From positions 1 to 64,000 of the IMG/VR virus record IMGVR_UViG_3300042473_001265: a DNA stretch of 64,000 nt; one strand, 5' to 3'. Positions 1 to 64,000 of the stretch are shown piece after piece (positions within the stretch are counted from its first letter, which is position 1; each line of letters starts with the position of its first letter). This stretch comes from a virus. The notes under the pieces were generated by a model. The model saw nothing but the letters and a program-made list of their open reading frames with translations, made no database searches and was not told the DNA's origin. Both the position numbers and the translations under genes were made by a program.

Positions 1-2210
1 GTATTGGCCACCGCAGGAGAGGCATTGCTGATAGCGCCGGCTGTGCCTATGATTTGAGCAGGGATGCTGGTAAACATCAATATGTTGCCACCGCCTGTAT
101 AGTTCCAGGCAAACTGTTGACCTATCACTGGCACGTTGGTATTGGACACACTGACCGTGGCATTGTAGACTATGATACCGTTGGGTATGTTGCTGTTGAC
201 CCATAGTTGATATGTGTTGTTGATCGGCACTGTGAAACTGTAGTTGTTGGTACCTGCAGTCACCGTCCAAGCCCCTTCGACCCTTGTAATCACATCCACT
301 GGTGTGTTGTTGGCATAGTTAACTGCAAAAGTATTGCCGGGTAGTGTTAGATTGCCAGTGTTGTCAAACACAGTTGAATACGCACCAGCAACCAAGGTCA
401 CATTGGCCGTGGTTCCTTGGACATTGCCAGTGATGTTGATGTTACCTGTGAAGTTTTGTGCTGTGATGTTGCCCGTTGCACTGATGTTACCCACGTTGCT
501 GACGTTGAATCCAGCACCGGCCAAGTTGCCACCCAAGGTAGGTGTGGTGGCCAAACTGATGTCCAGGGCTGTGTTTTCCCAACGATTGCCGACATAGACC
601 AAAAACTGGTTGGTCGCAGGTGTGGTAATTTGCACATCACTGAGATCTGTCATGTTAAGATTGGTAGTGGGTCGCACAAACAACACACCTGAGGTTTGAT
701 TGCGGGTCATGATAGAGGCCACGCAGATCTTCACATTGGGTGCGGCAGGTTCTACATTGGTCAGTTTACCAACCGCAGTAGGGTGAACATACAACTGATC
801 ACCCACTGCCCAGGTTTCGTCGCCCACTGATATGGCTGTGTTGGCTGTGCCTCTGGTATCTAATCCACGCACATAACCAAAGTATGTGATCACACCGTTG
901 ACACCGTTGCTGATATCTTGTGTGGCCAAGCCCAAGAATTTTATAGGGTCTGTTGATCCTGTCATAGGACTGGCTTCAATACGACCGGATCCAGCAGTGA
1001 CTCCTGAACAATATACAGCAGTACCGTTTTCGATAATGTTGCCGGTGTCGTTGCGAACCACATAGTGTGTTTCTTGTCCTACCTGTAACACCACGTCGGC
1101 ATAGCTTAAACCAATGTCCAAGGTGCCATCGGAACTATTCCAGGCCATTTGCCCGGCTGCTACATTGATACCGGCTGCGGTGTTGAAAGAGATCACATTG
1201 GCTGTGATGTTGGCTATGTTACCCGAGATACCAGTCAACTGACTACCATTACCAAAGATATAGTTGCCGGTGACGTTACCGGTAGCTGAAATCAGTCCAC
1301 CTGTTAATAAATTACCACTGGTGATATTACCACTTGCGCTCAATGATGTCAGCACACCAACACTGGTAATGTTGCCTTGTGCGGCTGTGGTCACTGTGCC
1401 GGCTGTTGTTGCTGACACAGCCGAAGTGGCATTGGCCACTGTGCCAGTTACATTGGCACCTGTCAAACTGGTCAATGTGGATCCGTTGCCAATGAAGTAT
1501 CCGCCCGAAATATTGCCAGTGGTCGTGATTGTGTTTGATCCAAATCCAGACAACAAGGTAACCACATTGGCGTTGCCGTACGGTACTGGTAATCCGGTTA
1601 GTTGTGATCCATTGCCAATGAAGTACGGTGCTGTGACATTGCCCACAGAACTTAGGCCAATGTTTGTGGTCCATACATTGCCGGTGGCGTTGTACAGCAG
1701 TGTGGCTATGTTGTCACTGGCACCCACTGTGACACCGGATCCATTGGCCGCATTGGCAGTGCTGGCTGTGTTGGACAATTGAATAGTTTTAGAATCGGTA
1801 ACAAGATTACCAATTTGAATGGTGTTGCCAGTCACTGTTAGATTGCCAGTTACCGTCAAGTCGCCCACACCCAATGTGCCGGCCAGCTCTAAGTTTCCAG
1901 AAATGTTGGCATATTGCACATACAACGAACTCCAACGCTGTGTGCTGGATCCTAAGTTGCGAATGTTTGAAGAATTTGGAACAATATTCACATTGCTCTG
2001 CACCACGCCCACGCCGTTGGGCGCCAACACCAAGTTTCCATTGGTGTTGATGGTCAAGATGGTGTTGTTGGCAATCTGCACATTTGAAGCCACTGGGCCT
2101 GCGGTGTAGATTTCTGTGAAATTTGTATTGGTATCAGTAAATGCTGTGCGTAATGGATCGCCCGTTCCGTCATTTGCTGCCGCACCAGTATCTATAATTA
2201 TTTGAGCCAT
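1..2210 (-). CDS. Tail fibre protein, 3' end beyond left edge
   Basis: An open frame of 736 codons starts with ATG at 2210 on the minus strand and continues past base 1 without a stop. It begins MAQIIIDTGAAANDGTGDPL, the same N-terminus as the plus-strand fibre at 24079 (MAQLIINVGATPNDGLGDPI), followed by RTAF..TNTNF, a baseplate-attachment-type start common in marine T4-like phage fibres. The middle is made of Gly/Asn/Thr-rich repeats of the type SATGNVTGNYIFGNGSQLTG. The far part, read to the window edge, leaves the repeat pattern and looks like a receptor-facing domain. A late promoter motif CATAAATA lies 28 bases upstream. It is divergent from the early region at 2354. Function as a fibre is inferred from repeat type and paralogy. 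Confidence 0.85.
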   Translation of the reverse strand, partial: MAQIIIDTGAAANDGTGDPLRTAFTDTNTNFTEIYTAGPVASNVQIANNTILTINTNGNLVLAPNGVGVVQSNVNIVPNSSNIRNLGSSTQRWSSLYVQYANISGNLELAGTLGVGDLTVTGNLTVTGNTIQIGNLVTDSKTIQLSNTASTANAANGSGVTVGASDNIATLLYNATGNVWTTNIGLSSVGNVTAPYFIGNGSQLTGLPVPYGNANVVTLLSGFGSNTITTTGNISGGYFIGNGSTLTSLTGANVTGTVANATSAVSATTAGTVTTAAQGNITSVGVLTSLSASGNITSGNLLTGGLISATGNVTGNYIFGNGSQLTGISGNIANITANVISFNTAAGINVAAGQMAWNSSDGTLDIGLSYADVVLQVGQETHYVVRNDTGNIIENGTAVYCSGVTAGSGRIEASPMTGSTDPIKFLGLATQDISNGVNGVITYFGYVRGLDTRGTANTAISVGDETWAVGDQLYVHPTAVGKLTNVEPAAPNVKICVASIMTRNQTSGVLFVRPTTNLNMTDLSDVQITTPATNQFLVYVGNRWENTALDISLATTPTLGGNLAGAGFNVSNVGNISATGNITAQNFTGNINITGNVQGTTANVTLVAGAYSTVFDNTGNLTLPGNTFAVNYANNTPVDVITRVEGAWTVTAGTNNYSFTVPINNTYQLWVNSNIPNGIIVYNATVSVSNTNVPVIGQQFAWNYTGGGNILMFTSIPAQIIGTAGAISNASPAVAN

Positions 2211-2237
2211 TTTGGAATCCTTGTTTGCCGTTTGTAT

Positions 2238-2245
2238 TATTTATG
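2238..2245 (-). promoter_or_regulatory. T4-like late promoter for the left fibre gene
   Basis: CATAAATA on the minus strand. By the T4 rule (element at -13 to -6) transcription would start near 2232, giving a leader of about 22 bases before ATG 2210. Confidence 0.6.
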
Positions 2246-2267
2246 GCTAAATGCTATTCAAAACCGC

Positions 2268-2296
2268 TTGCTTGATGCGCAAAATTGTTGTATACT
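2268..2296 (+). promoter_or_regulatory. Early promoter (TTGCTT-N17-TATACT)
   Basis: Sigma70-like -35 at 2268-2273 and -10 at 2291-2296 with 17-base spacing; drives the helix-turn-helix gene at 2354 with a leader of about 50 bases. Confidence 0.6.
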
Positions 2297-2353
2297 AGAT
2301 ACATGCTGTAGTTTAACAGCTAATGTTTATTATCAAAGAAAGGTAACATTTAT

Positions 2354-2620
2354 ATGCGTTTTAACACTGAAACAAAGACTTACAAATTGTTCTCTGCTCT
2401 TCACTCCGGTGAAACAGTGACTGCCAGCCAAGCTGCCAAGCGTTTTGGCATCAAGAACATCTCGGCCGAAGTGAGCCGGATTCGCCAAAGCGGTTTTGCA
2501 GTATATGCAAACAGCCGCAAAGCTGGCAATGGCGTTCAGGTCACTGAGTACGCGATTGGCACACCAAGCCGCAAGTTGATTGCTGCTGGTTACAAAGCCA
2601 TGTCTTTAGGCCTGGTCTAA
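2354..2620 (+). CDS. Small helix-turn-helix protein
   Basis: 88 residues. Residues about 9-50 (TYKLFSALHSGE, then SQAAKRFGIKNISAEVSRIR) look like a winged-helix or helix-turn-helix fold with a recognition helix around AEVSRIRQSG. The tail is basic. Families of this type occur in many large phages, and a transcriptional or DNA-binding role is the natural inference. It is the first gene of the early region, has its own promoter, and is followed by a strong terminator, so it is a monocistronic unit, as expected for a regulator. The ATG at 2354 is preceded by AAAGGTAA. The target is unknown. Confidence 0.75.
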   Translation: MRFNTETKTYKLFSALHSGETVTASQAAKRFGIKNISAEVSRIRQSGFAVYANSRKAGNGVQVTEYAIGTPSRKLIAAGYKAMSLGLV

Positions 2621-2655
2621 ATCCCCTCGCTGTTCAACTCAAACTGAACACATGC

Positions 2656-2685
2656 AAAAAGGCTGCCGCCCTGGTAGCCTTTTTT
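2656..2685 (+). terminator. Rho-independent terminator
   Basis: Stem AAAAAGGCT / AGCCTTTTT around an 11-base loop, ending in a T run; follows the helix-turn-helix gene. Confidence 0.85.
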
Positions 2686-2686
2686 C

Positions 2687-2715
2687 TTGACTAAAATTCC
2701 TGGTTAGCGTATACT
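2687..2715 (+). promoter_or_regulatory. Early promoter (TTGACT-N17-TATACT), leaderless geometry
   Basis: -35 2687-2692 and -10 2710-2715. A start 7 bases past the -10 falls on base 2722, the A of the next ATG, so the transcript would have no 5' leader. Confidence 0.65.
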
Positions 2716-2721
2716 ACAACA

Positions 2722-3177
2722 ATGATAAAACAACTGTTTCAACGCTGGGGTCGACACCGAGTAATTTTGGATCGCACCGCAGAAGAACCCTATCTGGAAC
2801 GATATTATGTATTTCTCAAGGATCGTAAACGTTTTCCGTTCAACATCTTTGTACACAAGTTTTTAAAAAGCGATCCAGATGTGGTGCATGATCATCCGTG
2901 GCCCTATGCCACGCTGATACTGCGTGGTGGCTACTGGGAGTGGGTTCCAGAATTTGATGCTGAGGGTAAGATGGTTGGCGAAACCAGACATTGGCGGGCA
3001 CCGGGTTCGTTTAGAACTGCGGGTGCAAACACCTATCATCGTGTGGAATTGGAACCGGGCGTCACGCCATGGACCTTGTTTATGCCGGGCCCACAGCAAA
3101 GAGATTGGGGATTTTTGGTTGACAATAAATGGATAGCCAATGTGGAATTCTTTGATTTGCGTAGGAAAAAAGCGTAA
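2722..3177 (+). CDS. Cupin-like phage protein
   Basis: 151 residues. HDHPW near residue 57, a GGYWEW strand and a later HR..L pair fit a single-domain cupin barrel with histidine metal ligands (H57, H59 and a distal His). The ending (LFMPGPQQRDWGF, then VEFFDLRRKKA) resembles a cupin family seen in T4-like marine phages. Metal and substrate are unknown. The start codon coincides with the predicted transcription start and no Shine-Dalgarno sequence precedes it. Confidence 0.65.
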   Translation: MIKQLFQRWGRHRVILDRTAEEPYLERYYVFLKDRKRFPFNIFVHKFLKSDPDVVHDHPWPYATLILRGGYWEWVPEFDAEGKMVGETRHWRAPGSFRTAGANTYHRVELEPGVTPWTLFMPGPQQRDWGFLVDNKWIANVEFFDLRRKKA

Positions 3178-3199
3178 AAATGTAGCATAAAAACAACGG

Positions 3200-3228
3200 T
3201 TGACCATTAATGCTCGAAATGCTATAAT
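3200..3228 (+). promoter_or_regulatory. Early promoter (TTGACC-N17-TATAAT), leaderless geometry
   Basis: -35 3200-3205, consensus -10 3223-3228; predicted start at 3235 equals the ATG of the GIY-YIG gene. Confidence 0.75.
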
Positions 3229-3234
3229 ATACAC

Positions 3235-3585
3235 ATGGAAGCAAGAAACACACCCCGTAAAAAACGATCAGATCGTACGCATGTGATCTACATGCTGCAA
3301 TCTGGTGCGGACTTCTACATTGGCGTAACTGCCAAGACCGAAAGCACTGTGGACAAGAGTTTGGCAACCCGCTTCAACAAGCACATCTACCGCTCGCGCA
3401 GTGAGAACAAAAGTTGGACTCTTTACCAAGCCATGCGTGAGCGTGGTGCTGATTCGTTTGTGCAGGTGATCGTGGATGTGGTTCGTGGCAAGGCTGAAGC
3501 ACATGCTCGTGAGCGTGAACTGATCAAACTGCATCAGCCAAACTTGAATACTGACGTTCGTGGCTGTGCCTATTCTGGAGCATGA
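3235..3585 (+). CDS. GIY-YIG-type nuclease domain protein
   Basis: 116 residues. The start [18 protein letters not shown] fits the GIY-YIG signature (here VIY..YIG), followed by an Arg-rich helix ([12 protein letters not shown]) and a downstream Glu ([10 protein letters not shown]), which correspond to the catalytic Arg and metal-binding Glu of the family. It ends in an Asn-containing segment ([10 protein letters not shown]), also typical. This is a single small domain with no DNA-binding extension, so it could be a free-standing homing-type nuclease, a repair-type nuclease or a host-DNA attack enzyme. The start is at the predicted transcription start. Confidence 0.7.
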
Positions 3586-3586
3586 G

Positions 3587-3802
3587 ATGAACAGTTGGGT
3601 GTTAATTATTGCAATATTCAATCCGGCTGGTGTGTGGCAACATCAATATACCGAACGCCACGACACCCAGCAGGACTGTACGGCACGATCCAAAGCATTG
3701 GAAACTGTCACTGCCAACAATAAATATTTCTTGCGGGGCATTTGTGTAACCAACGATCACTGGACCGGTAAGAAACTCATGCCCGGAGTGAATTTGGATT
3801 AA
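3587..3802 (+). CDS. Small protein of unknown function
   Basis: 71 residues, starting 1 base after the GIY-YIG stop. Begins MNSWVLIIAIF and contains HQYTERHDTQQDC, then YFLRGICVTNDHW. Not recognised. Two cysteines and an aromatic-rich body suggest a small alpha/beta fold. It is probably translated in the same message as the gene before it. Confidence 0.55.
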   Translation: MNSWVLIIAIFNPAGVWQHQYTERHDTQQDCTARSKALETVTANNKYFLRGICVTNDHWTGKKLMPGVNLD

Positions 3803-3819
3803 TGTAAGGAAATTGTGAT

Positions 3820-4002
3820 ATGATTCACCTGGATCCAGGACAAGAATGGAACGAGCTGGTTCAGTGTCTGATAAAACAGCGCGGCGCCACTTACACCGCA
3901 GGATACCTGATGGCCATCCTGACCCGGGCAACCAAAGCTGATCAGAATCTACAAAGAGAACTCACTGCCAGATTGGAACTTGAAAGAAAAAAAGTCCGTT
4001 GA
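3820..4002 (+). CDS. Small protein of unknown function
   Basis: 60 residues, with an AAGGAAA ribosome site upstream of ATG 3820. Predicted largely helical, with a basic C-terminus (ARLELERKKVR). Not recognised. The promoter for the next transcription unit overlaps its stop codon. Confidence 0.5.
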   Translation: MIHLDPGQEWNELVQCLIKQRGATYTAGYLMAILTRATKADQNLQRELTARLELERKKVR

Positions 4003-4027
4003 TCATTTGAGAAATATGTTGTATAAT
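3999..4027 (+). promoter_or_regulatory. Early promoter (TTGATC-N17-TATAAT)
   Basis: -35 3999-4004, -10 4022-4027; leader of about 32 bases with TAAGGA before ATG 4066. Confidence 0.7.
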
Positions 4028-4065
4028 AAGTCGGACTGTAGACCCGGACCCATTTTAAGGATTGT

Positions 4066-4440
4066 ATGAGTGAATTTGTAAACTTTCTCACTGTGCTTGT
4101 GACGATTTATTTTGTTGGTAAACTATTATTTTTTGTTGTCCAACAATACATAGTGTATAGATTGATGACACAGCTTCACCAACTGCGATCCGCAGACCCG
4201 GAGTTGGAGTCAGAAACTCCGGATGTTGTGTTGTTGAATATAGAAAAATTTCAAGATCAATACTACTGCTACAATACCACAACCGGTGAGTTTGTGTGTC
4301 AGGGCAAAAGTATTCCTGAGCTGGACGAACAGTTCCATTCTCGTTATCCCGGAATGCGGGCGTTGATTTCTTCTGCTGATGCTACCGCAGTGCAATCTCT
4401 CTGCAGTGAGCCGGAAATTTCAAAGGTGAACAAATTATGA
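4066..4440 (+). CDS. Membrane-anchored protein of unknown function
   Basis: 124 residues. Residues about 5-32 form one hydrophobic segment (FLTVLVTIYFVGKLLFFVV), then a cytoplasmic or periplasmic region of about 85 residues with two YY/CYN motifs (DQYYCYNTTTGEFVCQGKS) that look like a small beta domain. Family not recognised. It overlaps the next gene by 4 bases (ATGA), so the two are translationally coupled. Confidence 0.6.
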   Translation: MSEFVNFLTVLVTIYFVGKLLFFVVQQYIVYRLMTQLHQLRSADPELESETPDVVLLNIEKFQDQYYCYNTTTGEFVCQGKSIPELDEQFHSRYPGMRALISSADATAVQSLCSEPEISKVNKL

Positions 4441-5150
4441 AAGTAAAAATTGGACCACACACAAATTATTTCGGTCCTTACCAACTGGCCGAACTACTTT
4501 GCTTCTGGGTCAAAGAACAAGAAGGCGAATACGGCATCAAAAGCAAGCCGCATTGGGTACACCAGTTTGGCGAATGGCTGGCGCACGGCAGCATAGCGCC
4601 TGAACCCCAAGTGGGCGAGATTACCCGTTGGAATCACAATCGTCCGGACACTGTGCTGAGTAAATTCCTGACTTGGATTCACAGTCGACAACAGCGTACA
4701 ATCAAAGTCGAAATTGACCCGTGGGATACTTGGAACATGGATCATACACTGGCGTTGATTGTGTTGCCCATGCTGCGACAACTGAAGGAACAGCAACACG
4801 GCGCTGGCAGTGTTGACGACAAAGATGTTCCCAAAGAACTGCGTAGCACATCTGCAGAGCCCAAAGAAAATGAATGGGACACAGATTCCAATCATTTTGC
4901 TCGTTGGGAATGGGTCCTGGACGAAATGATTTTTGCGTTCAACAGCAAGGTTGACGACAGTTGGGAAGATCAGTTTCACTCCGGTGAACATGACCTTCAA
5001 TGGAAGAAACTGGAAAATGGCAATAGTGAAATGATCAAAGGTCCAAAAGACACATTTGAGATTGACATGAAAGGTCGCATGGCCTACGAAAAACGAATCC
5101 AAACCGGTTTTGCTCTGTTTGGAAAATACTATCAAAATCTTTGGGATTGA
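4437..5150 (+). CDS. Conserved phage protein, unknown function
   Basis: 237 residues, acidic and Trp-rich. Contains WDTWNMDHTLALIVLPMLRQ followed by a Lys/Gly linker and DVPKELR, then WEWVLDEMIFAF. I recognise this arrangement from hypothetical proteins of marine T4-like phages, but no function is known to me. Coupled to the membrane protein before it; the next gene begins 1 base after its stop. Confidence 0.65.
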   Translation: MKVKIGPHTNYFGPYQLAELLCFWVKEQEGEYGIKSKPHWVHQFGEWLAHGSIAPEPQVGEITRWNHNRPDTVLSKFLTWIHSRQQRTIKVEIDPWDTWNMDHTLALIVLPMLRQLKEQQHGAGSVDDKDVPKELRSTSAEPKENEWDTDSNHFARWEWVLDEMIFAFNSKVDDSWEDQFHSGEHDLQWKKLENGNSEMIKGPKDTFEIDMKGRMAYEKRIQTGFALFGKYYQNLWD

Positions 5151-5151
5151 C

Positions 5152-5847
5152 ATGACAACTGCACTGCGTACAATCAACTGGGACGATTTTCTCACCACTG
5201 ACAACGAGCCTCCTGAAGGACCAATTGTGTTCAAAGATGATCCAATTGCCATGGCCTGCGCCAGCTATAGATTGTCGCAAGAAGGTGGATTTGCCTGGTT
5301 GGATCTGCACTCAGTAACAGTAGACCCTCAGGATCGCGACACAGCAGTTGACATTCGCCGATACTATGCTGATCGACTGTTGATGACAGCACTCAAGTCC
5401 AAAGGTGTCATGAGTGAATTTAGACGCAAGCTGTATGGTGTGGTCACTGGCAACTATCAACTGAAGAAATCTGAAGAAGGTCTGCTGTATCGACTGCCAT
5501 ACTTTTATGCTGAAGACACTGGCCTTGATCATGTGATGAGTCAGACACAGTCAGCATCAATGACCGCCGCTGCCACAGCAAAGATTGCAGGAAAGTTTAC
5601 CCTTGTGAAGAAAATATTTTGCAGTCGTGCTGGGGCCGGATCTCATTGGCAGTTTTGGTTTGTGCGCAACAATTCTCCAGAGCCATACTTGGTAGAAATC
5701 AAGAATGACAATGTGCTGTACAAGTTGTTTGACACCCTGACTCAACAGCCGCAGATGTTTTCCGCGGGCACAACGCACTTCAAACATCATCGCGGCCATT
5801 ATCGGGACAGAGTTTACATCAAAATGACACAGGTTGATCTTGCTTGA
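5152..5847 (+). CDS. Unknown protein
   Basis: 231 residues; ATG 5152 chosen because it lies just after the previous stop at 5150. Basic and aromatic-rich, with a repeated Tyr-rich middle (YRLPYFYAEDTGLD) and a C-terminal half rich in His and Arg (THFKHHRGHYRDR). No recognised domain. Last gene of the 4066-5847 operon. Confidence 0.6.
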   Translation: MTTALRTINWDDFLTTDNEPPEGPIVFKDDPIAMACASYRLSQEGGFAWLDLHSVTVDPQDRDTAVDIRRYYADRLLMTALKSKGVMSEFRRKLYGVVTGNYQLKKSEEGLLYRLPYFYAEDTGLDHVMSQTQSASMTAAATAKIAGKFTLVKKIFCSRAGAGSHWQFWFVRNNSPEPYLVEIKNDNVLYKLFDTLTQQPQMFSAGTTHFKHHRGHYRDRVYIKMTQVDLA

Positions 5848-5872
5848 CCATTAATCCCAATTGTGTTATAAT
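5844..5872 (+). promoter_or_regulatory. Early promoter (TTGACC-N17-TATAAT), leaderless geometry
   Basis: -35 5844-5849 overlapping the stop of the previous gene; -10 5867-5872; predicted start 5879 equals the ATG of the next gene. Confidence 0.75.
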
Positions 5873-5878
5873 AACAGC

Positions 5879-6109
5879 ATGATAAAGATTACTTCTGGTC
5901 GACCCTTTCGAACAATCAAGTCTGGCGATCCTGACTGGCATTTCAGCCCCAATGAATTTACTTTGGTGCCACGTGCTGGTTTTGAAATCAGTGAAAAATG
6001 TCCAAAAGAATATCGAATGATCCTTGCAGATTGTATCAACTACGGCTGGATCAAACCTGTTGCCTACATGCAAGATTCTGAATATACCTGGGAGTTATTG
6101 AAAAAATGA
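5879..6109 (+). CDS. Small protein of unknown function
   Basis: 76 residues from ATG 5879, which is both the predicted transcription start and a better start than the in-frame upstream codon inside the promoter. Contains RPFRTIKSGDPDW and ends YTWELLKK. Not recognised. It overlaps the next gene by 4 bases. Confidence 0.6.
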   Translation: MIKITSGRPFRTIKSGDPDWHFSPNEFTLVPRAGFEISEKCPKEYRMILADCINYGWIKPVAYMQDSEYTWELLKK

Positions 6110-6504
6110 GCATGCACCTACACCATCCTGCCCTCAGTCTGACAGGCAAACGCAAGGGCAAGGTCAAGTTTCGCAACGCTGCCGAAGCACAACGAGCACG
6201 AGAACTTGATGCCAGCTGGAAAGAGATCTTAAAATCTCAAGGTGTGGCAGCGGAAGAAAAACGCCGGGCTAGAGCCATGCGAGCAGAACCCTTGCAGTAC
6301 AATCTCTCATCCTCAAATGATCGTGCCAACACCAGGCATATTCCCAGTCTGGACACAGGACATTCGGGTGCATTACGCACCAAAGACATTCCCAAATACA
6401 CTGGCACAAAAATTCTCGGTATTGGCACCATGCACAAGAGCAATGCAGTTCCGGTGTTCAGCTCGGAAGAAGCACATGACATCGCAACCATGCGCCGCGG
6501 CTAA
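6106..6504 (+). CDS. Basic phage protein, unknown function
   Basis: 132 residues, strongly basic, with a helical N-terminal half (AEAQRARELDASWKEILKS) and a low-complexity C-terminal half containing IPSLDTGHSGALRTKDIPKY. That second segment recurs in phage proteins I remember only as hypotheticals. Its start overlaps the gene before it (ATGA). Confidence 0.6.
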   Translation: MSMHLHHPALSLTGKRKGKVKFRNAAEAQRARELDASWKEILKSQGVAAEEKRRARAMRAEPLQYNLSSSNDRANTRHIPSLDTGHSGALRTKDIPKYTGTKILGIGTMHKSNAVPVFSSEEAHDIATMRRG

Positions 6505-6739
6505 ACACACAGTGAGAACCTATCAGCCCTGGGCCGAAGTGCTGAGTTACTTGCAACAGCATGTGGGCAATTTGTTGCACTGCCGGCCTATCATGATGTG
6601 GCACGGCGAAGGATGGCATATGAGACGCGGCACCTCACATAGACAAGTAGCACCAAGAGGCACCGTGGGCACTAGCTTTTATGATGTGGAGTTTGATGAT
6701 CCCAAACAGGCAGTGGCCTTTGCATTGAAGTGGGCATGA
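6476..6739 (+). CDS. Small W-terminal family protein (member 1)
   Basis: 87 residues from ATG 6476, overlapping the previous gene by 29 bases in another frame. Ends FYDVEFDDPKQAVAFALKWA. The closing pattern (aromatic strand, D..-A..F-L.W) recurs in the proteins at 6747, 10500 and 20001, suggesting a paralogous set of small alpha/beta proteins. Function unknown. A small family with this kind of ending also exists in cyanophages, from memory. Confidence 0.55.
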   Translation: MTSQPCAAAKHTVRTYQPWAEVLSYLQQHVGNLLHCRPIMMWHGEGWHMRRGTSHRQVAPRGTVGTSFYDVEFDDPKQAVAFALKWA

Positions 6740-6746
6740 CACCACC

Positions 6747-7028
6747 GTGGCCAGCATTGTTCCATTTCAAGATTTTGACGACAGTGATCCTGACATTGAG
6801 TTTCGTCGCCGACGTTGGAAGTATTGGCAGGGCCTGAAAACGACACGCCTGGAATACATGAACAGCTTGATTCCGTTGGGAAAAAAATTTGATGAGCGTG
6901 ATTTTAAAAATTATATCGAAGAAACTTATGGAATACAACTGCATGAAGACGCAGGCGGCAGCATAACAGACACCTATGACATTGTGGATGAAAAAAAATA
7001 TCTTGTGTTTTTTCTAAAATGGTTATGA
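6747..7028 (+). CDS. Small W-terminal family protein (member 2)
   Basis: 93 residues with a GTG start at 6747; no in-frame ATG gives a comparable N-terminus. Central GLKTTRLEYMNSLI, ending EKKYLVFFLKWL like its neighbour. Function unknown. The next gene overlaps its end. Confidence 0.5.
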   Translation: MASIVPFQDFDDSDPDIEFRRRRWKYWQGLKTTRLEYMNSLIPLGKKFDERDFKNYIEETYGIQLHEDAGGSITDTYDIVDEKKYLVFFLKWL

Positions 7029-7348
7029 ATATTAAAAGAAAACTTTGGTGGCGATTCATGCCCGGAGTTGTGATCAATGTTCGCTGGCCAACAGGTGCGA
7101 TCGTAGCAGGGCCCGGGCCCGAAGATCCATTCTGGTATGATTTGGGCGGTGCAGCCTATGTGACTTTTGAGTCAGCAGACCCCAATGATCATTACAGACC
7201 TTGGATAGAACAACATGTGGGTCGTCAAGGCTGGGACTGGGACTGGACCGTGGGGCCGTCTATAGATGAGACAAAGAATTATCTGACCATAAAGATTAGA
7301 CGCAAGCATGCCAAATATGCCACAATAGCAGCAATGAGGTGGAATTAG
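7019..7348 (+). CDS. Small protein of unknown function
   Basis: 109 residues from ATG 7019 (a second ATG at 7025 is equally possible). Contains PFWYDLGGAAYVTFES and WDWDWTVGPS, and ends IAAMRWN, again a Trp-containing tail. Probably related to the flanking small proteins. Function unknown. Confidence 0.55.
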   Translation: MVMNIKRKLWWRFMPGVVINVRWPTGAIVAGPGPEDPFWYDLGGAAYVTFESADPNDHYRPWIEQHVGRQGWDWDWTVGPSIDETKNYLTIKIRRKHAKYATIAAMRWN

Positions 7349-7351
7349 ATC

Positions 7352-7528
7352 ATGCATCAACCAGCTTGTAAAACTCATCCGGATGCGCCACATGGATTTT
7401 TAAGGAATGCGTCACACACTGAAAATCGATATGTGTGCGAGTGTGAATACTGGACGGAACCCAGCAGTGACCAACATCGACAATTTGATCTGTTTGATAA
7501 CCCAGCGTCCGAGGCATTGAAAAAATGA
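7352..7528 (+). CDS. 58-residue Cys/His protein
   Basis: Short frame from ATG 7352 that overlaps the next gene by 4 bases, which supports its reality. Begins MHQPACKTHPDAPHGFLRN and has RYVCECEYW shortly after. The spacing of three Cys and two His suggests a small metal-binding fold. I recall short phage proteins with the HPDAPHGF segment, of unknown function. Confidence 0.55.
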   Translation: MHQPACKTHPDAPHGFLRNASHTENRYVCECEYWTEPSSDQHRQFDLFDNPASEALKK

Positions 7529-7764
7529 CAATGCAGCGTGGCTACAGTGTGTTCACTGCCGTGGCTGTACAAAATCGAACAACAGCAGTTTCCAAACGGG
7601 ACTACCAAAAATGGCGTAAAGATCACATCTTTAACGCAATAAAATTTGGTGTGGCCTACGGCGATGATTTTTGCAACCACTTCGACATTGTTGACTATAT
7701 ATTGTGTTACACGCGAGACCCTGTCAGGGCCGATGAATACATACAAAAACACTATATCAAATGA
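7525..7764 (+). CDS. Small protein of unknown function
   Basis: 79 residues; overlaps both neighbours by 4 bases, so it is the lead gene coupled to the heptose operon that follows. Contains KRDYQKWRKDHIF and DYILCYTRDPVRADEYI. No family recognised. Confidence 0.55.
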   Translation: MTMQRGYSVFTAVAVQNRTTAVSKRDYQKWRKDHIFNAIKFGVAYGDDFCNHFDIVDYILCYTRDPVRADEYIQKHYIK

Positions 7765-8159
7765 AGATTGTATTGAATGGGACATTTGACATTGTGCATG
7801 TGGGACATCTGCGCATGTTGGCGCACGCCAGTACGCTAGGCGATCATGTGCTGGTGTGTATTGATTCGGACAGCAGAGTAAAAACGATCAAAGGCCTAGA
7901 CCGACCAATAAACTCCCAACAAGAACGCCAAGAATTGTTGCAAAGTCTTAGAGCAGTGGATCAAGTAAAAATCTTCAACACTGATCAAGACTTGATTGAT
8001 ATTTTAAAAGAGTACAACGCAGACATCATGGTCAAAGGCAGTGACTGGAAAGCTCACGGCTACATTGGACAAGAATACTGCAAACAAACAGAATGGTTTG
8101 ACAGGATCAATGGCTACTCCACAACAGAAAAAATTCAACATATTATTGCTGGGCGATGA
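7761..8159 (+). CDS. hldE: Heptose-1-phosphate adenylyltransferase (HldE C-terminal type)
   Basis: 132 residues. NGTFDIVHVGHLRML carries the HxGH nucleotidylyltransferase motif (H13-H16). MVKGSDW and the closing GYSTTEKI match the C-terminal half of HldE/RfaE, which transfers AMP to D-glycero-beta-D-manno-heptose 1-phosphate. In bacteria this domain is usually fused behind the kinase; here it is a separate gene placed before the kinase. Specificity for heptose is supported by the kinase and HldD epimerase in the same operon. Glycerol-phosphate-type nucleotidyltransferases share the motif, but the GYSTT ending favours HldE. Confidence 0.8.
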   Translation: MKIVLNGTFDIVHVGHLRMLAHASTLGDHVLVCIDSDSRVKTIKGLDRPINSQQERQELLQSLRAVDQVKIFNTDQDLIDILKEYNADIMVKGSDWKAHGYIGQEYCKQTEWFDRINGYSTTEKIQHIIAGR

Positions 8160-8868
8160 CTGTGTAGACGTTTACCAGTACGGGTCTATAGATCGCATCA
8201 GTCCCGAAGCGCCGGTGCCGGTGTTCAAGCTTCTTTACGAACTGTCACGCCCCGGCATGGCCGGCAATGTCAATGACAATTTGATAGCACTGGGTTGCAA
8301 TGTAAAGTACATCACAGACGGCCCGCCCAGTACCAAAACCAGATTGATCGATGCACGAAGCAAACAGCACATTGTTAGAATAGACAACGATACACAATCA
8401 TCAGGCATACAAGCCGGATCATGGCCCGTGGGCATCAACAACTACGATGCCATTGTGATTTCGGACTACAACAAAGGCTTTGTAAGTTACGAAGCAATTG
8501 AATGGGTACGCAAAGAGTTTCGTGGCCCGATCTTTGTTGATACAAAAAAAACTGAGTTGGCAAGATTGGAAGGATGCATTGTAAAAATCAACGCACTGGA
8601 ACACAGTTTGTTGAAATCCGAATGCAGTGAACTGATTGTGACCAGCGGCAAAGACGGCGCAAAATACAAAGGAAACAGTTATCAAACACCACTGGTCGAA
8701 GTGACAGATGTGTGTGGTGCCGGTGATACCTTTTTGTCTGCACTGGTTGTAGAATTTTTAAATACAGGCTGCATGAAGAAATCCATAGATTTTGCCAATC
8801 GGGCAGCAGCCGTCACTGTGCAACACACCGGTGTGTATGCACCAACACTAGAGGAAATTCAATGTTGA
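8110..8868 (+). CDS. hldE: PfkB-family kinase, heptose-7-phosphate kinase type (HldE N-terminal type)
   Basis: 252 residues from ATG 8110, overlapping the previous gene by 50 bases. Shows the ribokinase-family features: an early GDDCVDVY strand, RISPEAPVPVF, PGMAGNV.DNL (substrate loop, residues 48-58), SDYNKG (118-123) and DVCGAGDTF (200-208) with D206 as catalytic base. RISPEAPVPV and SDYxKG are close to bacterial HldE. It is shorter than the usual domain of about 320 residues. Expected reaction: phosphorylation of heptose 7-phosphate at C1. Confidence 0.8.
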   Translation: MATPQQKKFNILLLGDDCVDVYQYGSIDRISPEAPVPVFKLLYELSRPGMAGNVNDNLIALGCNVKYITDGPPSTKTRLIDARSKQHIVRIDNDTQSSGIQAGSWPVGINNYDAIVISDYNKGFVSYEAIEWVRKEFRGPIFVDTKKTELARLEGCIVKINALEHSLLKSECSELIVTSGKDGAKYKGNSYQTPLVEVTDVCGAGDTFLSALVVEFLNTGCMKKSIDFANRAAAVTVQHTGVYAPTLEEIQC

Positions 8869-9221
8869 GATTAGAAGGTTTTGTAGAAAAAGGCTGGGGT
8901 TCAGAACTGATATGGGCCACCACGGACAAGTACTGCGGCAAGCTGTTGAAATTCAACAAGGATGCCAAATTCAGCATGCACTTTCATGCAGAAAAAGATG
9001 AGTCGTGGTATGTGCTGGATGGAAAGTTTGTTGTCAAGTTTATTGAAACACGCGATGCCAGCCAGCACGAAACAGAACTGACAGCAGGCTGCGTCTGGCG
9101 CAATAGACCATTGCAACCGCACCAGGTGATCTGTTTGGAAGCCGGAACCATCATTGAAGTAAGCACTGCCGACAGTATAGCAGACAATTACCGTGTGGGC
9201 AAGGGTGACAGCCAAAAATGA
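8862..9221 (+). CDS. Cupin, sugar-phosphate isomerase-like
   Basis: 119 residues. EKGWGSELIW then SMHFHAEKDESWYVLDGKF and PLQPHQVICL form a one-domain cupin with His ligands in MHFHAEK..E and PHQ. The WGSE start and the overall pattern resemble the cupin domain fused to mannose-1-phosphate guanylyltransferases. In the heptose operon it may act on a sugar phosphate or nucleotide sugar. It overlaps both neighbours (7 and 4 bases), so it is co-translated with them. Confidence 0.7.
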   Translation: MLRLEGFVEKGWGSELIWATTDKYCGKLLKFNKDAKFSMHFHAEKDESWYVLDGKFVVKFIETRDASQHETELTAGCVWRNRPLQPHQVICLEAGTIIEVSTADSIADNYRVGKGDSQK

Positions 9222-9700
9222 GAACAGTATATTTAGATATGGATGATGTAATTGCAGACTTCAACGCCTATGCAATCAGTGTGTTGCGTAAAAAACAAGA
9301 TGACGAACGCTGGGAACACAAGGAGTGGACACGACTACGGGATAATCCACGTCTGTATAGAGACTTAGATAAAACAGCAGAAGCGGACACTATTGTTACG
9401 GCTTGCAAAGAAAAATGCAAATCCAATAATTGGAATTTGATGTTTTTAACAGCAGTACCCAAAGGCAATGATGTTAAGTGGGCCTTCTATGATAAAGTGC
9501 ATTGGGCCACCATTCACTACCCGGATATTCCTGTAATGTTTGGACCATATAGTCATGATAAACATGTGCATTGTAACCCAGGTGATGTTTTAATTGACGA
9601 CCGTACCAGCAACTGTGAAGAATGGCAGAATGCTGGTGGTGTTGCTATACAACATCGTGGAGACATTGACAAAACATTACAAGAAATTTTAAATTTATGA
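9218..9700 (+). CDS. HAD hydrolase, 5'(3')-nucleotidase-like
   Basis: 160 residues. LDMDDVIADFNA is HAD motif I (D6xD8). FLTAVPKGND supplies motif II and LIDDRTSNCEEWQNAGGVAI motif IV, which together match phage and mitochondrial-type deoxyribonucleotidases. Within this operon it might instead fill the step of GmhB (removal of the 7-phosphate from heptose 1,7-bisphosphate), but motif I (DMDDV rather than DRDGT) argues for the nucleotidase subfamily. The substrate is unresolved. Confidence 0.7.
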   Translation: MRTVYLDMDDVIADFNAYAISVLRKKQDDERWEHKEWTRLRDNPRLYRDLDKTAEADTIVTACKEKCKSNNWNLMFLTAVPKGNDVKWAFYDKVHWATIHYPDIPVMFGPYSHDKHVHCNPGDVLIDDRTSNCEEWQNAGGVAIQHRGDIDKTLQEILNL

Positions 9701-10473
9701 AAATTTTACTTACAGGTCATAAAGGTTTTATTGGCAGTCACATGTTGACTGCGTTAAAAAACGCAAATCACGAAGTGACCACATACGACTGGAACGACGG
9801 TGCCAGACCCGGTGTGATCGATCAAGATTGGGTCATACACCTGGGTGCCATCAGCAGTACCACAGAGCGTGATGTTGACCGAGTACTGCGTCAGAACTAT
9901 GAATTTTCTGCGGAACTGTTTGACGAATGCAAACGATTTGGTGTGAACTTTCAGTACGCCAGTTCGGCCAGTGTGTATGGCCTGATCAGTGACTTTGCTG
10001 AACACAGTCCAGTTGATCCCAAAACTCCTTACGCCTGGAGCAAGTATTTGTTTGAGCGACATCATGCCCGACATCAAGGTGGCAACACAGCACAAGGGTT
10101 CCGCTATTTCAATGTGTACGGATCTCAAGGTGAAGACCACAAAGGCAATCAGGCCAGTCCGCACAGCCAGTTTCGGCGACAGGCCGAAACCACTGGCACT
10201 ATCAAGGTGTTTGAAAACAGTGAATTGTATCATCGAGACTTTGTGCATGTGAGCAAGATCGTTGACACACACCTGCGGTTCATGTCAATTCCTGAAAGTG
10301 GCATATGGAATGTGGGCACTGGTAAGCCACAGAGTTTTATGGAGGTGGCGAAACAATACGGAGTGCCGATCACCACTGTGCCCATGCCGGATATACTTAA
10401 AGATTCATATCAAAAGTACACCTGTGCTGACATGACCAAATACAATGCCACACTGAAAAAATATTCAGTTTGA
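9697..10473 (+). CDS. hldD: ADP-heptose 6-epimerase-like (HldD)
   Basis: 258 residues, extended short-chain dehydrogenase. GHKGFIGS (7-14) binds NAD(P); Y112-x3-K116 is the catalytic pair. Segments AISSTTERD, YASSASVYG..SDF, GFRYFNVYGSQGEDHKG, LYHRDFVHV and the ending PMPDILKDSYQKYT align closely with HldD/RfaD, which inverts C6 of ADP-D-glycero-D-manno-heptose. Somewhat shorter than bacterial HldD (about 310). Last gene of an operon with both HldE activities, making an ADP-L-heptose branch the best reading. Confidence 0.8.
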   Translation: MKILLTGHKGFIGSHMLTALKNANHEVTTYDWNDGARPGVIDQDWVIHLGAISSTTERDVDRVLRQNYEFSAELFDECKRFGVNFQYASSASVYGLISDFAEHSPVDPKTPYAWSKYLFERHHARHQGGNTAQGFRYFNVYGSQGEDHKGNQASPHSQFRRQAETTGTIKVFENSELYHRDFVHVSKIVDTHLRFMSIPESGIWNVGTGKPQSFMEVAKQYGVPITTVPMPDILKDSYQKYTCADMTKYNATLKKYSV

Positions 10474-10499
10474 ATTTGGTCACTGTGTCAAGATAAATT

Positions 10500-10760
10500 A
10501 TGTCCATGTCAACCGCTGTTGCAAAACGATCTAAAACTTTCAGTTTCGAACTGCGAGCAGCTGAGAGTTTTCAACACACCCGAAAAATTTCCAAACCGTT
10601 TGGGGCGCTGGACTCTGTGATCAACTGGTGTAAAAGCGAATGCACCGGTGAGTGGCGCTGGGAATTGGTAACAGTCAGTTCGGATATAAGTCCGGGACAA
10701 TATATTTTTTACTTTGATTCAGATCGCGATTGTGCAGCATTTTCGCTGCAATGGTGTTAG
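10500..10760 (+). CDS. Small W-terminal family protein (member 3)
   Basis: 86 residues from ATG 10500. Middle VINWCKSECTGEWRWEL, ending YIFYFDSDRDCAAFSLQWC, the same closing pattern as the proteins at 6476 and 6747. Function unknown. Confidence 0.55.
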   Translation: MSMSTAVAKRSKTFSFELRAAESFQHTRKISKPFGALDSVINWCKSECTGEWRWELVTVSSDISPGQYIFYFDSDRDCAAFSLQWC

Positions 10761-10774
10761 TACTTTTGCTGTAC

Positions 10775-10803
10775 TTGACTCCAAACCCTAGATCAGCTAT
10801 AAT
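10775..10803 (+). promoter_or_regulatory. Early promoter (TTGACT-N17-TATAAT)
   Basis: -35 10775-10780, -10 10798-10803; leader of about 19 bases with TAGGAAA before ATG 10829. Confidence 0.75.
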
Positions 10804-10828
10804 ACAAGCTCACTCACTAGGAAACACC

Positions 10829-11053
10829 ATGGATATTCACCTTACAAATCTCACTCCGTACCAGGTCGAAATGCTGGACACAATGTGGCATCTTGACAGC
10901 GAATCAGAATACCTGGACTGGTACGAACAGCTCACAGCCGAAGAGCAATGCTGTGCCGATGTGCTACAACGCTTGGTGATTCTTGAGGCCATGGAAGAAA
11001 CTCTGGGCAACTGTGCTGAAGCCCGTTCAGTGCTGCAACAATTTCGGTTATGA
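10829..11053 (+). CDS. Small acidic phage protein
   Basis: 74 residues from ATG 10829 with a good ribosome site; upstream in-frame codons lie inside the promoter. Mostly helical and acidic (YQVEMLDTMWHLDSESEYLD). Similar short proteins are common in cyanophages, function unknown. 4-base overlap with the next gene. Confidence 0.6.
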   Translation: MDIHLTNLTPYQVEMLDTMWHLDSESEYLDWYEQLTAEEQCCADVLQRLVILEAMEETLGNCAEARSVLQQFRL

Positions 11054-11268
11054 ACCAAGACGGCCGAACAATCGAACATGTGATGCGTGACATCAAGAGC
11101 CTGACAGAGTATCAGGTTCAGATCACTATTCCGGAAGGATTTAGGTTTTCTGGAGTGGTGCCGTTTGACATGAACATTGTGGCCGGCGAAGCTTTTGTCA
11201 CAGTGGTAGCACCCAGCTGGGACGAAGCAGTGTTGAGAGTGCAGGATTTTTTCAAACAACCTCAATAG
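11050..11268 (+). CDS. Small protein of unknown function
   Basis: 72 residues. Alternating hydrophobic strands (YQVQITIPEGFRFSG, AFVTVVAPSWDEAVLRV) suggest a small alpha/beta fold. Coupled to the gene before it by ATGA. Not recognised. Confidence 0.55.
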   Translation: MNQDGRTIEHVMRDIKSLTEYQVQITIPEGFRFSGVVPFDMNIVAGEAFVTVVAPSWDEAVLRVQDFFKQPQ

Positions 11269-11279
11269 GCGAATTTATT

Positions 11280-11624
11280 GTGACTGAAGAAATTGACGAA
11301 CGGCCAACCATGTTTGCCATCATGTGGAACTGCAATGGACTGGAAGCTGTGGTTCGTGTGCCCAATCCGGCTGACCGTACATTTGCACTGTTAAAGGGTG
11401 TTGAACCACCAAGGCCGCCCAACATCATGCATTGGGAATTGCGAGCTAGATACAATAGCCAACGCCACTACGAAATCTACGTCATTACTGCACAACCGGG
11501 TATCACTGAAGATGACATTCGTGACATGTTCGAAGCTGATCCACAAACAGCAGCCGACACCATTCGGCGCATTGGTCACAAGCACTACAGTGATAGACAA
11601 ATCAAGAAAGAGGTGATTGTATGA
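11280..11624 (+). CDS. Small protein of unknown function
   Basis: 114 residues with a GTG start at 11280. N-terminal half rich in strands (MFAIMWNCNGLEAVVRV), C-terminal half helical and charged (ADTIRRIGHKHYSDRQIKKE). Last gene of the unit started at 10775. Not recognised. Confidence 0.55.
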   Translation: MTEEIDERPTMFAIMWNCNGLEAVVRVPNPADRTFALLKGVEPPRPPNIMHWELRARYNSQRHYEIYVITAQPGITEDDIRDMFEADPQTAADTIRRIGHKHYSDRQIKKEVIV

Positions 11625-11659
11625 TATCTCCATAAATTATTACCAGTTTCAAGTTATAG

Positions 11660-11688
11660 TTGACACAAATTAATTTTTATGTTAACAT
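11660..11688 (+). promoter_or_regulatory. Early promoter (TTGACA-N17-TAACAT)
   Basis: Perfect -35 at 11660-11665, weaker -10 at 11683-11688; about 65-base leader to ATG 11761. Confidence 0.6.
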
Positions 11689-11760
11689 ACAATTTCAATT
11701 ATCGATGGACATGCCACTGGCTACGCCGGAGAAAATCACAATTTAAAAAGGTATTTAGAA

Positions 11761-12966
11761 ATGACAACAAACTTTATTTCACCCGCTGTACCGCAGAGTT
11801 ATGCGGATCAACAGAACGCACAGTACAATCACAGTGGTTCTAAATTCGTTGACCTAAAACAGCGTTTCAATGACACACTCTCCACTCTTCTGTCCATGAA
11901 GTCCTCAGGAGTTCGAAGTCAACTCAAGAATGCCATTGCGGTATTCCAAAAAAACAATCCACTTGTTAAATGTTTTGAAGACTTGCAACTATGCGTGGCT
12001 GGTCTTACTCCCATGTCGGACATTTTGATCGACATCACAATCCAACGAATTCTTAACCTAACCTGGGTAATTGAAATACTTAGAAACTTCCGCGAGGTGC
12101 AAGCTGATCCTATTAAACTATATGAGGTCACAGGCGGCGGAGATTTAGCCAAATTATATCCTGTGGGCACTAAATTATTTGCAAGTTGGGACGCCCAACA
12201 CACAGCAATTGTGTATTGGATTATTGCAGTTATGATTTTTAATCAAGATCCTCGTAAGGTTATGGTTCCCAGTATTCTTTACAAAATAAAAAATCGTGCA
12301 GATATTCGTGAAAACTTTGTGAGTGGCAATAGTGACATTGGTAAATTGCGTTTAGACAGTATTGACTTGTACCGTCAGATGGTGCTAGGTGTTCGACTTG
12401 ATGGCAGTAAAAAGAGTGAATGGGTTGAAGCCGAGCTAAAACAACAATACCTAGAACAAGCAGGATTGTTTGTTACAGCGGAAAAGTTTGGAGACACACA
12501 TATGTCAGGTGCTATCAGTCGTATGACAGAAATCGACAAATACACCAGTGACACTATTCGTAAATTCTGTATGTACACTACCACCATTCCTACTCCGCGG
12601 AATATTGTTTCGCAGGAGATTGAGATCATGTGTGCATGGTTTAACATGGCCAAAGAAGATGGAATAGACTACACCGATGATGAAATTGTTAGTCTAGGAG
12701 ATCACTTGCATCAATTATTTGGGTCAGACTTTTACGAATCAAGTGATTTTTGGGTAAAGGTGCGCAAGGCTTATGAGAATTGGCATAAAAAATACTATGC
12801 AAATATGCCGGTACAGCATCAACCCAAACACATCAAGGTGGCTAAAAATTGGAATACAGGTGGTACATTTTTGTGGCATCAATTGTCCAAAACGTGGACA
12901 GGTGGACGCATTCCTGCCTTGAACAGTAGCGTTCCATTTATACCTGCTCGAAAGGATTTATATTAA
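11761..12966 (+). CDS. ParB/sulfiredoxin-fold domain protein, possible restriction-type subunit
   Basis: 401 residues. DITIQRILNLTWVIEIL, then an ADPIKLYEV strand, then FASWDAQHTAIVYW (about residues 141-154) follow the ParB-like layout in which an IxR...N helix is followed by a D-G/A-Q-H-R/T loop, as in ParB, DGQHR and DUF262 proteins. The C-terminal 200 residues are helical and unassigned. It is followed after 1 base by a protein with an HNH-like motif. DUF262 plus HNH (DUF1524) is the makeup of GmrSD-type modification-dependent nucleases, so a split phage relative is possible but unproven. It might instead be a free phage ParB-like protein. Confidence 0.5.
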   Translation: MTTNFISPAVPQSYADQQNAQYNHSGSKFVDLKQRFNDTLSTLLSMKSSGVRSQLKNAIAVFQKNNPLVKCFEDLQLCVAGLTPMSDILIDITIQRILNLTWVIEILRNFREVQADPIKLYEVTGGGDLAKLYPVGTKLFASWDAQHTAIVYWIIAVMIFNQDPRKVMVPSILYKIKNRADIRENFVSGNSDIGKLRLDSIDLYRQMVLGVRLDGSKKSEWVEAELKQQYLEQAGLFVTAEKFGDTHMSGAISRMTEIDKYTSDTIRKFCMYTTTIPTPRNIVSQEIEIMCAWFNMAKEDGIDYTDDEIVSLGDHLHQLFGSDFYESSDFWVKVRKAYENWHKKYYANMPVQHQPKHIKVAKNWNTGGTFLWHQLSKTWTGGRIPALNSSVPFIPARKDLY

Positions 12967-12967
12967 T

Positions 12968-13543
12968 ATGCCTACACTACAAGAAAGCATGCAGAACATG
13001 CGTGTTAAAAATTATACTAGGGTCAAGCGTAACGACAAGGCATATCGTCAGTGCGAGGAATGGGCAGTTGTAGCCCTTGAACGCCTATTAAAGTTATATC
13101 GTAACAATGTCGTTGAAGAAGATATGCAAGCTCGTTTATGGCGTGATGATATGGACAAAGCTATTCGTCGTTATCAGGAGTATGCTATTCAGGGACGAAT
13201 CAAAAGCCACTACAACCAAAGTGGGGTCAGTTTAGCTGCCAAGGATGTGACGTTTGAGCATGTAATTCCACTTTGTGTGGTTCGTGATCTCTTAATTGAT
13301 GGCAAAATAACTATTCAGCAGGCTATCAACATGCCTACCTGTCGGGTGAGCAAAAAAGTCGACAAAGCCTTGCGTGAAGCCAGTTTGCATGATAGCACTC
13401 CAGACGGATGGACTTTTTTCAAACGCTACCAGCTAATTGCACCAGATATTGAAATTAAAACTTTTAACGGCAAGTCAATAGACAATCTTGACACTTGGAC
13501 GTTAGAAGACCACTATCGTTTTTTTAATGTTGTGGAGGAATAA
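12968..13543 (+). CDS. HNH-like protein paired with the ParB-like gene
   Basis: 191 residues. The N-terminal half is helical and basic. TFEHVIPLCVVRDLL (about 96-110) resembles the EHxxP core of HNH nucleases such as DUF1524. A segment NMPTCRVSKKVDKAL follows, where HNH proteins carry an N..L.....N/H helix. No clear second His-Asn pair is visible, so nuclease activity is uncertain. It starts 1 base after the previous stop, so the two are almost certainly co-translated. Confidence 0.45.
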   Translation: MPTLQESMQNMRVKNYTRVKRNDKAYRQCEEWAVVALERLLKLYRNNVVEEDMQARLWRDDMDKAIRRYQEYAIQGRIKSHYNQSGVSLAAKDVTFEHVIPLCVVRDLLIDGKITIQQAINMPTCRVSKKVDKALREASLHDSTPDGWTFFKRYQLIAPDIEIKTFNGKSIDNLDTWTLEDHYRFFNVVEE

Positions 13544-13544
13544 C

Positions 13545-13976
13545 ATGAATACAAATATGGTAAAACCACAACTTTTAATGTTTGCATACGGGATGAATAC
13601 CAATCAGGATGAGATGACACGCCGTTGCCCTGGTGCCCGAAGCATGGGTCATGCTCGCCTGATTGATCATGTGTTTCGTTTTGCGTTTCATGCTGATGTT
13701 GAAGCATGTGAAGGCAGCTATGTTGACGGAGTACTATGGGAAATCACTCCGGAGAATCTTGAGGCACTGGACCAGTTGGAAGGATATCCCAGCTATTACG
13801 ATCGCTGTGCTCTTGAAGTGGTGCATGAGTCAAGGACCTATCATGCACTGACTTATCGGATGCAGCCAGGACACCCGGATGCTGCACCCATCAATCGATA
13901 TTTTGACCTGGTGCTGGAGGGCTATCAATCACACAGTGTACCCGTAGAACAACTGTATAATTCTATAGTACTTTAG
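13545..13976 (+). CDS. Gamma-glutamylcyclotransferase-like protein
   Basis: 143 residues from ATG 13545. LLMFAYGMNTNQDEM is the YGSN-like binding loop (here YGMN), then RCPGARSMGHARL and DGVLWEITPENLEALDQLEGYP, which contain the catalytic-type Glu and the typical strand order of the GGCT/AIG2 fold. The family cleaves gamma-glutamyl compounds to 5-oxoproline, but the phage substrate is not known. A strong terminator follows immediately. Confidence 0.75.
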   Translation: MNTNMVKPQLLMFAYGMNTNQDEMTRRCPGARSMGHARLIDHVFRFAFHADVEACEGSYVDGVLWEITPENLEALDQLEGYPSYYDRCALEVVHESRTYHALTYRMQPGHPDAAPINRYFDLVLEGYQSHSVPVEQLYNSIVL

Positions 13977-14011
13977 TACTACTTTTTGCACCGTAAAGTA
14001 GTACTTTTTTT
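13975..14011 (+). terminator. Rho-independent terminator
   Basis: Perfect 11-base stem AGTACTACTTT / AAAGTAGTACT with a 9-base loop and a T run. It ends the 11761-13976 unit; its left arm overlaps the stop codon. Confidence 0.9.
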
Positions 14012-14025
14012 ATGTGCGAAAAAGG

Positions 14026-14054
14026 TTGACCCCAAATGCCCAAAATGCTATAAT
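14026..14054 (+). promoter_or_regulatory. Early promoter (TTGACC-N17-TATAAT)
   Basis: -35 14026-14031, -10 14049-14054; leader with CAGGAGT before ATG 14084. Confidence 0.8.
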
Positions 14055-14083
14055 ATACACATAAACAGCAAACAGGAGTCAGA

Positions 14084-14359
14084 ATGTTTTACATCGTCGC
14101 AAAAGCTACCGGTCTTATCGTAACAGACGGTCCCAACCGAACCCGTGCATACAAAACTTTCCCTGCGGCTCACGCCACCCGCACTCGTCTTTGCCGCAAA
14201 GCAGGTTGGACTGTGGACCAACTGAACATTGTGAGCCGTGACACTTACCGGACTCCCAAGATGACTGTGAAGAATTTGATGACTGGCGCACCTGTGGAAA
14301 TTGATGCAGACACTCCTTGGTCGTGCAACCCTGCGTCAGAAACTTACTGGTCAATGTAA
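14084..14359 (+). CDS. Small basic phage protein
   Basis: 91 residues, basic N-terminal half (YKTFPAAHATRTRLCRKAGW), Pro/Thr-rich C-terminal half. Own promoter and ribosome site. A similar small protein is familiar from T4-like marine phages but its function is unknown. Confidence 0.6.
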   Translation: MFYIVAKATGLIVTDGPNRTRAYKTFPAAHATRTRLCRKAGWTVDQLNIVSRDTYRTPKMTVKNLMTGAPVEIDADTPWSCNPASETYWSM

Positions 14360-14393
14360 AACGGTTGACAGTAATTGCCAAAACCGTTATAAT
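14360..14393 (+). promoter_or_regulatory. Early promoter with flanking inverted repeat
   Basis: -35 TTGACA 14365-14370 and -10 TATAAT 14388-14393, 17-base spacer. A 7-base inverted repeat, AACGGTT (14360-14366) and AACCGTT (14382-14388), brackets the spacer and touches both hexamers, so it could serve as an operator. Confidence 0.7.
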
Positions 14394-14425
14394 TAACACA
14401 TACAGAAACAAAACAGGAGTTAGAT

Positions 14426-14821
14426 ATGGAATTCGCAATCTTTGCAGCAGTAGCAATTTTGTCACATTTTATTTCAGCAGGAATTGTTGGATCACTCCAA
14501 TCAAAGTTTGCTAAACTGCAAGACTTAGGTGGGATTTTATCTGTAATCTTATTCTTTGGGTTGTACTTTGGCGGGTTAGGGATTTATAATCATTACAATA
14601 AATCCGCCAACATGGAAACAACTGCAACTAAGTTAACCAAACAAATTCTTGAACAAAATAAGTTAACATTCTTGAGGTCCGAAGTTATTGCAAATAATGA
14701 CACTACACTTGTTCAAAAGATATTTACAAAAGAACTTACTACACTAGAGTGTACCAGTACCCTCAAAGATGACATTGTGTCGACTAATTGTAAGCAGACG
14801 TTTAAAATTAATCAAAGCTAA
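14426..14821 (+). CDS. Membrane protein of unknown function
   Basis: 131 residues. Two hydrophobic segments (about 3-24 and 36-54) followed by a soluble part with two cysteines (LECTST..., TNCKQTF) that could form a disulfide outside the membrane. AGGAG ribosome site. No family recognised; the layout resembles small phage inner-membrane proteins that alter the envelope. Codons are more A/T-rich than in neighbours. Confidence 0.6.
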   Translation: MEFAIFAAVAILSHFISAGIVGSLQSKFAKLQDLGGILSVILFFGLYFGGLGIYNHYNKSANMETTATKLTKQILEQNKLTFLRSEVIANNDTTLVQKIFTKELTTLECTSTLKDDIVSTNCKQTFKINQS

Positions 14822-14839
14822 TTTACAAAAGGAAAAAAT

Positions 14840-15085
14840 ATGACTATTGTAGTATGCATTATAGTATTTGCAGGGCTTGTTTGGTTTCTTCTGAAAGACA
14901 CACACAAATCTCCAGCGCCCATGACCGAGCATGAATTAGATAACGAAGGGTTGAGTCCTCAAGAAATTCGAAGAGAACTCCGAGCTCAAAGAAATGAAGC
15001 AAGGATTCATAGTCAAACGCAGAGTCAAGCTATTAGAACTGCTAACCAAGTTTCTAAGACCGTTGTTAAAATGTTAAAAAAATAA
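14840..15085 (+). CDS. Small membrane-anchored coiled protein
   Basis: 81 residues. One N-terminal membrane segment (TIVVCIIVFAGLVWFLL), then a charged helical region (PQEIRRELRAQRNEARIHSQ) likely to form a coiled coil, ending in Lys. AAAGGAAA ribosome site. Probably works with the membrane protein just upstream. Not recognised. Confidence 0.6.
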   Translation: MTIVVCIIVFAGLVWFLLKDTHKSPAPMTEHELDNEGLSPQEIRRELRAQRNEARIHSQTQSQAIRTANQVSKTVVKMLKK

Positions 15086-15100
15086 TATGACTGATTTTGG

Positions 15101-15129
15101 TTGACCAATAATTGCCATTCTGCTATAAT
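15101..15129 (+). promoter_or_regulatory. Early promoter (TTGACC-N17-TATAAT)
   Basis: -35 15101-15106, -10 15124-15129; leader with AAGGAGT before ATG 15159. Confidence 0.8.
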
Positions 15130-15158
15130 TAACACTTAAACAGCAACAAGGAGTCACT

Positions 15159-15416
15159 ATGTCAGCACTGAACACTTACCTGGATCGTAAAAATTCTTTT
15201 GCCAAACTGTTTGGACAGCGAGCCCTGAGCCTGCAGAACGCCACAGATCGTCAGCGTATTGCAGACAGCATTGATGCTGACCTAAGCCCAGAGAATTTGA
15301 CCTGCGATGGTGAACTGAGCCGCAGTCAAGTTCAGACTCGCTACCGTGCCTTGACAGCCGCCGCCAAAGAACTCCAGAAGCTGGACCCTTCAGTTAAGTT
15401 TTACGAATTTGCTTGA
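15159..15416 (+). CDS. Small helical phage protein
   Basis: 85 residues, helical and charged (ALNTYLDRKNSFAKLFGQRA, then RALTAAAKELQKLDP). Strong ribosome site. Not recognised. First gene of a tightly packed run of small genes that reaches 16863. Confidence 0.6.
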   Translation: MSALNTYLDRKNSFAKLFGQRALSLQNATDRQRIADSIDADLSPENLTCDGELSRSQVQTRYRALTAAAKELQKLDPSVKFYEFA

Positions 15417-15426
15417 GAGTCCAAAA

Positions 15427-15714
15427 ATGAAGTGCAATCGATGCGGACACGATGACCTGGGCACAGGCGACACAGCTCACCCATGCGGTCCTGTAAATGT
15501 CATGCCCATCGTGACTGATAATAAATTCAAGTTCTGGGCTGATCCTAGGTTTGAAATCCTGGCAGAAATGGACAAACTATTGAACGGTAGCAAGATCTGG
15601 GGTGGCCAGGAATGGAGCTATCATCCTATTCATCCTGTGAAATATCGTCCTGTGGCTGAAAAAGTTCGAGCAGCAATGGATGCATTAAAAGCAGAATACG
15701 GAATTGAAGAATGA
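15427..15714 (+). CDS. Small zinc-ribbon-like protein
   Basis: 95 residues from ATG 15427. MKCNRCGHDDLGTGDTAHPC opens with a CxxC pair and a later His/Cys that could bind zinc. The rest is helical and ends KAEYGIEE. Function unknown. 4-base overlap with the next short gene. Confidence 0.6.
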   Translation: MKCNRCGHDDLGTGDTAHPCGPVNVMPIVTDNKFKFWADPRFEILAEMDKLLNGSKIWGGQEWSYHPIHPVKYRPVAEKVRAAMDALKAEYGIEE

Positions 15715-15827
15715 CATTGTATACCATAAGTTGGACTCAACCTTACACAGCCTGGACTCCTTGGGAGTTGCCCATAACTGACCTGACTGCGGCTCAGGCA
15801 GTTATCAAAAGGATTCAAGCACTATGA
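15711..15827 (+). CDS. 38-residue peptide
   Basis: Short frame MTLYTISWTQPYTAWTPWEL... with 4-base overlaps at both ends (stop of the previous gene 15712-15714, start of the next 15824). The double coupling supports that it is translated. Four Trp in 38 residues. Function unknown. Confidence 0.5.
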   Translation: MTLYTISWTQPYTAWTPWELPITDLTAAQAVIKRIQAL

Positions 15828-16177
15828 ACGGATGGACTACAATTGAAAAAGTTCGCAGACTTGAGCAAGAAGTTGATAAGCTCGGACTTAAATTTGCCAG
15901 ATACCCACACGGTGACTGGACCGAAAATCACAACGCACTTAGCCTTATGCCCAAAGACACAGAATCGTTGCCTATATACAGCAGAGATGCTTCGATATAT
16001 GCCGGAAGTTTGGAGGGGGTAGAACATTGGCTAAAGGGAGTTGCGTGGGCTCGTGAATACGATCTTATGTTGGGAGTATCGACCAGCAAAAAACGAGATC
16101 GTAAAGAACAAGACCAGCGCAATAAACACACCTTGAGTCGTGTGCGCGGTGAAACAGTAGTGCAAAAAGAGCAGTGA
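15824..16177 (+). CDS. Unknown phage protein
   Basis: 117 residues. Begins with a helix (TTIEKVRRLEQEVDKLGL), central ARYPHGDW and YSRDASIYAGSLEGVEHWLKG, and a very basic tail (KKRDRKEQDQRNKHTLSRVR). I recognise it only as a hypothetical type in T4-like phages. Confidence 0.6.
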   Translation: MNGWTTIEKVRRLEQEVDKLGLKFARYPHGDWTENHNALSLMPKDTESLPIYSRDASIYAGSLEGVEHWLKGVAWAREYDLMLGVSTSKKRDRKEQDQRNKHTLSRVRGETVVQKEQ

Positions 16178-16208
16178 CAATTTTTCATTGAACTAAACAG
16201 GAGACAAA

Positions 16209-16559
16209 ATGGGACTAGACATGAATGCGTATGTGGCCAGTGGACCCGATCAAGAGGCCAGCTCGCGAGAACTGGCCTACTGGCGCAAGCATCCTAATCT
16301 GCATGGCTGGATGGAACAACTCGCTAAATCAAAAAATCTACAGTACGGCTCATTTAACGGCGTTGAACTAGAACTGACCTGGGCAGACATTGATGCACTG
16401 GAGCAGGCAGTGACGCATAAGCAATTGCCGGGCACTGGTGGGTTCTTTTTTGGCCGCGATGCTGATGAACATTATCGAGAAAAAGATCTTGAATTTATCA
16501 AGGCTGCTCGTGCAGAACTGTTTCTGGGCCTGCGAGTGTTTTACAACTCAAGTTGGTAA
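16209..16559 (+). CDS. Conserved phage protein with YWRKH motif
   Basis: 116 residues; ACAGGAGAC ribosome site. Begins MGLDMNAYV, then ELAYWRKHPNLHGWMEQL and GTGGFFFGRDADEHYREKD, and ends VFYNSSW. This pattern (GLDM.AY, YWRKH..LHGWM, GFFFG) is a small family widespread in phages and a few bacteria with no known biochemical role that I can name. Confidence 0.7.
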   Translation: MGLDMNAYVASGPDQEASSRELAYWRKHPNLHGWMEQLAKSKNLQYGSFNGVELELTWADIDALEQAVTHKQLPGTGGFFFGRDADEHYREKDLEFIKAARAELFLGLRVFYNSSW

Positions 16560-16738
16560 TGCCCATGTCAAAATACACCATTGAGCAGGACGAAGAGACC
16601 GACATGTATCATGTGGTATCGTGGACAGCCGATCCAGTGGGTCGCACCGGATCAATCTTGGCCCGCTTTCACACCTACCGCAGTGCAGTTGAATACATGC
16701 TGGACCAAGGACTAGTAACAGACAAGGACGAACAATGA
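16559..16738 (+). CDS. Small protein of unknown function
   Basis: 59 residues; ATG 16559 overlaps the previous TAA by one base. Contains KYTIEQDEETDMYHVVSW and HTYRSAVEYML, consistent with one small alpha/beta domain. Overlaps the next gene by 4 bases. Confidence 0.55.
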   Translation: MPMSKYTIEQDEETDMYHVVSWTADPVGRTGSILARFHTYRSAVEYMLDQGLVTDKDEQ

Positions 16739-16863
16739 TCAAACTTATTACGGGATTTGTGTTGGGTATGGTTGTGAGCCAAGTTGGATTTGGTGGAATT
16801 GCCAAAATTCTGGACAACTCGGTTGAACGGGCCAAGACCCAAGTGGATATTTTAGCCAAGTGA
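16735..16863 (+). CDS. 42-residue membrane-associated peptide
   Basis: MIKLITGFVLGMVVSQVGFG has a hydrophobic, glycine-punctuated N-terminus followed by an amphipathic helix (KILDNSVERAKTQVDIL). It starts by ATGA overlap with the gene before. Very small proteins of this pattern are common in T4-like marine phages; from memory they are conserved but have no known function. Confidence 0.55.
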   Translation: MIKLITGFVLGMVVSQVGFGGIAKILDNSVERAKTQVDILAK

Positions 16864-16891
16864 TTTTGGCAAACCGGAATACAAATTATGG

Positions 16892-16920
16892 TTGACCATT
16901 TATTACAAATCAACTATAAT
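16892..16920 (+). promoter_or_regulatory. Early promoter (TTGACC-N17-TATAAT)
   Basis: -35 16892-16897, -10 16915-16920; about 60-base leader to ATG 16990. Confidence 0.75.
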
Positions 16921-16989
16921 ATGTATATGTGTTAGGAAATGAGTCTTAACATATTTTTAAACTTAGATAGGCAACTTTAAAGGCAATTT

Positions 16990-17337
16990 ATGACAAACGA
17001 AAAGACATTCACGGTAGTTGGTACAGCAAAAAACGCAGACGGTACTGTCAAGGCCCGTTTTGCAAATGACTTGGTATCTCGTATCAAGATTTTGAACAAA
17101 GCAGGCTGCACGGATATCAACCTGCAAGAACTGCCACACGCAATGACCAAGTTGGAAGCTCTACAGTTTCTGACCGCACAAGGCGTGGCGGGCGACGCCG
17201 GCTATGCAGTAGCCAACAAGCTGTCTGAAAAGACAAAAATCGCCAAGCGTGGCGAAGTCAAAATGACTGGCAAACCTGTCAAGGCTGTCAAGTCCAAGCT
17301 CACTGCTGAACAGTTGCTGGAACAAGCCAGCGCCTAA
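16990..17337 (+). CDS. Abundant-type small phage protein
   Basis: 115 residues. Strand-rich start (KTFTVVGTAKNADGTVKARF), helical middle (LVSRIKILNKAGCTDINLQEL) and Lys-rich tail. Monocistronic: own promoter before and strong terminator behind, which suggests high expression. Function unknown. Confidence 0.6.
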   Translation: MTNEKTFTVVGTAKNADGTVKARFANDLVSRIKILNKAGCTDINLQELPHAMTKLEALQFLTAQGVAGDAGYAVANKLSEKTKIAKRGEVKMTGKPVKAVKSKLTAEQLLEQASA

Positions 17338-17354
17338 GCAGACACTGGGTACAT

Positions 17355-17380
17355 AAAAAAGCGGCTTCGGTCGCTTTTTT
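17355..17380 (+). terminator. Rho-independent terminator with UUCG tetraloop
   Basis: AAAAAAGCG / CGCTTTTTT stem closed by G-CTTCGG-T, a stable UUCG-type loop; it can work in both directions. Confidence 0.9.
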
Positions 17381-17407
17381 ATTTTGTTCAAACTGATAAC
17401 TAATGCT

Positions 17408-17647
17408 ATGCTAGAAGATGACACAGACCTAACTGACGATTTAAAAATCCAAATGCTTGGACTAATGTATGTACTTTATGAACACGGCATTGCCGAAGTA
17501 CACATGGGCGGGCTGTTGCGCATTTTGGGAGTGCCAGATGACCTGTCATTGCAGTGGGACGATCGGGTGTTGTGTCTAGATGAGAACTTTGCTAAGTATA
17601 TGAGCGACATGCAGTCGCAACAAAATACCGGCCAATTTCTACATTAA
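17408..17647 (+). CDS. Small acidic phage protein
   Basis: 79 residues from ATG 17408. Contains HGIAEVHMGGLLRILGVPDD, a segment (H..HVGGLLRLLGV-like) I recall from cyanophage hypotheticals of the same size. Acidic N-terminus. It overlaps the next gene by one base. Confidence 0.6.
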   Translation: MLEDDTDLTDDLKIQMLGLMYVLYEHGIAEVHMGGLLRILGVPDDLSLQWDDRVLCLDENFAKYMSDMQSQQNTGQFLH

Positions 17648-17892
17648 TGACCATACCATCATACAAAAGCACCACGGCAATTTATATCATAGCAGTGAGA
17701 GATGATAACGCTAAAGAAAAACTCAACCAATGGCTGGCCAGCAATCGCAATGCCAGTGCCAAAGTTGAGGATCATCGCCTACAAATTTATGACCAAAACA
17801 CCCTGAATCTTTTTACCGTAACTTGGTCACACAACATCAGCAACATTACCATTTGGGACTGTTGGAATCGGCGACATATCTATTTGAATTGA
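17647..17892 (+). CDS. Small protein of unknown function
   Basis: 81 residues. Strand-helix-strand pattern (AIYIIAVRDDNAKEKLNQWL, then RLQIYDQNTLNLFTVTW). The ending is a Trp-rich strand reminiscent of the small W-terminal proteins at 6476-10760. Function unknown. Confidence 0.5.
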   Translation: MTIPSYKSTTAIYIIAVRDDNAKEKLNQWLASNRNASAKVEDHRLQIYDQNTLNLFTVTWSHNISNITIWDCWNRRHIYLN

Positions 17893-17893
17893 C

Positions 17894-17922
17894 TTGACTT
17901 CTGTGAAAAAATCAGGTATACT
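17894..17922 (+). promoter_or_regulatory. Early promoter (TTGACT-N17-TATACT)
   Basis: -35 17894-17899 overlapping the previous stop, -10 17917-17922; leader with AAAGGAAA before ATG 17969. Confidence 0.75.
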
Positions 17923-17968
17923 GTGAACAGTGTTAAGTAAAACACAAACTTTATAAAGGAAAATCAAA

Positions 17969-18157
17969 ATGACACAACACGAAACAATCGTAGCCGCTTA
18001 TGAATCTTACATCTCTGAAAACGAGAAGTTCACCACCAAAGGTGTAAAAGCTGCGGCTGCTCGGGCTAGAAAAGCTCTACAGGAAATGAGCAAAGGCATC
18101 AAAGAACGCCGCAAAGAAATCACTGCCGAAAAAGAAGCAATGGCTGTTGCCAAGTAA
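17969..18157 (+). CDS. Histone H1-like (Hc1-type) DNA-binding protein
   Basis: 62 residues. FTTKGVKAAAARARKALQEM and IKERRKEITAEKEA match the small Hc1-like family, in which a KGxKAAxxRxRKAxQE helix precedes a KExRKEI helix. Family members compact nucleoids in Chlamydia and occur in many bacteria and phages. Monocistronic, with strong promoter, ribosome site and a hairpin after the stop, so likely abundant. It could coat phage DNA or displace host nucleoid proteins. Confidence 0.7.
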   Translation: MTQHETIVAAYESYISENEKFTTKGVKAAAARARKALQEMSKGIKERRKEITAEKEAMAVAK

Positions 18158-18166
18158 ACTGCGCAG

Positions 18167-18190
18167 ATAACGGCAAAAACATGCCGTTAT
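18167..18190 (+). terminator. Hairpin after the histone-like gene
   Basis: ATAACGGCA / TGCCGTTAT, a perfect 9-base stem with a 6-base loop; the following T run is weak (TCTAATC), so it may be a terminator or an mRNA 3'-protecting hairpin. Confidence 0.6.
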
Positions 18191-18234
18191 TCTAATCAAA
18201 TGAGCAGAACAGGGTTGTTGGTACTAAGTATCTA

Positions 18235-18269
18235 ACGAACCTTTGTTCGTCTAATGTGGTCAGACCACA
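18235..18269 (+). promoter_or_regulatory. Two adjacent inverted repeats before the cell-wall hydrolase
   Basis: ACGAAC-CTTT-GTTCGT (18235-18250) and TGTGGTC-A-GACCACA (18255-18269), the second ending just before the AAAGGAGA ribosome site of ATG 18281. The second has a one-base centre, which suits a dimeric protein site better than an RNA hairpin. Either could time expression of a toxic hydrolase. Confidence 0.5.
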
Positions 18270-18280
18270 AAGGAGAAAAT

Positions 18281-18856
18281 ATGATAGCAGTAGCAGATCA
18301 TAATTTTAGTTACAGCAATTGGGTAATTAAAATTATCAGTTTAGTCGGTGTAGTTTTTGCATTGGTAGCAGTTACATCTTGGAAGTTGGACATGTTGTCG
18401 TTTGGACTGGAGTCTTCTCGATACGAGTTTGTTTCGGCCAGTGATCGGGCCAAACAGCTGGAGTGCCTAACACGCAATATTTACTATGAAGCAGCCTCAG
18501 AACCGTTTGAGGGCAAGGTCGCTGTGGCTCAGGTCACGCTGAATCGTGTGGAAAGTGGAAACTTTGCCAACACAGTATGCGGTGTGGTCTATGAAAAAAA
18601 TGTAGTTTACCAACGGGTCATTTGCCAGTTCTCTTGGTTCTGTGATGGCACATCGGTACACAAACCCATACACGCCGCAGCGTGGAATGAAAGTTACGAA
18701 GTAGCCAAGCGGGTGCTGTTGGAAAACTTTAGACTGCCTAGTCTTACCACAGCAGTGTATTATCACGCCGACTATGTAAATCCGCAATGGGGCAAACCCA
18801 AGGTTGCCAAAATTGGACGCCATATTTTTTATTCTGAAAAGGCACAAAAAACATGA
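18281..18856 (+). CDS. SleB-type cell-wall hydrolase with N-terminal membrane anchor
   Basis: 191 residues from ATG 18281 (strong AGGAGA site). Residues about 14-33 form a hydrophobic helix (signal anchor). Then LTRNIYYEAASEPFEGKVAV with catalytic-type Glu, AQVTLNRV, CQFSWFCDG, and a closing YYHADYVNPQW..KIGRHIFY, all hallmarks of the Hydrolase_2/SleB family that cleaves peptidoglycan. It is distinct from the GH19 enzyme at 46560, so the phage carries two wall hydrolases. The anchor suggests secretion through the host Sec route. Confidence 0.8.
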   Translation: MIAVADHNFSYSNWVIKIISLVGVVFALVAVTSWKLDMLSFGLESSRYEFVSASDRAKQLECLTRNIYYEAASEPFEGKVAVAQVTLNRVESGNFANTVCGVVYEKNVVYQRVICQFSWFCDGTSVHKPIHAAAWNESYEVAKRVLLENFRLPSLTTAVYYHADYVNPQWGKPKVAKIGRHIFYSEKAQKT

Positions 18857-19173
18857 TGTCTGAAAATGTAATGAACAAAATTCGTGAACAGGTGCAATCG
18901 TTTGTGACCATTCAACTCAGCAGGATCACAGCAGATACTCTGGGCTGGCTGGCTGCAATCTTGATTCATTTTTCAACCATTCCCACACTGTTGGCCTTGT
19001 TGAAAGGTGTAACTGATCGTACTCCAGGATTGGATATTGTGTTGTTTTTATGGACCGGATTGTTGTTGTTGTTCATACGAGCAGTGGTACTCAAAGACAT
19101 ACTCAATATCTTGACCATTGGCATAGGGTTCATACTACAAGCTGCGATAATGGCCGGTATTTTATTCAAGTAA
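18853..19173 (+). CDS. Three-helix membrane protein, conserved in T4-like phages
   Basis: 106 residues; ATGA overlap with the hydrolase. ITADTLGWLAAILIHFSTIPTLLALL then LDIVLFLWTGLLLLFIRAVV then LNILTIGIGFILQAAIMAGI give three membrane spans. Coupling to a wall hydrolase suggests a holin or envelope role, but I also remember this family as a stand-alone conserved protein of marine T4-like phages, so the role is open. Confidence 0.65.
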   Translation: MMSENVMNKIREQVQSFVTIQLSRITADTLGWLAAILIHFSTIPTLLALLKGVTDRTPGLDIVLFLWTGLLLLFIRAVVLKDILNILTIGIGFILQAAIMAGILFK

Positions 19174-19175
19174 AC

Positions 19176-19970
19176 ATGACACCAAAAAAACAAATCAATC
19201 ACATTGTCAAGTGGTTGAAGCAGTATGCCCGGAGTGCCAAAATTACCACTTTTGTGGTAGGAATCTCAGGCGGTATTGATAGCAGCGTGGTCAGCGCACT
19301 GTGCGCTCTTACAGGACTGCGAACCATTGTGGTACAGATGCCGATTCGTCAAGCCAAAAAACTCAACAATCGTAGCTCACTGCAAGCTGGGTGGTTGCTG
19401 GAACGCTACTCAAATGTCACACACATGAACATGGACTTGACCCGTATTTTCAATGCATTTGACACCAAGCTCAGTCCATTTTGTGCCGCTGACAACGGTG
19501 ATTATACCAGCACGTCTGAACTGGCATTTGCCAACAGTCGAGCCAGATTGAGAATGATGACTCTGTATCAAATTGCACAGGCGCATAATGGCCTGGTGGT
19601 GGGCACCGGCAATCGGGTAGAAGACTTTGGTGTGGGATTCTTTACCAAGTATGGTGATGGTGGTGTAGACATCAGCCCCATTGGTGACTGCATGAAAACA
19701 CAAGTCTGGGCCATGGCAGCAGAGCTGGGCATACCACAAGAGATCATTGACGCACCACCCACTGACGGACTCTGGGCAGACGGTCGTACCGACGAAAGTC
19801 AACTGGGCATGACCTATCCTGAACTGGAACTGGCCATGCGTCAAGACACATACTCAGAATTAGAACTGTATGCTACCACAGCAGAAAAGAAAAAGCTCAA
19901 ACAGTATCGTGAGATTCGCGCCAGAAACCTGCACAAGATGACGCCTATTCCGGTATGCAAACTGAGTTGA
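19176..19970 (+). CDS. nadE: NH3-dependent NAD+ synthetase
   Basis: 264 residues from ATG 19176. ISGGIDSS (30-37) is the ATP-pyrophosphatase P-loop. VVGTGNRVEDFGVGFFTKYG, GGVDISPIGDCMKTQVW and APPTDGLWADGRTDESQLG are diagnostic for NadE, which amidates deamido-NAD+ to NAD+ using ammonia. No glutaminase domain, and the length fits the ammonia-dependent form. It would raise NAD+ late in the pathway, for nucleotide metabolism or to counter NAD+-depleting host defences. Confidence 0.9.
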   Translation: MTPKKQINHIVKWLKQYARSAKITTFVVGISGGIDSSVVSALCALTGLRTIVVQMPIRQAKKLNNRSSLQAGWLLERYSNVTHMNMDLTRIFNAFDTKLSPFCAADNGDYTSTSELAFANSRARLRMMTLYQIAQAHNGLVVGTGNRVEDFGVGFFTKYGDGGVDISPIGDCMKTQVWAMAAELGIPQEIIDAPPTDGLWADGRTDESQLGMTYPELELAMRQDTYSELELYATTAEKKKLKQYREIRARNLHKMTPIPVCKLS

Positions 19971-19995
19971 CTCGTAATATCAATTTTGTTATAGT
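19967..19995 (+). promoter_or_regulatory. Early promoter (TTGACT-N17-TATAGT), near-leaderless geometry
   Basis: -35 19967-19972 overlapping the nadE stop, -10 19990-19995; predicted start 20002 within one base of ATG 20001. Confidence 0.65.
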
Positions 19996-20000
19996 TGTAC

Positions 20001-20222
20001 ATGACAGTAGTGAGATTAAACGCAATCAAGATAGACGCTGTGTTGACCATAGTTTCTAAACTGACTGCTCAAGGACTGCAACAACATGTGGATTTTGATT
20101 TTGCATACCATCCCGGGTGGGCCAGCAACTTCACCAATGAAACACAGCATGTGAATTTTAAATTCTACAACCAAGCACTTGCCACTTGGTTTGCAATGCA
20201 GTACAGCGGAATCACTGAGTAA
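20001..20222 (+). CDS. Small protein, possibly W-terminal family
   Basis: 73 residues from ATG 20001. Contains IVSKLTAQGLQQHVDFDFAY and ends NFKFYNQALATWFAMQYSG, resembling the endings of the proteins at 6476 and 10500. Function unknown. Confidence 0.5.
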   Translation: MTVVRLNAIKIDAVLTIVSKLTAQGLQQHVDFDFAYHPGWASNFTNETQHVNFKFYNQALATWFAMQYSGITE

Positions 20223-20247
20223 TTTTTATATCAAACAGGAGCAGGCA

Positions 20248-20667
20248 ATGGAATTGACACACGATACATGGGAACAAAATGAAGTGATGAGATTGTTAAA
20301 ATCGCAACCAGGTACGCAATATCAAGAAAGCAACAATAAAGAACGGGCTGTTATCCGTCACTGGGTATCCAACATGTTGCAGCAGGGTCTGGTCACTGTG
20401 GAATTTGTCAAGGCCGACGGATCTGTGCGTCAAATGCAGTGTACTCTTAATTCCAGATACATTCCAGTCTCACCAGAGCCATCACCAATAAAAAACAACA
20501 CAGCGCAGTCGGTTGACGGGATTGACCGCAAAAGCACTGTTACGGAAGATTCAGCAGAATACAAAGAAGCTACTGCTGTTCGAGTATATGACATTGAAGC
20601 AGCAGCCTGGCGCAGTTTCAGATACGATAGGTTACGCAAGATTTCCGCCACAGTGGACTTTCAATAA
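20248..20667 (+). CDS. SH3-beta-barrel-like phage protein (DUF2693 type)
   Basis: 139 residues from ATG 20248, with ACAGGAGCAGG upstream. VTVEFVKADGSVRQMQCTLN..YIP and, near the C-terminus, VRVYDIEAAAWRSFRYDRL form the two conserved blocks of a small SH3-like family common in T4-like phages (F.K.DG..R.M.CTL..., VWD.....WRSFR). Role not established. Confidence 0.7.
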   Translation: MELTHDTWEQNEVMRLLKSQPGTQYQESNNKERAVIRHWVSNMLQQGLVTVEFVKADGSVRQMQCTLNSRYIPVSPEPSPIKNNTAQSVDGIDRKSTVTEDSAEYKEATAVRVYDIEAAAWRSFRYDRLRKISATVDFQ

Positions 20668-20670
20668 ATA
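20663..20670 (+). promoter_or_regulatory. T4-like late promoter AATAAATA for IF-1
   Basis: By the T4 rule the start would be base 20676, exactly the A of the IF-1 ATG; no Shine-Dalgarno sequence is present. Confidence 0.65.
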
Positions 20671-20675
20671 CTCGA

Positions 20676-20894
20676 ATGGCAAAAGAAGAACCAATCAAGC
20701 TCGAAGGTAAAATTGTTGATGTATTACCCAACACCATGTATCGAGTCAAATTAGAAAATTTCGAAAATCCTGTACTGGCTGTGCTAAACGGCCGCATGCG
20801 ACAAAACAACATCAAAGTACTGCTGGGCGACGAAGTAGAATTGGAATTTAGTCAGTACGATCTAACCCGCGGTCGAATTACCCGGCGGCATTGA
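20676..20894 (+). CDS. infA: Translation initiation factor IF-1
   Basis: 72 residues, the exact length of bacterial IF-1. MAKEEPIKLEGKIVDVLPNT.YRV, VLNGRMRQNNIKVLLGDEV and YDLTRGRITRR follow the OB-fold of E. coli IF-1 block by block (PNT.FRV, GKMRKNYIRILTGD, YDLSKGRI). IF-1 occupies the ribosomal A site during initiation. Carriage by a phage is rare and known mainly from huge phages. It heads the run IF-1, radical SAM, SGNH-like. Its own start codon sits on the predicted late transcription start. Confidence 0.93.
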   Translation: MAKEEPIKLEGKIVDVLPNTMYRVKLENFENPVLAVLNGRMRQNNIKVLLGDEVELEFSQYDLTRGRITRRH

Positions 20895-20896
20895 GT

Positions 20897-22441
20897 ATGA
20901 ATCAATTTGTTGAATTGCAAGATCAATCAAAAAAAATATTATTTTTAGGCAACAACGACGAGTCAACTGACCATGAAGTATCCGGTTTGGGCGTACATAA
21001 CAGCATTGTCAATCACGGCTTGTTGACTGATCCTGAAGTTGTACCCAATGACCCCGGATACTATCACACCTCAGTGTCGGATATACCTTTTGGAAAATTG
21101 TTAGTATTTGCTCAACAGTTTGATATTATTGTGATGTTGGATCAACCGCAGGCACAGTGGACGCATTGGAAATGCTTGTCGGCTACATTTAAGCTAATGG
21201 TGCAGTTGGAAGAATTAAAAAAAGTTACCATTTTTAGAGAAAATGCCAATTCAAAGAAAATATTCTACTGGGAAGATTTAGTTTACAATAAAAATAAAAG
21301 TTTTTGTATCTATCCTTGGATCAATTTCAACAACACTGGCGACAAAATGGTGTTGTGTGCGCGATCTTCAAAAAAAGTAACCACAGTAGAACAGTTGCAA
21401 GACTGGTCCTCAGACCCCAACTATAATGTCATTCGTGACCTGATGTCGGAAGGCACTCGGCTGCCGGAACATTGCAGTGTCTGTTACAAATACGAGGATC
21501 TTGGTATTGAAAGCTACAGACAGTTTGAAACTTTGGATTGGGTTTCGCAACTGGACCTTGACTCTGTTGATGACTTGAAGAAAATTGAGCGACCTTATTA
21601 TTATGAAATATCATTGGGAAATCACTGCAACATCAAATGTAGAGGATGCCAGCCAGTGTTTAGTAATCCAATTGGAATCGAATCAAAAAAGTTCAACATT
21701 GTACCTCCGGCCAGACTTCAGTGGGATCCTGCTACTCCATCCATAGATCAAATTGACATCAACAAGCTAGACAAGAAAAGTCAAGTGTATTTTCAAGGTG
21801 GCGAGCCCACAATCATGCCCGAGGTGTTGGAATTTATGCAACGCTGTGTGGAGAAAAATAAAACAGATTTTCAACTGTCCATGTGTACCAATGGTGTCAA
21901 AATATCAGATAAGTTTCTAAAGTTGGTTTCTAATTTTTCCAACACAAATTTCAGTTTCAGCATTGACGGATTTGCTCATGTAAATGACTATTGGAGATCC
22001 GGAAGTCAATGGGACACAGTCATAGCCAATGCAAAGTTGTTGCAGTCGCAGGGACACTTTATCAGCATAAACACAGTGCCAGGAATATACAATGTGACCA
22101 ATCTACATCTGTTGTTTGAGTTCTTGGATCGTGAATTCCCGTTCACTGCTGTTTATTTGCAAATAAATTATTTGCCCTGGCAATCGGTATACAATCATCC
22201 CAACGCAGCCCTAGTGATGGAGTCTATGCAGCGATGTATGAATACTTCAACTTATCTGTCCAATGGAAAAAGTTGTAAAACTGCAATAGACAGCATATAT
22301 ACGCACTACTCTGGTAATCCAACTTGCAATATCAATGAACTTCGAGCATTTTTTAATTACAACGACCAATTGGATCGAGCAAGAGGAGTTCGCTTGGCTG
22401 ATTACATTCCTGAACTAGAAGCTGTTAGAAATTTAATATAA
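20897..22441 (+). CDS. Radical SAM protein
   Basis: 514 residues from ATG 20897. C244-NIK-C248-RG-C251 is the CxxxCxxC 4Fe-4S motif; QGGEPTIMPEV is the GGE-like SAM-binding segment. The N-terminal half holds SFCIYPWINFNNTGDK..LCARS and EHCSVCY, Cys clusters like those of SPASM/twitch auxiliary cluster domains, here placed before the radical domain. Large phages and marine bacteria carry such proteins; substrate unknown. Coupled to IF-1 upstream and, with one-base overlap, to the SGNH-like gene downstream. Confidence 0.85.
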   Translation: MNQFVELQDQSKKILFLGNNDESTDHEVSGLGVHNSIVNHGLLTDPEVVPNDPGYYHTSVSDIPFGKLLVFAQQFDIIVMLDQPQAQWTHWKCLSATFKLMVQLEELKKVTIFRENANSKKIFYWEDLVYNKNKSFCIYPWINFNNTGDKMVLCARSSKKVTTVEQLQDWSSDPNYNVIRDLMSEGTRLPEHCSVCYKYEDLGIESYRQFETLDWVSQLDLDSVDDLKKIERPYYYEISLGNHCNIKCRGCQPVFSNPIGIESKKFNIVPPARLQWDPATPSIDQIDINKLDKKSQVYFQGGEPTIMPEVLEFMQRCVEKNKTDFQLSMCTNGVKISDKFLKLVSNFSNTNFSFSIDGFAHVNDYWRSGSQWDTVIANAKLLQSQGHFISINTVPGIYNVTNLHLLFEFLDREFPFTAVYLQINYLPWQSVYNHPNAALVMESMQRCMNTSTYLSNGKSCKTAIDSIYTHYSGNPTCNINELRAFFNYNDQLDRARGVRLADYIPELEAVRNLI

Positions 22442-23151
22442 TGTTTAATCTGTCAGATAAAAAAATAGTAAGTTTTGGTGACAGTTTTGTGTTCGGATCC
22501 GAGCAACAACACAACAATGATGGGTCGTTGGGATGGATTGGCAGAGCTGCAACTAGACTAGGTGTTGCGTACAAAACATTTTCTATTCCCGGGTGTGGCA
22601 ACGATCATATTGCTCGACAGATATATTCATATGTTGCAAATAATCCGGTGGAGGACACACTGGCAGTAATTAATTGGACCTGGTGTAGCCGATGGGACTT
22701 TTACATTGGACAAGCCGAAACATGGATTACACTGGGCCCAACTTGTGTTCCGGAAAAACTAAAAGATCTTGTATCACACACGCAGGCAGAAGACATGATA
22801 GATTTTTATAAACATCGTGCTAACAGTAGTATTCTGTGGAACAAGTTTAGAAACTTACAGACCATATTTGCTGTGCAATCATATTTAAAAAGTAAAAATA
22901 TCAACAGTATACAAACATATATGGATTATATGATGTTTGACCAAGAATATGATATTCATTCTCCTGACTATGTAAAAGAATTACAAGCATTGGTCAAACC
23001 AAACTTAGAACTGTTTGAAGGTCAAAATTTTATTGACTGGAGTTATAACAAGGGATTTGAGGTTACCAAAGTTGGCCTGCATCCGCTTGAAGATGCACAT
23101 ATTGCAGCTTGTGAGTTGTGGATAGATAGATATGCACAAGCGTTGGACTAA
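22441..23151 (+). CDS. SGNH-hydrolase-like protein (copy 1)
   Basis: 236 residues. KIVSFGDSFVFGSEQ contains GDS, the catalytic Ser block of SGNH/GDSL hydrolases. GCGNDHIARQI gives the Gly/Asn block, VINWTWCSRWD a third, and GLHPLEDAHIAACELW holds the terminal D/H-like block (H.LEDAH). Related to the protein at 41141. Members of the wider family remove or add acyl groups on glycans; placement after a radical SAM gene suggests a modification pathway, substrate unknown. Confidence 0.75.
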   Translation: MFNLSDKKIVSFGDSFVFGSEQQHNNDGSLGWIGRAATRLGVAYKTFSIPGCGNDHIARQIYSYVANNPVEDTLAVINWTWCSRWDFYIGQAETWITLGPTCVPEKLKDLVSHTQAEDMIDFYKHRANSSILWNKFRNLQTIFAVQSYLKSKNINSIQTYMDYMMFDQEYDIHSPDYVKELQALVKPNLELFEGQNFIDWSYNKGFEVTKVGLHPLEDAHIAACELWIDRYAQALD

Positions 23152-23154
23152 ATA
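23147..23154 (+). promoter_or_regulatory. T4-like late promoter ACTAAATA for the SOD gene
   Basis: Predicted start 23160 is exactly the A of the SOD ATG. Confidence 0.6.
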
Positions 23155-23159
23155 TTGGC

Positions 23160-23702
23160 ATGCGTGAACAAATTGACCTAATAGAAGCCAGCACTAGACC
23201 GGCCAAGCTGGAAACTACTCCCTTGCCCTACGGCGAAAAAGATCTGATGCCTGTGTTGAGTGCAGACAGCATCAACTATCATTACGGGCATCTGGCCAAA
23301 GGCTATGCCAAACGCTACAACGCTGGCGAAGGCAATGCAGATTTCAATCGTGCTGGCAGTTTTCTACACAACAAGTTTTTCCCTCAGCTTAGGGCTCCCA
23401 AAGGCGCCAATCGTCCCCGCGGTGCAGTACTTGCACTGATAGAAGAAAAGTTCAAAACATACGAAGATTTTAAAGCGGCTGTGAAAGAAGCCGCAATGAA
23501 AATCCAAGGATCAGGTTGGGTATATTTGAGCACCAGCGGCGAAATCAAAACAATTGCCAACCATGCAGTTCGTACAGATATATGCGTACTTATTGATTGG
23601 TGGGAACATGTGTGGGCTACTGATTACCAGTGGGACAAAGAAGCATACCTTGACAACATCTGGAAAATTATCAACTGGGACGTTTGTAACGAAAGACTAT
23701 AA
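23160..23702 (+). CDS. Fe/Mn-type superoxide dismutase-like, with capsid-targeting-like N-terminus
   Basis: 180 residues. Candidate metal ligands are H41 ([11 protein letters not shown]), H70 (GSFLHNKFF), D146 and H150 (DWWEH), in the order and spacing of Fe/Mn superoxide dismutases. GSGWVYL also matches. The N-terminal extension [13 protein letters not shown] fits the L-x-E prohead-protease site and the 9-residue pattern of four other late proteins here, so it may be packaged. Coupled by 1-base overlap to the IscA-like gene. Converts superoxide to peroxide and oxygen if active. Confidence 0.8.
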
Positions 23703-24025
23703 TGATATTAGAAGATACAGCAATAGCAAAACTCAAAGACTTGATTGCGGAAGAACGCAATCCCAACCTCAAACTACGAGTGTTTGTGCAAGGCGGCGGC
23801 TGTTCAGGAATGAGCTACGGGTTCACAATGGATGAAGAGCAAAACGATGATGATTTTGACTTTGAATATGACTCAATACAGGTGTTGGTAGACAGCATCA
23901 GCTATCAATACTTGGAAAAGGCCAGCATACGCTACGAAGAAGGCCCAATGGGCGCCAGTTTTTCTATCAACAATCCCGACGCAGTATCTACCTGCGGTTG
24001 CGGCAGCAGTTTTAGTCCAGGCTAA
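23702..24025 (+). CDS. A-type iron-sulfur carrier (IscA/ErpA-like)
   Basis: 107 residues. C34 in [12 protein letters not shown] and C98-G-C100 in STCGCGSSF are the three conserved cysteines of the HesB/IscA family, which holds and delivers Fe-S clusters. Coupled directly to the superoxide dismutase gene and near the radical SAM gene, an obvious cluster recipient. Such carriers are a known auxiliary gene of marine phages. Confidence 0.9.
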
Positions 24026-24051
24026 CACAAACCCACGAGCGTGAGTAATCT

Positions 24052-24059
24052 GGTAAATA
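24052..24059 (+). promoter_or_regulatory. T4-like late promoter GGTAAATA for the fibre locus
   Basis: Predicted start about 24065, 14-base leader carrying AGAGGA before ATG 24079. Confidence 0.7.
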
Positions 24060-24078
24060 CAATACCAGAGGATTCTAA

Positions 24079-26136
24079 ATGGCTCAATTAATTATCAATG
24101 TAGGCGCTACTCCCAATGACGGGTTGGGCGATCCTATACGCACTGCATTTATCAAAACCAACACTAATTTTAGTGAGCTTTTTGCTAGATCGCAACCCAC
24201 TGCGCCCACCACATTGGTAGGTGCTGTTGGTGACCTAGCAGGCATGACGGCGTACGATCAAGAATACTTTTATTACTGTTTTGAAAACTACGACGGTTCC
24301 AGCATAATTTGGAGAGAAGTTCCAAATGCAGCAGTGGCCAATGTAGCTGTGCTGTCTGCCACGGGAAACATAACCAGCAACTCATTTTTTATTGGCAATG
24401 GCAGTTTGTTAACTGGCGTCGTTGCATCTGCGCCTGTGGCCTTGATCAATGGCACCACAAACATAACCACAGCCGGCAGTGGCAACGCCAACATTTCTGT
24501 TGCAGGCACCGGCAATGTAGCAGTGTTTACCACAGCAGGCGTCAACGTCACCGGCATTGTGTCGGCCAGTGGTAACATTGTTGCGGCAGCTTTTTCGGGG
24601 CCCGGCACTGGTCTAACAGGAACTGCGGCATCGTTGACTGTGGGCAATGCAACCACAGCAGTCACAGCCACCACAGCAGCCACAGTGACCACAGCAGCTC
24701 AGGCCAATATCACTTCAGTTGGTGCGCTGACCAGTCTAAGTGTTGTGGGAAATACCATAACTGGCAATCTCATAGCACTGAGTGCAATATCTGCCACAGG
24801 ATCAGTCAGTGCCGCTGGCAATGTCTCGGGTAATTTTATCATCGGCGACGGCGGATTCTTAAGCAATGTCACTGTGGTCAGCAATGTGGCTGTGACACAA
24901 ATTCAAAACGGCACAACCCTTTTAAAAATTCCCGTATCTGCTGGCAACATTGTCATGGACGTTGACGGCACTGCAAACTTGATGATAGTCAACCCAGCTG
25001 GATTAGAACTAACCGGCAATGCCAACATCACAGGAAATGTGAATTCAGCAAACGCTTATCTAACAGGACGATTTATAGCAGCTGGCAATGTCACAGGCGG
25101 CAATATCACCACTGGTGGACTGCTGGTATCCACTGCAAATGTGCAAGGTACCAATGTCAATGCTGGACAACAAATGTCGGCTGTTGGCAACATCACCGGC
25201 GGCAATGTGCTGACTGGTGGATTAATCAGTGCCACTGGAAATGTCAGAGGCGGTAACATTTTTACATATGGCAATATAACTGGCACCAATTTAACCACTG
25301 GCAACAGTGTTATTAATAGTGAAATCAGCACATCTGGAAATGTGACTGGTGCTAATTTGGTCACTGGTGGCGTTGCTTCTGTTACAGGCAATGTGCGCGG
25401 CGGCAACATAGTGGCAGTGGGAATCTTCAGTGGACCTGCTGCCAGCATCACTGGCAATGTTGACAGTGGCAATGTCAATGCTGGCGTAGTATCTGCCACT
25501 GGAAATGTCAATGCTGCCAACATCTACTTGTCAGGAAGATTCTTAGCAGTTGGCAATGTCACAGGCGGCAACATTACATCCGCTGGCCAGATTGTTACCA
25601 CCGGCAATGTGCAAGGCGGCAATGTCAATTCAACTGCTGCTATATATGCCACTGGCAATGTAGCAGGCGGCAACATTACAACTCCTGGTATCATTGCTGG
25701 CGCAAGTGTCAGTGTCAGTGGTACAGTAACTGGTACATCGTTTGTTGGTGTTGCAACTTCCGCACAATACGCTGATCTAGCAGAAAATTATCTAGCTGAT
25801 GCTGCGTATGCTCCTGGTACTGTGGTTGAATTTGGCGGCACAGCAGAAGTTACCATCGCATCAGATGAAACCCGGCGCATAGCTGGGGTTGTGTCTACCC
25901 ATCCAGCACATTTGATGAACAGTCATTTGACTGGCGAACATGTGGTAGCAGTGGCACTGATCGGCCGTGTGCCAGTTCGAGTACGCGGCACCGTCCGCAA
26001 AGGTGACATGTTGGTGAGTGCTGGTGACGGCTATGCTAGACCAAAACAAGATCCCATTACAGGCACCATCATTGGCAAGGCCCTGGAGGAATCTGTGGGC
26101 GATAACATTATTGAAGTTGTTGTAGGAAGACTATAA
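24079..26136 (+). CDS. Tail fibre protein with repeat shaft and conserved C-terminal domain
   Basis: 685 residues. N-terminus MAQLIINVGATPNDGLGDPI..AF.KTNTNF shared with the minus-strand fibre at 2210. Residues about 95-560 are Gly/Asn/Ser-rich repeats with a 17-residue period (TGNVTGGNITTGGLLVS type). The last 150 residues (ADLAENYLADAAYAPGTVV through GRVPVRVRGTVRKGDMLV) form a globular domain seen at the C-terminus of many marine phage fibres and similar to peptidase-G2-type autoprocessing domains; self-cleavage is possible but not shown. Next gene starts immediately. Confidence 0.85.
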   Translation: MAQLIINVGATPNDGLGDPIRTAFIKTNTNFSELFARSQPTAPTTLVGAVGDLAGMTAYDQEYFYYCFENYDGSSIIWREVPNAAVANVAVLSATGNITSNSFFIGNGSLLTGVVASAPVALINGTTNITTAGSGNANISVAGTGNVAVFTTAGVNVTGIVSASGNIVAAAFSGPGTGLTGTAASLTVGNATTAVTATTAATVTTAAQANITSVGALTSLSVVGNTITGNLIALSAISATGSVSAAGNVSGNFIIGDGGFLSNVTVVSNVAVTQIQNGTTLLKIPVSAGNIVMDVDGTANLMIVNPAGLELTGNANITGNVNSANAYLTGRFIAAGNVTGGNITTGGLLVSTANVQGTNVNAGQQMSAVGNITGGNVLTGGLISATGNVRGGNIFTYGNITGTNLTTGNSVINSEISTSGNVTGANLVTGGVASVTGNVRGGNIVAVGIFSGPAASITGNVDSGNVNAGVVSATGNVNAANIYLSGRFLAVGNVTGGNITSAGQIVTTGNVQGGNVNSTAAIYATGNVAGGNITTPGIIAGASVSVSGTVTGTSFVGVATSAQYADLAENYLADAAYAPGTVVEFGGTAEVTIASDETRRIAGVVSTHPAHLMNSHLTGEHVVAVALIGRVPVRVRGTVRKGDMLVSAGDGYARPKQDPITGTIIGKALEESVGDNIIEVVVGRL
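25021..25740 (+). repeat. Degenerate 51-bp (17-residue) repeats in the fibre shaft
   Basis: Roughly a dozen units of the protein pattern [TS]GN[VI].GGN[IV].[TS].G.[IL][SV]A. Similar units occur at 1-2210 and 28872-29921. Repeats are in-frame and diverged, so they are structural units of the fibre rather than a CRISPR array. Confidence 0.75.
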
Positions 26137-28827
26137 ATGGCACAACCGGTTTGGCTTACTCCTGCTGGTAATTTAGGAACATACCCCGAAGGTGTGTTTT
26201 TTCAGTTTCCGTTGCTGGCCGAAGAGCCAGAGTTGGGTACTCCTGTACTGTATCAGGTCATTGCAGGTGAACTGCCCAATGGTGTGCAAGTTGCTGCCAA
26301 TGGACTGATTGTTGGTATACCAAAAGCCATTGCCAATGTGCAGGGTGTTCCATCAGAAGTTGCCCGTGATGTCACTAGTAGATTTGCTGTGCGAGCATAC
26401 ACCACAACAACCATTGGAAATGTCACCGTAATCAATCGGTTGGCAGATAGAACATTTAGTATCACTGTTGCTGGACAAGATGCTCCGGAATTTGTTACAC
26501 CATCAGGCACCATTGCCACAGTGTTTGACGGAACCCTAATAACAGATTTACAAATTCAATATGTGGATTCGGACGCTACTGATATTACAATTGTAAAATT
26601 GGCAGCAGGCACATTGCCGCCGGGCACTAGCATTTCATTGACTGGCCTGATCACAGGCTTTGTTCAACCAGTGGCACCAAACTCAGCAACAGCTGGATTC
26701 AGCAGAGACGGTCAGGGATTTTCACAATTTCCGTTTGATTTCCCCACACAGAGCAACAATGCAACCTACGAGTTTGTGCTTGAGTTGACAGATGGCAAAG
26801 CCAGTGCATTGAGAACATTTAATATTCAAGTGCTGAGTCGTAACAGCCTAACAGCCGACACCACGGACATCACAGCCGACAATACTTTTGTAACAGCAGA
26901 TGGTACACCAATCAGAGTTCCTGTATTGTTGACACTGCCCGGCAGTGTTGGCACTGTTCGCAGTGACAATTATTTTGCATTCAAATTCAATGCAGTACAG
27001 GCCGACGGATATCCAATTGTTTATGTGTCAGATAGTGCGGTAGAATTAGCATCAATTGGATTGGAGTTGGATCCTGGAACTGGGTGGTTGTACGGTTATA
27101 TTCCCAGCCAAGGCCTGCAAGAAAACATATATGATTTTCAAGTTCGAGTATACCAAGCCGGAGAACCTGATGTCAGCAGTGTCTGGTCAGATTTTTCTTT
27201 AACTGTACAAGGGCCTATAGATACAGAAATAACTTGGCTCACTCCGGCATCCCCTGCAGATCGGGCCTTGGTGCCAAGTCCATTGGGTACCATTGTCAAC
27301 GGTTCTACCAGCATATTGTATGTGCAAGCAGTAAATGCTTCAGGAATTGTGTTGGAATACCAGTTGAAATCAGGCAGCAACAGCAGTTTACCACAAGGGT
27401 TGACGCTGTTGCCGTCGGGTAATATTGCTGGGCGATGCAGTTTTAACACATTTGCACTGGATGGCGGAGCCACAGTATTTGATGTGGCCAGCAACAATCA
27501 AGGCGTAAGTTCACCAACTACCTTTGATCTTACATTTGTATTCACAGTGGAAGCCTTCAGCACCAACACTCAGGTCAGAGTTGACAAAGTATTTTCAATC
27601 CGAGTTGATAGACAGTACAACCAGCCTTATGAGAATCTGTATATTCAAGCAATGCCTCCGCAGAATGACCGAGACTTGGTCAACAGTCTGTTGCAAGATT
27701 CAACCATCATTGCGCCTACTTTGTTATATCGCGAGGACGACCCAAATTTTGGTCGTGCAACCCAAGTTGTTTACGATCACGCATTTGGATTAACGGCTGC
27801 TACCTATGCTGATTATGTTTCAAGTTTGTACGAAAACCATTATTGGAAAAATCTAGTATTAGGCAGCATTGAAACAGCACAGGCAACAGATGATGCTGGC
27901 AATGTCATATATGAAGTTGTTTATAGTCGTATCATTGACAATTTGGTCAATGACCGTGGCGAAAGTGTCAGCAAAGAAGTGGTGTTACCATATCCTATCA
28001 ATGCCAATGACAGCACAGAAATTGACACAGTATTTCCAAACAGTTTGATAAACATGCGTAATCAAGTCATTGACACTGTGGGACAAGTCAGTAACTTGCT
28101 ACCACGCTGGATGTTGTCTCCGCAGGCCAATGGGCGTGTGTTGGGATTTACTCCGGCCTGGGTGATTGCCTATGTGACACCGGGCAACAGTGGACAGATT
28201 GCCTACAACATCCGTACACAATTTGGACAACAACTAAACTTGGTTGACTTTGAAGTTGACCGATACGAGCTAGATCGAGCATTAACTAAGCATTGGGATC
28301 CGGATACATTTAGCCTGGACATCGCCACCGTCACCGTCGGTGCAGGAACACTGGTTGTAACCTATGGTACAGAACCCACCGCGCCATTTGTTGCTGGTGA
28401 AAATGTAACCATTACTGGTGCAAATTCGTCAACCTATAACGGCAGTTATTATGTGGTGTCATGCACAACCACACAAGTGGTACTGAGAATACCCCAAGGC
28501 AAAACACTTGGCATTTATGTGTCAGGCGGCACTGTAAATTCCAAAGCACATTGGATTCCAACCCCACCAAGTTATACTACTTTTGACCAGACTGGTGTAA
28601 TAGTTTCCTGGGTCAACAGTTTGGGACAAACACTGCCGTGGTACAATAGTAACTTTGGTCAAACAGGCCCAGCTTTTGTGTCCTCGTGGACCACTGCTGC
28701 GCCTGGCACAGAGTTTGATGGCGGCAGCATGCAGTTTATAGCACCAGTAGACATGTACGCAACCACTACCGGCTATACAGACTACGATAAATACCTTGTA
28801 TTTCCCAAACGCAATATTTTAGAGTAA
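26137..28827 (+). CDS. Large virion protein with Ig-like/cadherin-type domains
   Basis: 896 residues, no Cys-rich parts, beta-rich throughout. Begins MAQPVWLTPAGNLGTYPEG. Repeated ...G.LP.G...G.I.G modules (GELPNGVQV..GLIVGIP, GTLPPGTSI..GLITGF, SSLPQGLTL..GNIAGR) are typical of putative Ig (He_PIG) domains. The second half (YLVFPKRNILE end) looks like a separate attachment region. Located between fibre genes with no spacing, so a distal tail or baseplate-fibre protein is likely. Similar giant proteins exist in cyanophages. Confidence 0.75.
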   Translation: MAQPVWLTPAGNLGTYPEGVFFQFPLLAEEPELGTPVLYQVIAGELPNGVQVAANGLIVGIPKAIANVQGVPSEVARDVTSRFAVRAYTTTTIGNVTVINRLADRTFSITVAGQDAPEFVTPSGTIATVFDGTLITDLQIQYVDSDATDITIVKLAAGTLPPGTSISLTGLITGFVQPVAPNSATAGFSRDGQGFSQFPFDFPTQSNNATYEFVLELTDGKASALRTFNIQVLSRNSLTADTTDITADNTFVTADGTPIRVPVLLTLPGSVGTVRSDNYFAFKFNAVQADGYPIVYVSDSAVELASIGLELDPGTGWLYGYIPSQGLQENIYDFQVRVYQAGEPDVSSVWSDFSLTVQGPIDTEITWLTPASPADRALVPSPLGTIVNGSTSILYVQAVNASGIVLEYQLKSGSNSSLPQGLTLLPSGNIAGRCSFNTFALDGGATVFDVASNNQGVSSPTTFDLTFVFTVEAFSTNTQVRVDKVFSIRVDRQYNQPYENLYIQAMPPQNDRDLVNSLLQDSTIIAPTLLYREDDPNFGRATQVVYDHAFGLTAATYADYVSSLYENHYWKNLVLGSIETAQATDDAGNVIYEVVYSRIIDNLVNDRGESVSKEVVLPYPINANDSTEIDTVFPNSLINMRNQVIDTVGQVSNLLPRWMLSPQANGRVLGFTPAWVIAYVTPGNSGQIAYNIRTQFGQQLNLVDFEVDRYELDRALTKHWDPDTFSLDIATVTVGAGTLVVTYGTEPTAPFVAGENVTITGANSSTYNGSYYVVSCTTTQVVLRIPQGKTLGIYVSGGTVNSKAHWIPTPPSYTTFDQTGVIVSWVNSLGQTLPWYNSNFGQTGPAFVSSWTTAAPGTEFDGGSMQFIAPVDMYATTTGYTDYDKYLVFPKRNILE

Positions 28828-28871
28828 AATATGACAAATCATAAAATTAACCCCAATAGGAAGACCACTTA

Positions 28872-29921
28872 ATGGCTACAGTTCCTTACCTTTTTGCAGG
28901 CCAAGTTGGTCCTATACCACTGAGTGAATTAGATGCAAACTTTGCCAGCTGTAAAGCCAGCACTACTTTGGCCAATACCGTGGCGGATGCTGCACAGGCC
29001 AATATTACCAGCGTTGGTATACTATCTTCTCTTAGCGTCACGGGCAATGTCAACGGCGCAAATCTACGAACCGCTGGACAAGTAAGCGCCACAGGAAATG
29101 TCAGTGGCAACACTTTTGTTGGGAATGTAAATTTTGGCGCCGGTATAGTAAGTGGCACTGGAAATATCAGCGGTGGCAATTTATTCATAGCCGGCGACGG
29201 ATTGATCATTGGAGATTTGGTAGTGCAAGGCACCACCACTTCACAAAATTCAAACACAATTACTACAAATGATTTAACTATCACAGTTGGTAACAATCAA
29301 AGCACTGGGTCAGCATTGAACAATGGCGGGTTACTAGTTGGTTCTAGTAACATAGCCAAATGGCAATTTAATAATTTGACCACCAGTTGGCAAAGTAATA
29401 TTGCAATTACTCCCACAGCCAATGGCACACTAAGTTTAGGTGGTACTAGTAACTATTGGGGATCAGCATATATTGCCAATGCTTTTCTTACAGGGGGTAT
29501 TGTTGCAGTGGGCACTGTCACCGGTGGCGGCTTCTCAACTGGAAGTACCGTGGTGGCCACTGGCAATATCACTGGTGGCAATATCCGTACTGGTGGACAA
29601 GTAAGCGCCACAGGAAATGTCAGCGCTGCATCAATCACTGCAACAGGAAGCATTACTGCTGCAAATATTGTCTCAGTGGGGCCAGTTACAGCTTCTGCTT
29701 TCAACGGGTCTGGATCCGGACTAACTGGCATTGCTGCCGGTTTAATTGTGGGCAATTGCGGAAATGCATTGGTTGCAAACAGTGTAAGTGCTGGCGGCTT
29801 TACCATCAATGAGTCTAGTGGAATTTTATATTTCAGCTATAACAACACTACCATTGCTACCTTGGACAGCGCCGGAAACTTCACAGCCAAAGGCAATGTC
29901 ACTGCATTTGGATCAATATAA
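28872..29921 (+). CDS. Tail fibre protein
   Basis: 349 residues; ACTTAATGG context with AGGAAG upstream. N-terminus FAGQVGPIPLSELDANFASC is a fibre-anchoring type. Shaft repeats (SATGNVSGNTFVGNVNFGAG, TGNITGGNIRTGGQV) as in the other fibres, and a short beta-rich end. Overlaps the glycine-rich adhesin by 1 base. Confidence 0.8.
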   Translation: MATVPYLFAGQVGPIPLSELDANFASCKASTTLANTVADAAQANITSVGILSSLSVTGNVNGANLRTAGQVSATGNVSGNTFVGNVNFGAGIVSGTGNISGGNLFIAGDGLIIGDLVVQGTTTSQNSNTITTNDLTITVGNNQSTGSALNNGGLLVGSSNIAKWQFNNLTTSWQSNIAITPTANGTLSLGGTSNYWGSAYIANAFLTGGIVAVGTVTGGGFSTGSTVVATGNITGGNIRTGGQVSATGNVSAASITATGSITAANIVSVGPVTASAFNGSGSGLTGIAAGLIVGNCGNALVANSVSAGGFTINESSGILYFSYNNTTIATLDSAGNFTAKGNVTAFGSI

Positions 29922-30817
29922 TGACGTTGCCTAGTTCGGGCCCTCTCAGTCTCACTGACATCCAAGCCGAGTTTGGAGGATCAGCCCCTGTTGGTCTTGG
30001 CGAGTATTACAAAGGCGGCATCTATGTGCCCAGTAGTAGTTTTGCACCTAATGTGCCCACATCTGGGCCAATATCAATCAGCAACTTTTACGGTGCCCGT
30101 AAACTTTCACTATACACTTTCACTTATACTACCGACATCACAATCACTCTACCACTGACGTTTGCCGGAAACATTGTTGTTACTGATATGCTCGGAGGTG
30201 GTGGCGGAGGTGGCGGAAATGACGCTGCTAGAAATGGCTATCCCGGATCTCCTGGTCGAATTATTGCAGGAAATGTAACCGGTGCTGCAGGAGGAGATAC
30301 TGTGATTATTTCCATTGGTGGCGGAGGTGGAGGAGGCTTAAATGGCGGCGGTCGACCTGGCGGCGGCGGCGGGTCTTCATCTGTTGGTTATAATGGAGGC
30401 GTTGGTGGAAGTTCCGGAGCCGGAGGTAGTTCCGGATCAGGTGGTGGCGGTGGGGGCGCAACAGTGTTACAGGTCAACGGAGTTTCCAAAGCTGTGGCCA
30501 ATGGTGGCGGTGGTGGTGGAGGTGCCGGGGTACAATCTGACGGAAGAGCCAATGGCGTAATTGGCCAGGCTGGCACAGTCAACGGCGGCAACGGCACTAA
30601 CAAATCTGGTGACGGTGGTGGTGGTGGCGGTGGTGGTGGCGGTTATAATGGCGGTCTAGGCGGAGACGTGGTTGCCGGCGATAATGGCGCATATTCTGGG
30701 GAAAACGGTAATAGCTTGGTTCCACTCGGTGGTACACAAATTCCAGGCACAAATGGCGGTGGCGCCAATGGCGGCGCTGGCACTGCTGGGCGCATAACAA
30801 TCAGCTACTACGCTTAA
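29921..30817 (+). CDS. Glycine-rich receptor-binding adhesin
   Basis: 298 residues. N-terminus TLPSSGPLSLTDIQAEFGG, then EYYKGG..., then PTSGPISISNFYGARK is a fibre-tip attachment pattern. Residues about 85-290 contain at least eight poly-Gly stretches separated by short variable loops, the layout of T4-family gp38-type adhesins, where the loops set receptor specificity and Gly runs form a polyglycine-II sandwich. It is placed directly behind a fibre, as gp38 is behind gp37. High potential for host-range variation. Confidence 0.8.
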   Translation: MTLPSSGPLSLTDIQAEFGGSAPVGLGEYYKGGIYVPSSSFAPNVPTSGPISISNFYGARKLSLYTFTYTTDITITLPLTFAGNIVVTDMLGGGGGGGGNDAARNGYPGSPGRIIAGNVTGAAGGDTVIISIGGGGGGGLNGGGRPGGGGGSSSVGYNGGVGGSSGAGGSSGSGGGGGGATVLQVNGVSKAVANGGGGGGGAGVQSDGRANGVIGQAGTVNGGNGTNKSGDGGGGGGGGGGYNGGLGGDVVAGDNGAYSGENGNSLVPLGGTQIPGTNGGGANGGAGTAGRITISYYA

Positions 30818-30849
30818 AATTCAGTATTTTTTAAGCAGAATACAGTTTT

Positions 30850-30857
30850 GATAAATA
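30850..30857 (+). promoter_or_regulatory. T4-like late promoter GATAAATA
   Basis: Predicted start about 30863; 19-base leader with TTAGGACA before ATG 30882. Confidence 0.7.
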
Positions 30858-30881
30858 TTTAAAGATAACTTAGGACATATT

Positions 30882-31790
30882 ATGACCAGTGCAATTAACC
30901 CAAACAACATCGACGGCGCTTACCCAGTTGCCGGGCAAGATAACAATTCGCAAGGTTTTCGTGATAACTTCACAAATACCAAAACCAATTTCCAGTATGC
31001 TGCTGATGAAATCAACGACCTGCAAAGCAAAGTTGTGTTAAAAGCAGCACTCACAGGAACTGTGCTGGACAACAACATGAACGGATCCTTGTTGAGCAAT
31101 GCTCAGATACAAGATTTTTCCCAAACACGGGCAGCGTTGGGAACACTCACCGGTTCAGTTGGCGTCAACTATGCCAACGGACACTATCAAACTGTGACAA
31201 CTGGTGGCAGCATCAGTTTGGCATTCAGTAATTTTTCAGCAGCAGGCACACTGAGCTTTGTGATTGTGCGAGTTACTGTGTCCAGTACAGCACACACTCT
31301 AACATTACCAGCAGCAGTGGGCACAGGATCTTCTGCTGCCAGCGTTTCAGGTATCCAAGGTATTGCAAGCAATGTCATTACTTTTACCGAAACAGGCACA
31401 TACGAATTCCAATTCCATACTGAAGATGGCGGTTCAACTGTTTACCTAAGTGAACTGACTCGTCCACGCAATAGATTCGTCAATCCATTGTTTGTGTCGT
31501 CCAGTGAAGATTTAGCTGCATCGGCCGCGGCCAGTTTGACCCTTGCCACCAGCTATTTTACAACCAGTGCTGCTGAAACAGCCACACTGGCCGCTGGCGT
31601 TGATGGACAGATCAAAACTTTTGCCATGGTTGCTGACGGTGGCGACATGGTGATCACAGTGACCAATGCTGGATGGAAAACATCTGGCACTGGAACAATT
31701 ACCTTTTCTGCAATTGGCCAAGCATGTACCTTACAGTACATTGCCAGCAAATGGTTCTGCACCGGAAACAACGGCCCTGTATTTGCTTAA
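30882..31790 (+). CDS. Virion fibre/tail protein
   Basis: 302 residues. INPNNIDGAYPVAGQDNNSQ followed by GFRDNFTNTKTNFQYA is a widespread N-terminus of marine T4-like virion proteins. The rest is Ser/Thr/Ala-rich beta structure. Own late promoter. Last gene of the fibre locus; the next unit starts with an early-type promoter. Confidence 0.75.
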   Translation: MTSAINPNNIDGAYPVAGQDNNSQGFRDNFTNTKTNFQYAADEINDLQSKVVLKAALTGTVLDNNMNGSLLSNAQIQDFSQTRAALGTLTGSVGVNYANGHYQTVTTGGSISLAFSNFSAAGTLSFVIVRVTVSSTAHTLTLPAAVGTGSSAASVSGIQGIASNVITFTETGTYEFQFHTEDGGSTVYLSELTRPRNRFVNPLFVSSSEDLAASAAASLTLATSYFTTSAAETATLAAGVDGQIKTFAMVADGGDMVITVTNAGWKTSGTGTITFSAIGQACTLQYIASKWFCTGNNGPVFA

Positions 31791-31799
31791 CCAAACAGG

Positions 31800-31828
31800 T
31801 TGACTTTACGGTTAACCTGCTGTATAAT
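31800..31828 (+). promoter_or_regulatory. Early promoter (TTGACT-N17-TATAAT), leaderless geometry
   Basis: -35 31800-31805, -10 31823-31828; predicted start 31835 equals the ATG. CAGGTT (31795-31800) and AACCTG in the spacer form an inverted repeat over the -35, possibly an operator. Confidence 0.75.
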
Positions 31829-31834
31829 TAATGC

Positions 31835-32077
31835 ATGGAACATCCGTTGGTAGGCAGTGTAGACTCGTTGACCATTGACGAGCTAGGCTCAAAAATATCA
31901 GAACTCAATAAGAAAATGGGCATTGCTCGACGATTGGGCAATAACGATCTTTGCCGTCAGATTCAAATGGCCATTGAAACACATCAAAACAAGTATGCAG
32001 AAAAAGCTGCTGCACTCTTTAACAAATCTCAAGACGGCAAAGATACAAACTTTGACCAAATAATAGACATATCATGA
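31835..32077 (+). CDS. Small helical phage protein
   Basis: 80 residues. LTIDELGSKISELNKKMGIARRLGNN is a helical segment I recall from conserved small proteins of cyanophages. Unknown role. Leaderless start predicted; 4-base overlap with the next gene. Confidence 0.6.
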   Translation: MEHPLVGSVDSLTIDELGSKISELNKKMGIARRLGNNDLCRQIQMAIETHQNKYAEKAAALFNKSQDGKDTNFDQIIDIS

Positions 32078-32685
32078 ATGTAAGATTACAATACGAAGTT
32101 GACTTTACCGCTGGCTTTTTCTTCAATGACATGTTGAGGATGAATAACTACAAGATCCGTTTATGGATGATGACTGCTACCACAGATAGCGAAAGTCATA
32201 ATATCGCATTTGATCGTATCAAATACTTTATTGGACAGTCGTTGGATTCTGGTGTGTTTATCAACAAAGACAATCAAGAACAATGTAAACTGCTGGCCAC
32301 GGCCGGTGTTAAGATCATCACACTGCCCGATGAACCAGTTGACCAGCTGGTTGGCATTATGTTATACTGTAAACTAAATGCAATCTGCGAAGATAGAATG
32401 ATCATTGGTGAAGTAGAAGTACGCAGTGAGCTGGGCGGCGAAGTTACTTACATGCATGGCGAGGACGAACCCATTGGACCATACGATCAAGCTGGTTGGT
32501 GGAACGATGCTAATTTGATTCATTACCATAGTAAAATAACAGAAACTGAAAACATTGTAAGCCTCAGCACCATTGCATCTTGGAGAGAATTAGATCTGCA
32601 TTGGCCCGAAGACGAAATTGACAATTCTCAGAACACCGGCAACACCATAGTGTTTGGTAATTTTGGTAAAGATAACACAAACTGA
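32074..32685 (+). CDS. Conserved phage protein of unknown function
   Basis: 203 residues. Pattern VDFTAGFFFNDMLRMNNYKI..WMMTATTDSE..NIAFDRIKYFI suggests an alpha/beta enzyme-like core; acidic C-terminus. Not assigned. Lies between a small early protein and the DnaE-like fragment and is coupled to both. Confidence 0.6.
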   Translation: MNVRLQYEVDFTAGFFFNDMLRMNNYKIRLWMMTATTDSESHNIAFDRIKYFIGQSLDSGVFINKDNQEQCKLLATAGVKIITLPDEPVDQLVGIMLYCKLNAICEDRMIIGEVEVRSELGGEVTYMHGEDEPIGPYDQAGWWNDANLIHYHSKITETENIVSLSTIASWRELDLHWPEDEIDNSQNTGNTIVFGNFGKDNTN

Positions 32686-33184
32686 ATTTGGACAGTTGAT
32701 ATTCAATCAGGCAGATATTTGTGATCTTTTAATGAAGGGTCATCAACCTGCTGACCTGTCAGGCATGATAGTGGATTCCAGCGTGGCATTGGATGTCATG
32801 AACAATTTATTGGATCCTGCGCCGGAGTTTTATCAACAACACAATCACAATTGCTCAGTTGAACAATGGCATCGGCAACAACAGAGTGTATGGCACATGC
32901 CCGAACAGTATCAAACAATGGATATTGCCGCACATGTGTTATCGCTATGCACAACAGAAGAAGAATTACAACGCTGTGGGCACGAACTGCTGTTGTATCA
33001 AGAACGCAATCTTTTTGATCTGTTGCGGTATATGGTGTACATGGTAGATGTCATGACTGAACACAAGATCATTTGGGGTGTGGGGCGCGGATCAAGTGTG
33101 GCAAGTTATGTTCTTTACAAATTAAAAGTACACCGGATCAACAGCATGTATTATAAATTAGATGTAGAAGAATTTCTGCGTTAA
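32654..33184 (+). CDS. DNA polymerase III alpha (DnaE)-like fragment
   Basis: 176 residues with a TTG start (32654 or 32663; uncertain). The end RNLFDLLRYMVYMVDVMTEH, WGVGRGSSVASYVLYKL and YYKLDVEEFLR matches the DnaE segment where the PHP and palm regions meet (VGPGRGSgAGSLVAY.L...DPL.Y.L.FERFLN). Nothing else of the polymerase, including palm aspartates, is present and the frame is intact, so this is a stand-alone small protein and not a recent break. Possible nucleotide- or DNA-binding accessory. Confidence 0.7.
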   Translation: MVILVKITQTEFGQLIFNQADICDLLMKGHQPADLSGMIVDSSVALDVMNNLLDPAPEFYQQHNHNCSVEQWHRQQQSVWHMPEQYQTMDIAAHVLSLCTTEEELQRCGHELLLYQERNLFDLLRYMVYMVDVMTEHKIIWGVGRGSSVASYVLYKLKVHRINSMYYKLDVEEFLR

Positions 33185-33187
33185 ATA
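33180..33187 (+). promoter_or_regulatory. T4-like late promoter GTTAAATA
   Basis: Overlaps the stop of the DnaE-like gene; predicted start 33193, leader with AAGGGGAT before ATG 33212. Confidence 0.65.
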
Positions 33188-33211
33188 GCTGTATATTTCA
33201 AGGGGATAAAC

Positions 33212-33820
33212 ATGGCAACAAAAGTATATAAATCAGCAATGGGTCGAGTGGTTGACATGGGCGCATTGATGTTGGAAAACGAAAACACTCGAGCAGTAGG
33301 CAACATGAATGTCAACGCCCGTGGCGATGTGCTGGACAGTGGCAATCGTGTAGTGGAAACCAAAAACAGACAGGTTGCCAAACATTATCAACGACAAGTG
33401 GCTGCTCCGGCCAATCATTTGCCAACCACCAGCACCATCGCTGCTAAAAAACAACAAAGTCAAAAAAAAGCTGCCAAAGAAAAAGTTGCAAAAGACACAC
33501 CCGCACCTGTCAAACCTCGTGCTGTGAAAGTTGTCAACGAATCTGTGTTAGATGCGTACAACGATGAACGATTGGTTTCCAACTATGACAAGATGCAAGC
33601 AGGTGAGGATGCGCCAGATATTGAATCAATGGACGAATTGACTGAGTTTGAAGCTGCTATTCCTGAACTGACAGAGGACCCTGTAGTGGTGCCGGAAAAA
33701 GTTGCGGTTCCCCGCGGAGGACTGGCAGCGGCCATAGCACGAACACAGTCAGTCAAACAAGAATTAATGAAAACCCCACGCCAGCTTGCTCAAAACAAGC
33801 CTGGTGTTAATAAAATTTAA
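33212..33820 (+). CDS. Late virion-associated protein, unknown function
   Basis: 202 residues. N-terminus MATKVYKSAMGRVVDMGALM then NTRAVGNMNVNARGDVLD is a block I recall from T4-like marine phages. Middle is Lys/Ala-rich and disordered; C-terminus ends in a PRGGLAAAIARTQSVK helix. Late promoter supports a virion or assembly role. Confidence 0.6.
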   Translation: MATKVYKSAMGRVVDMGALMLENENTRAVGNMNVNARGDVLDSGNRVVETKNRQVAKHYQRQVAAPANHLPTTSTIAAKKQQSQKKAAKEKVAKDTPAPVKPRAVKVVNESVLDAYNDERLVSNYDKMQAGEDAPDIESMDELTEFEAAIPELTEDPVVVPEKVAVPRGGLAAAIARTQSVKQELMKTPRQLAQNKPGVNKI

Positions 33821-33822
33821 AT

Positions 33823-34224
33823 ATGAATCAACTTAAAAAAACAGCCTACGGGCACTATGAACTCACAGCAGCCAATGTAAAACCTCTTAGAGATTTTGTT
33901 ATTGTAGCTGACATGGATTTCTCAGAACGCAAACTATCATCTGGTCTAGTACTGTTAAATGACAATGGCACTGGATTAGGTATTCGTCCACGGTGGGGCA
34001 AGGTCTGGGCAGTAGGTCCGCAACAACAGGATGTCAAGCCCGGAGACTGGATTTGTGTGGCACACGGTCGTTGGACTCGCGGTATTGACATCGAAGACAA
34101 CGGCGTTAAAACCAGTATTCGCCGAGTTGACACTGACGACATTTTACTGGTGTCGGATGAAAAGCCCGATGACGATACCATGAGCACTGCGGAACATGTG
34201 GAATCCAAACACAGATTTGGGTGA
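33823..34224 (+). CDS. GroES-like co-chaperonin
   Basis: 133 residues. NVKPLRDFVIVADMDFSERK, then SSGLVLLNDNGTG, then RWGKVWAVGPQQQDVKPGDW follow the GroES barrel (VKPL.DRV.V, S.GGI.L, G.V.AVG.G.....VK.GD). The C-terminal acidic tail is extra. In T4, gp31 replaces GroES to enlarge the GroEL chamber for the capsid protein; this gene is the likely counterpart, using host GroEL. Starts 2 bases after the previous late gene. Confidence 0.8.
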   Translation: MNQLKKTAYGHYELTAANVKPLRDFVIVADMDFSERKLSSGLVLLNDNGTGLGIRPRWGKVWAVGPQQQDVKPGDWICVAHGRWTRGIDIEDNGVKTSIRRVDTDDILLVSDEKPDDDTMSTAEHVESKHRFG

Positions 34225-34226
34225 AC

Positions 34227-34703
34227 ATGATTTTTAATCACATCAAACAGCTCAAGGCCGATGGCAAAAAGATTGGCATCACCTTTTCCACCTTTGACAT
34301 GTTGCATGCAGGCCACATTGCCATGCTGTCAGAAGCCAAGAATCACTGTGACTATTTGATATGTGGCTTGCAAACTGATCCCACAATTGATCGACCTGGC
34401 ACCAAAAATGCACCCATACAAAGCATTGTGGAACGACAGATACAATTGAGTGCATGCCGCTATGTGGATGAAGTTGTAGTGTATCAAACTGAACGAGATC
34501 TTGTGGACCTGCTGTTGATTCTTCCTGTAGATGTGCGTATTCTCGGTGTCGAATACGAAGAAAAGGATTTTACTGGTCGAGATCAAGGTGCCATGCGAGG
34601 AATTGAACTGGTATTCAACGGACGAGATCATTCATTCTCCAGTTCAAGCCTGCGCAGGCGTGTGGTGGCTGCCGAAAATGAAAAAGTATTGCTGGCAAAA
34701 TAA
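34227..34703 (+). CDS. Cytidylyltransferase-like nucleotidylyltransferase
   Basis: 158 residues from ATG 34227 (GTG 34221 is an alternative start). GITFSTFDMLHAGHIAML carries HxGH; the terminal SFSSSSLRRRV replaces the RTEGIST signature of glycerol-3-phosphate cytidylyltransferases. A CDP- or ADP-activated small alcohol or sugar is the likely product. It is one of four nucleotidylyltransferases of this fold in the window. Confidence 0.75.
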   Translation: MIFNHIKQLKADGKKIGITFSTFDMLHAGHIAMLSEAKNHCDYLICGLQTDPTIDRPGTKNAPIQSIVERQIQLSACRYVDEVVVYQTERDLVDLLLILPVDVRILGVEYEEKDFTGRDQGAMRGIELVFNGRDHSFSSSSLRRRVVAAENEKVLLAK

Positions 34704-34729
34704 TTTAATTAACTCAACGGAAAACTCAA

Positions 34730-34999
34730 ATGAATATTGAACAGTCTGCACTGTTTTTGGCATCAAGCATCTTGGTCGGACTTGGCACAATTGTGTTGAT
34801 TATTATGGTGTTGGTCATCAACAACTTATTTGTTAAATTTTGGAAACCTATAGATGTGTCCAAACACATGTTTCCCAATTCGCAAGCACTGGAAAAAGGT
34901 CTAAATTCCAGATTTGCTGACGCCGCAGAACCCACCGCAGCACCCAAAATAGAACCCACAATAGAGCCTGATACACGCACGGCTCGAGCCAAGAAATAA
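34730..34999 (+). CDS. Small membrane protein
   Basis: 89 residues with one strong membrane span (LGTIVLIIMVLVINNLFV, about 22-41) and a charged, Pro/Glu/Thr-rich tail. Not recognised. Confidence 0.55.
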   Translation: MNIEQSALFLASSILVGLGTIVLIIMVLVINNLFVKFWKPIDVSKHMFPNSQALEKGLNSRFADAAEPTAAPKIEPTIEPDTRTARAKK

Positions 35000-35013
35000 C
35001 ACAACCAATGGCG

Positions 35014-35043
35014 TTGACAACTGGAGGTTGGCCAGTGTATAAT
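35014..35043 (+). promoter_or_regulatory. Early promoter (TTGACA-N18-TATAAT)
   Basis: -35 35014-35019, -10 35038-35043; leader of about 26 bases before the clamp-loader gene. Confidence 0.7.
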
Positions 35044-35075
35044 ATGTTATTAGCATTAAACAAGAAAGAAATCGT

Positions 35076-36002
35076 ATGGCAATAGCCAAACTTTGGGTAG
35101 AAAAATATCGTCCAGACACAGTAGACGGATATGTGTTTGTGGACGATAATCACCGGCAACAAGTGGCAGCTTGGATCCGAGACGGCACCATTCCGCATTT
35201 AATGTTTTCGGGCGGTCCCGGCACTGGTAAAACTACTTTGGCCAAACTGTTGATCAACGAGTTGGGAATCGATGACTACGATGTCATGTATGCTAACGGT
35301 AGTAAAGAAGCCAGGAAGGTCGAATGGGTAGACAAGCTGATCAGTTTCTGTCAGACAATGCCGTTTGGTGCATTTAAAGTAGTACTAATTGATGAAGCCG
35401 ACTACATGAATCCCAACTCGGTACAACCAGCTCTGCGCAACTTGATGGAAGACTACAGTCACAGTGTGAGATTTATTTTGACCTGTAACTATCCCAACAA
35501 AATTCTCCCACCGATACACAGTCGTTGTCAGCATATTGCTATTCCCAAAACAGATCATACAGAATTCACAGCAAGAGCAGCCACTGTGTTGGTAACAGAA
35601 GGCATTGAATTTGACATTGATACCTTAGACAGCTATGTGAAGGCAACCTATCCAGACCTGCGCAAGTGCTTGAACTTGACACAGCAAAACAGTCAGTCTG
35701 GCGTATTGTTGGCACCCAATGCCAACGATCGTGCAGTGGGTGATTGGAAGCTGGATTGTGTGGACATGTTCAAGCGTGGCAAAATCCGCGAAGCTAGAAC
35801 CTTGTTGTGTCAGCAAAGCACTCCAGAAGAAGCAGATGTTACTTTCCGTTGGATGTATGACAATCTTGATCTGTGGAGTAAAGACGTGGAAAAGCAAGAC
35901 CAAGCAATTATTATTATTCGCAATGGCATAGCAAATATTCCGCTGGTGGCAGATCAAGAAATCAATCTAAGTGCAACAATTTGTGAACTGGCAAGACTAT
36001 GA
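35076..36002 (+). CDS. 44: Clamp-loader AAA+ subunit (gp44-like)
   Basis: 308 residues. GGPGTGKTTLAKLL (46-59) Walker A, VVLIDEADYMN Walker B, and the SRC arginine-finger segment (HSRCQHIAIP) identify a replication factor C small subunit/T4 gp44-type ATPase that loads the sliding clamp onto primed DNA. Has the WVEKYRP start typical of the family. Coupled by ATGA to the next gene. The clamp gene itself is not in the window. Confidence 0.9.
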   Translation: MAIAKLWVEKYRPDTVDGYVFVDDNHRQQVAAWIRDGTIPHLMFSGGPGTGKTTLAKLLINELGIDDYDVMYANGSKEARKVEWVDKLISFCQTMPFGAFKVVLIDEADYMNPNSVQPALRNLMEDYSHSVRFILTCNYPNKILPPIHSRCQHIAIPKTDHTEFTARAATVLVTEGIEFDIDTLDSYVKATYPDLRKCLNLTQQNSQSGVLLAPNANDRAVGDWKLDCVDMFKRGKIREARTLLCQQSTPEEADVTFRWMYDNLDLWSKDVEKQDQAIIIIRNGIANIPLVADQEINLSATICELARL

Positions 36003-36304
36003 GATATCTAACACTGACTTACTATAAAAAAGCCAATGGTCAAATCGACGAAGTTATGGCTGTTGCTAAAAATTTAAAAACATCAGACTGGCAATTGGCC
36101 AGCGTCATTTTAGATTTCAAACTGCAAAAAGTAGAAAAGTGCAGCATGAATGGCGTACAAGTTCCTAAGGTATGGGACACAGTTGTCAGCTATTACTATC
36201 AACACTACGCCAATATCATTGAACGATTGTTTGAAGAAAACGGACATCCAATTGATATCAAAGTGGATGCTACGGCTGCCCAAAAGCCACTTGACGACAT
36301 GTGA
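35999..36304 (+). CDS. Conserved small protein after the clamp loader
   Basis: 101 residues. RYLTLTYYKKANGQIDEVMA, SVILDFKLQKVEKC and YYYQHYANIIERLF. I recall this pattern from T4-like marine phages as a hypothetical. The place of the second clamp-loader subunit (gp62) in T4 is here, but it is too short and shows no gp62 features I can name. Coupled to gp44. Confidence 0.6.
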   Translation: MRYLTLTYYKKANGQIDEVMAVAKNLKTSDWQLASVILDFKLQKVEKCSMNGVQVPKVWDTVVSYYYQHYANIIERLFEENGHPIDIKVDATAAQKPLDDM

Positions 36305-36319
36305 ATTTTGTAGTATAAT
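36291..36319 (+). promoter_or_regulatory. Early promoter (TTGACG-N17-TATAAT), leaderless geometry
   Basis: -35 36291-36296 inside the previous gene, -10 36314-36319; predicted start 36326 equals the HAD-gene ATG. Confidence 0.7.
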
Positions 36320-36325
36320 TATGTC

Positions 36326-36958
36326 ATGAAATACAAAAATCTCAACAATGTAGTCCTAATAAAAGCACCTTGCAACAAGGTAATCTTAACAGATGTTGAC
36401 GGCGTGTTGTTGGATTGGGAGTGGGCTTTTAATGTTTGGATGCAAGAACACGGCTTTGAAGAAGTTCCTGGCAGCAAACTCAACTATGATATGTCAGTGC
36501 GCTATGGCATTCCAAAAGAGCAAGTTACCAAATTGATTCGTATCTTTAACGAAAGTGCTGCCATTGGGTTCTTGCCAGCTCTGCGTGATGCCATGTACTA
36601 TGTCAAAAGACTACACGAAGAACACGGATATGTGTTTCACTGTATCACCAGTTTGAGTCTTGATCCCAATGCCGGCAAACTACGCGAAATGAATCTGCAC
36701 AAGTTGTTTGGCAAACAGGCGTTTGAACGAATTGTGTGCTTGGATACCGGTGCAGACAAAGTTGATGCCCTGATGGAATACCAAGACACCGGCTGTTACT
36801 GGATCGAAGACAAACCTGAAAATGCTGTTGTAGGACACAGAGCAGGACTACGCAGCCTCCTGGTAGAACATGGACACAACATGCATTTCTACCACGGAGG
36901 CGTTAGGATAGTCAAAAACTGGAAAGAAATTTACCAGTTGATTACAAGTCAAGAATAA
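36326..36958 (+). CDS. HAD-superfamily phosphatase
   Basis: 210 residues. LTDVDGVLLDWEWAF is motif I (DxDG), CITSLSLD motif II, and YWIEDKPENAVVGHRAG motif III/IV region (EDK..N). Larger than the nucleotidase-like HAD at 9218. Substrate unknown; a nucleotide or sugar phosphate is possible. Its 3' end overlaps that of phoH on the other strand by 10 bases. Confidence 0.75.
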   Translation: MKYKNLNNVVLIKAPCNKVILTDVDGVLLDWEWAFNVWMQEHGFEEVPGSKLNYDMSVRYGIPKEQVTKLIRIFNESAAIGFLPALRDAMYYVKRLHEEHGYVFHCITSLSLDPNAGKLREMNLHKLFGKQAFERIVCLDTGADKVDALMEYQDTGCYWIEDKPENAVVGHRAGLRSLLVEHGHNMHFYHGGVRIVKNWKEIYQLITSQE

Positions 36959-37680
36959 AGTCGTAGCACATTGCCAATAATGGCATGACGCTGAACATCC
37001 CTTGCTTCCAGTGGGCATACTGCAATGCCCTCAACTGCCAGACGGTCTAGCCGTAGACACAGATCCATTAGTCCGTTGTTGCTGCCCGGGCGATCAGTTT
37101 GTTCCACATCACCTGTGACCACAATCTTGCTGCCCACTCCGATACGAGTCATCAGCATTTTCATTTGATTTGGTGTGGCATTCTGCATTTCGTCAGCAAT
37201 GATCCAACTGTGCTTGAATGTTCGCCCACGCATGAACGCTAGCGGTGATATTTCTATCAACTGATTTTCTATCATAGCAGCTATGTCCTGTGCGCGGTAA
37301 GTTTCTCGCAGCACATCTATTAAGGGTCTTGTCCAAGGTTCCATCTTTTGGTTTAGGTCTCCTGGCAAGAATCCGTGTGATTCATCTTCTACACCCACCG
37401 CCGGGCGTGTTAGTACTATGCGTTCGCAAGAGCCTTCCTTAAGGGCTTTGACTGCGGCTTGCATGGCCAAATAGGTTTTGCCGGTGCCCGCAGGCCCAGC
37501 AGTCACTATTATGTGTTGATTTGCATCAAGCAATGCCAACACCAACCGTTCTTGATTTCGTGTTCGCGGAACCAGCGTGATCGCTTTGGGACGATGATAG
37601 TGTCGTTCCTGAGAGAAATCAATGGTGTTTTCTACTTGTGCCATGCGTTTTTGTGCTTTTGCTGATCGTTGTCTGCTCAA
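36949..37680 (-). CDS. phoH: PhoH-like ATPase
   Basis: 243 residues from TTG 37680, chosen because GGAG stands 7 bases upstream (ATG 37644 is the alternative). TAGPAGTGKTYLA is Walker A, WIIADEMQNATP Walker B with the PhoH-specific QN, and GDVEQTDRPG sensor. PhoH proteins are RNA-helicase-related ATPases common in marine phages. It is one of only three minus-strand genes here and has a minus-strand late promoter. Confidence 0.9.
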   Translation of the reverse strand: MSRQRSAKAQKRMAQVENTIDFSQERHYHRPKAITLVPRTRNQERLVLALLDANQHIIVTAGPAGTGKTYLAMQAAVKALKEGSCERIVLTRPAVGVEDESHGFLPGDLNQKMEPWTRPLIDVLRETYRAQDIAAMIENQLIEISPLAFMRGRTFKHSWIIADEMQNATPNQMKMLMTRIGVGSKIVVTGDVEQTDRPGSNNGLMDLCLRLDRLAVEGIAVCPLEARDVQRHAIIGNVLRLYS

Positions 37681-37734
37681 AGTGTTTCTCCAAAGTTGAG
37701 GATTTTTAGAATAACAGCAACATGCTGTCACAAG

Positions 37735-37742
37735 TATTTAGG
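37735..37742 (-). promoter_or_regulatory. T4-like late promoter CCTAAATA for phoH
   Basis: Minus strand; predicted start 37729, leader of about 49 bases with GGAG before TTG 37680. Confidence 0.55.
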
Positions 37743-37820
37743 CATTAACTACAGGAATTCTAGTGGTATTGATATTTGAAATCCACAGCATAAGTATTAG
37801 ACTTGGCTGGTCGTTCACTG

Positions 37821-37849
37821 TTGACAATTGCTGTGTGTTTTGCTATAAT
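37821..37849 (+). promoter_or_regulatory. Early promoter (TTGACA-N17-TATAAT)
   Basis: -35 37821-37826, -10 37844-37849; predicted start 37856, followed at once by the mini-ORF at 37858. Confidence 0.8.
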
Positions 37850-37857
37850 TAACGCAT

Positions 37858-37890
37858 ATGATAACAACCGGGATTGACAATGGGCAGTAA
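37858..37890 (+). other. Ten-codon leader ORF overlapping the nuclease start
   Basis: ATG 37858 to TAA 37888 reads MITTGIDNGQ. It begins 2 bases past the predicted transcription start and its stop lies 8 bases inside the next gene (ATG 37880) in another frame. Translation of the mini-ORF could gate the downstream gene by termination-reinitiation. Confidence 0.4.
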
Positions 37891-38638
37891 CGAATATTGG
37901 GCTGGCCGCAACTTAGAAAAGAACCAGGTTCTTCAAGAAACCATTGCTAGGATATTCAGTTTTGAACGAGTAGACGCCGACGGCGGCACTGGAACCAAAG
38001 GTGACATGATCGGCATCAATGGTGACCAACGCACTCACATCAGCGTAAAATATGCTTCGGGCAGCAACACCCAAGTACATCTGCCCACCTTGCACAGTTT
38101 ATCTCAACAATTGGATATGCCACTCAACATCTACCACAAGCTGGATCGTTTTTTGGGTACAAATGATGCAGTGCAATGGGCAGAATGGTCTACTGGATTG
38201 AAACTGTCAACCGACGAAATCAAATACAAACGATTAAACAGTGTCAACATTGCAAATTGGCATGAAGTACCTGCATGGTTCAATGCCAACAGTCGAAAGA
38301 TTGCTGTACTGCTGTTGCAAAGCGTAAAGGAAGAAGAAAAAGCACCGTGGCTTATCTGGGCCAACAAGCGAAAGGGCGGCTTTCAAGCAGTGGATGTAAA
38401 TCAACTGGTGGACTGGATTGTGGAAACTTGCACCTGGGTCACAATGCCGCGGGGCACAGTATTGAGGTGTGCAATGCCCAGCAAAAAAGAAGGAAAGCTG
38501 GGTCGGCCTATCTTTTTTATGCAAATGAAAAATTCTGGTGGCCCACCGGGCGGATATAATCATTGTCCTCAGTTTCATTTGCACAGCAACTGGCCCACAA
38601 AATTTGTTGTGTATCAAGACACTGCCATTCAATTTTGA
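37880..38638 (+). CDS. Possible PD-(D/E)XK restriction-type endonuclease
   Basis: 252 residues from ATG 37880. GTGTKGDMIGINGDQRTHISVKYASGS (around residues 34-60) has the shape of a type II endonuclease core: an acidic residue in KGD..., a short hairpin, then an x-x-K strand (SVK), followed by Ser/Gln contacts (NTQVHL). The rest is alpha/beta and ends YNHCPQFHLHSNWP. The DNA methyltransferase gene is next, on the same strand, 47 bases away. Nuclease identity rests on one motif and the neighbour. Confidence 0.5.
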   Translation: MGSNEYWAGRNLEKNQVLQETIARIFSFERVDADGGTGTKGDMIGINGDQRTHISVKYASGSNTQVHLPTLHSLSQQLDMPLNIYHKLDRFLGTNDAVQWAEWSTGLKLSTDEIKYKRLNSVNIANWHEVPAWFNANSRKIAVLLLQSVKEEEKAPWLIWANKRKGGFQAVDVNQLVDWIVETCTWVTMPRGTVLRCAMPSKKEGKLGRPIFFMQMKNSGGPPGGYNHCPQFHLHSNWPTKFVVYQDTAIQF

Positions 38639-38657
38639 TACAATAGGTTGGAATTGA

Positions 38658-38665
38658 CGTAAATA
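38658..38665 (+). promoter_or_regulatory. T4-like late promoter CGTAAATA for the methyltransferase
   Basis: Predicted start 38671, short leader before ATG 38686. Confidence 0.6.
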
Positions 38666-38685
38666 CAATTTCAACAACATACATT

Positions 38686-39942
38686 ATGACACAACAATTA
38701 ATTTTTACACTGGATGATTTTCTAGCGCTGTTTACATTCAACAAACAGATTTCTTACGAGGATTTTTGCAAACAACTGTCGGTGTTGGACATCAGTGACA
38801 AAACTGGCAATTTTGCAGTGAGAAGCGATATTGACACATTCATTGATCGTGTGGCAAAGAAAGACAATCGTAAACAACGACTGGATTTGTACAAACAAAA
38901 AATGTACCGGATGCTGGTGCTGGAGCCAGAAAAAGCACTGGCAGAATGGTTCCGTCGTTATGGATCAATGACCAACGATTTGAAATTTTACTTTGACATT
39001 CCCAACAACAACATATTCAACGGAACCACTTTCAGCGGAAGAACAAACAGCAAATACGGCAGAGTTTGTAAAAATATCAATTTTGAAACATTTTACAATA
39101 CCAAAAAACTCTACAACAACGATAGTGAATTTTGTTTTGGACTGCTGAAAATAATGTTTGAACAGTTCAAGATACGAAACAGTCTGGCAGCACCGGCTTT
39201 TTTTGATCATATTTGCAAAATTGACGATGACTACGGACAATTCTGTTTGGACTTTATGATCGGCGCCAACAGGGCCAGCATCTTTAATCCAGCCACCTAC
39301 AAAGGCATAATGGAAAATGTATTCCGTGGTGATACTGTATTTGCTCCGGTGATGGGGTGGAATGCTTATCAGCTGGGATTTTACAGCACCAACTGGAAGA
39401 ATTTTGTTGCCACTGATGTTATTCCTGGTGTGGTTCACAACGGCAATTTGTTGCACACTGAATACAACAGTATTAGAAACAACAGCATGTTTGAACTGCC
39501 AGAAAAAACAGTAGATTTATACCTGTGTCCCAGTGAACAATTGGCCAGCCGGCACCAGTTTGATGTCAAGTATAAAAATCAAGTTGATGCAGTGTTGTTT
39601 TCGCCACCGTATTTTGATTTGGAAATCTACGACAGCAAAGATCAAAGTTTTGCTAACTTTCCCAACTACCAGGATTGGCTAACAGGCTATTGGGAAGAAA
39701 CAGTTAAACTGTGCTGCGAAGTGCTGCGACCCGGTGCCAAGTTTGGCTTTGTCATTTCCAACTATCGAAACAAAGCCAAACAAGAAGTGCAGATCAGCCA
39801 AGACATGCGAGATGTAGTGCTCAAACATTTGCCGCTGAGCTCGCAGTACAGAGTGCAATGGAGCGCCATCAGCGGTACTAGACAGGCCAAGAAAACTGTG
39901 GGTGGAAATTTTGAAGATCTATGGGTTTTTGAAAAGAAATAA
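38686..39942 (+). CDS. DNA methyltransferase (N6-adenine/N4-cytosine type)
   Basis: 418 residues. AVLFSPPYFDLEIY carries SPPY (306-309), the catalytic motif of amino-methyltransferases. FAPVMGWNAYQLGF could be the motif-I/SAM region, and LRPGAKFGFVISNYRN the strand after motif IV. The N-terminal 200 residues are likely target recognition. Similar proteins occur in T4-like marine phages. It may protect phage DNA or form a restriction-modification pair with the gene before it. Confidence 0.8.
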   Translation: MTQQLIFTLDDFLALFTFNKQISYEDFCKQLSVLDISDKTGNFAVRSDIDTFIDRVAKKDNRKQRLDLYKQKMYRMLVLEPEKALAEWFRRYGSMTNDLKFYFDIPNNNIFNGTTFSGRTNSKYGRVCKNINFETFYNTKKLYNNDSEFCFGLLKIMFEQFKIRNSLAAPAFFDHICKIDDDYGQFCLDFMIGANRASIFNPATYKGIMENVFRGDTVFAPVMGWNAYQLGFYSTNWKNFVATDVIPGVVHNGNLLHTEYNSIRNNSMFELPEKTVDLYLCPSEQLASRHQFDVKYKNQVDAVLFSPPYFDLEIYDSKDQSFANFPNYQDWLTGYWEETVKLCCEVLRPGAKFGFVISNYRNKAKQEVQISQDMRDVVLKHLPLSSQYRVQWSAISGTRQAKKTVGGNFEDLWVFEKK

Positions 39943-39987
39943 GTCACTGTTCAATTTGGTGAGTTTTTGGTTACAGTGCGGAATTTG

Positions 39988-39995
39988 ACTAAATA
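39988..39995 (+). promoter_or_regulatory. T4-like late promoter ACTAAATA, leaderless geometry
   Basis: Predicted start 40001 is the A of the next ATG. Confidence 0.65.
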
Positions 39996-40000
39996 ACAGT

Positions 40001-40582
40001 ATGGATTTAAGCGACGAAAAAATATTCAAAGACGGTGCAGATTATTGGCAAGTGGCCGACAATATTCGCGACATTTACATGAGCGAAGGTAGCCTGTTGA
40101 CCCTGCTGGACTTTGAACGGGTACTGGACGAACTGGACATGTATGCATTTCAAAACTGGCAGATTGGCGAACTGGTTTCCGGTCCCGACATTGGCAAATA
40201 CATGGTGACTTGTGTGTTTATGTGGCCGGAAAAGCGCATGCCGGATCCGCGTGGCGCCCTTAGATTGTTGCCGTTTGATTGCACTGTAAAGTTCAAGAAA
40301 ACCACAATGAATATTCCCATGCGCATCGAAGAACCGTCGGATTACCGGCCTGGCACACACAAAGCAAGAATGATGACACAAAAAATTTGGTTGGTTGAAA
40401 TCACCATGCCAAAGAGTTTGATGAGCGATATTCGCACAGGTTCAATTGAAATGGAAGATCAAGATATTGACCTAGCAGATCTAGATGACGCCTACGAGCA
40501 GGATCTAGATCAAGAAGAATACCAAAATGACGGACAAGCACAAGATGCACAAGCAAATCTTCTCCAACAACCAGCTGTCTGA
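40001..40582 (+). CDS. Late virion-type protein, unknown function
   Basis: 193 residues. Globular first 150 residues (DYWQVADNIRDIYMSEGSLL, VTCVFMWPEKRMPDPRGALR) and a strongly acidic, Asp/Gln-rich tail. I recall similar proteins near structural genes of T4-like marine phages, function unknown to me. Overlaps the next gene by 56 bases. Confidence 0.6.
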   Translation: MDLSDEKIFKDGADYWQVADNIRDIYMSEGSLLTLLDFERVLDELDMYAFQNWQIGELVSGPDIGKYMVTCVFMWPEKRMPDPRGALRLLPFDCTVKFKKTTMNIPMRIEEPSDYRPGTHKARMMTQKIWLVEITMPKSLMSDIRTGSIEMEDQDIDLADLDDAYEQDLDQEEYQNDGQAQDAQANLLQQPAV

Positions 40583-41102
40583 AAGCCTCAGCTTTAAAGA
40601 CATGGAGGGCTTGATGAAGCCCACAGTTCATGTGGACGAATTCAGTTCCAAAATGGGCGACGATGATGATATCATTGTGGTCAGCTTCTTTGTGCGCGAT
40701 GCCACTGCGGCCAAGGATCTGATGGCCTGGTTCGAAAAGGGCTATGACTTTGTGTTGGATGCTGACAAAAGCCCAGGCGAAATCAAGCCCAATCGCTATC
40801 TGGTGTATGTGGAACTACGCAGACGCAGCACAGCAGGCCAGCATGTGGAAACATTGATAAAAGATCTAGACACACTGACCGAATACGAGCCAGACGACTG
40901 GACCATGCACTACAAAGGCAACTCGCAGCCGTTCAGCAGAGACGCATTTGACAACACAGTGCCACTGAGTCCCAAAGCCTACAGAGAACGCTACGAAAAG
41001 GATCTCAACGAAGTGCGTGTGGCCGCTGGCCTACACTACAAGCAGATCTACGAAACTGACGCTGAATTAAAATCCCTACAAATGGCCGCTGGCCTGCGTT
41101 AA
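40527..41102 (+). CDS. Late virion-type protein, unknown function
   Basis: 191 residues. Contains KMGDDDDIIVVSFFVRDATA, GYDFVLDADKSPGEI and YLVYVELRRRS, a compact alpha/beta domain, followed by a helical region (AYRERYEKDLNEVRVAAGLH). Cyanophage-like hypothetical from memory. The ATG at 40545 is an alternative start. Co-transcribed with the gene before. Confidence 0.6.
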   Translation: MTDKHKMHKQIFSNNQLSESLSFKDMEGLMKPTVHVDEFSSKMGDDDDIIVVSFFVRDATAAKDLMAWFEKGYDFVLDADKSPGEIKPNRYLVYVELRRRSTAGQHVETLIKDLDTLTEYEPDDWTMHYKGNSQPFSRDAFDNTVPLSPKAYRERYEKDLNEVRVAAGLHYKQIYETDAELKSLQMAAGLR

Positions 41103-41129
41103 TCCAACACACACTGCATAAAGCAGGTA

Positions 41130-41135
41130 TATAAT
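41130..41135 (+). promoter_or_regulatory. -10 element TATAAT with weak -35, near-leaderless
   Basis: Predicted start 41142, one base from ATG 41141. No convincing -35 (ACACAC at 17 bases), so either an activator-dependent promoter or a chance match. Confidence 0.4.
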
Positions 41136-41140
41136 TATCT

Positions 41141-41845
41141 ATGAATCTAAAAAGTTTTGGCTGTAGTTTTATCTATGGCAGTGAATTGAGTGACGAAGTT
41201 TTGTGGGATAAAACTGTTGGCCGCAACCCAAAACACAGTAAATCAACATGGCCAGCACACCTAGCACGCCATTTGAACTATAATTATTTGTGCTACGCAA
41301 GGCCAGGCGCAGGTAATTTACAAATTGCTGAACGAGCACTAACGCATTTGGCCACCAATGAACAGGCATTGTTTGTTATAAATTGGTCGTTCATTGACCG
41401 GTTTGACTATTTCATGCTAGACAATCCAAATAAATTTTATGACAATGAATGGAATGAATGGGCTACGCTTATGCCTATCGACGAAACGGATATATCAAAA
41501 ATTTATTACAAACAGTTGCATTCAGAGCTTCGTGATAAACTAACAACTTTGATGAGCGTCAAGTTAGTGGTGGACACACTTAAACAAAAAAATTGTCCAT
41601 TTATAATGACATACATGGACGACTTGATGTTTGATAAACGGTGGCATACTACTCCAGCAATAACAGATATACAAGACTATATTCGTCCGCACATGACCCA
41701 ATTTGACGGCCTGACCCTACAACAATGGAGCAAAAAAAATGGATACCCTATCACTAGTGTAGGACATCCATTGGAGCAGGCACATGCAGCAGCTGGCCAG
41801 TTAATGATTAAAGTTTTTGATACACAAAATACAAACGATCATTAG
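41141..41845 (+). CDS. SGNH-hydrolase-like protein (copy 2)
   Basis: 234 residues. SFGCSFIYGSEL (G-C-S in place of G-D-S), RPGAGNLQIAERAL, FVINWSFIDRFDYF and GHPLEQAHAAAGQL align block by block with the protein at 22441. The first block lacks the Asp before Ser but keeps the Ser. Roughly the same length. Likely paralogues acting on glycan acyl groups, or non-catalytic. Its 3' end overlaps the opposing methyltransferase gene by 38 bases. Confidence 0.7.
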   Translation: MNLKSFGCSFIYGSELSDEVLWDKTVGRNPKHSKSTWPAHLARHLNYNYLCYARPGAGNLQIAERALTHLATNEQALFVINWSFIDRFDYFMLDNPNKFYDNEWNEWATLMPIDETDISKIYYKQLHSELRDKLTTLMSVKLVVDTLKQKNCPFIMTYMDDLMFDKRWHTTPAITDIQDYIRPHMTQFDGLTLQQWSKKNGYPITSVGHPLEQAHAAAGQLMIKVFDTQNTNDH

Positions 41846-42545
41846 CATCGCGTTTGAACTCCAACAATTTTAGATTGTATTTTTCAGCAAACTCATTGGC
41901 TATTTCAAAGTTCCATGGGAATATATCCACATACGGTCCTGTTTTGTGTGTGATGCCGGGATTGGCTCTCAAGTAAAATTTGCCTGCAGGCATGAGCAAG
42001 TTCACACAGTGAGCAAATCGTGCTTCGATCTCATCCCGGCTGTTGAAATTGATAGATCCCAGTGCAATAATATGATCATGACTGCTGGGTTTGACTCGGT
42101 AATCTAAAATATCTACTTCAAAGTCCGCAGCATGATTGTACGGATCGATGCCAATTAAATTGTCAATGCGGCCCTTGAACGGATGATAACCGCAGCCCAC
42201 ATCCAGTACAGATTTGGGATTTTGCTTTTGAATTTCTTCTGCCAGCGCCCAGCCTGTATAGTCGTAGTCACCGGTGCGCGGGCGCCAAATTTCTCTAAAA
42301 AATCGATTGGTATAACGTTCACTCAGTGTGTCCACAATGCTGATCAAGGTGCCGGTGAAATCGCAATCTTCCATGGCCAGTTTTGCTTCCACAGCATCTT
42401 TGAATTTTCTGTAGCGGACTGGTGTCCATGGCAATTGATCCACTACTGTGTTTTCTGTAATGTCTGCACAAATTTTGGAGTACTTGGCTAGATTAAAGGC
42501 AATCTCTAAATTTTCTTTAATTAGATTAAAAATCTTGGTATTCAT
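41808..42545 (-). CDS. Class I SAM-dependent methyltransferase
   Basis: 245 residues. KSVLDVGCGYHPFKGRIDNL is motif I, IGIDPYNHAADFEVDIL motif II, and IIALGSINF..R motif IV region. N-terminal helical extension of about 100 residues. Small-molecule or glycan methylation is likelier than DNA methylation (no PPY). Minus strand, convergent with the SGNH-like gene and divergent from the TctC-like gene. Confidence 0.75.
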   Translation of the reverse strand: MNTKIFNLIKENLEIAFNLAKYSKICADITENTVVDQLPWTPVRYRKFKDAVEAKLAMEDCDFTGTLISIVDTLSERYTNRFFREIWRPRTGDYDYTGWALAEEIQKQNPKSVLDVGCGYHPFKGRIDNLIGIDPYNHAADFEVDILDYRVKPSSHDHIIALGSINFNSRDEIEARFAHCVNLLMPAGKFYLRANPGITHKTGPYVDIFPWNFEIANEFAEKYNLKLLEFKRDANDRLYFVYQKL

Positions 42546-42564
42546 TAAATTTTTCCGTTGTTTG

Positions 42565-42572
42565 ATAAATAA
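42565..42572 (+). promoter_or_regulatory. T4-like late promoter GATAAATA for the binding-protein gene
   Basis: Predicted start 42578; gives a 65-base leader containing the hairpin at 42576-42611. Confidence 0.65.
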
Positions 42573-42575
42573 AAT

Positions 42576-42611
42576 TACAAGGAGATAAAAAATTTCTTAT
42601 CTTGCTGTAAT
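42576..42611 (+). promoter_or_regulatory. 5'-end hairpin in the leader
   Basis: TTACA..AGATAA and TTATCT..TGTAA pair (5 + 6 bases around a symmetric 3x3 internal loop, 8-base loop). It would sit at the very 5' end of the late transcript and holds an AGGAG; it may stabilise the mRNA or mask a false ribosome site. The real site AAAGGACC precedes ATG 42643. Confidence 0.5.
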
Positions 42612-42642
42612 TCATCATAACTATTTAATCAAAGGACCGATC

Positions 42643-43596
42643 ATGAAAAAATTACTAGTATCACTTCTGCTGGCCCCGCTAATGGCGGCAGCTTGGCAAC
42701 CCACCAAGCCCGTCACAGTTGTCTACCCCAATGGACCCGGTGCCGGCAATGAAATATCATTCCGTATTGTGGCTGACATTGTGGAAAGAAAGACCGGTAT
42801 CGTATTCAAGGCAGAACACCGGCCAGGTGCGGATGGCAACATTGCTATCAATCACTTTGTAACAGTGCCGCGAGACGGACATACCATTGCAGTGCCAGCT
42901 TGCCAGTCAAACTGGGTCACACCCGAAGTATGGTATCTCAACATGATCAAGTACAATCCCATGGACCTAGAACCCATTGCCAACATTGCTCGCAGTCCCT
43001 TGGCATTCTGGGCGCATCCTTCGAGCAAGATTAACACCCCTGAAGAATTTGTTGCAGCCATTCGCAATCGGCAAAAAATGTCAGTGGCTATAGGAGGTGG
43101 CGGTCACAAACTGGCAGTGGAATATCTTGTGGACAAAGTAAGTGTACCCGGCAGTGACAACCTGCAAACTATAATGTACAAAGGTCCTGCACAGGCCTTG
43201 CTAGATGTCATGGGCGGGCATGTGGAGTTTGGTGTAACTCCTGTGGCTGTGGGATACCCGCTGGTCAAAGCAGGCAAACTCAAATTCATTGGAATTGCTG
43301 ATACTCAACCACTAGCAGGATTGGAAAATATTCCACTAATGAGCAAGGCTGCACCAGGGCTCAGTATTCATGGCTGCTGGAACATGGTATTACCACCCGG
43401 TACTCCTCAAGAAATACAAACATGGTATCAAGATAATTTTGTTCCTGCTATACGATCAGCCGAAGCTGCGGCCAAGTTTCGAGAAAACATGATGTACACA
43501 ACCCCTGTTGAACATACACCGGCTGGTGTCCGTGCCAGTATGGCACGACTACAACAGACCTGGCAACCAGTTGCTCGACGGATCAAACCCGAATGA
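42643..43596 (+). CDS. TctC/Bug-family periplasmic solute-binding protein
   Basis: 317 residues with a Sec signal peptide (MKKLLVSLLLAPLMAAA, cleavage near residue 17). KPVTVVYPNGPGAGNEISFR, EHRPGADGNIAINHF and PVAVGYPLVKAGKLKFIGI fit the Bug family that binds carboxylates for tripartite transporters. Complete in length. The family is massively expanded in Betaproteobacteria and rare in phages, so transfer from the host is likely. It could feed an uptake system, or block or decorate the envelope. Overlaps the sulfotransferase-like gene by 4 bases. Confidence 0.9.
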   Translation: MKKLLVSLLLAPLMAAAWQPTKPVTVVYPNGPGAGNEISFRIVADIVERKTGIVFKAEHRPGADGNIAINHFVTVPRDGHTIAVPACQSNWVTPEVWYLNMIKYNPMDLEPIANIARSPLAFWAHPSSKINTPEEFVAAIRNRQKMSVAIGGGGHKLAVEYLVDKVSVPGSDNLQTIMYKGPAQALLDVMGGHVEFGVTPVAVGYPLVKAGKLKFIGIADTQPLAGLENIPLMSKAAPGLSIHGCWNMVLPPGTPQEIQTWYQDNFVPAIRSAEAAAKFRENMMYTTPVEHTPAGVRASMARLQQTWQPVARRIKPE

Positions 43597-44219
43597 AGTA
43601 TATTTTTCTAGCTGGTGCGCCGGGTTCTAAATGGAGCAGCGTGAGCAAAAACATCTACTACAGCGCCAGTATCGATCGCTCGGACTATCGTGATGAATGG
43701 ACCTATTGGCATGATGCATCGGGCCAGCGTGAACTCATGCACCTGGGAGCATACTGGGATCCTGGCATGGCATGCCCACTGCCCGAAGATCTCACTGTGT
43801 TGAGCCGTCCGCAGCTTGAAGAAAGTTTTGACTATCCGTTTGATAAAAATGCAACCGGAATACGAATTATCAAGAGCCATATCTTTTGCAACCACATTGA
43901 TTTTCTACGAGCCATATTTCCCGAATCACCCATAGTATTGGTGCAACGCAGTAATGATGCCTGCCTAGGATGGTGGGTCAAATGCGGTCATTTTAACATC
44001 ACATACCCCCGGTATGATAACTACTATGTTGATTTAAAAAACATGGCAGTACAAATCAAACAGCAGAATCACTGCATTGACCAGGTCATAGCTGATAGTC
44101 ACAATCCGCAACAGGTTTCAAACAATCAGCAATTATGCAAGACCTTGGGCATTGCACTGCCGCCAGAAGAACATTGGCAAAATTATGCAGCATCGGACAT
44201 AACAGTAACAGTAATATGA
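43593..44219 (+). CDS. Sulfotransferase-like protein
   Basis: 208 residues. IFLAGAPGSKWSSVSKNI resembles the 5'-phosphosulfate loop of PAPS sulfotransferases, and PESPIVLVQRSNDACLGWWV the 3'-phosphate-binding segment with Arg-Ser. Shorter than typical enzymes of about 250-300, so recognition is partial. Immediately followed by an oxygenase-like gene and one gene away from an APS-kinase-like gene that could make PAPS. Acceptor unknown. Confidence 0.6.
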   Translation: MKYIFLAGAPGSKWSSVSKNIYYSASIDRSDYRDEWTYWHDASGQRELMHLGAYWDPGMACPLPEDLTVLSRPQLEESFDYPFDKNATGIRIIKSHIFCNHIDFLRAIFPESPIVLVQRSNDACLGWWVKCGHFNITYPRYDNYYVDLKNMAVQIKQQNHCIDQVIADSHNPQQVSNNQQLCKTLGIALPPEEHWQNYAASDITVTVI

Positions 44220-44902
44220 AAAATCAAGCCGAATACAACAGCAGTTGGCAATGGTGTGTTGACCACAGCAATTATCACTTTGACAATCGTCGAGTTGAAA
44301 AAACTGGCGAATGGTTTCAAGTGCTGGGACGCTTTGTAGGTAATTGGACAGACGAAGTACAGCAGGCACAAGGCCAGCCCATTACCTGGGCCACTCGTAA
44401 ATTCTACAGTAATGATGATGACACAGTTAGTCCCATGTTGGCACAGGAGCAAAACGATTTGCGCGACACAGGTGCACCAGTTGATCTGCAATTGACCGAT
44501 GCAGTATTTGACATCAGTGCATTTCCCACACTGACAAAGATGAGCAATTATTTTGGAATAGAAGATCCCAAAATTCGCATGCACTTTCAGCAGCCGGGTC
44601 AAATGTTTAATTTGCATATTGACAAGTTGCAAGAACGCTGTCCCGACAATCCCGAGCGTGTTATCCGTATGAGTGTTATGCTGACAGATTGGGAACCCGG
44701 ACAGTTTTACTTGTATGGTACAACAACCTACTCAAGATGGCGAGCAGGCGATGTGCATGTGTTTGACTGGGCCAATGTTCCGCATGCCACTGCCAATGCC
44801 AGTCGCAGTATGCGTCCAGTATTGCAAGTTACCGGACTCAAAACAGACAAGACTCGAGAAATGTTCAAATTAGCAGGACCACTGGTAACATATCCAGTAT
44901 GA
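44216..44902 (+). CDS. 2-oxoglutarate/Fe(II) oxygenase-like (aspartyl-hydroxylase type)
   Basis: 228 residues from ATG 44216. FNLHIDKLQE gives HxD, and FDWANVPHATANASRSMRPVLQVTG gives the distal His (PHATAN) and the Arg that binds 2-oxoglutarate (RPVLQ). The wider double-stranded beta-helix family hydroxylates protein side chains or small molecules. Overlaps the previous gene by 4 bases. Confidence 0.7.
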   Translation: MKNQAEYNSSWQWCVDHSNYHFDNRRVEKTGEWFQVLGRFVGNWTDEVQQAQGQPITWATRKFYSNDDDTVSPMLAQEQNDLRDTGAPVDLQLTDAVFDISAFPTLTKMSNYFGIEDPKIRMHFQQPGQMFNLHIDKLQERCPDNPERVIRMSVMLTDWEPGQFYLYGTTTYSRWRAGDVHVFDWANVPHATANASRSMRPVLQVTGLKTDKTREMFKLAGPLVTYPV

Positions 44903-44927
44903 AAAGACAATTATCAAAGGAGTTAAC

Positions 44928-45782
44928 ATGACACAACGCATATTAGTAATGGGCTTACCAGGTTCGGGCAAAACATTCTTTGCAACCGCACTTAAAAAAT
45001 ATTTAGAAGAAAATTCTAATACACTTACTATGCCAGTGAGTCGTATGGTAAATTTAGAACACCCACCATTGACATACACTAGCAAAGTTGACTGGTTCAA
45101 CGCAGACGAAATTCGCAAACAATACAACGACTGGGACTTCAGTCGCGAAGGCCGTATTAGACAAAGTATTAGAATGTTTGATTTTGCTGTGCGATGTTCC
45201 GGAGACTTTGTAATCTGTGACTTTGTGGCACCGCTGGTGGAGATGAGGAACAACTTCAAAGCTGACTGGACCATATGGATGGACACTATTGATGCTGGCC
45301 GGTTTGAAGATACTAATAAGGCATTTGTTCCACCTGAACAGTACGATTTTAGAATCACAGAACAACATGCTGAAAAATGGGCAGAGTTTGTAGGCGATCA
45401 CATTTTGTATAATCGTAGGAGACCGCGGTTTGACTGGCAACGAGAAACGGTGCAGATGCTGGGCCGCTGGCAACCGTGGCATGCCGGGCATCGAGCCCTG
45501 TTTGAAAGACTAATTGCTCGAACAGGACAGGTTGTTATTCAAGTGCGTGATGTGCAAGGTTGGCAAGGATCTAATCCGTTTGCAATCGAACAGGTCAAGA
45601 ATTTTATACGGCGTGATCTAGATCCATTGTTCCAAGGACAATATGAAATACAAGTGGTGCCCAACATTGTACACATTGGCTGGGGCCGCGGAGTAGGCTA
45701 CACATCAGGTGAAGAAACATTTGACGAAACAGTAACCAGCATCAGCGCTACAAATATCAGAAAAAGTATGGGACTGTCGTGA
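44928..45782 (+). CDS. Fusion of APS-kinase-like and nucleotidylyltransferase domains
   Basis: 284 residues; AAAGGAG ribosome site. Residues 1-150: GLPGSGKT (9-16), WFNADEIRKQYNDWDFS.EGR..Q..RM and VICDFVAPLVEMR parallel CysC (DGDNVR...GFS..DR..NIRR, VICAFISPF..DR), and FVPPEQYDF parallels YEPP. Residues 170-284: GRWQPWHAGH (H185-H188) and SATNIR (273-278) mark a nucleotidylyltransferase of the NMN/sulfate adenylyltransferase superfamily. If both act on sulfate this would make PAPS from sulfate and ATP. The second domain is much shorter than ATP sulfurylase, so this is inference. Confidence 0.65.
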   Translation: MTQRILVMGLPGSGKTFFATALKKYLEENSNTLTMPVSRMVNLEHPPLTYTSKVDWFNADEIRKQYNDWDFSREGRIRQSIRMFDFAVRCSGDFVICDFVAPLVEMRNNFKADWTIWMDTIDAGRFEDTNKAFVPPEQYDFRITEQHAEKWAEFVGDHILYNRRRPRFDWQRETVQMLGRWQPWHAGHRALFERLIARTGQVVIQVRDVQGWQGSNPFAIEQVKNFIRRDLDPLFQGQYEIQVVPNIVHIGWGRGVGYTSGEETFDETVTSISATNIRKSMGLS

Positions 45783-46216
45783 TTCGATATTTAAATCTTC
45801 CTGCTATCCCTGTTGATATCATGTCTCGGTTAAATCGAGACTTTGGTCAATATAAAACAAAGGCCAATCCATTGAATAAAGTCTATGTGTGGAGTGACGA
45901 TTTTAACGAAGAAGTTAACCGCTGGTGTCAACAAAATATATGCGACACTATGTATTGGGGGTTTCAGATCATGACTGGAGATCAACCAATGCACAAAGAT
46001 AATGTCACACTGACCAAGTTAATTTACTTGATCAACACAGGCGGCGACAATGTTTACACTAGATTTTATGATGATGACAAAAATCTCACACACAGTTATA
46101 AAATTGAATGCAATCGTTGGCATTTGCTCAAAGCAGACAGCTATCACAGTGTTGACGGTGTTGAGTCAGGGCAGACGAGATTCAGTCTGACTGGCAGAAT
46201 ATTCCCGGAAGCATAA
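45779..46216 (+). CDS. 2OG-Fe(II) oxygenase-like protein (small)
   Basis: 145 residues with GTG start overlapping the previous stop. QPMHKDNVTLTKLIYL (HxD), then HLLKADSYHSVDGVESGQTRFSLTGR with distal His and Arg. The order and spacing fit a small prolyl-hydroxylase-like double-stranded beta helix. Second oxygenase of the 43.6-46.2 kb module. Substrate unknown. Confidence 0.6.
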   Translation: MIRYLNLPAIPVDIMSRLNRDFGQYKTKANPLNKVYVWSDDFNEEVNRWCQQNICDTMYWGFQIMTGDQPMHKDNVTLTKLIYLINTGGDNVYTRFYDDDKNLTHSYKIECNRWHLLKADSYHSVDGVESGQTRFSLTGRIFPEA

Positions 46217-46226
46217 CCGCAATTGT

Positions 46227-46234
46227 GTTAAATA
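46227..46234 (+). promoter_or_regulatory. T4-like late promoter GTTAAATA
   Basis: Predicted start 46240, leader to ATG 46265 with AGAAAGAGC. Confidence 0.6.
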
Positions 46235-46264
46235 ACTGAGATACACTATTAGAAAGAGCTTATT

Positions 46265-46432
46265 ATGTCGGAAAACAAACCAACTTTTATACAGGCAATC
46301 AAAGCAGCACAGGCAATTAAAACCAAAATTTCACCTGAAACTGCTGCAACTATACAGCAAACAAAGAAAACACCCAAGTCACAGGTCACCACCAACAAGC
46401 CCACCACAAGAACTACAGGGCGCGGCAGATAA
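46265..46432 (+). CDS. 55-residue basic peptide
   Basis: Short frame MSENKPTFIQAIKAAQAIKT with a Thr/Lys-rich, likely disordered tail ending TTGRGR. It has its own late promoter and a terminator 24 bases on. Monocistronic late basic peptide, possibly packaged with DNA. Function unknown. Confidence 0.5.
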   Translation: MSENKPTFIQAIKAAQAIKTKISPETAATIQQTKKTPKSQVTTNKPTTRTTGRGR

Positions 46433-46435
46433 GCT

Positions 46436-46443
46436 GCTAAATA
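46436..46443 (+). promoter_or_regulatory. Late promoter-like GCTAAATA ahead of a terminator
   Basis: Lies between the 46265 gene and the hairpin at 46456; a transcript from it would meet the terminator at once, so function is doubtful. Confidence 0.3.
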
Positions 46444-46455
46444 AACTTAACACGG

Positions 46456-46499
46456 CCCAAGCCTCTGCGGACTGATCATCCTGGCACGCTTGGGTTTTT
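46456..46499 (+). terminator. Rho-independent terminator
   Basis: CCCAAGC / GCTTGGG with a 25-base loop and T5; separates the basic peptide from the lysis cassette. Confidence 0.65.
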
Positions 46500-46525
46500 C
46501 TACGACTGCACATTTTTGTTGCCTG

Positions 46526-46533
46526 GATAAATA
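46526..46533 (+). promoter_or_regulatory. T4-like late promoter GATAAATA for the lysis cassette
   Basis: Predicted start 46539, 21-base leader to the endolysin ATG 46560. Confidence 0.7.
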
Positions 46534-46559
46534 CCAGTATCTAACAAGGTGTCAACACT

Positions 46560-47174
46560 ATGCAAATCAGCACTGCACAACTGCAACAAATCATACCCAG
46601 CAATCCATATGTTTCGCAATGGACCGAAGCACTAAACAAAATCTTACCCGACTACGGCATAGATACTCCGCAGCGAGTCAGCGGATTCTTAGCACAATGC
46701 GCCCATGAAAGTGCAGGGTTTACTGCGCTGAGTGAAAATTTAAACTATCGCAAAGAATCTCTACGCCGTGTTTTTGCCAAATATTTCACCAGTGATTCAG
46801 TGGCCGAACAGTATGCACACAAAGAATCCATGATTGCCAACCGTGTGTATGCCAACAGAATGGGCAATGGTGACGAAGCATCTGGTGACGGATATCGCTA
46901 TTGCGGTCGTGGCCTAATTCAGCTCACAGGCAAAGACAACTATCAAGCATTTGCCGAAAGTGTAGAAATGGCTGTGGAAGATGTGCCAGCATATCTGGCC
47001 ACATTTGAAGGTGCAGTGCAAAGTGCCTGTTGGTTCTGGGAAACAAATAATCTAAACCAATGGGCTGACAAGGGCGATATTGTTACACTGACCAAACGCA
47101 TCAACGGCGGCACCATTGGTCTAGAAGATCGCATCAAGCACTACGAACACGCACTGCATGTACTAGGACTATAA
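46560..47174 (+). CDS. Endolysin, glycoside hydrolase family 19
   Basis: 204 residues. FLAQCAHESAGFTALSENLN supplies the catalytic Glu of the GH19 chitinase-like lysozymes, followed by NRVYANRMGNGDEASGDGYR and CGRGLIQLTGKDNYQ, all diagnostic. No signal peptide, so it needs the holin for release. Cleaves the glycan strands of peptidoglycan. First gene of a compact lysis cassette. Confidence 0.9.
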   Translation: MQISTAQLQQIIPSNPYVSQWTEALNKILPDYGIDTPQRVSGFLAQCAHESAGFTALSENLNYRKESLRRVFAKYFTSDSVAEQYAHKESMIANRVYANRMGNGDEASGDGYRYCGRGLIQLTGKDNYQAFAESVEMAVEDVPAYLATFEGAVQSACWFWETNNLNQWADKGDIVTLTKRINGGTIGLEDRIKHYEHALHVLGL

Positions 47175-47175
47175 C

Positions 47176-47658
47176 ATGTGGTTACTGCATTTCTTTTCAG
47201 ACAGTTTTTTACAGTTCGTAGTCAATGCAGTATTAATAACTGGCGCCGTTAGCACAGTTTTATTCTGTTTCTTTCTCAATAAGATTTTACAATTTTTTCC
47301 GCCATTGGCGCCATACTACAAAGCATTGCAAATTGGCAGTATAGTTGTGCTGTTGGCTGGCGTGTACTTTAAAGGTGGCTACACTACTGAAATGATCTGG
47401 CGTGACAAGGTAAAAGAAGTAGAAGCCAAGTTAGCTGCGGCCGAAGCTGAAAGCAAAAAAGAAACTGTAAAAATTGTAGAACGAGTTGTCAAGAAAACCG
47501 AAGTTGTTCAGCGGCGTGGTCAAGATGTTGTTCAATATATTGATCGAGAAGTTGTCAAGTATGATACAAAATTTTTACCTGGTGGTGTATGTGAAATACC
47601 TAAAGAATTTGTCAAAGCACACAATGACTCTGCTACTCCGGTTGAGGCAAAGAAATGA
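47176..47658 (+). CDS. Inner-membrane spanin (i-spanin) or membrane partner
   Basis: 160 residues. Two hydrophobic segments (about 9-34 and 50-67), then a long charged coiled-coil (KVKEVEAKLAAAEAESKKET to VQYIDREVV). It overlaps by 4 bases the gene for a small outer-membrane lipoprotein, the classic two-gene spanin layout. i-spanins usually have one membrane span; the extra one is a difference worth noting. Confidence 0.7.
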   Translation: MWLLHFFSDSFLQFVVNAVLITGAVSTVLFCFFLNKILQFFPPLAPYYKALQIGSIVVLLAGVYFKGGYTTEMIWRDKVKEVEAKLAAAEAESKKETVKIVERVVKKTEVVQRRGQDVVQYIDREVVKYDTKFLPGGVCEIPKEFVKAHNDSATPVEAKK

Positions 47659-47924
47659 AATATCTATTATTACTATCAGTAGTACTATTACAGGCCTGTG
47701 GCACAACAGTGCCAGTCTCTGCAAAATTTCCCGACGCCCCGGGCGCGATTGCAACACAAACATGCCCTGCATTACAGCAACTACCGCAGGATCCCAAACT
47801 AAGCGAAGTATCTAAAACAATCACCATCAACTATACCACATACTATGAATGTGCAGTCAAAGTCGATGCCTGGAATGATTGGTATAAAATACAAAAAAAT
47901 ATTTTTGAAAAGGCAGCAAAATGA
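47655..47924 (+). CDS. Outer-membrane lipoprotein, o-spanin
   Basis: 89 residues with lipobox LLQAC (Cys15) and a short periplasmic part containing Pro and aromatic residues. A tiny lipoprotein coupled to a coiled-coil inner-membrane protein identifies an o-spanin; the pair fuses inner and outer membranes to finish lysis of a Gram-negative cell. ATGA overlap with the holin. Confidence 0.8.
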   Translation: MKYLLLLSVVLLQACGTTVPVSAKFPDAPGAIATQTCPALQQLPQDPKLSEVSKTITINYTTYYECAVKVDAWNDWYKIQKNIFEKAAK

Positions 47925-48418
47925 GTGAAGAACTAAAAAGCGCAAGCGAAACAAAAAAAGAAGACTGGATGAACTCAAAATGGCGTCCAGCCATGGGTTG
48001 GATGTACATGCTGACCTGTGTGACTGACTTTGTAATATTCCCAATTCTGTGGAGCCTGCTGCAGACCTTACTCAAACAACCTGTTACTCAGTGGAGTCCA
48101 TTGACACTGCAAGGTGCAGGACTATTTCACCTGGCCATGGGCGCGGTGCTAGGGGTTGCTGCATATGGTCGTACACAAGAAAAACTTGGTGGAGCCAACA
48201 ATGGCGGAATACAAACACCACCAACAGGCTTTTCGCCTGGGCTTACAACAACCAGCACACCATCAACAGGATTTGGTGCCACTACTGGGGGCTTTGGCCC
48301 TCATGCACCCAGCACAAGTTTTGCACCAGCCCCTAGCTGGGGTACAACTCCGGTCTCAACAGCACCATCACAGACATTTGGATCTGGGCCGGCGCCTGCA
48401 CAAAAACCTGAACTTTAA
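47921..48418 (+). CDS. Holin (3TM type)
   Basis: 165 residues. NSKWRPAMGWMYMLTCVTDF and a second hydrophobic block (GAGLFHLAMGAVLGVAAYGR) match the holin family first described with gene-transfer agents. The C-terminal 80 residues are low-complexity Gly/Thr/Pro/Ser and longer than usual. The position between the spanins and a small membrane peptide supports a holin. Confidence 0.85.
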   Translation: MSEELKSASETKKEDWMNSKWRPAMGWMYMLTCVTDFVIFPILWSLLQTLLKQPVTQWSPLTLQGAGLFHLAMGAVLGVAAYGRTQEKLGGANNGGIQTPPTGFSPGLTTTSTPSTGFGATTGGFGPHAPSTSFAPAPSWGTTPVSTAPSQTFGSGPAPAQKPEL

Positions 48419-48430
48419 AAGGAACTTAAT

Positions 48431-48553
48431 ATGTTAGATACATTATTTTGGATAGCAGTAGGAGCATTCGTAGGATGGAATTTTCCGCAGCCTTTCTGGG
48501 CAAAGATTATTCAAGAAAAAATTCAAGCCATGATAGCCAAGAAGGGAGCATAA
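48431..48553 (+). CDS. 40-residue membrane-associated peptide
   Basis: MLDTLFWIAVGAFVGWNFPQ..., with AAAGGAAC upstream of ATG 48431 and the next gene starting 2 bases after its stop. One hydrophobic N-terminal segment and a charged helix. Could be a lysis-timing peptide. Not recognised. Confidence 0.5.
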   Translation: MLDTLFWIAVGAFVGWNFPQPFWAKIIQEKIQAMIAKKGA

Positions 48554-48554
48554 C

Positions 48555-48755
48555 ATGAAAACATTATTAACATTAGTATTAGCCTCGGCATTTGCAATGC
48601 CAGTTATGGCAGCAGACGAAGCACCAAAAACTAAATTTGTATGCAAAGAAGTCAAAGACAGCAAGACAGGCAAATTTAAAAAACAATGTAAACAAATTAA
48701 GATACACAAAAAATACGAAGGCACTGCTGTTCCTGACAAAAAGTCTAAAAAGTAA
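48555..48755 (+). CDS. Small secreted basic protein
   Basis: 66 residues. Clear Sec signal peptide (MKTLLTLVLASAFAMPVMAA), mature part of about 45 residues, Lys-rich with two Cys (KFVCKEVKD..KKQCKQI) that could form a disulfide in the periplasm. Last gene of the lysis cassette before a terminator. Function unknown. Confidence 0.65.
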   Translation: MKTLLTLVLASAFAMPVMAADEAPKTKFVCKEVKDSKTGKFKKQCKQIKIHKKYEGTAVPDKKSKK

Positions 48756-48765
48756 CAACTAACTC

Positions 48766-48801
48766 AGCAGTCAGCATAACTATTGTGTTGACTGCTTTTT
48801 T
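48766..48801 (+). terminator. Rho-independent terminator
   Basis: AGCAGTCA / TGACTGCT stem, 15-base loop, T run; ends the lysis cassette. Confidence 0.75.
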
Positions 48802-48812
48802 ACGACTTAAAT

Positions 48813-49601
48813 ATGGATCACTACAAAACACTTGATGTTGCCCGTACTGCCACTCCGGATGAAATAAAAAAAGCCTATCGCAAGCTGGCTTCTCAGCATC
48901 ATCCCGACAAAGGTGGCAACACTGCCAAGTTTCAAGAACTACAAACTGCTTACGACACCCTAAGCGATCCTGCCAAACGACAGCAATACGATAACCCTAG
49001 GCCCAATTTTGGACAACACCCGCATCCGGGCGGACAACAGTTTGACTTTGACACTATATTTGATGTGTTTGGCACTAGGTTTACTCAGAGCACTAGGCAG
49101 CGACCACAAACAGTCATCAGCAGAGTAGGACTGACCATCAGTCTAACTGACGTGGCCACTGGTGGCAAACGCACCATTGGGCTGGGCCACGGGCAAGCCA
49201 ACACTATCGAAATAGACATACCCGCAGGTATCAATCAAGGCGATAGTGTGCAGTACAAAGGCATTGCTCCGGGTGGTGGAGATTTGATAATAACATTCAG
49301 CGTTCGCGACGATCCCAAATGGCAACGGCAAGGAGCAAATTTACATACCGAACAGTTGGTGAATATTTGGGATCTGATTGTGGGTGGTGAATCTGTGGTC
49401 CGGGACCTGTTCAACGAAGAGATAACCATTCTAATACCGCGGGGCACACAGCCCGGTAGTAGATTACGGTTAAGGGGTCGTGGACTGCCCAGCAAAACTG
49501 GCCCAGGCGATATAATTGTGCAGGTACAGGCTGTTATTCCCGATCACATACCCGAAGATTTGTTAAATATGATAGAACAAAAACGAACAACTGTTGGTTG
49601 A
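48813..49601 (+). CDS. DnaJ/CbpA-type co-chaperone
   Basis: 262 residues. J domain at 1-65 with HPD (30-32). GGGGxF linker reduced. No zinc-finger repeats, so CbpA-like, followed by the two C-terminal substrate barrels ([39 protein letters not shown]). It would recruit host DnaK. Precedes the ClpA-like unfoldase; the pair may direct host proteostasis to phage ends. Confidence 0.9.
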
Positions 49602-49626
49602 TCTAAAGTTTAGATCGTAGTATAAT
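49598..49626 (+). promoter_or_regulatory. Promoter of the ClpA-like gene with palindromic spacer
   Basis: -35 TTGATC 49598-49603, -10 TATAAT 49621-49626. The spacer is almost filled by a perfect palindrome GATCTAAA-G-TTTAGATC (49600-49616). A dimeric repressor bound there would block RNA polymerase. Confidence 0.7.
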
Positions 49627-49655
49627 ACTTTAATTGAATACTCACGAAAGACACA

Positions 49656-51929
49656 ATGCAAAATAATCCAGAAATCGATGCTGTAGTCAACAACGCCACT
49701 GCCATTGCTGTGGGACACAAACACGGATATGTGCTGACAGAACATGTGCTGCTGGCCATGGTACAGTATCCATCGTTCCGCAAAATACTAGAAAAATACG
49801 GAACACCAGTTGAACAACTAGAATCTGAATTGCACAACTACCTGCAGAGTCAAACCAGCCTGTTGACAGACCGCACAGATCCCCCACGCAAAACCAATGC
49901 ACTGGAGCGAGTGTTTAATCGGGCGCTGACACAGGTACTGTTCACGGGCCGTAGAACAATTACCTTGTTGGACTTGTATTTGGCCATGATGTCTGAAACC
50001 AACAGCCATGCACATTACTACTTGTTGAAGTATAATGTTCGCAAAACAGAATTTGCTGAATTCTTCCAAAAGAATTACAACATCACTGATGTGGAATTGA
50101 CCAGCGCCAAGGCCGACGAAATTCTTGAAGAACACTGTGTCAATTTGAGTCGCAGAGCAGCCGAAGGTCAACTTGAACCCATGATTGGGCGCACAGCCGA
50201 ACTGGAAGAAATGATCACTGTGCTGGCCCGCAAGTTCAAGGCCAATGTGCTGATGGTGGGCGATCCGGGTGTGGGCAAAACTGCCATCATTGACGGACTG
50301 GCACAAGAAATTCATGCTGGCTCTGTGCCAGAGTTTCTCAAAGGTGCAGAAGTTTGGGGACTGGAAATTGGATCCCTGTTGGCTGGCAGCAAGTATCGCG
50401 GCGAGTTTGAAGAAAAGTTCAAAGATGTTATCACAGCATTGAAAACCAAGAAGAACTGTGTGCTGTTCATTGACGAAGCACACACCATGATGGGTGCGGG
50501 TGCCAGTGGATCCAGCAGTCTGGACTTTGCCAACATGATCAAACCGGCCATCACCAGTGGCAACTTGAAAGTGATTGCCAGTACCACCTGGGAAGAATAC
50601 TACGAATCATTCGAGCGTGATCGTGCGCTAATGCGCCGTTTTCACAGAGTCACCATTGGTGAGCCGGATGCTGCCACCACTGAGCAGATCCTGATTGGCA
50701 TCAGCCCTAGACTGGAATCATTCCACAATGTGATGATTGACACAGACGCCATGTGTGCAGCAGTGGAACTGAGTGGACGCTACATACACGATCGTAAGAA
50801 TCCTGACAAGTCAATTGATCTGCTGGACGGTGCCTGTGCTGCACAGCGAGTGTTGGATCAAGGCACAGTCACAGTGAACAAACACATGATCATGGCACAG
50901 GTCAGCCGTGTGACCAGTATTCCACTGGACCGCTTGCAAAACGAACGCAGTATCAAAATTACCGAACTTGAAAGCAATGTCAAACAATTCCTGTACGGGC
51001 AGGATGCAGCAATTGACACTGTGCTGGAACGAGTGTACATCAACTTCTCTGGCATTGGCAATCCCAAAAAGCCGGTGGCCAGCTTTTTGTTCCTGGGTCC
51101 AACTGGCACAGGCAAAACAGAATTGGCCAAGCTGCTGGCAGAGAATCTTGACATGCACCTGCTGAAATATGACATGAGCGAGTTTCAGGAAAAGCACAGC
51201 ATTGCCAGCTTGATTGGTGCACCGCCGGGCTATGTGGGCTTTGATGACGGCAATGTGGGCGGCGGCAAATTGATCAGTGACATATCCAAGAACCCATTCA
51301 GTGTGCTGCTGTTTGATGAAATTGAAAAGGCACATCCTGACGTGGTCAACATCATGTTGCAGATGCTGGACGAAGCCAAAATTACTGGCAGCAGTGGCAA
51401 ATCAGTTGATGTTAAAAACTGCATCATCATCATGACCAGTAATTTAGGTGCCAGAGACAATGAAAACAACAACATTGGCTTTGGCAAATCGTTGGAAAAA
51501 TACGGCGAAGAAGATCGTGCAATGAAAGACTTCTTCAAGCCGGAACTGCGTAACCGCATTGATGCTGTGTGCAAGTTCAACAAGTTGGATCCATTGGCCA
51601 TCAAGAAAGTTGTGGTCAAGTTCACACGAGAACTACAGCAGAGCCTGTACGCCAAGAACATCAAGCTGATGTTTGATGAAAGTGTTATCAACATGCTGTC
51701 GGAAAAAGGATACGATCCCAAGATGGGTGCTAGACCGCTGAGTCGCAAGATTGACGAACTGATTCGTGTTCCGCTCAGCAAGCGCATACTGTTTGATCAG
51801 ATCAAAGACTGTTCTATATTGGCCATCATGGTTGCTGACGAGCTGATGTTTGTGACCAAACCGCTGACTGGTCCCCTGCCAATTGTGGACGGAAAAGGAT
51901 ATATTTTACTCGATGCCCCTGCTGTCTGA
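49656..51929 (+). CDS. ClpA-like AAA+ unfoldase with ClpP-binding IGF loop
   Basis: 757 residues, close to E. coli ClpA (758). N-domain about 1-140. First AAA+ module with Walker A GDPGVGKT (202-209), Walker B LFIDEAHTMMGAG. No long ClpB-type middle domain. Second module with GPTGTGKT (481-488), LFDEIEKAHPDV. I607-G608-F609 sits where ClpA has IGL and ClpX IGF, the tripeptide that docks into ClpP. No clpP is seen here, so host ClpP is the likely partner. The promoter has an operator-like palindrome. Confidence 0.88.
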   Translation: MQNNPEIDAVVNNATAIAVGHKHGYVLTEHVLLAMVQYPSFRKILEKYGTPVEQLESELHNYLQSQTSLLTDRTDPPRKTNALERVFNRALTQVLFTGRRTITLLDLYLAMMSETNSHAHYYLLKYNVRKTEFAEFFQKNYNITDVELTSAKADEILEEHCVNLSRRAAEGQLEPMIGRTAELEEMITVLARKFKANVLMVGDPGVGKTAIIDGLAQEIHAGSVPEFLKGAEVWGLEIGSLLAGSKYRGEFEEKFKDVITALKTKKNCVLFIDEAHTMMGAGASGSSSLDFANMIKPAITSGNLKVIASTTWEEYYESFERDRALMRRFHRVTIGEPDAATTEQILIGISPRLESFHNVMIDTDAMCAAVELSGRYIHDRKNPDKSIDLLDGACAAQRVLDQGTVTVNKHMIMAQVSRVTSIPLDRLQNERSIKITELESNVKQFLYGQDAAIDTVLERVYINFSGIGNPKKPVASFLFLGPTGTGKTELAKLLAENLDMHLLKYDMSEFQEKHSIASLIGAPPGYVGFDDGNVGGGKLISDISKNPFSVLLFDEIEKAHPDVVNIMLQMLDEAKITGSSGKSVDVKNCIIIMTSNLGARDNENNNIGFGKSLEKYGEEDRAMKDFFKPELRNRIDAVCKFNKLDPLAIKKVVVKFTRELQQSLYAKNIKLMFDESVINMLSEKGYDPKMGARPLSRKIDELIRVPLSKRILFDQIKDCSILAIMVADELMFVTKPLTGPLPIVDGKGYILLDAPAV

Positions 51930-52572
51930 ATTTCAATCCGTCAGTAGAGATCGCTTATTTTTCGATCAATACAGGTATTGCATGACCGCTGGCCTTAGCG
52001 AAGCCACTTGTCTGCGACGGCTCACACACAAGTGGATAGATGAAGTGGTACAGATGCGCCGCACCTATCACACCCCCCTGCTGTCTGCCAGAAACCCCGG
52101 CATGCCCGCTGATGTAATTGACAATTTACACAAAATTTGTCAACTGCTGATAGACACTGCATATCCTTTCAAATTGCTAGTGGAATGGGGCAACATTCGT
52201 CTGTACACAAACGATGCTGTGTTGTTTGATCAGTTGTTGGCTGTGGGTCATTTTGCATGGGTCAATTATAAACAGGCCGTGATTGATCGTGTGCGAGACA
52301 CTGTGACATTGAAGAATCCACAACATCAGTATCGCAGCTATTTTGCAAGAGCAAAACTGACCGATCAGCAAAAGCAATCGATTGTGCAGTTCTTAAACAA
52401 TAACCGTGCTGATTTCAGACTGAGTCCCTGTTTGGCCGATTGGACAACACAGCCGTTCAAATGGACAGAACCTTACTATTTCATTGATCATAATGACGCT
52501 GCTTGTTTGACCATGTTGAGCTTGATCAACTCTCGTTTGATAAAAAAGACAAATACCATCGTACAAGGATAA
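51913..52572 (+). CDS. Unknown phage protein
   Basis: 219 residues from ATG 51913, overlapping the end of the ClpA-like gene by 17 bases. Helical and aromatic (SEFQSVSRDRLFFDQYRYCM, WIDEVVQMRRTYHTPLLSAR, RLYTNDAVLFDQLLAV). Type seen in cyanophages as hypothetical. Likely co-transcribed with the unfoldase; an adaptor role is possible but unsupported. Confidence 0.6.
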   Translation: MPLLSEFQSVSRDRLFFDQYRYCMTAGLSEATCLRRLTHKWIDEVVQMRRTYHTPLLSARNPGMPADVIDNLHKICQLLIDTAYPFKLLVEWGNIRLYTNDAVLFDQLLAVGHFAWVNYKQAVIDRVRDTVTLKNPQHQYRSYFARAKLTDQQKQSIVQFLNNNRADFRLSPCLADWTTQPFKWTEPYYFIDHNDAACLTMLSLINSRLIKKTNTIVQG

Positions 52573-52582
52573 GTAATACACT

Positions 52583-52747
52583 ATGGCAAAAATACACGAA
52601 GAAACAGTTGTGATCACACTGAGCAAGTTGGTCAAAGATAGCGATACTGGCACGGAAATTGTCAGCAACGACATTGTGGCAGCCCTGCAAAGTGTAACCG
52701 AAGAACTGCTGGGCGCAGGCATTGTGGTGGAAGTTGTGAGAGCATAA
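52583..52747 (+). CDS. 54-residue small protein
   Basis: MAKIHEETVVITLSKLVKDS, ending LLGAGIVVEVVRA: a beta-alpha-beta pattern. The next gene begins 1 base after its stop. Conserved small phage protein by appearance, role unknown. Confidence 0.55.
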   Translation: MAKIHEETVVITLSKLVKDSDTGTEIVSNDIVAALQSVTEELLGAGIVVEVVRA

Positions 52748-52748
52748 C

Positions 52749-53123
52749 ATGTCTATGACCACACTGACCTTGTTGAGCAATGTAGTTGTGGGCACTCCCA
52801 ACGGCAATTACGATGGCAGCACCACATTCTTTGAAAGTGACCCAGTCAAAGGGGTGGGCTATTATCAGGGTCAGGGCAGTTTACAAACTATATTTGTAAC
52901 AGTAACCAACTTTCCCGGTTCAATGAAATTTCAGGCAACATTGGATTTTGATCCAGTCACTGCCCACTGGTTTGACGTGTATGATCTCACTGACGATTCA
53001 ACAGAATTTCGTTTGCCTGTAAACTTGACTGGCAATTACACATGGCTCAAAGCAGTGGTCACTGGGTTTGAAAACGACGGATCCACGGTGGCCGAGATCA
53101 ACACAGTGGCTGTCACTTACTGA
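52749..53123 (+). CDS. Beta-rich virion-type protein
   Basis: 124 residues. Begins MSMTTLTLLSNVVVGTPNGN, then DPVKGVGYYQGQGSLQTIFV and a Thr/Val-rich beta domain. Resembles small structural proteins of T4-like marine phages. Starts directly after the previous stop. Confidence 0.6.
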   Translation: MSMTTLTLLSNVVVGTPNGNYDGSTTFFESDPVKGVGYYQGQGSLQTIFVTVTNFPGSMKFQATLDFDPVTAHWFDVYDLTDDSTEFRLPVNLTGNYTWLKAVVTGFENDGSTVAEINTVAVTY

Positions 53124-53124
53124 T

Positions 53125-53559
53125 ATGAACACAACATCAATCACATTTGACCTAGACAGCACTGATTACACTGCTCGATTGGCGTTTGAAGTGTTGTTAA
53201 ACGACACGGTTGTGTTTGCCACAGAGCATGTTACACAACCCACCGCTGTTGAGATCAACATTGCCGATGACGAAGGCGAGCATGAACTTAAATTTGTGCT
53301 GAAAAATAAAACACAAGATCACACCGTTATTGACGAAAACGGCAACATCATCAGTGATGCTGTGTTGTCAATTGCCAATGTAGCAATGGACGAGATCAAG
53401 CTGGGACACATGTTCTTTGAACAAACAGTCTATCATCATGACACCAATGGATCTCAATTGTTTGTTAAGGACAAGTTTTTTGGTGTTATGGGTTGCAATG
53501 GATATGTGAGTTTAAAATTCTCTACTCCGCTTTTCCTATGGTTGTTGGAAAACATGTAA
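53125..53559 (+). CDS. Beta-rich protein, possible virion component
   Basis: 144 residues from ATG 53125, just after the previous stop. TSITFDLDSTDYTARLAFEV, a jelly-roll-like strand series with DDEGEHELKFVL, and ending TPLFLWLLENM. Similar cyanophage proteins are familiar to me as hypotheticals. Confidence 0.55.
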   Translation: MNTTSITFDLDSTDYTARLAFEVLLNDTVVFATEHVTQPTAVEINIADDEGEHELKFVLKNKTQDHTVIDENGNIISDAVLSIANVAMDEIKLGHMFFEQTVYHHDTNGSQLFVKDKFFGVMGCNGYVSLKFSTPLFLWLLENM

Positions 53560-53560
53560 G

Positions 53561-53568
53561 CATAAATA
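53561..53568 (+). promoter_or_regulatory. T4-like late promoter CATAAATA, near-leaderless
   Basis: Predicted start 53574, 2 bases before ATG 53576; no Shine-Dalgarno sequence. Confidence 0.6.
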
Positions 53569-53575
53569 TGCTACA

Positions 53576-54352
53576 ATGAATTATCTTGTAATCTACCCTG
53601 GTCGTTTTCATCCATTTCACCGCGGTCATATGGCCAGTTATGATTGGCTGACTAAAAAGTTTGGAGAAAATAGCGTGTATATTGCCACCAGCAATGTGCA
53701 GGCACCCATCACCAGTCCGTTCAATTACAGTGACAAAGTGATGATGATGACCAAGTTGGGTGTTCCGGCTAGCCACATTGCCAATGTGAAGAATCCTTAT
53801 CAAGCAACAGAAATCACTGGTAATCTGTCCGACGACGAAAAAAACAAAACAGCATTGGTATTTGCAGTCAGTGCCAAAGACGCTGAACGCTTCAACTTTG
53901 CTCCAAAAAAAGACGGCACGCCAGGTTATTTGCAACCACTGCCCAAGACTGGCAAAGGCGTAAAGCCCATGACCAAACACGGTTATGTGGCCATCACTCC
54001 CACCATCAACTTCCAAGTAAACGGAGTAGATGCCAACAGTGCCAGTGAAATACGCAGCATGTATATCAAAGGCAATGACCATGACAAGGATCAGGTCATT
54101 GCTGATCTGTACGGACAACCAGATCCGGCAATTCGAGCAATGTTTGATAAAAAGTTAGGCATTGGTGAGCAGATACAACAGCAGATCAACGAAGCACGCC
54201 GCAGTGTTGGCGCTGGCAGACAGTTTGGTAAAACTCAGCTTGCAGAATGGATGCAAAATGTGTTACAATTAGAAAAACAAGCAAACAGTATTGATCTTGA
54301 TTTTTCCCACATCAACCCAGATTATATAGACGAAAAAACTTATAATCGTTAA
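53576..54352 (+). CDS. NMN-adenylyltransferase-like nucleotidylyltransferase
   Basis: 258 residues. NYLVIYPGRFHPFHRGHMA has the GRF.P.H.GH signature of nicotinamide-nucleotide and related adenylyltransferases. SASEIRSMY may be the distal ISGT.IR-like motif. A C-terminal helical tail of about 70 residues is extra (VGAGRQFGKTQLAEWMQ). If it makes NAD+ or deamido-NAD+, it pairs with NadE (19176). T4-like cyanophages carry similar genes. Late expression and a virion role cannot be excluded. Confidence 0.65.
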   Translation: MNYLVIYPGRFHPFHRGHMASYDWLTKKFGENSVYIATSNVQAPITSPFNYSDKVMMMTKLGVPASHIANVKNPYQATEITGNLSDDEKNKTALVFAVSAKDAERFNFAPKKDGTPGYLQPLPKTGKGVKPMTKHGYVAITPTINFQVNGVDANSASEIRSMYIKGNDHDKDQVIADLYGQPDPAIRAMFDKKLGIGEQIQQQINEARRSVGAGRQFGKTQLAEWMQNVLQLEKQANSIDLDFSHINPDYIDEKTYNR

Positions 54353-54364
54353 CGCACAACAAAC

Positions 54365-55240
54365 ATGAAGATAGCAGTAGCAAGTGACATTCACCTAGAG
54401 TTCGGTGACTTGGAAATCGTCAATGACCAAAACGCACAAGTCTTGATATTGTCCGGCGACATCCTTGTGGCCCGGGACATTACGCAACAGGATCCGTATG
54501 GAATAATGGGTCCAGAATATCGCAGCAATCGTTATCATGACTTTATGCAACGCTGCTCTGCACAGTTTCCGCATGTGATCTACATCATGGGCAATCATGA
54601 GCACTACAACGGAGACTTTGCCACAACAGAAAAACACCTAAAAGATGTGTTGGGCTACCTCAAAAATGTGCATGTGTTGGAAAAAGAAACAGTGGTCATT
54701 GATGACATCACTTTCATTGGCGGCACACTGTGGACCGACATGAATCGTGAAGACTCACTCACACTGTACCACATGAGCAGCATGATGAACGATTTTAGGA
54801 TCATCAGCAACAGCACCAGAAATGTCAATTATAGAACCTTTGATGATGTTGACAATCCCGACAAACCAACTTTTAAAACTCGGCCAGCTAGATTCAGCCC
54901 AGAGGATTCTGTAGAACAACATCGTCAATCTGTGGCCTACATTCAGCACTGTGTCGAAGGTCGAGCAGATCAAAAGTTTGTGGTGGCAGGGCATCATGCA
55001 CCCAGCAGACTCAGCACACATGCACAGTATGCCAATGCGACTTTGATGAACGGTGCCTACAGTTCTGAGCTGGATGCGTTTATTGAAGATCATCCGCAGA
55101 TTCGACTGTGGACGCACGGGCACACACATCACCCATTTGACTACACAATTGGCAAAACCAGAGTGTTATGCAATCCACGCGGCTACATCAATCACGAACC
55201 TGCTGCCAGTGATTTCAAACTGCTCACAGTGGAAGTGTGA
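54365..55240 (+). CDS. Calcineurin-like metallophosphoesterase
   Basis: 291 residues. SDIHLEF (DxH), LSGDILV (GD), MGNHEHYNG (GNHE), AGHHAPS and THGHTHH (GHxH) give the complete dimetal site in order. Extra insertion between the blocks. Hydrolyses a phosphoester; nucleotide, sugar or nucleic acid substrates are possible. Confidence 0.85.
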   Translation: MKIAVASDIHLEFGDLEIVNDQNAQVLILSGDILVARDITQQDPYGIMGPEYRSNRYHDFMQRCSAQFPHVIYIMGNHEHYNGDFATTEKHLKDVLGYLKNVHVLEKETVVIDDITFIGGTLWTDMNREDSLTLYHMSSMMNDFRIISNSTRNVNYRTFDDVDNPDKPTFKTRPARFSPEDSVEQHRQSVAYIQHCVEGRADQKFVVAGHHAPSRLSTHAQYANATLMNGAYSSELDAFIEDHPQIRLWTHGHTHHPFDYTIGKTRVLCNPRGYINHEPAASDFKLLTVEV

Positions 55241-55274
55241 TTGGCAAAGAAATTTTGCCAGTGGCACAACACAT

Positions 55275-55282
55275 ATTAAATA
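55275..55282 (+). promoter_or_regulatory. T4-like late promoter ATTAAATA
   Basis: Predicted start 55288; leader with TTAAGGAAA before ATG 55307. Confidence 0.65.
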
Positions 55283-55306
55283 TTGCTAACCAACTTTAAG
55301 GAAAAC

Positions 55307-56173
55307 ATGGCTGACGCACAACCAACAACAGAATTGCCCTCAACTCCCGTCGGCGGGCAACAACAAATCCAAGTAAACATTGACTACTTGAAAACCACGC
55401 GAGTACACATCTGTATGCCATGCTATGGCGGTCAGTTAACTGAAAGCACATTCATGAGCTATATCAAATGGAGCAACACTGCACGCCAGTTGGGCATTGA
55501 TTGGACCATGGAAACGCTCACAAACGAAAGTTTGATCAGTCGTGCCCGTAACACACTCACTGCTAAGTTTTTGCACAACAAAGACAGCACACACCTGTTG
55601 TTTATTGATGCTGACATTGGCTTTGAACCCTGGCATATTTTGGTGTTGTTGAACCGACAAGTTGATGTGATCGGCGGCCTGTATCCAATGAAGAGCCTGC
55701 CCATCAAATGGTGTGTAAACGGCATCGAAGGCGGAGAAGAAGGCACCGACGGCCTGCAGGAAGTGAGCAAAACTGGTACAGGATTCTTGTTGATCAAGCG
55801 TGATGTTTTTGAAAAACTAAATGCACACCCTGCTACTAAACCATTTATCAATGACATTGGCTTGTCTGCAGAACTCAACCCCTACATGAAAACCTACTTT
55901 GACACAGCAGTGCGTGAGAATCGCTACTATAGTGAAGACTGGACATTCTGTGAAAACTGGCGTGATCTAGGTGGTAAGGTCTGGGTAGACAAGCGTGTGT
56001 TGTTGCGCCATACAGGCACATATACTTTTGCTCACGAAGCACAAGAAACGCTGATTGACGCATTTACGCCCAATGTGCTGGCAAAACAATCGGCCCTGGC
56101 AGCCCAGGTTGCAACTGCTACACCTGCTGTGGCAGAAACCAAAGTTATTGCTGCCAGCAAGAAAAAGAAATAA
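55307..56173 (+). CDS. Glycosyltransferase-like protein
   Basis: 288 residues from ATG 55307. THLLFIDADIGFEPWHILVL has the D-A-D metal-binding motif of GT-A enzymes. IGGLYPMKSLPIKW and TGTGFLLIKRDVFEKL, then YYSEDWTFCENWRDLGG match a phage/bacterial glycosyltransferase type that acts on surface or virion sugars. The late promoter suggests virion glycosylation or a late envelope change. Lys-rich end, terminator follows. Confidence 0.75.
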   Translation: MADAQPTTELPSTPVGGQQQIQVNIDYLKTTRVHICMPCYGGQLTESTFMSYIKWSNTARQLGIDWTMETLTNESLISRARNTLTAKFLHNKDSTHLLFIDADIGFEPWHILVLLNRQVDVIGGLYPMKSLPIKWCVNGIEGGEEGTDGLQEVSKTGTGFLLIKRDVFEKLNAHPATKPFINDIGLSAELNPYMKTYFDTAVRENRYYSEDWTFCENWRDLGGKVWVDKRVLLRHTGTYTFAHEAQETLIDAFTPNVLAKQSALAAQVATATPAVAETKVIAASKKKK

Positions 56174-56193
56174 AACAAACTGCAACACTCCAC

Positions 56194-56219
56194 AAAGCCA
56201 CTTTAACAGTGGCTTTTCC
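56194..56219 (+). terminator. Rho-independent terminator
   Basis: AAAGCCACT / AGTGGCTTT with a 5-base loop and a short T run; precedes the late promoter at 56226. Confidence 0.8.
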
Positions 56220-56225
56220 ATTTGC

Positions 56226-56233
56226 GCTAAATA
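56226..56233 (+). promoter_or_regulatory. T4-like late promoter GCTAAATA, near-leaderless
   Basis: Predicted start 56239, 2 bases before ATG 56241; it drives the multi-enzyme gene and the coupled genes to the window edge. Confidence 0.65.
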
Positions 56234-56240
56234 TTACATA

Positions 56241-59200
56241 ATGAATATTCTTGAACTTGATTCCTACAATTTGGCCGACGCTGTTAAGTTTAACCAGCGT
56301 TTGAATCCGCGTCTGTGGGACAACAACGAACAGTTACGGCCCGAAGTGCATGATCATTTGCTGCAAATAGCTGATGATTTCCGCGAGTTTTTAGGAGTAA
56401 GCGGATACGATCTCAAAGATATAACCATCAGCGGATCCAATGCTGCGTACACATACACTCCCAATTCTGACATCGATCTACACCTGGTGGTTGATTTGCC
56501 CGAAGCTGACAACAGCGAAGTGTATCGCGAACTGTTTGATGCTAAAAAGTTTCAATACAACCAACAGCACAACATCACCATTGGCAGTCATCCTGTGGAA
56601 CTGTATGTACAAGATGCTAATAAAACACATGTGAGTCAAGGCATTTACAGTGTGTTGAACAATCAATGGATTGATGTGCCCAAGCGTAGAGATGCTGGAG
56701 TAGATGACATATCCACTCGCAGCAAATACGAAGATTTGGCTGCACGAATTGATAGTGCTGTTGCATCTGGTGATCATGATGACATGGCCAAATTGATGAG
56801 CAAAATCAAAGCCATGCGACAAGCCGGACTGAATCAGCATGGCGAGTTTGGTGCAGATAATCTAGCATTCAAAATGCTGCGCAACCAAGGCGCTATCAAA
56901 CGATTGATTGACGCTAGAAACGCTGCCAGAGACCGGGAGTTGAGCCTGCGTGAGCGTGAAATAGTTGTTAAACGACCATTCACATACGGATTCAAAACTG
57001 AAGATGTCAGCAGCAATCCCAGTGGTGTGAGCCCCGAAACAAAAATGTTCTTAAGCGAAAAGCCCGCAGCCAGTGTCGTTGACATTGTGTCATCGTTCAT
57101 TGATTACTGTGTGGAGCAGTTGGGCATTGAGCAACCGCCTCAAGTGAAGTTCAAGAAGGATCCGCAGTGGAGCGCTCGTAACAAAACTTTTGGCCGTTAC
57201 AATTCTGACCATAATCTATTGGAAGTGAGCCTAGCTGGACGCCATGTGATGGACATATTGCGCACAGTGGCACATGAACTCACCCACACCAGACAACACG
57301 AAATAGAAACAGTGCCAGACACTGCCGGCGCCACTGGTAGCCGATGGGAAAATCAAGCCAACGCCCAGGCCGGTGTGCTGATGCGTGACTATGCCGAACA
57401 GCATCCGGAGTTTTTCAACGATGACGGGTTAGAAGAAGGTATCCGGGACAAGTTAGCCACGGCTGCATTGGCAGCATGTGTTGCTGGTTCACCAGGCTGC
57501 GCCACAACCACTCCGATCAACACTGGCGCTGACGCTGTGAAGGCTGCTGTGCGAGCCAGCCAATTGACTCGTGCTGGGTTGGAACACGGAGCAAAACAAG
57601 AACTTAAGAATGTGCTGCGCCGTGGTGCAAATGCCAATGAAAGTTCTGGTTATATTCCAACAAAAAAACAAGCTAGAGATCCACGCTTTAGCATGGCTCT
57701 TACAAAAGATGTACAACCTGGTGCCACAGGTCGAGAAGCCAACAAATTAAACCTTCGCACAGACACGCAAGGCAAGCCGGCACTGTTGATGAAGACTGCC
57801 AACCTGCGTGAAGATCGCATGCAGCGGCAACGGACTGACCCCACATACAATGTGGCTGAAGATGACTTGTCCGAAGTTGATCGCCGGGCTGCGTTAAAAG
57901 CGTTGGGTGCAGGCGCAATGGCTGCTGCGGTACCGGGCGTGGCCAAAGCCGGACCTTTTGTGGATGTTGCTGCCCTAGGAAACACCAATCCTGACCAGTT
58001 CAACAAAGTATGGGTGCCCAGGTACAAAGAACTCACTACTCGATGCCAAGACATCCTGCGCCAATTGATTGCAGCAGCAGGCCCCAAATGGGCGCCGCTG
58101 TTGAAAGGCACTACCATTCGTGTAGTCTCAAGTGAAAATTATGCACAGGCCAGTGCAATTTCGCGCACCATCACTATTGATCTTTCGGTGTTCTGGGATG
58201 CTCCAGATGCGGCCTTGGCATTTACCATAGCACATGAGCTGGGACACATTGCCCTGGAACATGCCACTGGTACCGATGATGCGTCAGCGGACTACAAGAC
58301 TCAAGTACGAGTGGCTGCACAGTATCGGCAAGGCGAACTAGACGCAGACGAGTTCGCAGTGCGCCTGTGCAAGACACTGGGCTACAACAAGGCCGAAGTA
58401 TTCAAATTCATTGCCAAGAACGAAGCAGAATTGCAACTGTTGGATGTTCTGACACAGTCACCTACCAGCAGTCACCCCAGCCAAAAGACACGAATTGAAC
58501 GAGCCAGGATGAATGGGTTTCAGTTGAGCCGGGGCGGCATCGAACAGATGAATGTGTTGAAGCAACACCTGGCCGAAGATGACACTGAACACCGTGATAT
58601 AGTCAACCGCCTGAGTCGTGAACTGAAACTGTATGAAGATCAGGACCTGTTTGAAATCAACATGAGTCCCACAAATCTAAAGAAACTGGCAGCACAAACA
58701 GGCGCCATGGCTGGCATGGAATTTGAGATGATTGTGCCCGGTGCTGATGGCGGCGACGATGCTGCGGATATGGAACCCGACTACGACGCCGACGAAAATG
58801 TCATGAGCATCGAAGATGCAGCGCAGTTCTTTTTTGACGGTGACTTCAACGGTCGAAGAGACATTCAACGCCTGCGTGACAGCATGAGCGAAGATTATCA
58901 GACATGGCTAGGCGATGCATGGATGGAGTATTTTGAAACCTACAAAAACACCATTGTGTTTAGATACGGCAAAGAAAATTGGTCAGAGGCAGACATTGCT
59001 GAAATATTGGGCCTGGACGAAGCCGCAGCAGAAGCGTTGGAAAATCGTGGAGCAAGCCCTGAAGATTACATGGACGCTGCCGAAAAAGTCATTGAAGACG
59101 GTTTGGATCCCTGGCTGAATGATGCGCAGGAAGATGCACAAGAAGACTATTACAATGATGATCATGAAGAGGATTGGCTGAGAAGTGAAGGCATTCGCTC

Positions 59201-60584
59201 AATGAGCGATGTTTCGAGTCAGTACGATATTTCCTGGCCCTATTGGAGCACTCCTGGCAGCGAAGGCGCCAGCATTGAAGAAGTTGCTGATGAATTCCGT
59301 GAGGCCATTGGTCGCAAGGTAAACTGGTCTGCCAACTATCATGGTGGCCGCCGCGAACCCGATGCTTATGTGGTTGAGCCTGACGGCAGCCTGGAACCAG
59401 ATGACAGCAACGATTCTGGACTGGAGTTTGTGAGCCCGCCCTTGCCTGTTGACGACATGATTAGTGATCTAAACAAGGTCCGGGCCTGGGCCAAACAACG
59501 AGGCTGCTACACCAATGATTCAACCGGCCTGCACATCAATGTGAGTGTGCCGGGCTTTGACAACGACAAACTGGACTATGTTAAACTAGCTCTGCTGCTG
59601 GGTGACCAGTATGTGCTGGATCAATTTGGACGCACCGGCAACACCTATGCCAAAAGCGCCATGGGCATGATCAAAGAGCGAATCGCTCAGCGTCCCGAAG
59701 ATGCTGCTGCCATGTTGCAAAAAATGAAAACAGGCCTGGGCGAACTGGCCACCAAAGTTATACACAGCGGCACGACCAGCAAGTATACCAGTATCAATAC
59801 CAAGACTGGATACATTGAGTTTCGCAGTCCCGGCGGCGATTGGCTAAATGAAAACTTTGACAAGATTGAAACCACGCTGTTGAGATTTGTAGTGGCATTA
59901 GATGCTGCCATGGATCCGGCAAAGTATCGCGACGAATACCTGAAGAAGCTGTACACTGTACTCAAGCCTAAAGACCAAAATGATACCTTGAGTTATTTTG
60001 CTAAATTTGCTGCTGGTGAATTGCCCAAGGCTGCACTAAAGAGTTTTATCAAACAAGCACAACTGGAACGCAACAAGGTCAAAGATACCTATGCTGAACT
60101 CACGCCCGGACAAAGCAACTACAAGATCTATCAAATCTCTGATGGTAGAACAGTGGGCACATTCTATGCTGCTGATCAAGCACAGGCCAATGCTGAATTC
60201 ACTGACTGGTTGATGAGTCCCGAAGCTGGCGGCAGAGATGACTTTAGATACGCACCAATTGACACACCAATTCAAGGTCCTGTGGCCACAACACCTGTGC
60301 CCGGCGTCATTGACATTGAGCCAGATGTAGAACAGAACTTTGTTCCTGGTAGCACCCTGGATCTGCAACGCCAACGTCAACAAGCAGCACAGCAATCTGC
60401 CGCTAGTGGAACATTTAGAGGCACATGGGCAATCAAAGACAGCCAAGGCAATACACTACACACCTTCAGCGGCATTGGCAATTCACAAGCAGATGCCAAC
60501 AGAGTTGCAGCAGGATGGCTGGCTCGTGCAGGATACCAAGATGGTATCGAAGTTGCGGTTGTGCCAGTCATGGAGCCGTCGTGA
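56241..60584 (+). CDS. 1447-residue multi-enzyme protein: nucleotidyltransferase, two metalloprotease motifs, amidoligase
   Basis: Start ATG 56241 fits the late promoter; the longer frame has no ribosome site. Order: residues 1-250 nucleotidyltransferase (GS at 65-66, D77-x-D79); 320-395 zinc-protease motif HELTH (345-349); 397-425 LEE followed by a hydrophobic segment ending SPGC (417-420); 543-570 LSE, twin Arg (548-549), Ala-rich core, AKA (568-570), together like a Tat signal; 590-830 M48-like protease, HELGH (665-669) and E699..D703; 825-1200 amidoligase-like (GMEFEM, GLEFVSPPLP, GLHINVSVPG at 1096-1105, YIEFRSPGGDW at 1191-1201); 1300-1447 two small repeat-like domains. Probably packaged and cut by the prohead protease. 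Confidence 0.8.
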   Translation: MNILELDSYNLADAVKFNQRLNPRLWDNNEQLRPEVHDHLLQIADDFREFLGVSGYDLKDITISGSNAAYTYTPNSDIDLHLVVDLPEADNSEVYRELFDAKKFQYNQQHNITIGSHPVELYVQDANKTHVSQGIYSVLNNQWIDVPKRRDAGVDDISTRSKYEDLAARIDSAVASGDHDDMAKLMSKIKAMRQAGLNQHGEFGADNLAFKMLRNQGAIKRLIDARNAARDRELSLREREIVVKRPFTYGFKTEDVSSNPSGVSPETKMFLSEKPAASVVDIVSSFIDYCVEQLGIEQPPQVKFKKDPQWSARNKTFGRYNSDHNLLEVSLAGRHVMDILRTVAHELTHTRQHEIETVPDTAGATGSRWENQANAQAGVLMRDYAEQHPEFFNDDGLEEGIRDKLATAALAACVAGSPGCATTTPINTGADAVKAAVRASQLTRAGLEHGAKQELKNVLRRGANANESSGYIPTKKQARDPRFSMALTKDVQPGATGREANKLNLRTDTQGKPALLMKTANLREDRMQRQRTDPTYNVAEDDLSEVDRRAALKALGAGAMAAAVPGVAKAGPFVDVAALGNTNPDQFNKVWVPRYKELTTRCQDILRQLIAAAGPKWAPLLKGTTIRVVSSENYAQASAISRTITIDLSVFWDAPDAALAFTIAHELGHIALEHATGTDDASADYKTQVRVAAQYRQGELDADEFAVRLCKTLGYNKAEVFKFIAKNEAELQLLDVLTQSPTSSHPSQKTRIERARMNGFQLSRGGIEQMNVLKQHLAEDDTEHRDIVNRLSRELKLYEDQDLFEINMSPTNLKKLAAQTGAMAGMEFEMIVPGADGGDDAADMEPDYDADENVMSIEDAAQFFFDGDFNGRRDIQRLRDSMSEDYQTWLGDAWMEYFETYKNTIVFRYGKENWSEADIAEILGLDEAAAEALENRGASPEDYMDAAEKVIEDGLDPWLNDAQEDAQEDYYNDDHEEDWLRSEGIRSMSDVSSQYDISWPYWSTPGSEGASIEEVADEFREAIGRKVNWSANYHGGRREPDAYVVEPDGSLEPDDSNDSGLEFVSPPLPVDDMISDLNKVRAWAKQRGCYTNDSTGLHINVSVPGFDNDKLDYVKLALLLGDQYVLDQFGRTGNTYAKSAMGMIKERIAQRPEDAAAMLQKMKTGLGELATKVIHSGTTSKYTSINTKTGYIEFRSPGGDWLNENFDKIETTLLRFVVALDAAMDPAKYRDEYLKKLYTVLKPKDQNDTLSYFAKFAAGELPKAALKSFIKQAQLERNKVKDTYAELTPGQSNYKIYQISDGRTVGTFYAADQAQANAEFTDWLMSPEAGGRDDFRYAPIDTPIQGPVATTPVPGVIDIEPDVEQNFVPGSTLDLQRQRQQAAQQSAASGTFRGTWAIKDSQGNTLHTFSGIGNSQADANRVAAGWLARAGYQDGIEVAVVPVMEPS

Positions 60585-61468
60585 GAGCACTAGAATTTTT
60601 ACACGAAGACGAACCAGCAAGAATCAAGATTGGTGGTGCTGAAGCAGCAGCCCGGGCACGAACCTGGATTGAAAAGGTGTATGCCCGTTATCCGCAAACC
60701 ATGCAGAACAATCATGTGATGACCTGGGGCTCGGGAGATGACCAACAGTTTGCAATGTTTGAATTAACTCCTAGCTTCAGCCGGCGTGGCGCAGTTGAAG
60801 TCAAATGGTTTCAAGCGTATCCGCTACGGTCTGGGGTGGGCAGTCGTGCTATGAAAGAACTGCAAGCCATGGCCCGAGAAGATGGAATCAGCCTTACATT
60901 ATTCCCCTGGGACAAAGGACAAGTAAGCCAAAGTAAACTGACCAAATTCTACCGAGGACAAGGCTTTTCTCCAACTGTCAAAGGTGGCAAAGCAATGCAA
61001 TGGAGCCCCGAGCTGGCGGAAGAACTCAGAGTTGATGTACCCAACGAAGAATGGCTTGACGATGCTATTGCGTATGCCAAGCAAAAAAGTCCCGACCGCA
61101 ACGGGTTGCCCTACATGGGCAAGACCACTGCTACTGTTAGACCTGAACCAATGGTATCCATGGATATACTCAAGCGACTACCGGGCATGCGAAACGAACA
61201 GCAAAATGTACGACAAGCGGATCTAGCAGCCATTATGAAAATAATGAAAGACACTGGCAAATTGCCACTGCATAGTTTTACTAATGAAGAATACAAGCCT
61301 TTTATCAATGTGGCCTACGATGGCAGTGCTTGGGTCAACGAAGGTAATCATCGTATCATGGCTGCTGCTGCCCTGGGTTGGAAAGAACTGCCTGTGCAAA
61401 TCAGTTACTTTGATGGCGGCGAACGAGTTGAATCTGGACCCATGTACCCAGGAAAGATTGGACTATGA
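60581..61468 (+). CDS. GNAT acetyltransferase plus ParB-like domain, capsid-targeting-like N-terminus
   Basis: 295 residues from GTG 60581, overlapping the previous stop. Begins (V/M)RALEFLHE-DEP, L7-x-E9. Residues about 85-140 (WFQAYPLRSGVGSRAMKEL, LTKFYRGQGF) form a GNAT acetyl-CoA fold with the R/Q-x-x-G-x-G-like loop. Residues about 245-285 (INVAYDGSAWVNEGNHRIMA) resemble a ParB/sulfiredoxin-like loop (DG...EGNHR). Domain pairing is unusual. Coupled into the late operon. Confidence 0.7.
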   Translation: MRALEFLHEDEPARIKIGGAEAAARARTWIEKVYARYPQTMQNNHVMTWGSGDDQQFAMFELTPSFSRRGAVEVKWFQAYPLRSGVGSRAMKELQAMAREDGISLTLFPWDKGQVSQSKLTKFYRGQGFSPTVKGGKAMQWSPELAEELRVDVPNEEWLDDAIAYAKQKSPDRNGLPYMGKTTATVRPEPMVSMDILKRLPGMRNEQQNVRQADLAAIMKIMKDTGKLPLHSFTNEEYKPFINVAYDGSAWVNEGNHRIMAAAALGWKELPVQISYFDGGERVESGPMYPGKIGL

Positions 61469-61923
61469 GAGCCAGTGAACTTTTAAACGAAGTAGTTGAT
61501 CTTGACACAGCATTTCCACTAAAGTGGGATCAGCAGTTTGCAGCTCAAGGTGAAATTCATGCGTCGGCCACAGATGCTGACGGCAGAGAAATTGGCATAT
61601 CGTTTACTCCTGCAGGCAATGGTGAAGTAACTGATGTAGCATTTACTCGCGGCGGAACACATGAAATGACTGGGCGTGGTGATGCAGGACGAGTAATGGC
61701 CACTGTGATCAACGCTATCAACACCTATGCAAAAAAATATAAACCACCGTATCTAGCGTTCAGTGCCAAGTCTGGTGGCGGCAGATCCAGTGCATACACC
61801 GCAATGATTCGGCGCCATGCACAGGGATATGAACTAGTGCCCACCGATAAATACCCAGCGGCCTTGAACAACTATCTTGAGTTCATTGGCAGCGATCAAC
61901 CATTTGTGCTGGCAAGAACATGA
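61465..61923 (+). CDS. Small GNAT-like virion protein
   Basis: 152 residues. N-terminus MRASELLNE-VVDLD with L7-x-E9. The core (DVAFTRGGTHEMTGRGDAGR, then YLAFSAKSGGGRSSAYTAMI) is a phage family that looks like a shortened acetyltransferase fold. Coupled by 4-base overlaps on both sides. Confidence 0.6.
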   Translation: MRASELLNEVVDLDTAFPLKWDQQFAAQGEIHASATDADGREIGISFTPAGNGEVTDVAFTRGGTHEMTGRGDAGRVMATVINAINTYAKKYKPPYLAFSAKSGGGRSSAYTAMIRRHAQGYELVPTDKYPAALNNYLEFIGSDQPFVLART

Positions 61924-62705
61924 AAACAAAAGAATTTACCACAGAAGGCTGGAGCCAAAAATACAAAAAAAGTATCAATTGCAGTCATCCCAAGGGCTTT
62001 AGTCAGCGGGCCCATTGCGCTGGAAAGAAGAAGCAAAACGAAAGCGCAGAAATGGAAATGGTGTGTGAAATGTGTGGCCTGTGTGAAACACACGGCGATC
62101 ATTCACAGGACAACTTGGATGAAGCATGCTGGGACACACACAAACAAGTTGGTATGAAGAAAAAAAGCAACAAAATGGTTCCCAACTGTGTGCCTAAAAA
62201 CGAAGAAAAGGAGACCGCAATGACAGAAAATCAAGATGAATTGGCAAGAATACTGGAACTCAGCACAGGAGTAAGTGCAACAGATCGCGTGGAACTAAAC
62301 GAAGAGTTTGATCTAATAGAGTCTATCATTGACAGTCTTGCAGATCGCAATGGGGTAGATGCAGAGACAATATGGGAAGACCTCGACTCACTGACAGATG
62401 ATGAGTTGTATGTGTTTGCAGTGACTACGCCAATCATGGAAGATTGGCAAAAGGCCAACAAAAAGGATCGTACTGCCGGCATGAGTCAGAAAGCTGTCAA
62501 CGCTTATCGCAGAGAAAATCCCGGGTCCAAACTAAAGACTGCTGTAACTACCAAGCCCAGCAAATTAAAGAAAGGTTCGAAGGCGTCGAAACGTCGTAAG
62601 AGCTATTGCAGCCGCAGCCGTGGTCAAATGAAAATGCACAGCATCAGCTGTGCTAAAACTCCGGACAAGGCCATATGCAAAGCACGCCGTAGATGGAACT
62701 GCTGA
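61920..62705 (+). CDS. Cys-rich basic virion-type protein
   Basis: 261 residues. Begins MKTKEFTTE-GWSQ (E9). Contains two Cys-rich basic blocks: INCSHPKGFSQRAHCAGKKK near the start and YCSRSRGQMKMHSISCAKTP near the end, with a central Cys/His group (VCEMCGLCETHGDHSQDN). Blocks of this kind are scattered through large T4-like phage genomes; DNA or metal binding is likely from composition. Confidence 0.65.
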   Translation: MKTKEFTTEGWSQKYKKSINCSHPKGFSQRAHCAGKKKQNESAEMEMVCEMCGLCETHGDHSQDNLDEACWDTHKQVGMKKKSNKMVPNCVPKNEEKETAMTENQDELARILELSTGVSATDRVELNEEFDLIESIIDSLADRNGVDAETIWEDLDSLTDDELYVFAVTTPIMEDWQKANKKDRTAGMSQKAVNAYRRENPGSKLKTAVTTKPSKLKKGSKASKRRKSYCSRSRGQMKMHSISCAKTPDKAICKARRRWNC

Positions 62706-62706
62706 C

Positions 62707-62994
62707 ATGAGACTGTATGAATTTGCATTCGGTTCCGGCGTGGACGTCAATGAAAATCTTCGCGACTGGTTCAAAGATAAATGGGTACGCTTTGGTCCCG
62801 ATGGTAAGATACGCGGCGACTGTGCTAGAGGGTCAGAATCTGAAGGCAAGCCCAAGTGTTTGCCACAGTCCAAAGCACATGCACTGGGCAAGAAAGGTCG
62901 TGCAAGTGCAGCAGCCAGAAAACGCAGACAAGATCCCGACGCCAATCGTTCAGGCCCAGCAATAAATGTCAGTACAAAAGGAAAGAAAAAATGA
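62707..62994 (+). CDS. Small basic Cys-containing virion-type protein
   Basis: 95 residues from ATG 62707. WVRFGPDGKIRGDCARG then KPKCLPQSKAHALGKKGRAS and a Lys/Arg-rich tail. Starts MRLYEFAFG, matching the first six residues of the capsid-targeting-like pattern but lacking E9. Recurrent block in T4-like marine phages. Overlaps the next gene (ATGA). Confidence 0.65.
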   Translation: MRLYEFAFGSGVDVNENLRDWFKDKWVRFGPDGKIRGDCARGSESEGKPKCLPQSKAHALGKKGRASAAARKRRQDPDANRSGPAINVSTKGKKK

Positions 62995-64000
62995 ACATAA
63001 ATGATATCATTACAGAATCACAACAAAAATGTCCGCACTGTGGTGGACCTGTGGTGGAATATTCAGAACTAGGCGAGGGCAAAAAAGATGCCTGCTACTA
63101 CAAGGTCAAGGCATCGGCCAAAGTATGGCCCAGTGCCTATGCATCCGGTCGATTAGTTCAGTGTCGCAAAAAAGGTGCTGCCAACTATGGCAACAAGTCA
63201 GAAGGTGTGGCGGAAGGCTTATTAAACGAATTCGCACCAGGTGGAGCTGAAGGTGCTGGACCATATGCATATGGTATAGCTCTAAAAGAAATGGCAAAAT
63301 TGTATGCTGAAGGTGAGTTTGATTTAGTTGACGTCAGCGGCATGGACACAACAAGTCAAAACCAAAGTGATGCCGAAGAAATAAACAGCGTAGCAGATGC
63401 TTTTATCAATCGTGGAATGGAAGCTGGTAGAGAAGCATACCGCATGGTTGACACCATGGTGCAAGAGGACATGGATGAATACCTTGACGGCCAAGGATTC
63501 AATGTTGATGCTGATATCCATGTTGCATACAAAAATGACGTTGACCGTTATAATGCTTCTCCAGAGGGTCAGGCAGGAATCGCTGCGCATGAGGCTCGAC
63601 GAGAAGCCTGGCGGCGGTCAAAGCCGGCCAACCAAGTGATAATACAAGCAATTGATCCCAAAGGCAATTTGCCCATTGACAACACTCGCGTAGTGTTTGA
63701 TGCTAGAGAGTTTAACCTTGAGCCTGGCTTTCTTAAATACTCAATTGAACAAGATATTAAAAAGATCAAAAAGACAGCACCCGGTAGCTTGATTCAAATC
63801 ACCTTGGGCGGCAAACCAACTGATATTCAGGGTATTCTTGACCAATATAAACAGCTCAGCAAGGGGCCACACGATGTGGCGGAAAACTTTGCTGATGGGC
63901 GAAATCCCCAAGACAAGGGCGATGCCAAGCGTCACGGTATCAACACCAAGGCCAGTGTAAGCAGTCTACGCAAAACTGCCAAGCAAGGTGGACGCAAGGG
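62991..64000 (+). CDS. Virion-type protein with Cys motif, 3' end beyond right edge
   Basis: At least 336 residues, open to base 64000. MNINDIITE-SQQKCPHCGG (I7-x-E9) with a CPHCGG zinc-ribbon half-site. KDACYYKVKASAKVWPSAYA followed by VQCRKKGAANYGNK is a block common in T4-like marine phage proteins. The last visible part (GDAKRHGINTKASVSSLRKT then AKQGGRKG) is another recurrent C-terminal block. Function unknown; probably packaged. Confidence 0.7.
   Translation, partial: MNINDIITESQQKCPHCGGPVVEYSELGEGKKDACYYKVKASAKVWPSAYASGRLVQCRKKGAANYGNKSEGVAEGLLNEFAPGGAEGAGPYAYGIALKEMAKLYAEGEFDLVDVSGMDTTSQNQSDAEEINSVADAFINRGMEAGREAYRMVDTMVQEDMDEYLDGQGFNVDADIHVAYKNDVDRYNASPEGQAGIAAHEARREAWRRSKPANQVIIQAIDPKGNLPIDNTRVVFDAREFNLEPGFLKYSIEQDIKKIKKTAPGSLIQITLGGKPTDIQGILDQYKQLSKGPHDVAENFADGRNPQDKGDAKRHGINTKASVSSLRKTAKQGGRK

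Follow-up and report, generated by a model that had tools for sequence, protein, structure and literature searches.

The clpA product of this virus is likely to be the unfoldase of a self-contained, phage-borne Clp protease, judging from the genes carried in the same record; the phage probably brings its own Clp protease machine instead of having to borrow that of its host. The window, a 64,000-nucleotide stretch, comprised bases 1-64000 of a 340,172-base virus record (IMGVR_UViG_3300042473_001265; labelled G000). The whole record was searched family by family and read in stretches. No near-identical isolated phage was found by megablast, and searches with anti-phage defence profiles returned partial AAA+ matches only. 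An earlier note on this DNA had seen no clpP and had proposed that ClpA takes over host ClpP; the absence of clpP holds within the 64-kb window, but two PF00574 clpP genes lie elsewhere in the 340-kb record.

The unfoldase gene and its motifs were assigned from profiles, alignment and an AlphaFold model as follows.

49656..51929, + strand: clpA, encoding a two-module (D1+D2) ClpA-type AAA+ unfoldase of 757 aa (profiles, alignment, AlphaFold model)
50259..50282, + strand: D1 Walker A, GDPGVGKT, residues 202-209 (motif alignment)
51096..51119, + strand: D2 Walker A, GPTGTGKT, residues 481-488 (motif alignment)
51474..51482, + strand: IGF tripeptide I607-G608-F609 of the ClpP-docking loop, aligned to IGL of E. 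coli ClpA

Residues 4-724 aligned with E. coli ClpA over almost the whole length (phmmer E=3.8e-168), and the Pfam domains were ordered Clp_N, AAA, AAA_lid_9, AAA_2 and ClpB_D2-small. Both Walker A/B pairs, both pore loops, the arginine fingers and sensor 2 were intact, and the N-domain and D2 small domain were present. Domains, ATPase sites and the E. coli ClpA alignment agree on the full two-module ClpA layout first read by the earlier note. The AlphaFold model had a mean pLDDT of 79, and its best structure matches included chains of ClpAP and ClpCP complexes. The top curated model was NCBIfam ClpA TIGR02639 (783.8 bits, E=1.5e-235), a score below the equivalog cut-off of 993.15; phage ClpAs of this group scored 776-810 on the same model. 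Because the score lies under the cut-off, and does so group-wide, the protein was filed under ClpA-type unfoldases, as a phage branch of that type, and was not called equivalogous to bacterial ClpA. ClpB/Hsp104 disaggregases carry a coiled-coil middle domain between D1 and D2 and lack the IGF loop. That identity was dropped, as the IGF is present and ClpB aligned to the open reading frame in two stretches only, against one unbroken stretch for E. coli ClpA. ATP-dependent unfolding coupled to ClpP is predicted for the phage protein.

The docking loop was compared across 41 non-redundant IMG/VR relatives of ClpA, whose pairwise identity had a median of 70% and went down to 40%. I, G and F were each invariant in 41/41 sequences, and positions 604, 606, 611 and 612 in the loop flanks were among the more variable columns. 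Residues 601-616 had pLDDT<50 in the AlphaFold model, a low model confidence of the kind expected for a flexible docking loop. Loops of the IGL/IGF type dock into ClpP clefts (PMC7707817; PMC9035409). The alignment supports strong purifying selection on the tripeptide and a ClpA predicted to be competent for ClpP docking, and on both the placement of I607-G608-F609 and the predicted competence the earlier reading stands.

The remaining Clp components and further proteostasis genes were located in the record at the following positions.

33823..34224, + strand: GroES/gp31-like co-chaperonin (PHROG 931, 6.9e-12; PHROG 3188 (GroES), 6.1e-7)
G000:304216-305424: ClpX (509 bits vs a curated cut-off of 359)
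G000:305526-305984: Hsp20, IbpA-like
G000:~306046-306360: ClpS (PF02617, 74.5 bits, over cut-off)
G000:327656-328231: ClpP2 (PF00574, 95.2 bits)
G000:329873-330463: ClpP1 (PF00574, 262.8 bits)

ClpX kept a C4 zinc finger, AAA+ Walker motifs and an IGF loop of its own. ClpS kept the Asn47 and His79 positions (Caulobacter numbering); the Asp49 position was Thr, and was mostly Asn or Thr in its lineage. These Asn, Asp and His residues are ligand residues of the N-degron pocket, and N-degron reading by the phage ClpS may be altered with the loss of the acidic residue. ClpP1 scored 309 bits against the 249-bit cut-off of a curated ClpP subfamily and kept the S97-H122-D171 triad. It was ~64% identical to E. 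coli ClpP and had largely the same docking pocket: among the residues that line it (E. coli ClpP numbering), R22, L23, L48, F49, Y62, F82, I90, M92 and L114 were kept, and Y60 was changed to Leu, F112 to Leu and L189 to Val. The triad, R22, Y62, F82 and L114 were invariant in 36/36 distinct ClpP1 relatives. ClpP2 had a true ClpP fold (Foldseek TMq ~0.85 to ClpP structures), and its S, H, D triad was kept in 37/37 relatives; the pocket was lost in nearly all 37 (F82 to S, L114 to T, L189 to S, Y62 to M). By these residues ClpP1 reads as a canonical ClpP with triad and docking pocket kept, and ClpP2 as a diverged one with the pocket lost.

ClpP1 lay 0-5 kb downstream of ClpP2 on the same strand in 46/48 ClpP2 loci, the other two being cut by the contig end. 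An obligate pair was considered and dropped: G010 and G016, both incomplete records, kept ClpA, ClpX, ClpS and ClpP2 and lacked ClpP1 at the syntenic site, and G028 and G012 had ClpP1 without ClpP2, with the neighbouring genes otherwise kept. The pair is a frequent module, not an obligate one. A ClpP tree placed the ClpP1 sequences of this lineage and their counterparts from Atu_ph07, Phosso and PA5oct in one group (97/90 support), separate from the bacterial ClpPs that were sampled; a single planctomycete MAG contig of 11.5 kb fell within the phage group and may be a mis-binned phage contig. The separate, supported group therefore points to a peptidase that is old in these phages and no recent host scrap, and the tree does not support a recent capture of clpP from a host.

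The components in G000 were split over three loci (clpX-hsp20-clpS, clpP2/clpP1 and dnaJ-clpA), with no single operon. If the genome is circularly permuted, clpP1 would lie ~60 kb upstream of clpA, and the spacing was similar in relatives with an uncut order (clpP1 and clpA at 72.9 / 134.4 kb in G022 and at 207.0 / 268.9 kb in G028). Among 35 viral records fetched by ClpA, the same 8 carried ClpP, ClpS and the ClpX zinc finger, and the three further near-complete records (337-347 kb) were all among them. The remaining records were mostly short fragments, the longest without ClpP, ClpS and ClpX being 236 kb (G032); since clpX, clpS and clpP lie within ~26 kb of each other in G000, one missing stretch would remove all three together. 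In the other direction, full-length ClpA was found in 10/10 records >200 kb that were fetched by ClpP1 or ClpP2. Isolated jumbo phages bearing ClpA had a ClpS match in 8/8 cases, over cut-off in 7/8.

That the phage ClpA mainly recruits host ClpP and so redirects the host protease, as the earlier note had it, now appears unlikely. That proposal rested on the absence of clpP from the window, and the note itself had named a clpP elsewhere in the genome with its own adaptor as a refutation; G000 carries exactly this, a ClpP1 with an intact pocket and ClpS, besides ClpP2 and ClpX. A ClpP was also present in all near-complete relatives checked and in 8/8 isolated ClpA phages. An IGF loop fits any canonical ClpP, cross-docking is plausible given the identity of ClpP1 to the E. 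coli protein, and the two relatives without ClpP1 at the syntenic site keep IGF in ClpA; the docking-competent ClpP1 and the ClpS in the same record weigh against host recruitment as the main route. Use of host ClpP is no longer needed as an explanation, and its takeover is not supported. Because the pocket is conserved, docking to host ClpP in addition is likely possible, most plausibly in relatives without ClpP1; the unfoldases of G010 and G016 would need host ClpP or would act without a protease.

ClpA could instead work without any protease, together with DnaJ and host DnaK, as an unfoldase or disaggregase that serves virion assembly or replication complexes. A jumbo-phage survey suggested a translocase or assembly-chaperone role (PMC7824862), and the gene next to clpA fits such a partnership.

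48813..49601, + strand: dnaJ-like co-chaperone, directly upstream of clpA (Pfam DnaJ 1.2e-22, DnaJ_C 7.4e-27)

A J domain with its HPD motif, read in the translation, is followed in the product by DnaJ_C, and no zinc finger was detected in it. No Hsp70/DnaK was found in G000, so the phage DnaJ would work with host DnaK. dnaJ stood directly before clpA in both PA5oct and Atu_ph07, and in Phosso it was one gene away; the two genes are a conserved pair, and the recurrence strengthens the proteostasis role that had been read from the DnaJ neighbour. This conserved adjacency favours a protease-free ClpA, but such a protein would have no obvious reason to keep an invariant IGF (41/41) or to co-occur strictly with ClpP and ClpS, and both the domain layout and the best profile are those of ClpA, not ClpB. 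We regard it as improbable.

The start of clpA was examined for its promoter and for the operator-like repeat that had been reported there.

49598..49626, + strand: sigma-70-like clpA promoter, TTGATC - 17 - TATAAT (10/12 match)
49600..49616, unstranded: perfect 8-1-8 palindrome GATCTAAA-G-TTTAGATC (whole: GATCTAAAGTTTAGATC), judged a chance inverted repeat

TTGATA/TTGATC-17-TATAAT/TATACT was found at -58 in the close relatives L010-L013, L015 and L062, in position and spacing as in G000. The palindrome is exact and sits at the promoter, as had been described, where it shares bases with the stop codon of dnaJ, with the -35-like TTGATC and with the promoter spacer. A perfect 8-1-8 repeat lying over the -35 and the spacer of a well-matched promoter speaks for an operator of a dimeric repressor, but that part of the claim did not hold. 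The search of the whole genome that had been proposed found the palindrome nowhere else in the 340-kb record with <=2 mismatches allowed, and relatives at 82-83% identity, with -35 and -10 in place, lacked it. Perfect inverted repeats of this class were at chance level in the window (6 observed vs 5.15 expected); P was ~0.006 for one given 54-nt spacer, and the window holds ~40 intergenic gaps. The promoter is credible and the operator is not; a real operator at this site is very improbable. Less credible still is the reading of the ClpP homologues as head-maturation proteases unrelated to ClpA, which follows the PHROG label 'head maturation protease' for the ClpP fold: ClpP1 exceeds the curated ClpP cut-off (309 vs 249 bits) with its ATPase pocket kept, and head maturation does not call for ClpP, since the record and its relatives separately encode a T4-type S77 prohead protease.

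What is evident from the sequence is that all components of the preferred reading, a phage-borne Clp protease, are in one record, with intact ATPase motifs, docking loops and the triad and pocket of ClpP1; its assembly, activity, choice of partners and substrates we infer. A sigma-70-like promoter of its own, located behind dnaJ, would drive clpA. The ClpA hexamer would dock by its IGF loops into the hydrophobic pockets of the ClpP1 barrel, and the ClpX hexamer would dock on ClpP1 likewise, in parallel. The docked unfoldase would unfold substrates with ATP and thread them into ClpP1 for degradation, and ClpS, bound to the ClpA N-domain, would feed or re-direct substrates. DnaJ (with host DnaK) and Hsp20 would belong to the same proteostasis set. 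Candidate substrates are host defence or takeover targets, or phage proteins.

A more tentative arrangement, possible but doubtful, is a mixed barrel of ClpP1 and ClpP2 in which the ClpP1 face alone would take ClpA or ClpX, and the ClpP2 face would either admit no unfoldase or serve some other partner. It is proposed by analogy with M. tuberculosis ClpP1P2, where the ATPases use one face only (PMC4416901). A literature search found no paper on the biochemistry of this phage Clp system or on a docking asymmetry of two phage ClpPs, and the asymmetry seems to be undescribed so far. A natural pair of ClpP paralogues, with and without the unfoldase pocket, offers material for gating studies. Proteolysis could also give a large phage a direct means of removing host defence and takeover targets, and the joint presence of unfoldase, adaptor and peptidase across a jumbo phage lineage turns a presumed host-ClpP hijacker into a testable self-contained protease.

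Phage Clp sets have already been described, and G000 adds another example. Agrobacterium phage Atu_ph07 was reported with ClpX gp2, ClpA gp292, ClpB gp492, ClpP gp676, ClpS gp708 and, beside ClpA, DnaJ gp293 (PMC6102473). It has the same components and the same dnaJ-clpA neighbours as G000, and its ClpP1 is 67% identical and falls in the same ClpP group; it differs as a 490-kb phage with ClpB also listed, an FGF loop in ClpX, one PF00574 match only and a ClpA ~38% identical. Sinorhizobium phage Phosso and Pseudomonas phage PA5oct and its kin likewise hold ClpA, ClpP, ClpS and ClpX in one genome, with dnaJ beside or near clpA, but their ClpA is at ~39% identity. Phosso also has a ClpP2-like gene (52% identity), although its two ClpP genes are ~85 kb apart, and in PA5oct the pocket of the single ClpP is partly changed. 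Six Clp ORFs were reported in Sinorhizobium jumbo phage AP-J-162 (PMC11242549), and a survey of 224 jumbo phages, the one that proposed the translocase or assembly-chaperone role, mentions ClpP, ClpS, ClpA and ClpX in subsets of them (PMC7824862). The distant RaK2-type jumbo phages (RaK2, Munch, XaC1, Vibrio 2.275.O) are similar to G000 in size and likewise have ClpA, one or more ClpP-like genes and a match to ClpS; in contrast to G000, their docking tripeptide has drifted (IGV, MNM, VGF), as has the ClpP pocket, the ClpX zinc finger was not found in them, and dnaJ is not directly before clpA.

The set shares with E. coli ClpAPS/ClpXP its domain layout, docking loop and pocket, adaptor and second unfoldase. 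It differs in being phage-borne and spread over three loci, with an extra pocketless ClpP2 and an altered ClpS ligand residue, and the phage ClpP1 has almost no propeptide at its ATG start, unlike E. coli ClpP. M. tuberculosis ClpP1P2 (PMC4416901) is alike in having two ClpP paralogues, with one ATPase face there and the pocket only in ClpP1 here, and differs in that mixed barrels are hypothetical for the phage pair and each of its genes alone is absent in some relatives.

The ClpP pair and the ClpS adaptor were located in the whole 340-kb virus record (G000; L003, L004 and L008 are stretches of it with their own coordinates):

G000:327656-328231 (L003:9657-10232), ClpP2, outside the window
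G000:329873-330463 (L003:11874-12464), ClpP1, outside the window
G000:306046-306360 (L008:8047-8361), phage-encoded ClpS

The two clpP genes lie ~1.6 kb apart. The catalytic triad is intact in both products, and the unfoldase docking pocket is present in ClpP1 and absent in ClpP2. Between them, on the opposite strand, an ORF of ~516 aa was found without a Pfam match; it recurs in relatives. In phage ClpS, Thr has replaced the acidic residue of the N-degron pocket, and most members of the lineage have Asn or Thr at this position; the substitution hints that ligand choice may have changed.

G000:332324-334027 (L004) holds a run of some five short ORFs, paralogous to one another and with a KFAELIVxEC-like motif in common, apparently a tandem family. 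A PstS-like phosphate-binding protein (G000:312425-313426; L008) is encoded near a fatty-acid desaturase (G000:311551-312348), and similar ORFs were found in syntenic stretches of relatives.

Within the window, a GH19-type lysozyme/chitinase domain (46560-47174) precedes two small ORFs whose products begin like membrane proteins or lipoproteins; together they probably make up a lysis cassette. Unusual cargo included a tripartite tricarboxylate transporter receptor of the TctC/Bug type (42643-43596); Bug receptors are typically borne by Burkholderiales, and the gene is a hint of such a host. Nucleotidyltransferase-like proteins (34221-34703 and 53576-54352, both with CTP_transf_like; 44928-45782, beginning like a kinase) possibly serve NAD or cofactor metabolism.

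ClpA and ClpP1/ClpP2, each 100% identical, were carried separately on two contigs from one sample, IMGVR_UViG_3300042559_001588 and IMGVR_UViG_3300042559_002030 (L009/L214/L334), fragments of one virus or of two nearly identical ones. Contig JADHSL010000081.1 (L134; 11.5 kb), from a Pirellulales MAG, is probably a mis-binned phage contig; its ClpP groups inside the phage ClpP group, with Atu_ph07, Phosso and PA5oct.

Follow-up and report, generated by a model that had tools for sequence, protein, structure and literature searches.

Why should a phage protein that strings several enzymes together carry signal-peptide-like segments in its interior, each directly behind an L-x-E triplet? This question is raised by P0001, which is encoded in the window analysed here, a stretch of 64,000 nucleotides from an IMG/VR virus record (Table 1). 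An earlier note had proposed that the protein is cleaved in the capsid at L-x-E, named there as the T4 prohead protease consensus, and that the new N-termini are export signals which could send injected enzymes to the host periplasm or envelope. The protease gp21 of T4 cleaves after L/I-x-E (PMC9026906). In the translation the triplets L397-E-E399 and L543-S-E545, the residues V546-D-R-R549, SPGC at 417–420 and AKA at 568–570 lie where they had been placed, and two HExxH motifs (HELTH and HELGH) are present. The proposed domain content holds for Amidoligase_2 and Peptidase_M48, which score above the Pfam cut-offs (33.7 versus 22 and 33.5 versus 20.3 bits), whereas the matches to NTP_transf_2 (18.1 versus 21 bits) and to SprT-like (17.0 versus 25.6 bits) stay below. 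The hexamer TAAATA occurs 22 times on the plus strand and 11 times on the minus strand of the window.

Table 1. Features of P0001 and its surroundings in the window (↓, predicted boundary)
Feature	Position	Strand	Basis or remark
TAAATA, T4-late-promoter-like	56228..56233	+	7 nt 5' of ATG; consensus resemblance only
P0001 open reading frame	56241..60584	+	ATG start, 1447 aa; putative packaged polyprotein
I-L-E, residues 3-5, predicted first cut	56247..56255	+	Homologue comparison
Nucleotidyltransferase-like domain, residues 6-238, with C-terminal LRE 236-238	56256..56954	+	NTP_transf_2, E 0.0036
LSE 271-273, junction 5' of first zinc-protease domain	57051..57059	+	Relatives aligned
SprT-like HExxH domain, residues 274-396, HELTH 345-349	57060..57428	+	E 0.0056
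LEE 397-399, predicted cut	57429..57437	+	Sequence
Signal-like segment 1, residues 400-421, degenerate E↓GWK class	57438..57503	+	Best relative E 0.0006
SGYIP linker cassette, residues 468-521	57642..57803	+	Equivalent place in L008, L010, L011
LSE 543-545, predicted cut	57867..57875	+	Conserved as LSE↓IDRR in L028
Tat-like signal (segment 2), residues 546-570, VDRRAALKALGAGAMAAAVPGVAKA↓GPF	57876..57950	+	Sequence, alignment
M48-family metalloprotease domain, HELGH 665-669, C-terminal boundary LAE 777-779	57951..58577	+	
LAE 777-779, predicted cut closing M48 domain	58569..58577	+	Alignment A3
LFE 803-805, predicted cut ahead of amidoligase	58647..58655	+	N-termini of stand-alone relatives
Amidoligase_2 domain and C-terminal tail, residues 806-1447	58656..60581	+	E 5e-8
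Four neighbour genes, capsid-targeting-like N-termini VRALEFLHE, MRASELLNE, MKTKEFTTE, MRLYEFAFG	60581..62994	+	
Next gene, MNINDIITE...	62991..64000	+	Extends past window end

The domains of P0001 are separate genes in related phages and the L-x-E sites fall at these junctions. The SprT-like domain is a gene of its own in L012 and L016–L023, stand-alone M48 homologues (L030, L033, L034) terminate with HLA before the stop codon, and stand-alone amidoligase relatives start with MRYQEIKKIEEDQDLFE↓IKM or MRALEFLNE↓IAM. At the position of the first LSE the aligned relatives read KQILE, KQFLE and KMFLE. [IL]xE at residues 3–5 is kept by nearly all homologues and ends a targeting-type peptide of just five residues. 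One could argue that L-x-E triplets are common and meet Ala-rich stretches by chance; in fact their number in P0001 ([LI]xE, 17 versus 11.9 expected from composition) is not above chance. It is the position of L-x-E which exceeds chance, because the sites lie where relatives have separate genes and because a signal-like segment follows LxE at a fixed short spacing in more than 100 distinct modules.

Segment 2 is a good member of a recurrent LxE-Tat family: in the context VDRRAALK the twin arginines and LK are there, the Phe of the Tat consensus is missing, and a hydrophobic core is followed by AxA (ALGAGAMAAAVPGVAKA). It reaches 12.5 bits with TIGR01409, below the cut-off of 16.7, and a second Tat module of the same genome, DLSRRGFLQ, reaches 20.7 bits; within the 340 kb of this genome there are just two matches to the Tat pattern, both in the P0001 gene cluster. 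The sister protein L028 has the counterpart IDRRGVLK and keeps the preceding LSE despite the divergence of the linker ahead. As predicted from the sequence, segment 2 would stand at the N-terminus of a translocated protein only if the chain is cut after E545. Segment 1 belongs to the GWK class but is weak and degenerate. In a check of its sequence no clear AxA was found at the end of the core, and neither LAAC nor SPGC fits a strict lipobox, so that the lipoprotein reading of SPGC420 was rejected; a scan for LxE combined with a lipobox found no family. At the same place L028 reads VAEGWRKQQQ without a hydrophobic core, and segment 1 may be decaying. Signals are altogether absent from some homologues of P0001, among them L301, L008 and L010.

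The coupling of LxE and signal is much wider than the earlier note knew. When IMG/VR was queried with RRGFLxGxGAAA, a pattern without Glu, 71 distinct Tat modules were found, mostly internal to proteins. A Glu two to four residues ahead of the twin arginines is present in 67 of them and [LIVMF]-x-E in 62, compared with 5 and 2 of 26 cellular Tat signals (Fisher 3e-13; the modules span 29 downstream clusters and are not phylogenetically independent). Modules of a Sec-like class, E↓GWKxxLxxAALAG...AxA, behave likewise in 67 of 74 cases. AxA follows downstream in 51/62 (Tat class) and 59/67 (GWK class), and TIGR01409 matches 48 of 127 segments. An earlier scan for Ala/Gly-rich cores had given a weak signal (9/25), partly because its 12-residue window missed the spacing to the MNRR modules. 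By tblastn against INPHARED, the module was found in none of the isolated phages. As the IMG/VR scan was made without Glu and with cellular Tat signals as control, the chance meeting of L-x-E with Ala-rich stretches is refuted and its probability is negligible.

The same control bears on the idea that host genes were captured together with their bacterial signal peptides, which would now be functionless and only incidentally preceded by LxE. M48, GH19 and TonB do belong to cellular families, but LxE is rare in the cellular Tat signals, one module type precedes many unrelated domains, and a bacterial donor of the M48 domain was rejected as there is no close bacterial relative (the best local matches are distant, 30–47%). 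We regard this origin as very unlikely. Internal translation starts, which would yield signal-bearing proteins directly and make the protease unnecessary, are suggested by a Met directly ahead of the arginines in some Tat modules (DMNRRGFLK). A start codon with a Shine–Dalgarno-like sequence is, however, found in 0 of 127 modules, most have no start codon, and the codons after E545 of P0001 are GTT GAT CGC CGG; on the 0/127 count we rejected this extremely improbable explanation.

The genome also encodes an S77/gp21-type prohead protease (E 9e-25; at about 197.4–197.9 kb of G000:C1), a scaffold protein and gp23. The major capsid protein (MCP) has LKE at residues 40–42, near the start of T4 mature gp23*, and LxE is found at the equivalent position of 10 further MCPs. 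These sites carry Leu; in about one third of the modules P3 is Val, which is outside the T4 L/I consensus. In the neighbour proteins the N-terminal motifs LHE9, LNE9, ITE9 and VKE9 are found. ORF156 of cyanophage S-CREM2, which is homologous to residues 20–237 of P0001, is a virion protein by mass spectrometry with 6 unique peptides (PMC10665884).

The domains recognised behind the signals are GH19 (8), TonB_2 (2), M48 (2) and LysM (1), and those ahead of them CTP_transf (8), SutA-RBD (3), DnaJ (2) and also GNAT. The cargo is thus of envelope type (GH19 lysozyme, TonB/TolA C-terminus, LysM, M48) and the preceding domains are cytosolic; HTH_23-like and HD-like segments, without obvious envelope functions, also occur behind Tat modules. 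GH19 provides a control within the same loci, as LxE plus signal is found in 15/15 chain-embedded copies and 0/15 ordinary endolysins when the protein classes are assigned by inspecting the regex-count table, and with an automatic regex for capsid-targeting N-termini the figures are 13/16 versus 2/14 (p 7e-4).

In T4 the inner membrane is the site of prohead assembly, and short hydrophobic helices can enter membranes. The segments could be membrane-active parts for assembly or ejection, anchoring the core or helping protein or DNA to cross, rather than export signals. An anchor, however, needs neither twin arginines, a short n-region, an AxA end nor recognition by TIGR01409; moreover, envelope-type domains follow the segments and cytosolic ones precede them, and GH19 gains a segment only in proteins of the packaged type. 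We consider a membrane-active role unlikely. It is quite unlikely that the signals act in the producing cell, with some chains cut outside or before packaging and enzymes exported late, for example for lysis. Such a role would suit GH19 lysozymes, the most frequent recognised cargo, but the same loci encode ordinary endolysins (46560–47174 in the window) with a lipoprotein-like gene nearby, M48 and TonB/TolA-type cargo has no known role in lysis, and the prohead protease is thought to work within proheads (PMC9026906).

Instead, we suggest that P0001 is a late, head-packaged polyprotein whose N-terminal sequence would lead it into the prohead core, as capsid targeting sequences do for the internal proteins of T4. 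The gp21-type protease would then cut after L-x-E at the junctions and leave separate enzymes in the capsid; the cut after E545 would yield an M48 protease starting with the Tat-like signal, and the cut after E399 would place the weaker Sec-like segment at a new N-terminus. In the intact chain in the producing cell the signals would be internal and silent, so that no export would occur ahead of packaging. Once the enzyme has entered the next cell together with the DNA, its freed signal would send it via Tat (or Sec) to the periplasm or envelope. In our view it is quite probable that ejected proteins owe the exposure of their export signals to capsid maturation. The reading of the earlier note is supported, in that every computable prediction turned out positive: a gp21-family protease, capsid-targeting-like N-termini, envelope-type domains behind the signals, the GH19 control, conserved AxA and, in many unrelated proteins, a coupling of LxE to signals of the Tat-like and Sec-like kinds. 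Module structure, conservation, LxE coupling, domain content and the protease gene are seen directly, and from these we infer packaging, cleavage, ejection and export of P0001 itself.

Large environmental T4-like phages in many cases appear to package enzymes in the head as chains that the head protease cuts, and the cut sites lie precisely where cleavage would uncover export tags of bacterial type. We think it reasonably likely that this amounts to a widespread two-step delivery, in which the capsid protease frees Tat or Sec signals on silent precursor chains and the host machinery exports the injected proteins; targets could be peptidoglycan, outer-membrane assembly and TonB/Tol, for example to block superinfection. 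If so, enzymes would reach the host periplasm at infection, ahead of phage gene expression, by a signal that is inactive in the cell where the phage is made. Many phage polyproteins that are so far uncharacterised would gain a function, it could be predicted which ejected proteins work in the envelope, and the LxE-signal would be a portable tag, which T4 and the capsid targeting sequence of that phage would allow to be tested.

The T4 proteins IPI–IPIII and Alt likewise start with a short targeting sequence whose last residues are (L/I)-x-E, are processed by an S77 protease, and are late, packaged in the head and ejected, properties which P0001 would share judging from its sequence; Alt is cut at the C-terminus as well, and in IPIII the N-terminal 10 residues are enough for packaging (PMC9026906). 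P0001 differs in its domain chain, predicted internal cuts and signals: each T4 internal protein is a single short protein, and none is reported to have an export signal behind its cleavage site. Ejection proteins of the phiKZ/SPN3US type also undergo massive Glu-specific cleavage at several sites per protein, but the motif in phiKZ is S/A-x-E, and the passages of PMC9026906 and PMC7411985 on these phages do not mention Tat- or Sec-like signals at the N-termini created by cleavage. In the literature we found nothing that connects signal peptides with the prohead protease or with capsid targeting. ORF156 and ORF160 of S-CREM2 comprise a homologue of the N-terminal domain of P0001 and related cassettes and were detected in virions (PMC10665884); unlike P0001 they are single short proteins, and the LxE-signal module was not seen in the S-CREM2 proteins examined. 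With bacterial Tat signals (TIGR01409/PF10518) the modules share the RRxFLK-type motif, the weakly hydrophobic Ala/Gly-rich core and AxA; the bacterial signals are normally at the protein start, whereas the phage ones are internal behind a predicted protease site and would be cryptic until cut.

The M48 domain has the zinc site HExxH of periplasmic proteases of the BepA/LoiP type, and the nearest structures by sequence and fold are 3c37 and BepA. The similarity is low (E 0.0004–0.003; fold comparison with BepA modest, E 0.003), the TPR domain is missing and the sequence family is phage-specific; the LoiP NCBIfam model gives 14.5 bits on the P0001 fragment, far below 365, and the BepA model has no match. 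The M48 proteins L033, L034 and L035 have a capsid-targeting-like start and no signal. Across alignment A3 the residues H120, E121, H124 and E154, that is HExxH and the downstream Glu ligand, are invariant, and the pairing of signal and M48 is found in five different contexts.

P0001, the multi-domain protein under study, is encoded by a virus whose record comprises 340,172 bases. Its Amidoligase_2 and Peptidase_M48 domains score over the Pfam cut-offs, the nucleotidyltransferase and SprT-like matches under them. The nearest solved structures of the M48 domain are 3c37 and the periplasmic BepA, and the zinc site is unbroken in all eight relatives aligned. A TAAATA box lies 7 nt 5′ of the ATG, as would be expected for a T4-like late gene. 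Every residue named in the earlier note is in place, and its claim of two signal-like segments behind L-x-E sites stands for segment 2. This segment, LSE/VDRRAALKALGAGAMAAAVPGVAKA (slash, predicted cut), belongs to the Tat module with a sub-threshold score (12.5 on the Tat signal model TIGR01409, cut-off 16.7); in the sister locus L028, which has LSE/IDRRGVLKAIGAGAVATAVPGVAQA, LSE and signal are kept and the linker before LSE has diverged. Segment 1 is only a degenerate GWK-type (Sec-like) signal and may be decaying, because its counterpart in L028, VAEGWRKQQQ, is without a hydrophobic core. A loose Tat pattern matches the 340 kb genome only twice, in segment 2 and in DLSRRGFLQGLGAAAAGAVGVGAAGSAQA, which scores 20.7 and belongs to a protein of 1466 aa encoded in the same gene cluster. 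L-x-E as such is not enriched in P0001 (17 versus 11.9 expected).

When the fetched loci were scanned, many long proteins showed a Tat-like or GWK-type segment behind an LxE. We searched IMG/VR with a DNA pattern for RRGFLxGxGAAA, chosen to avoid selecting on Glu. In 67 of 71 distinct Tat modules Glu lies 2–4 residues before RR, with [LIVMF]-x-E in 62; 61 of the 71 either lie over 45 residues away from the earliest possible start or belong to a reading frame open at the contig end. With a second pattern, GWxxxLxxAALxG, 74 modules were scored; Glu immediately precedes GW in 68 of them and [LIVMF]xE is present in 67, and the six matches devoid of Glu look like chance matches. A-x-A follows the signal in 51/62 (Tat) and 59/67 (GWK). 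Among 26 cellular Tat signals taken with TIGR01409 from Pseudomonadota genomes, Glu is so placed in five and LxE is found in two (Fisher versus phage modules 3e-13). Since the neighbours of the Tat modules are unrelated on both sides (29 downstream and 38 upstream clusters), the conserved unit is the pair of LxE and signal. TIGR01409 matches 48 of the 127 segments. Internal initiation at the modules is unsupported: a start codon with a Shine–Dalgarno-like sequence was found at none of the 127.

The domains of P0001 are separate genes in IMG/VR relatives, and by this comparison the protein is a chain of formerly separate genes. Stand-alone amidoligases start with MRALEFLNE/IAM, MRYQEIKKIEEDQDLFE/IKM or MRFTEFGLITEMLLNE/VNM, where P0001 has DLFE/INM (802–808); SprT-like proteins start with MRANQFITE/S, matching the junction FLSE/K. 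Stand-alone M48 proteins (L030, L033, L034) end in HLA, the exact counterpart of HLA/E (777–779). Homologues of the N-terminal domain carry [IL]xE at positions 3–5 almost without exception (MNILE, MNINE, MNITE, MNIHE, MDLKE). The genes downstream of P0001 begin in a style similar to T4 capsid targeting sequences (VRALEFLHE, MRASELLNE, MKTKEFTTE, MNINDIITE, MRAAEFVKE). In some genes the signal is preceded by a targeting peptide and nothing else, for example, MRAQEFVNE/DLTRRGFLRG (L177), MRIHEIINE/DISRRGFLKG (L172) and, in the M48 protein of L030, NVRANEFISE/AISRRDLLKG.

A gp21-type S77 protease adjoins the scaffold and gp23 genes in the same genome. The major capsid protein (MCP) has L-K-E at 40–42, near the start of T4 gp23*, and LxE is at the equivalent place in 10 related MCPs. 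In T4, gp21 cleaves behind L/I-x-E, IPIII needs no more than its first ten residues for packaging, and changing the final Glu to Asp inhibits processing (PMC9026906). The cyanophage S-CREM2 homologue of the N-terminal part of P0001, ORF156, was detected in virions through six unique peptides; also present there are ORF160 and the cytidylyltransferase ORF154 (PMC10665884); ORF160 is built of related cassettes. Because of these virion proteins we infer that P0001 itself is packaged. The window also has a cytidylyltransferase/NMNAT-like gene.

In the most parsimonious account, capsid maturation would turn internal signals into N-terminal ones, and the proteins would be ejected along with the DNA and exported by host Tat or Sec. 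As the signals would stay internal until cut, the enzymes would not be exported from the producing cell. Sequence, conservation, the coupling of LxE to signal and the cargo have been shown here; packaging, cleavage, ejection and export are inferences. The Pfam domains behind the signals are GH19 lysozyme (8), TonB_2 (2), M48 (2), LysM (1) and HTH_23 (3), and those in the 290 residues before them CTP_transf (8), SutA RNAP-binding (3), DnaJ (2) and acetyltransferase; the division into envelope-type and cytosolic cargo gives a Fisher value of 5e-6, some of the members being related to one another. GH19 provides the best control: in one collection of loci LxE and signal precede it in 15/15 packaged-type chains and in 0/15 ordinary endolysins, the window's own included. 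L133 shares the N-terminal and SprT-like domains of P0001 but has GH19 behind LEEGWRSALAGAAAAGAM in place of M48. Several observations count against this account: P3 of the predicted cut is Val in about a third of modules, some cargo is without an obvious envelope role, the P0001 homologues in L008, L010 and L301 are without any signals, and the M48 proteins of L033, L034 and L035 have a capsid-targeting-like start (MKIIEILE) and no export signal, the same enzyme with an apparently different destination.

Each component is known by itself, namely T4 internal proteins, cleavage by gp21 and Tat signals. The literature searched contained no description of the three combined, and tblastn against INPHARED showed no module in isolated phages.

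The cassettes before the signals (SutA RNA-polymerase-binding domains, NMNAT-like cytidylyltransferases, acetyltransferases) suggest injected cytosolic effectors, one acting on host RNA polymerase. TonB/TolA C-terminal domains lie behind LxE and Tat signals; soluble copies of them could, after export, compete with the host's TonB or Tol, blocking receptors. For the commonest GWK signal, 49 of 67 downstream sequences fall in one cluster, and the domain behind it has its matches among structural proteins in the virions of jumbo phages infecting E. coli. The ordinary lysis region of the window comprises a GH19 endolysin without signal, a small membrane protein and the lipoprotein-like MKYLLLLSVVLLQACG.

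Positions of P0001, its segments and related features
Feature	Record or locus	Position
P0001 (1447 residues)	window	56241–60584 (+)
Segment 1, after LEE 397–399	P0001	residues 400–421
Segment 2, after LSE 543–545	P0001	residues 546–570
Homologous to S-CREM2 ORF156	P0001	residues 20–237
Amidoligase_2	P0001	residues 1009–1200
Second Tat module	own full record (G000)	69714
Cytidylyltransferase/NMNAT-like gene	window	53576–54352
Lysis region	window	46560–48418
Ordinary GH19 endolysin	window	46560–47174
TonB/TolA domain behind Tat signal	L086	4723–8781
TonB/TolA domain behind Tat signal	L163, L165	
Domain behind commonest GWK signal	L219	4184–4810, residues 94–156
MCP-arm-like sequence (MCP)	L123	
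MCP-arm-like sequence	L003	4551–4748
MCP-arm-like sequence	L221	11641–11985
MCP-arm-like sequence	L139, L319, L187, L074	

Small capsid-targeting-type proteins repeat, directly behind their LxE (MRAQEFIKE/NASVGATSSGSVATVAMPVG), the sequence that immediately follows the predicted MCP cut (LKE/NASAGSTASGNIATLNR in L123), as though in imitation of the N-arm of the capsid protein.
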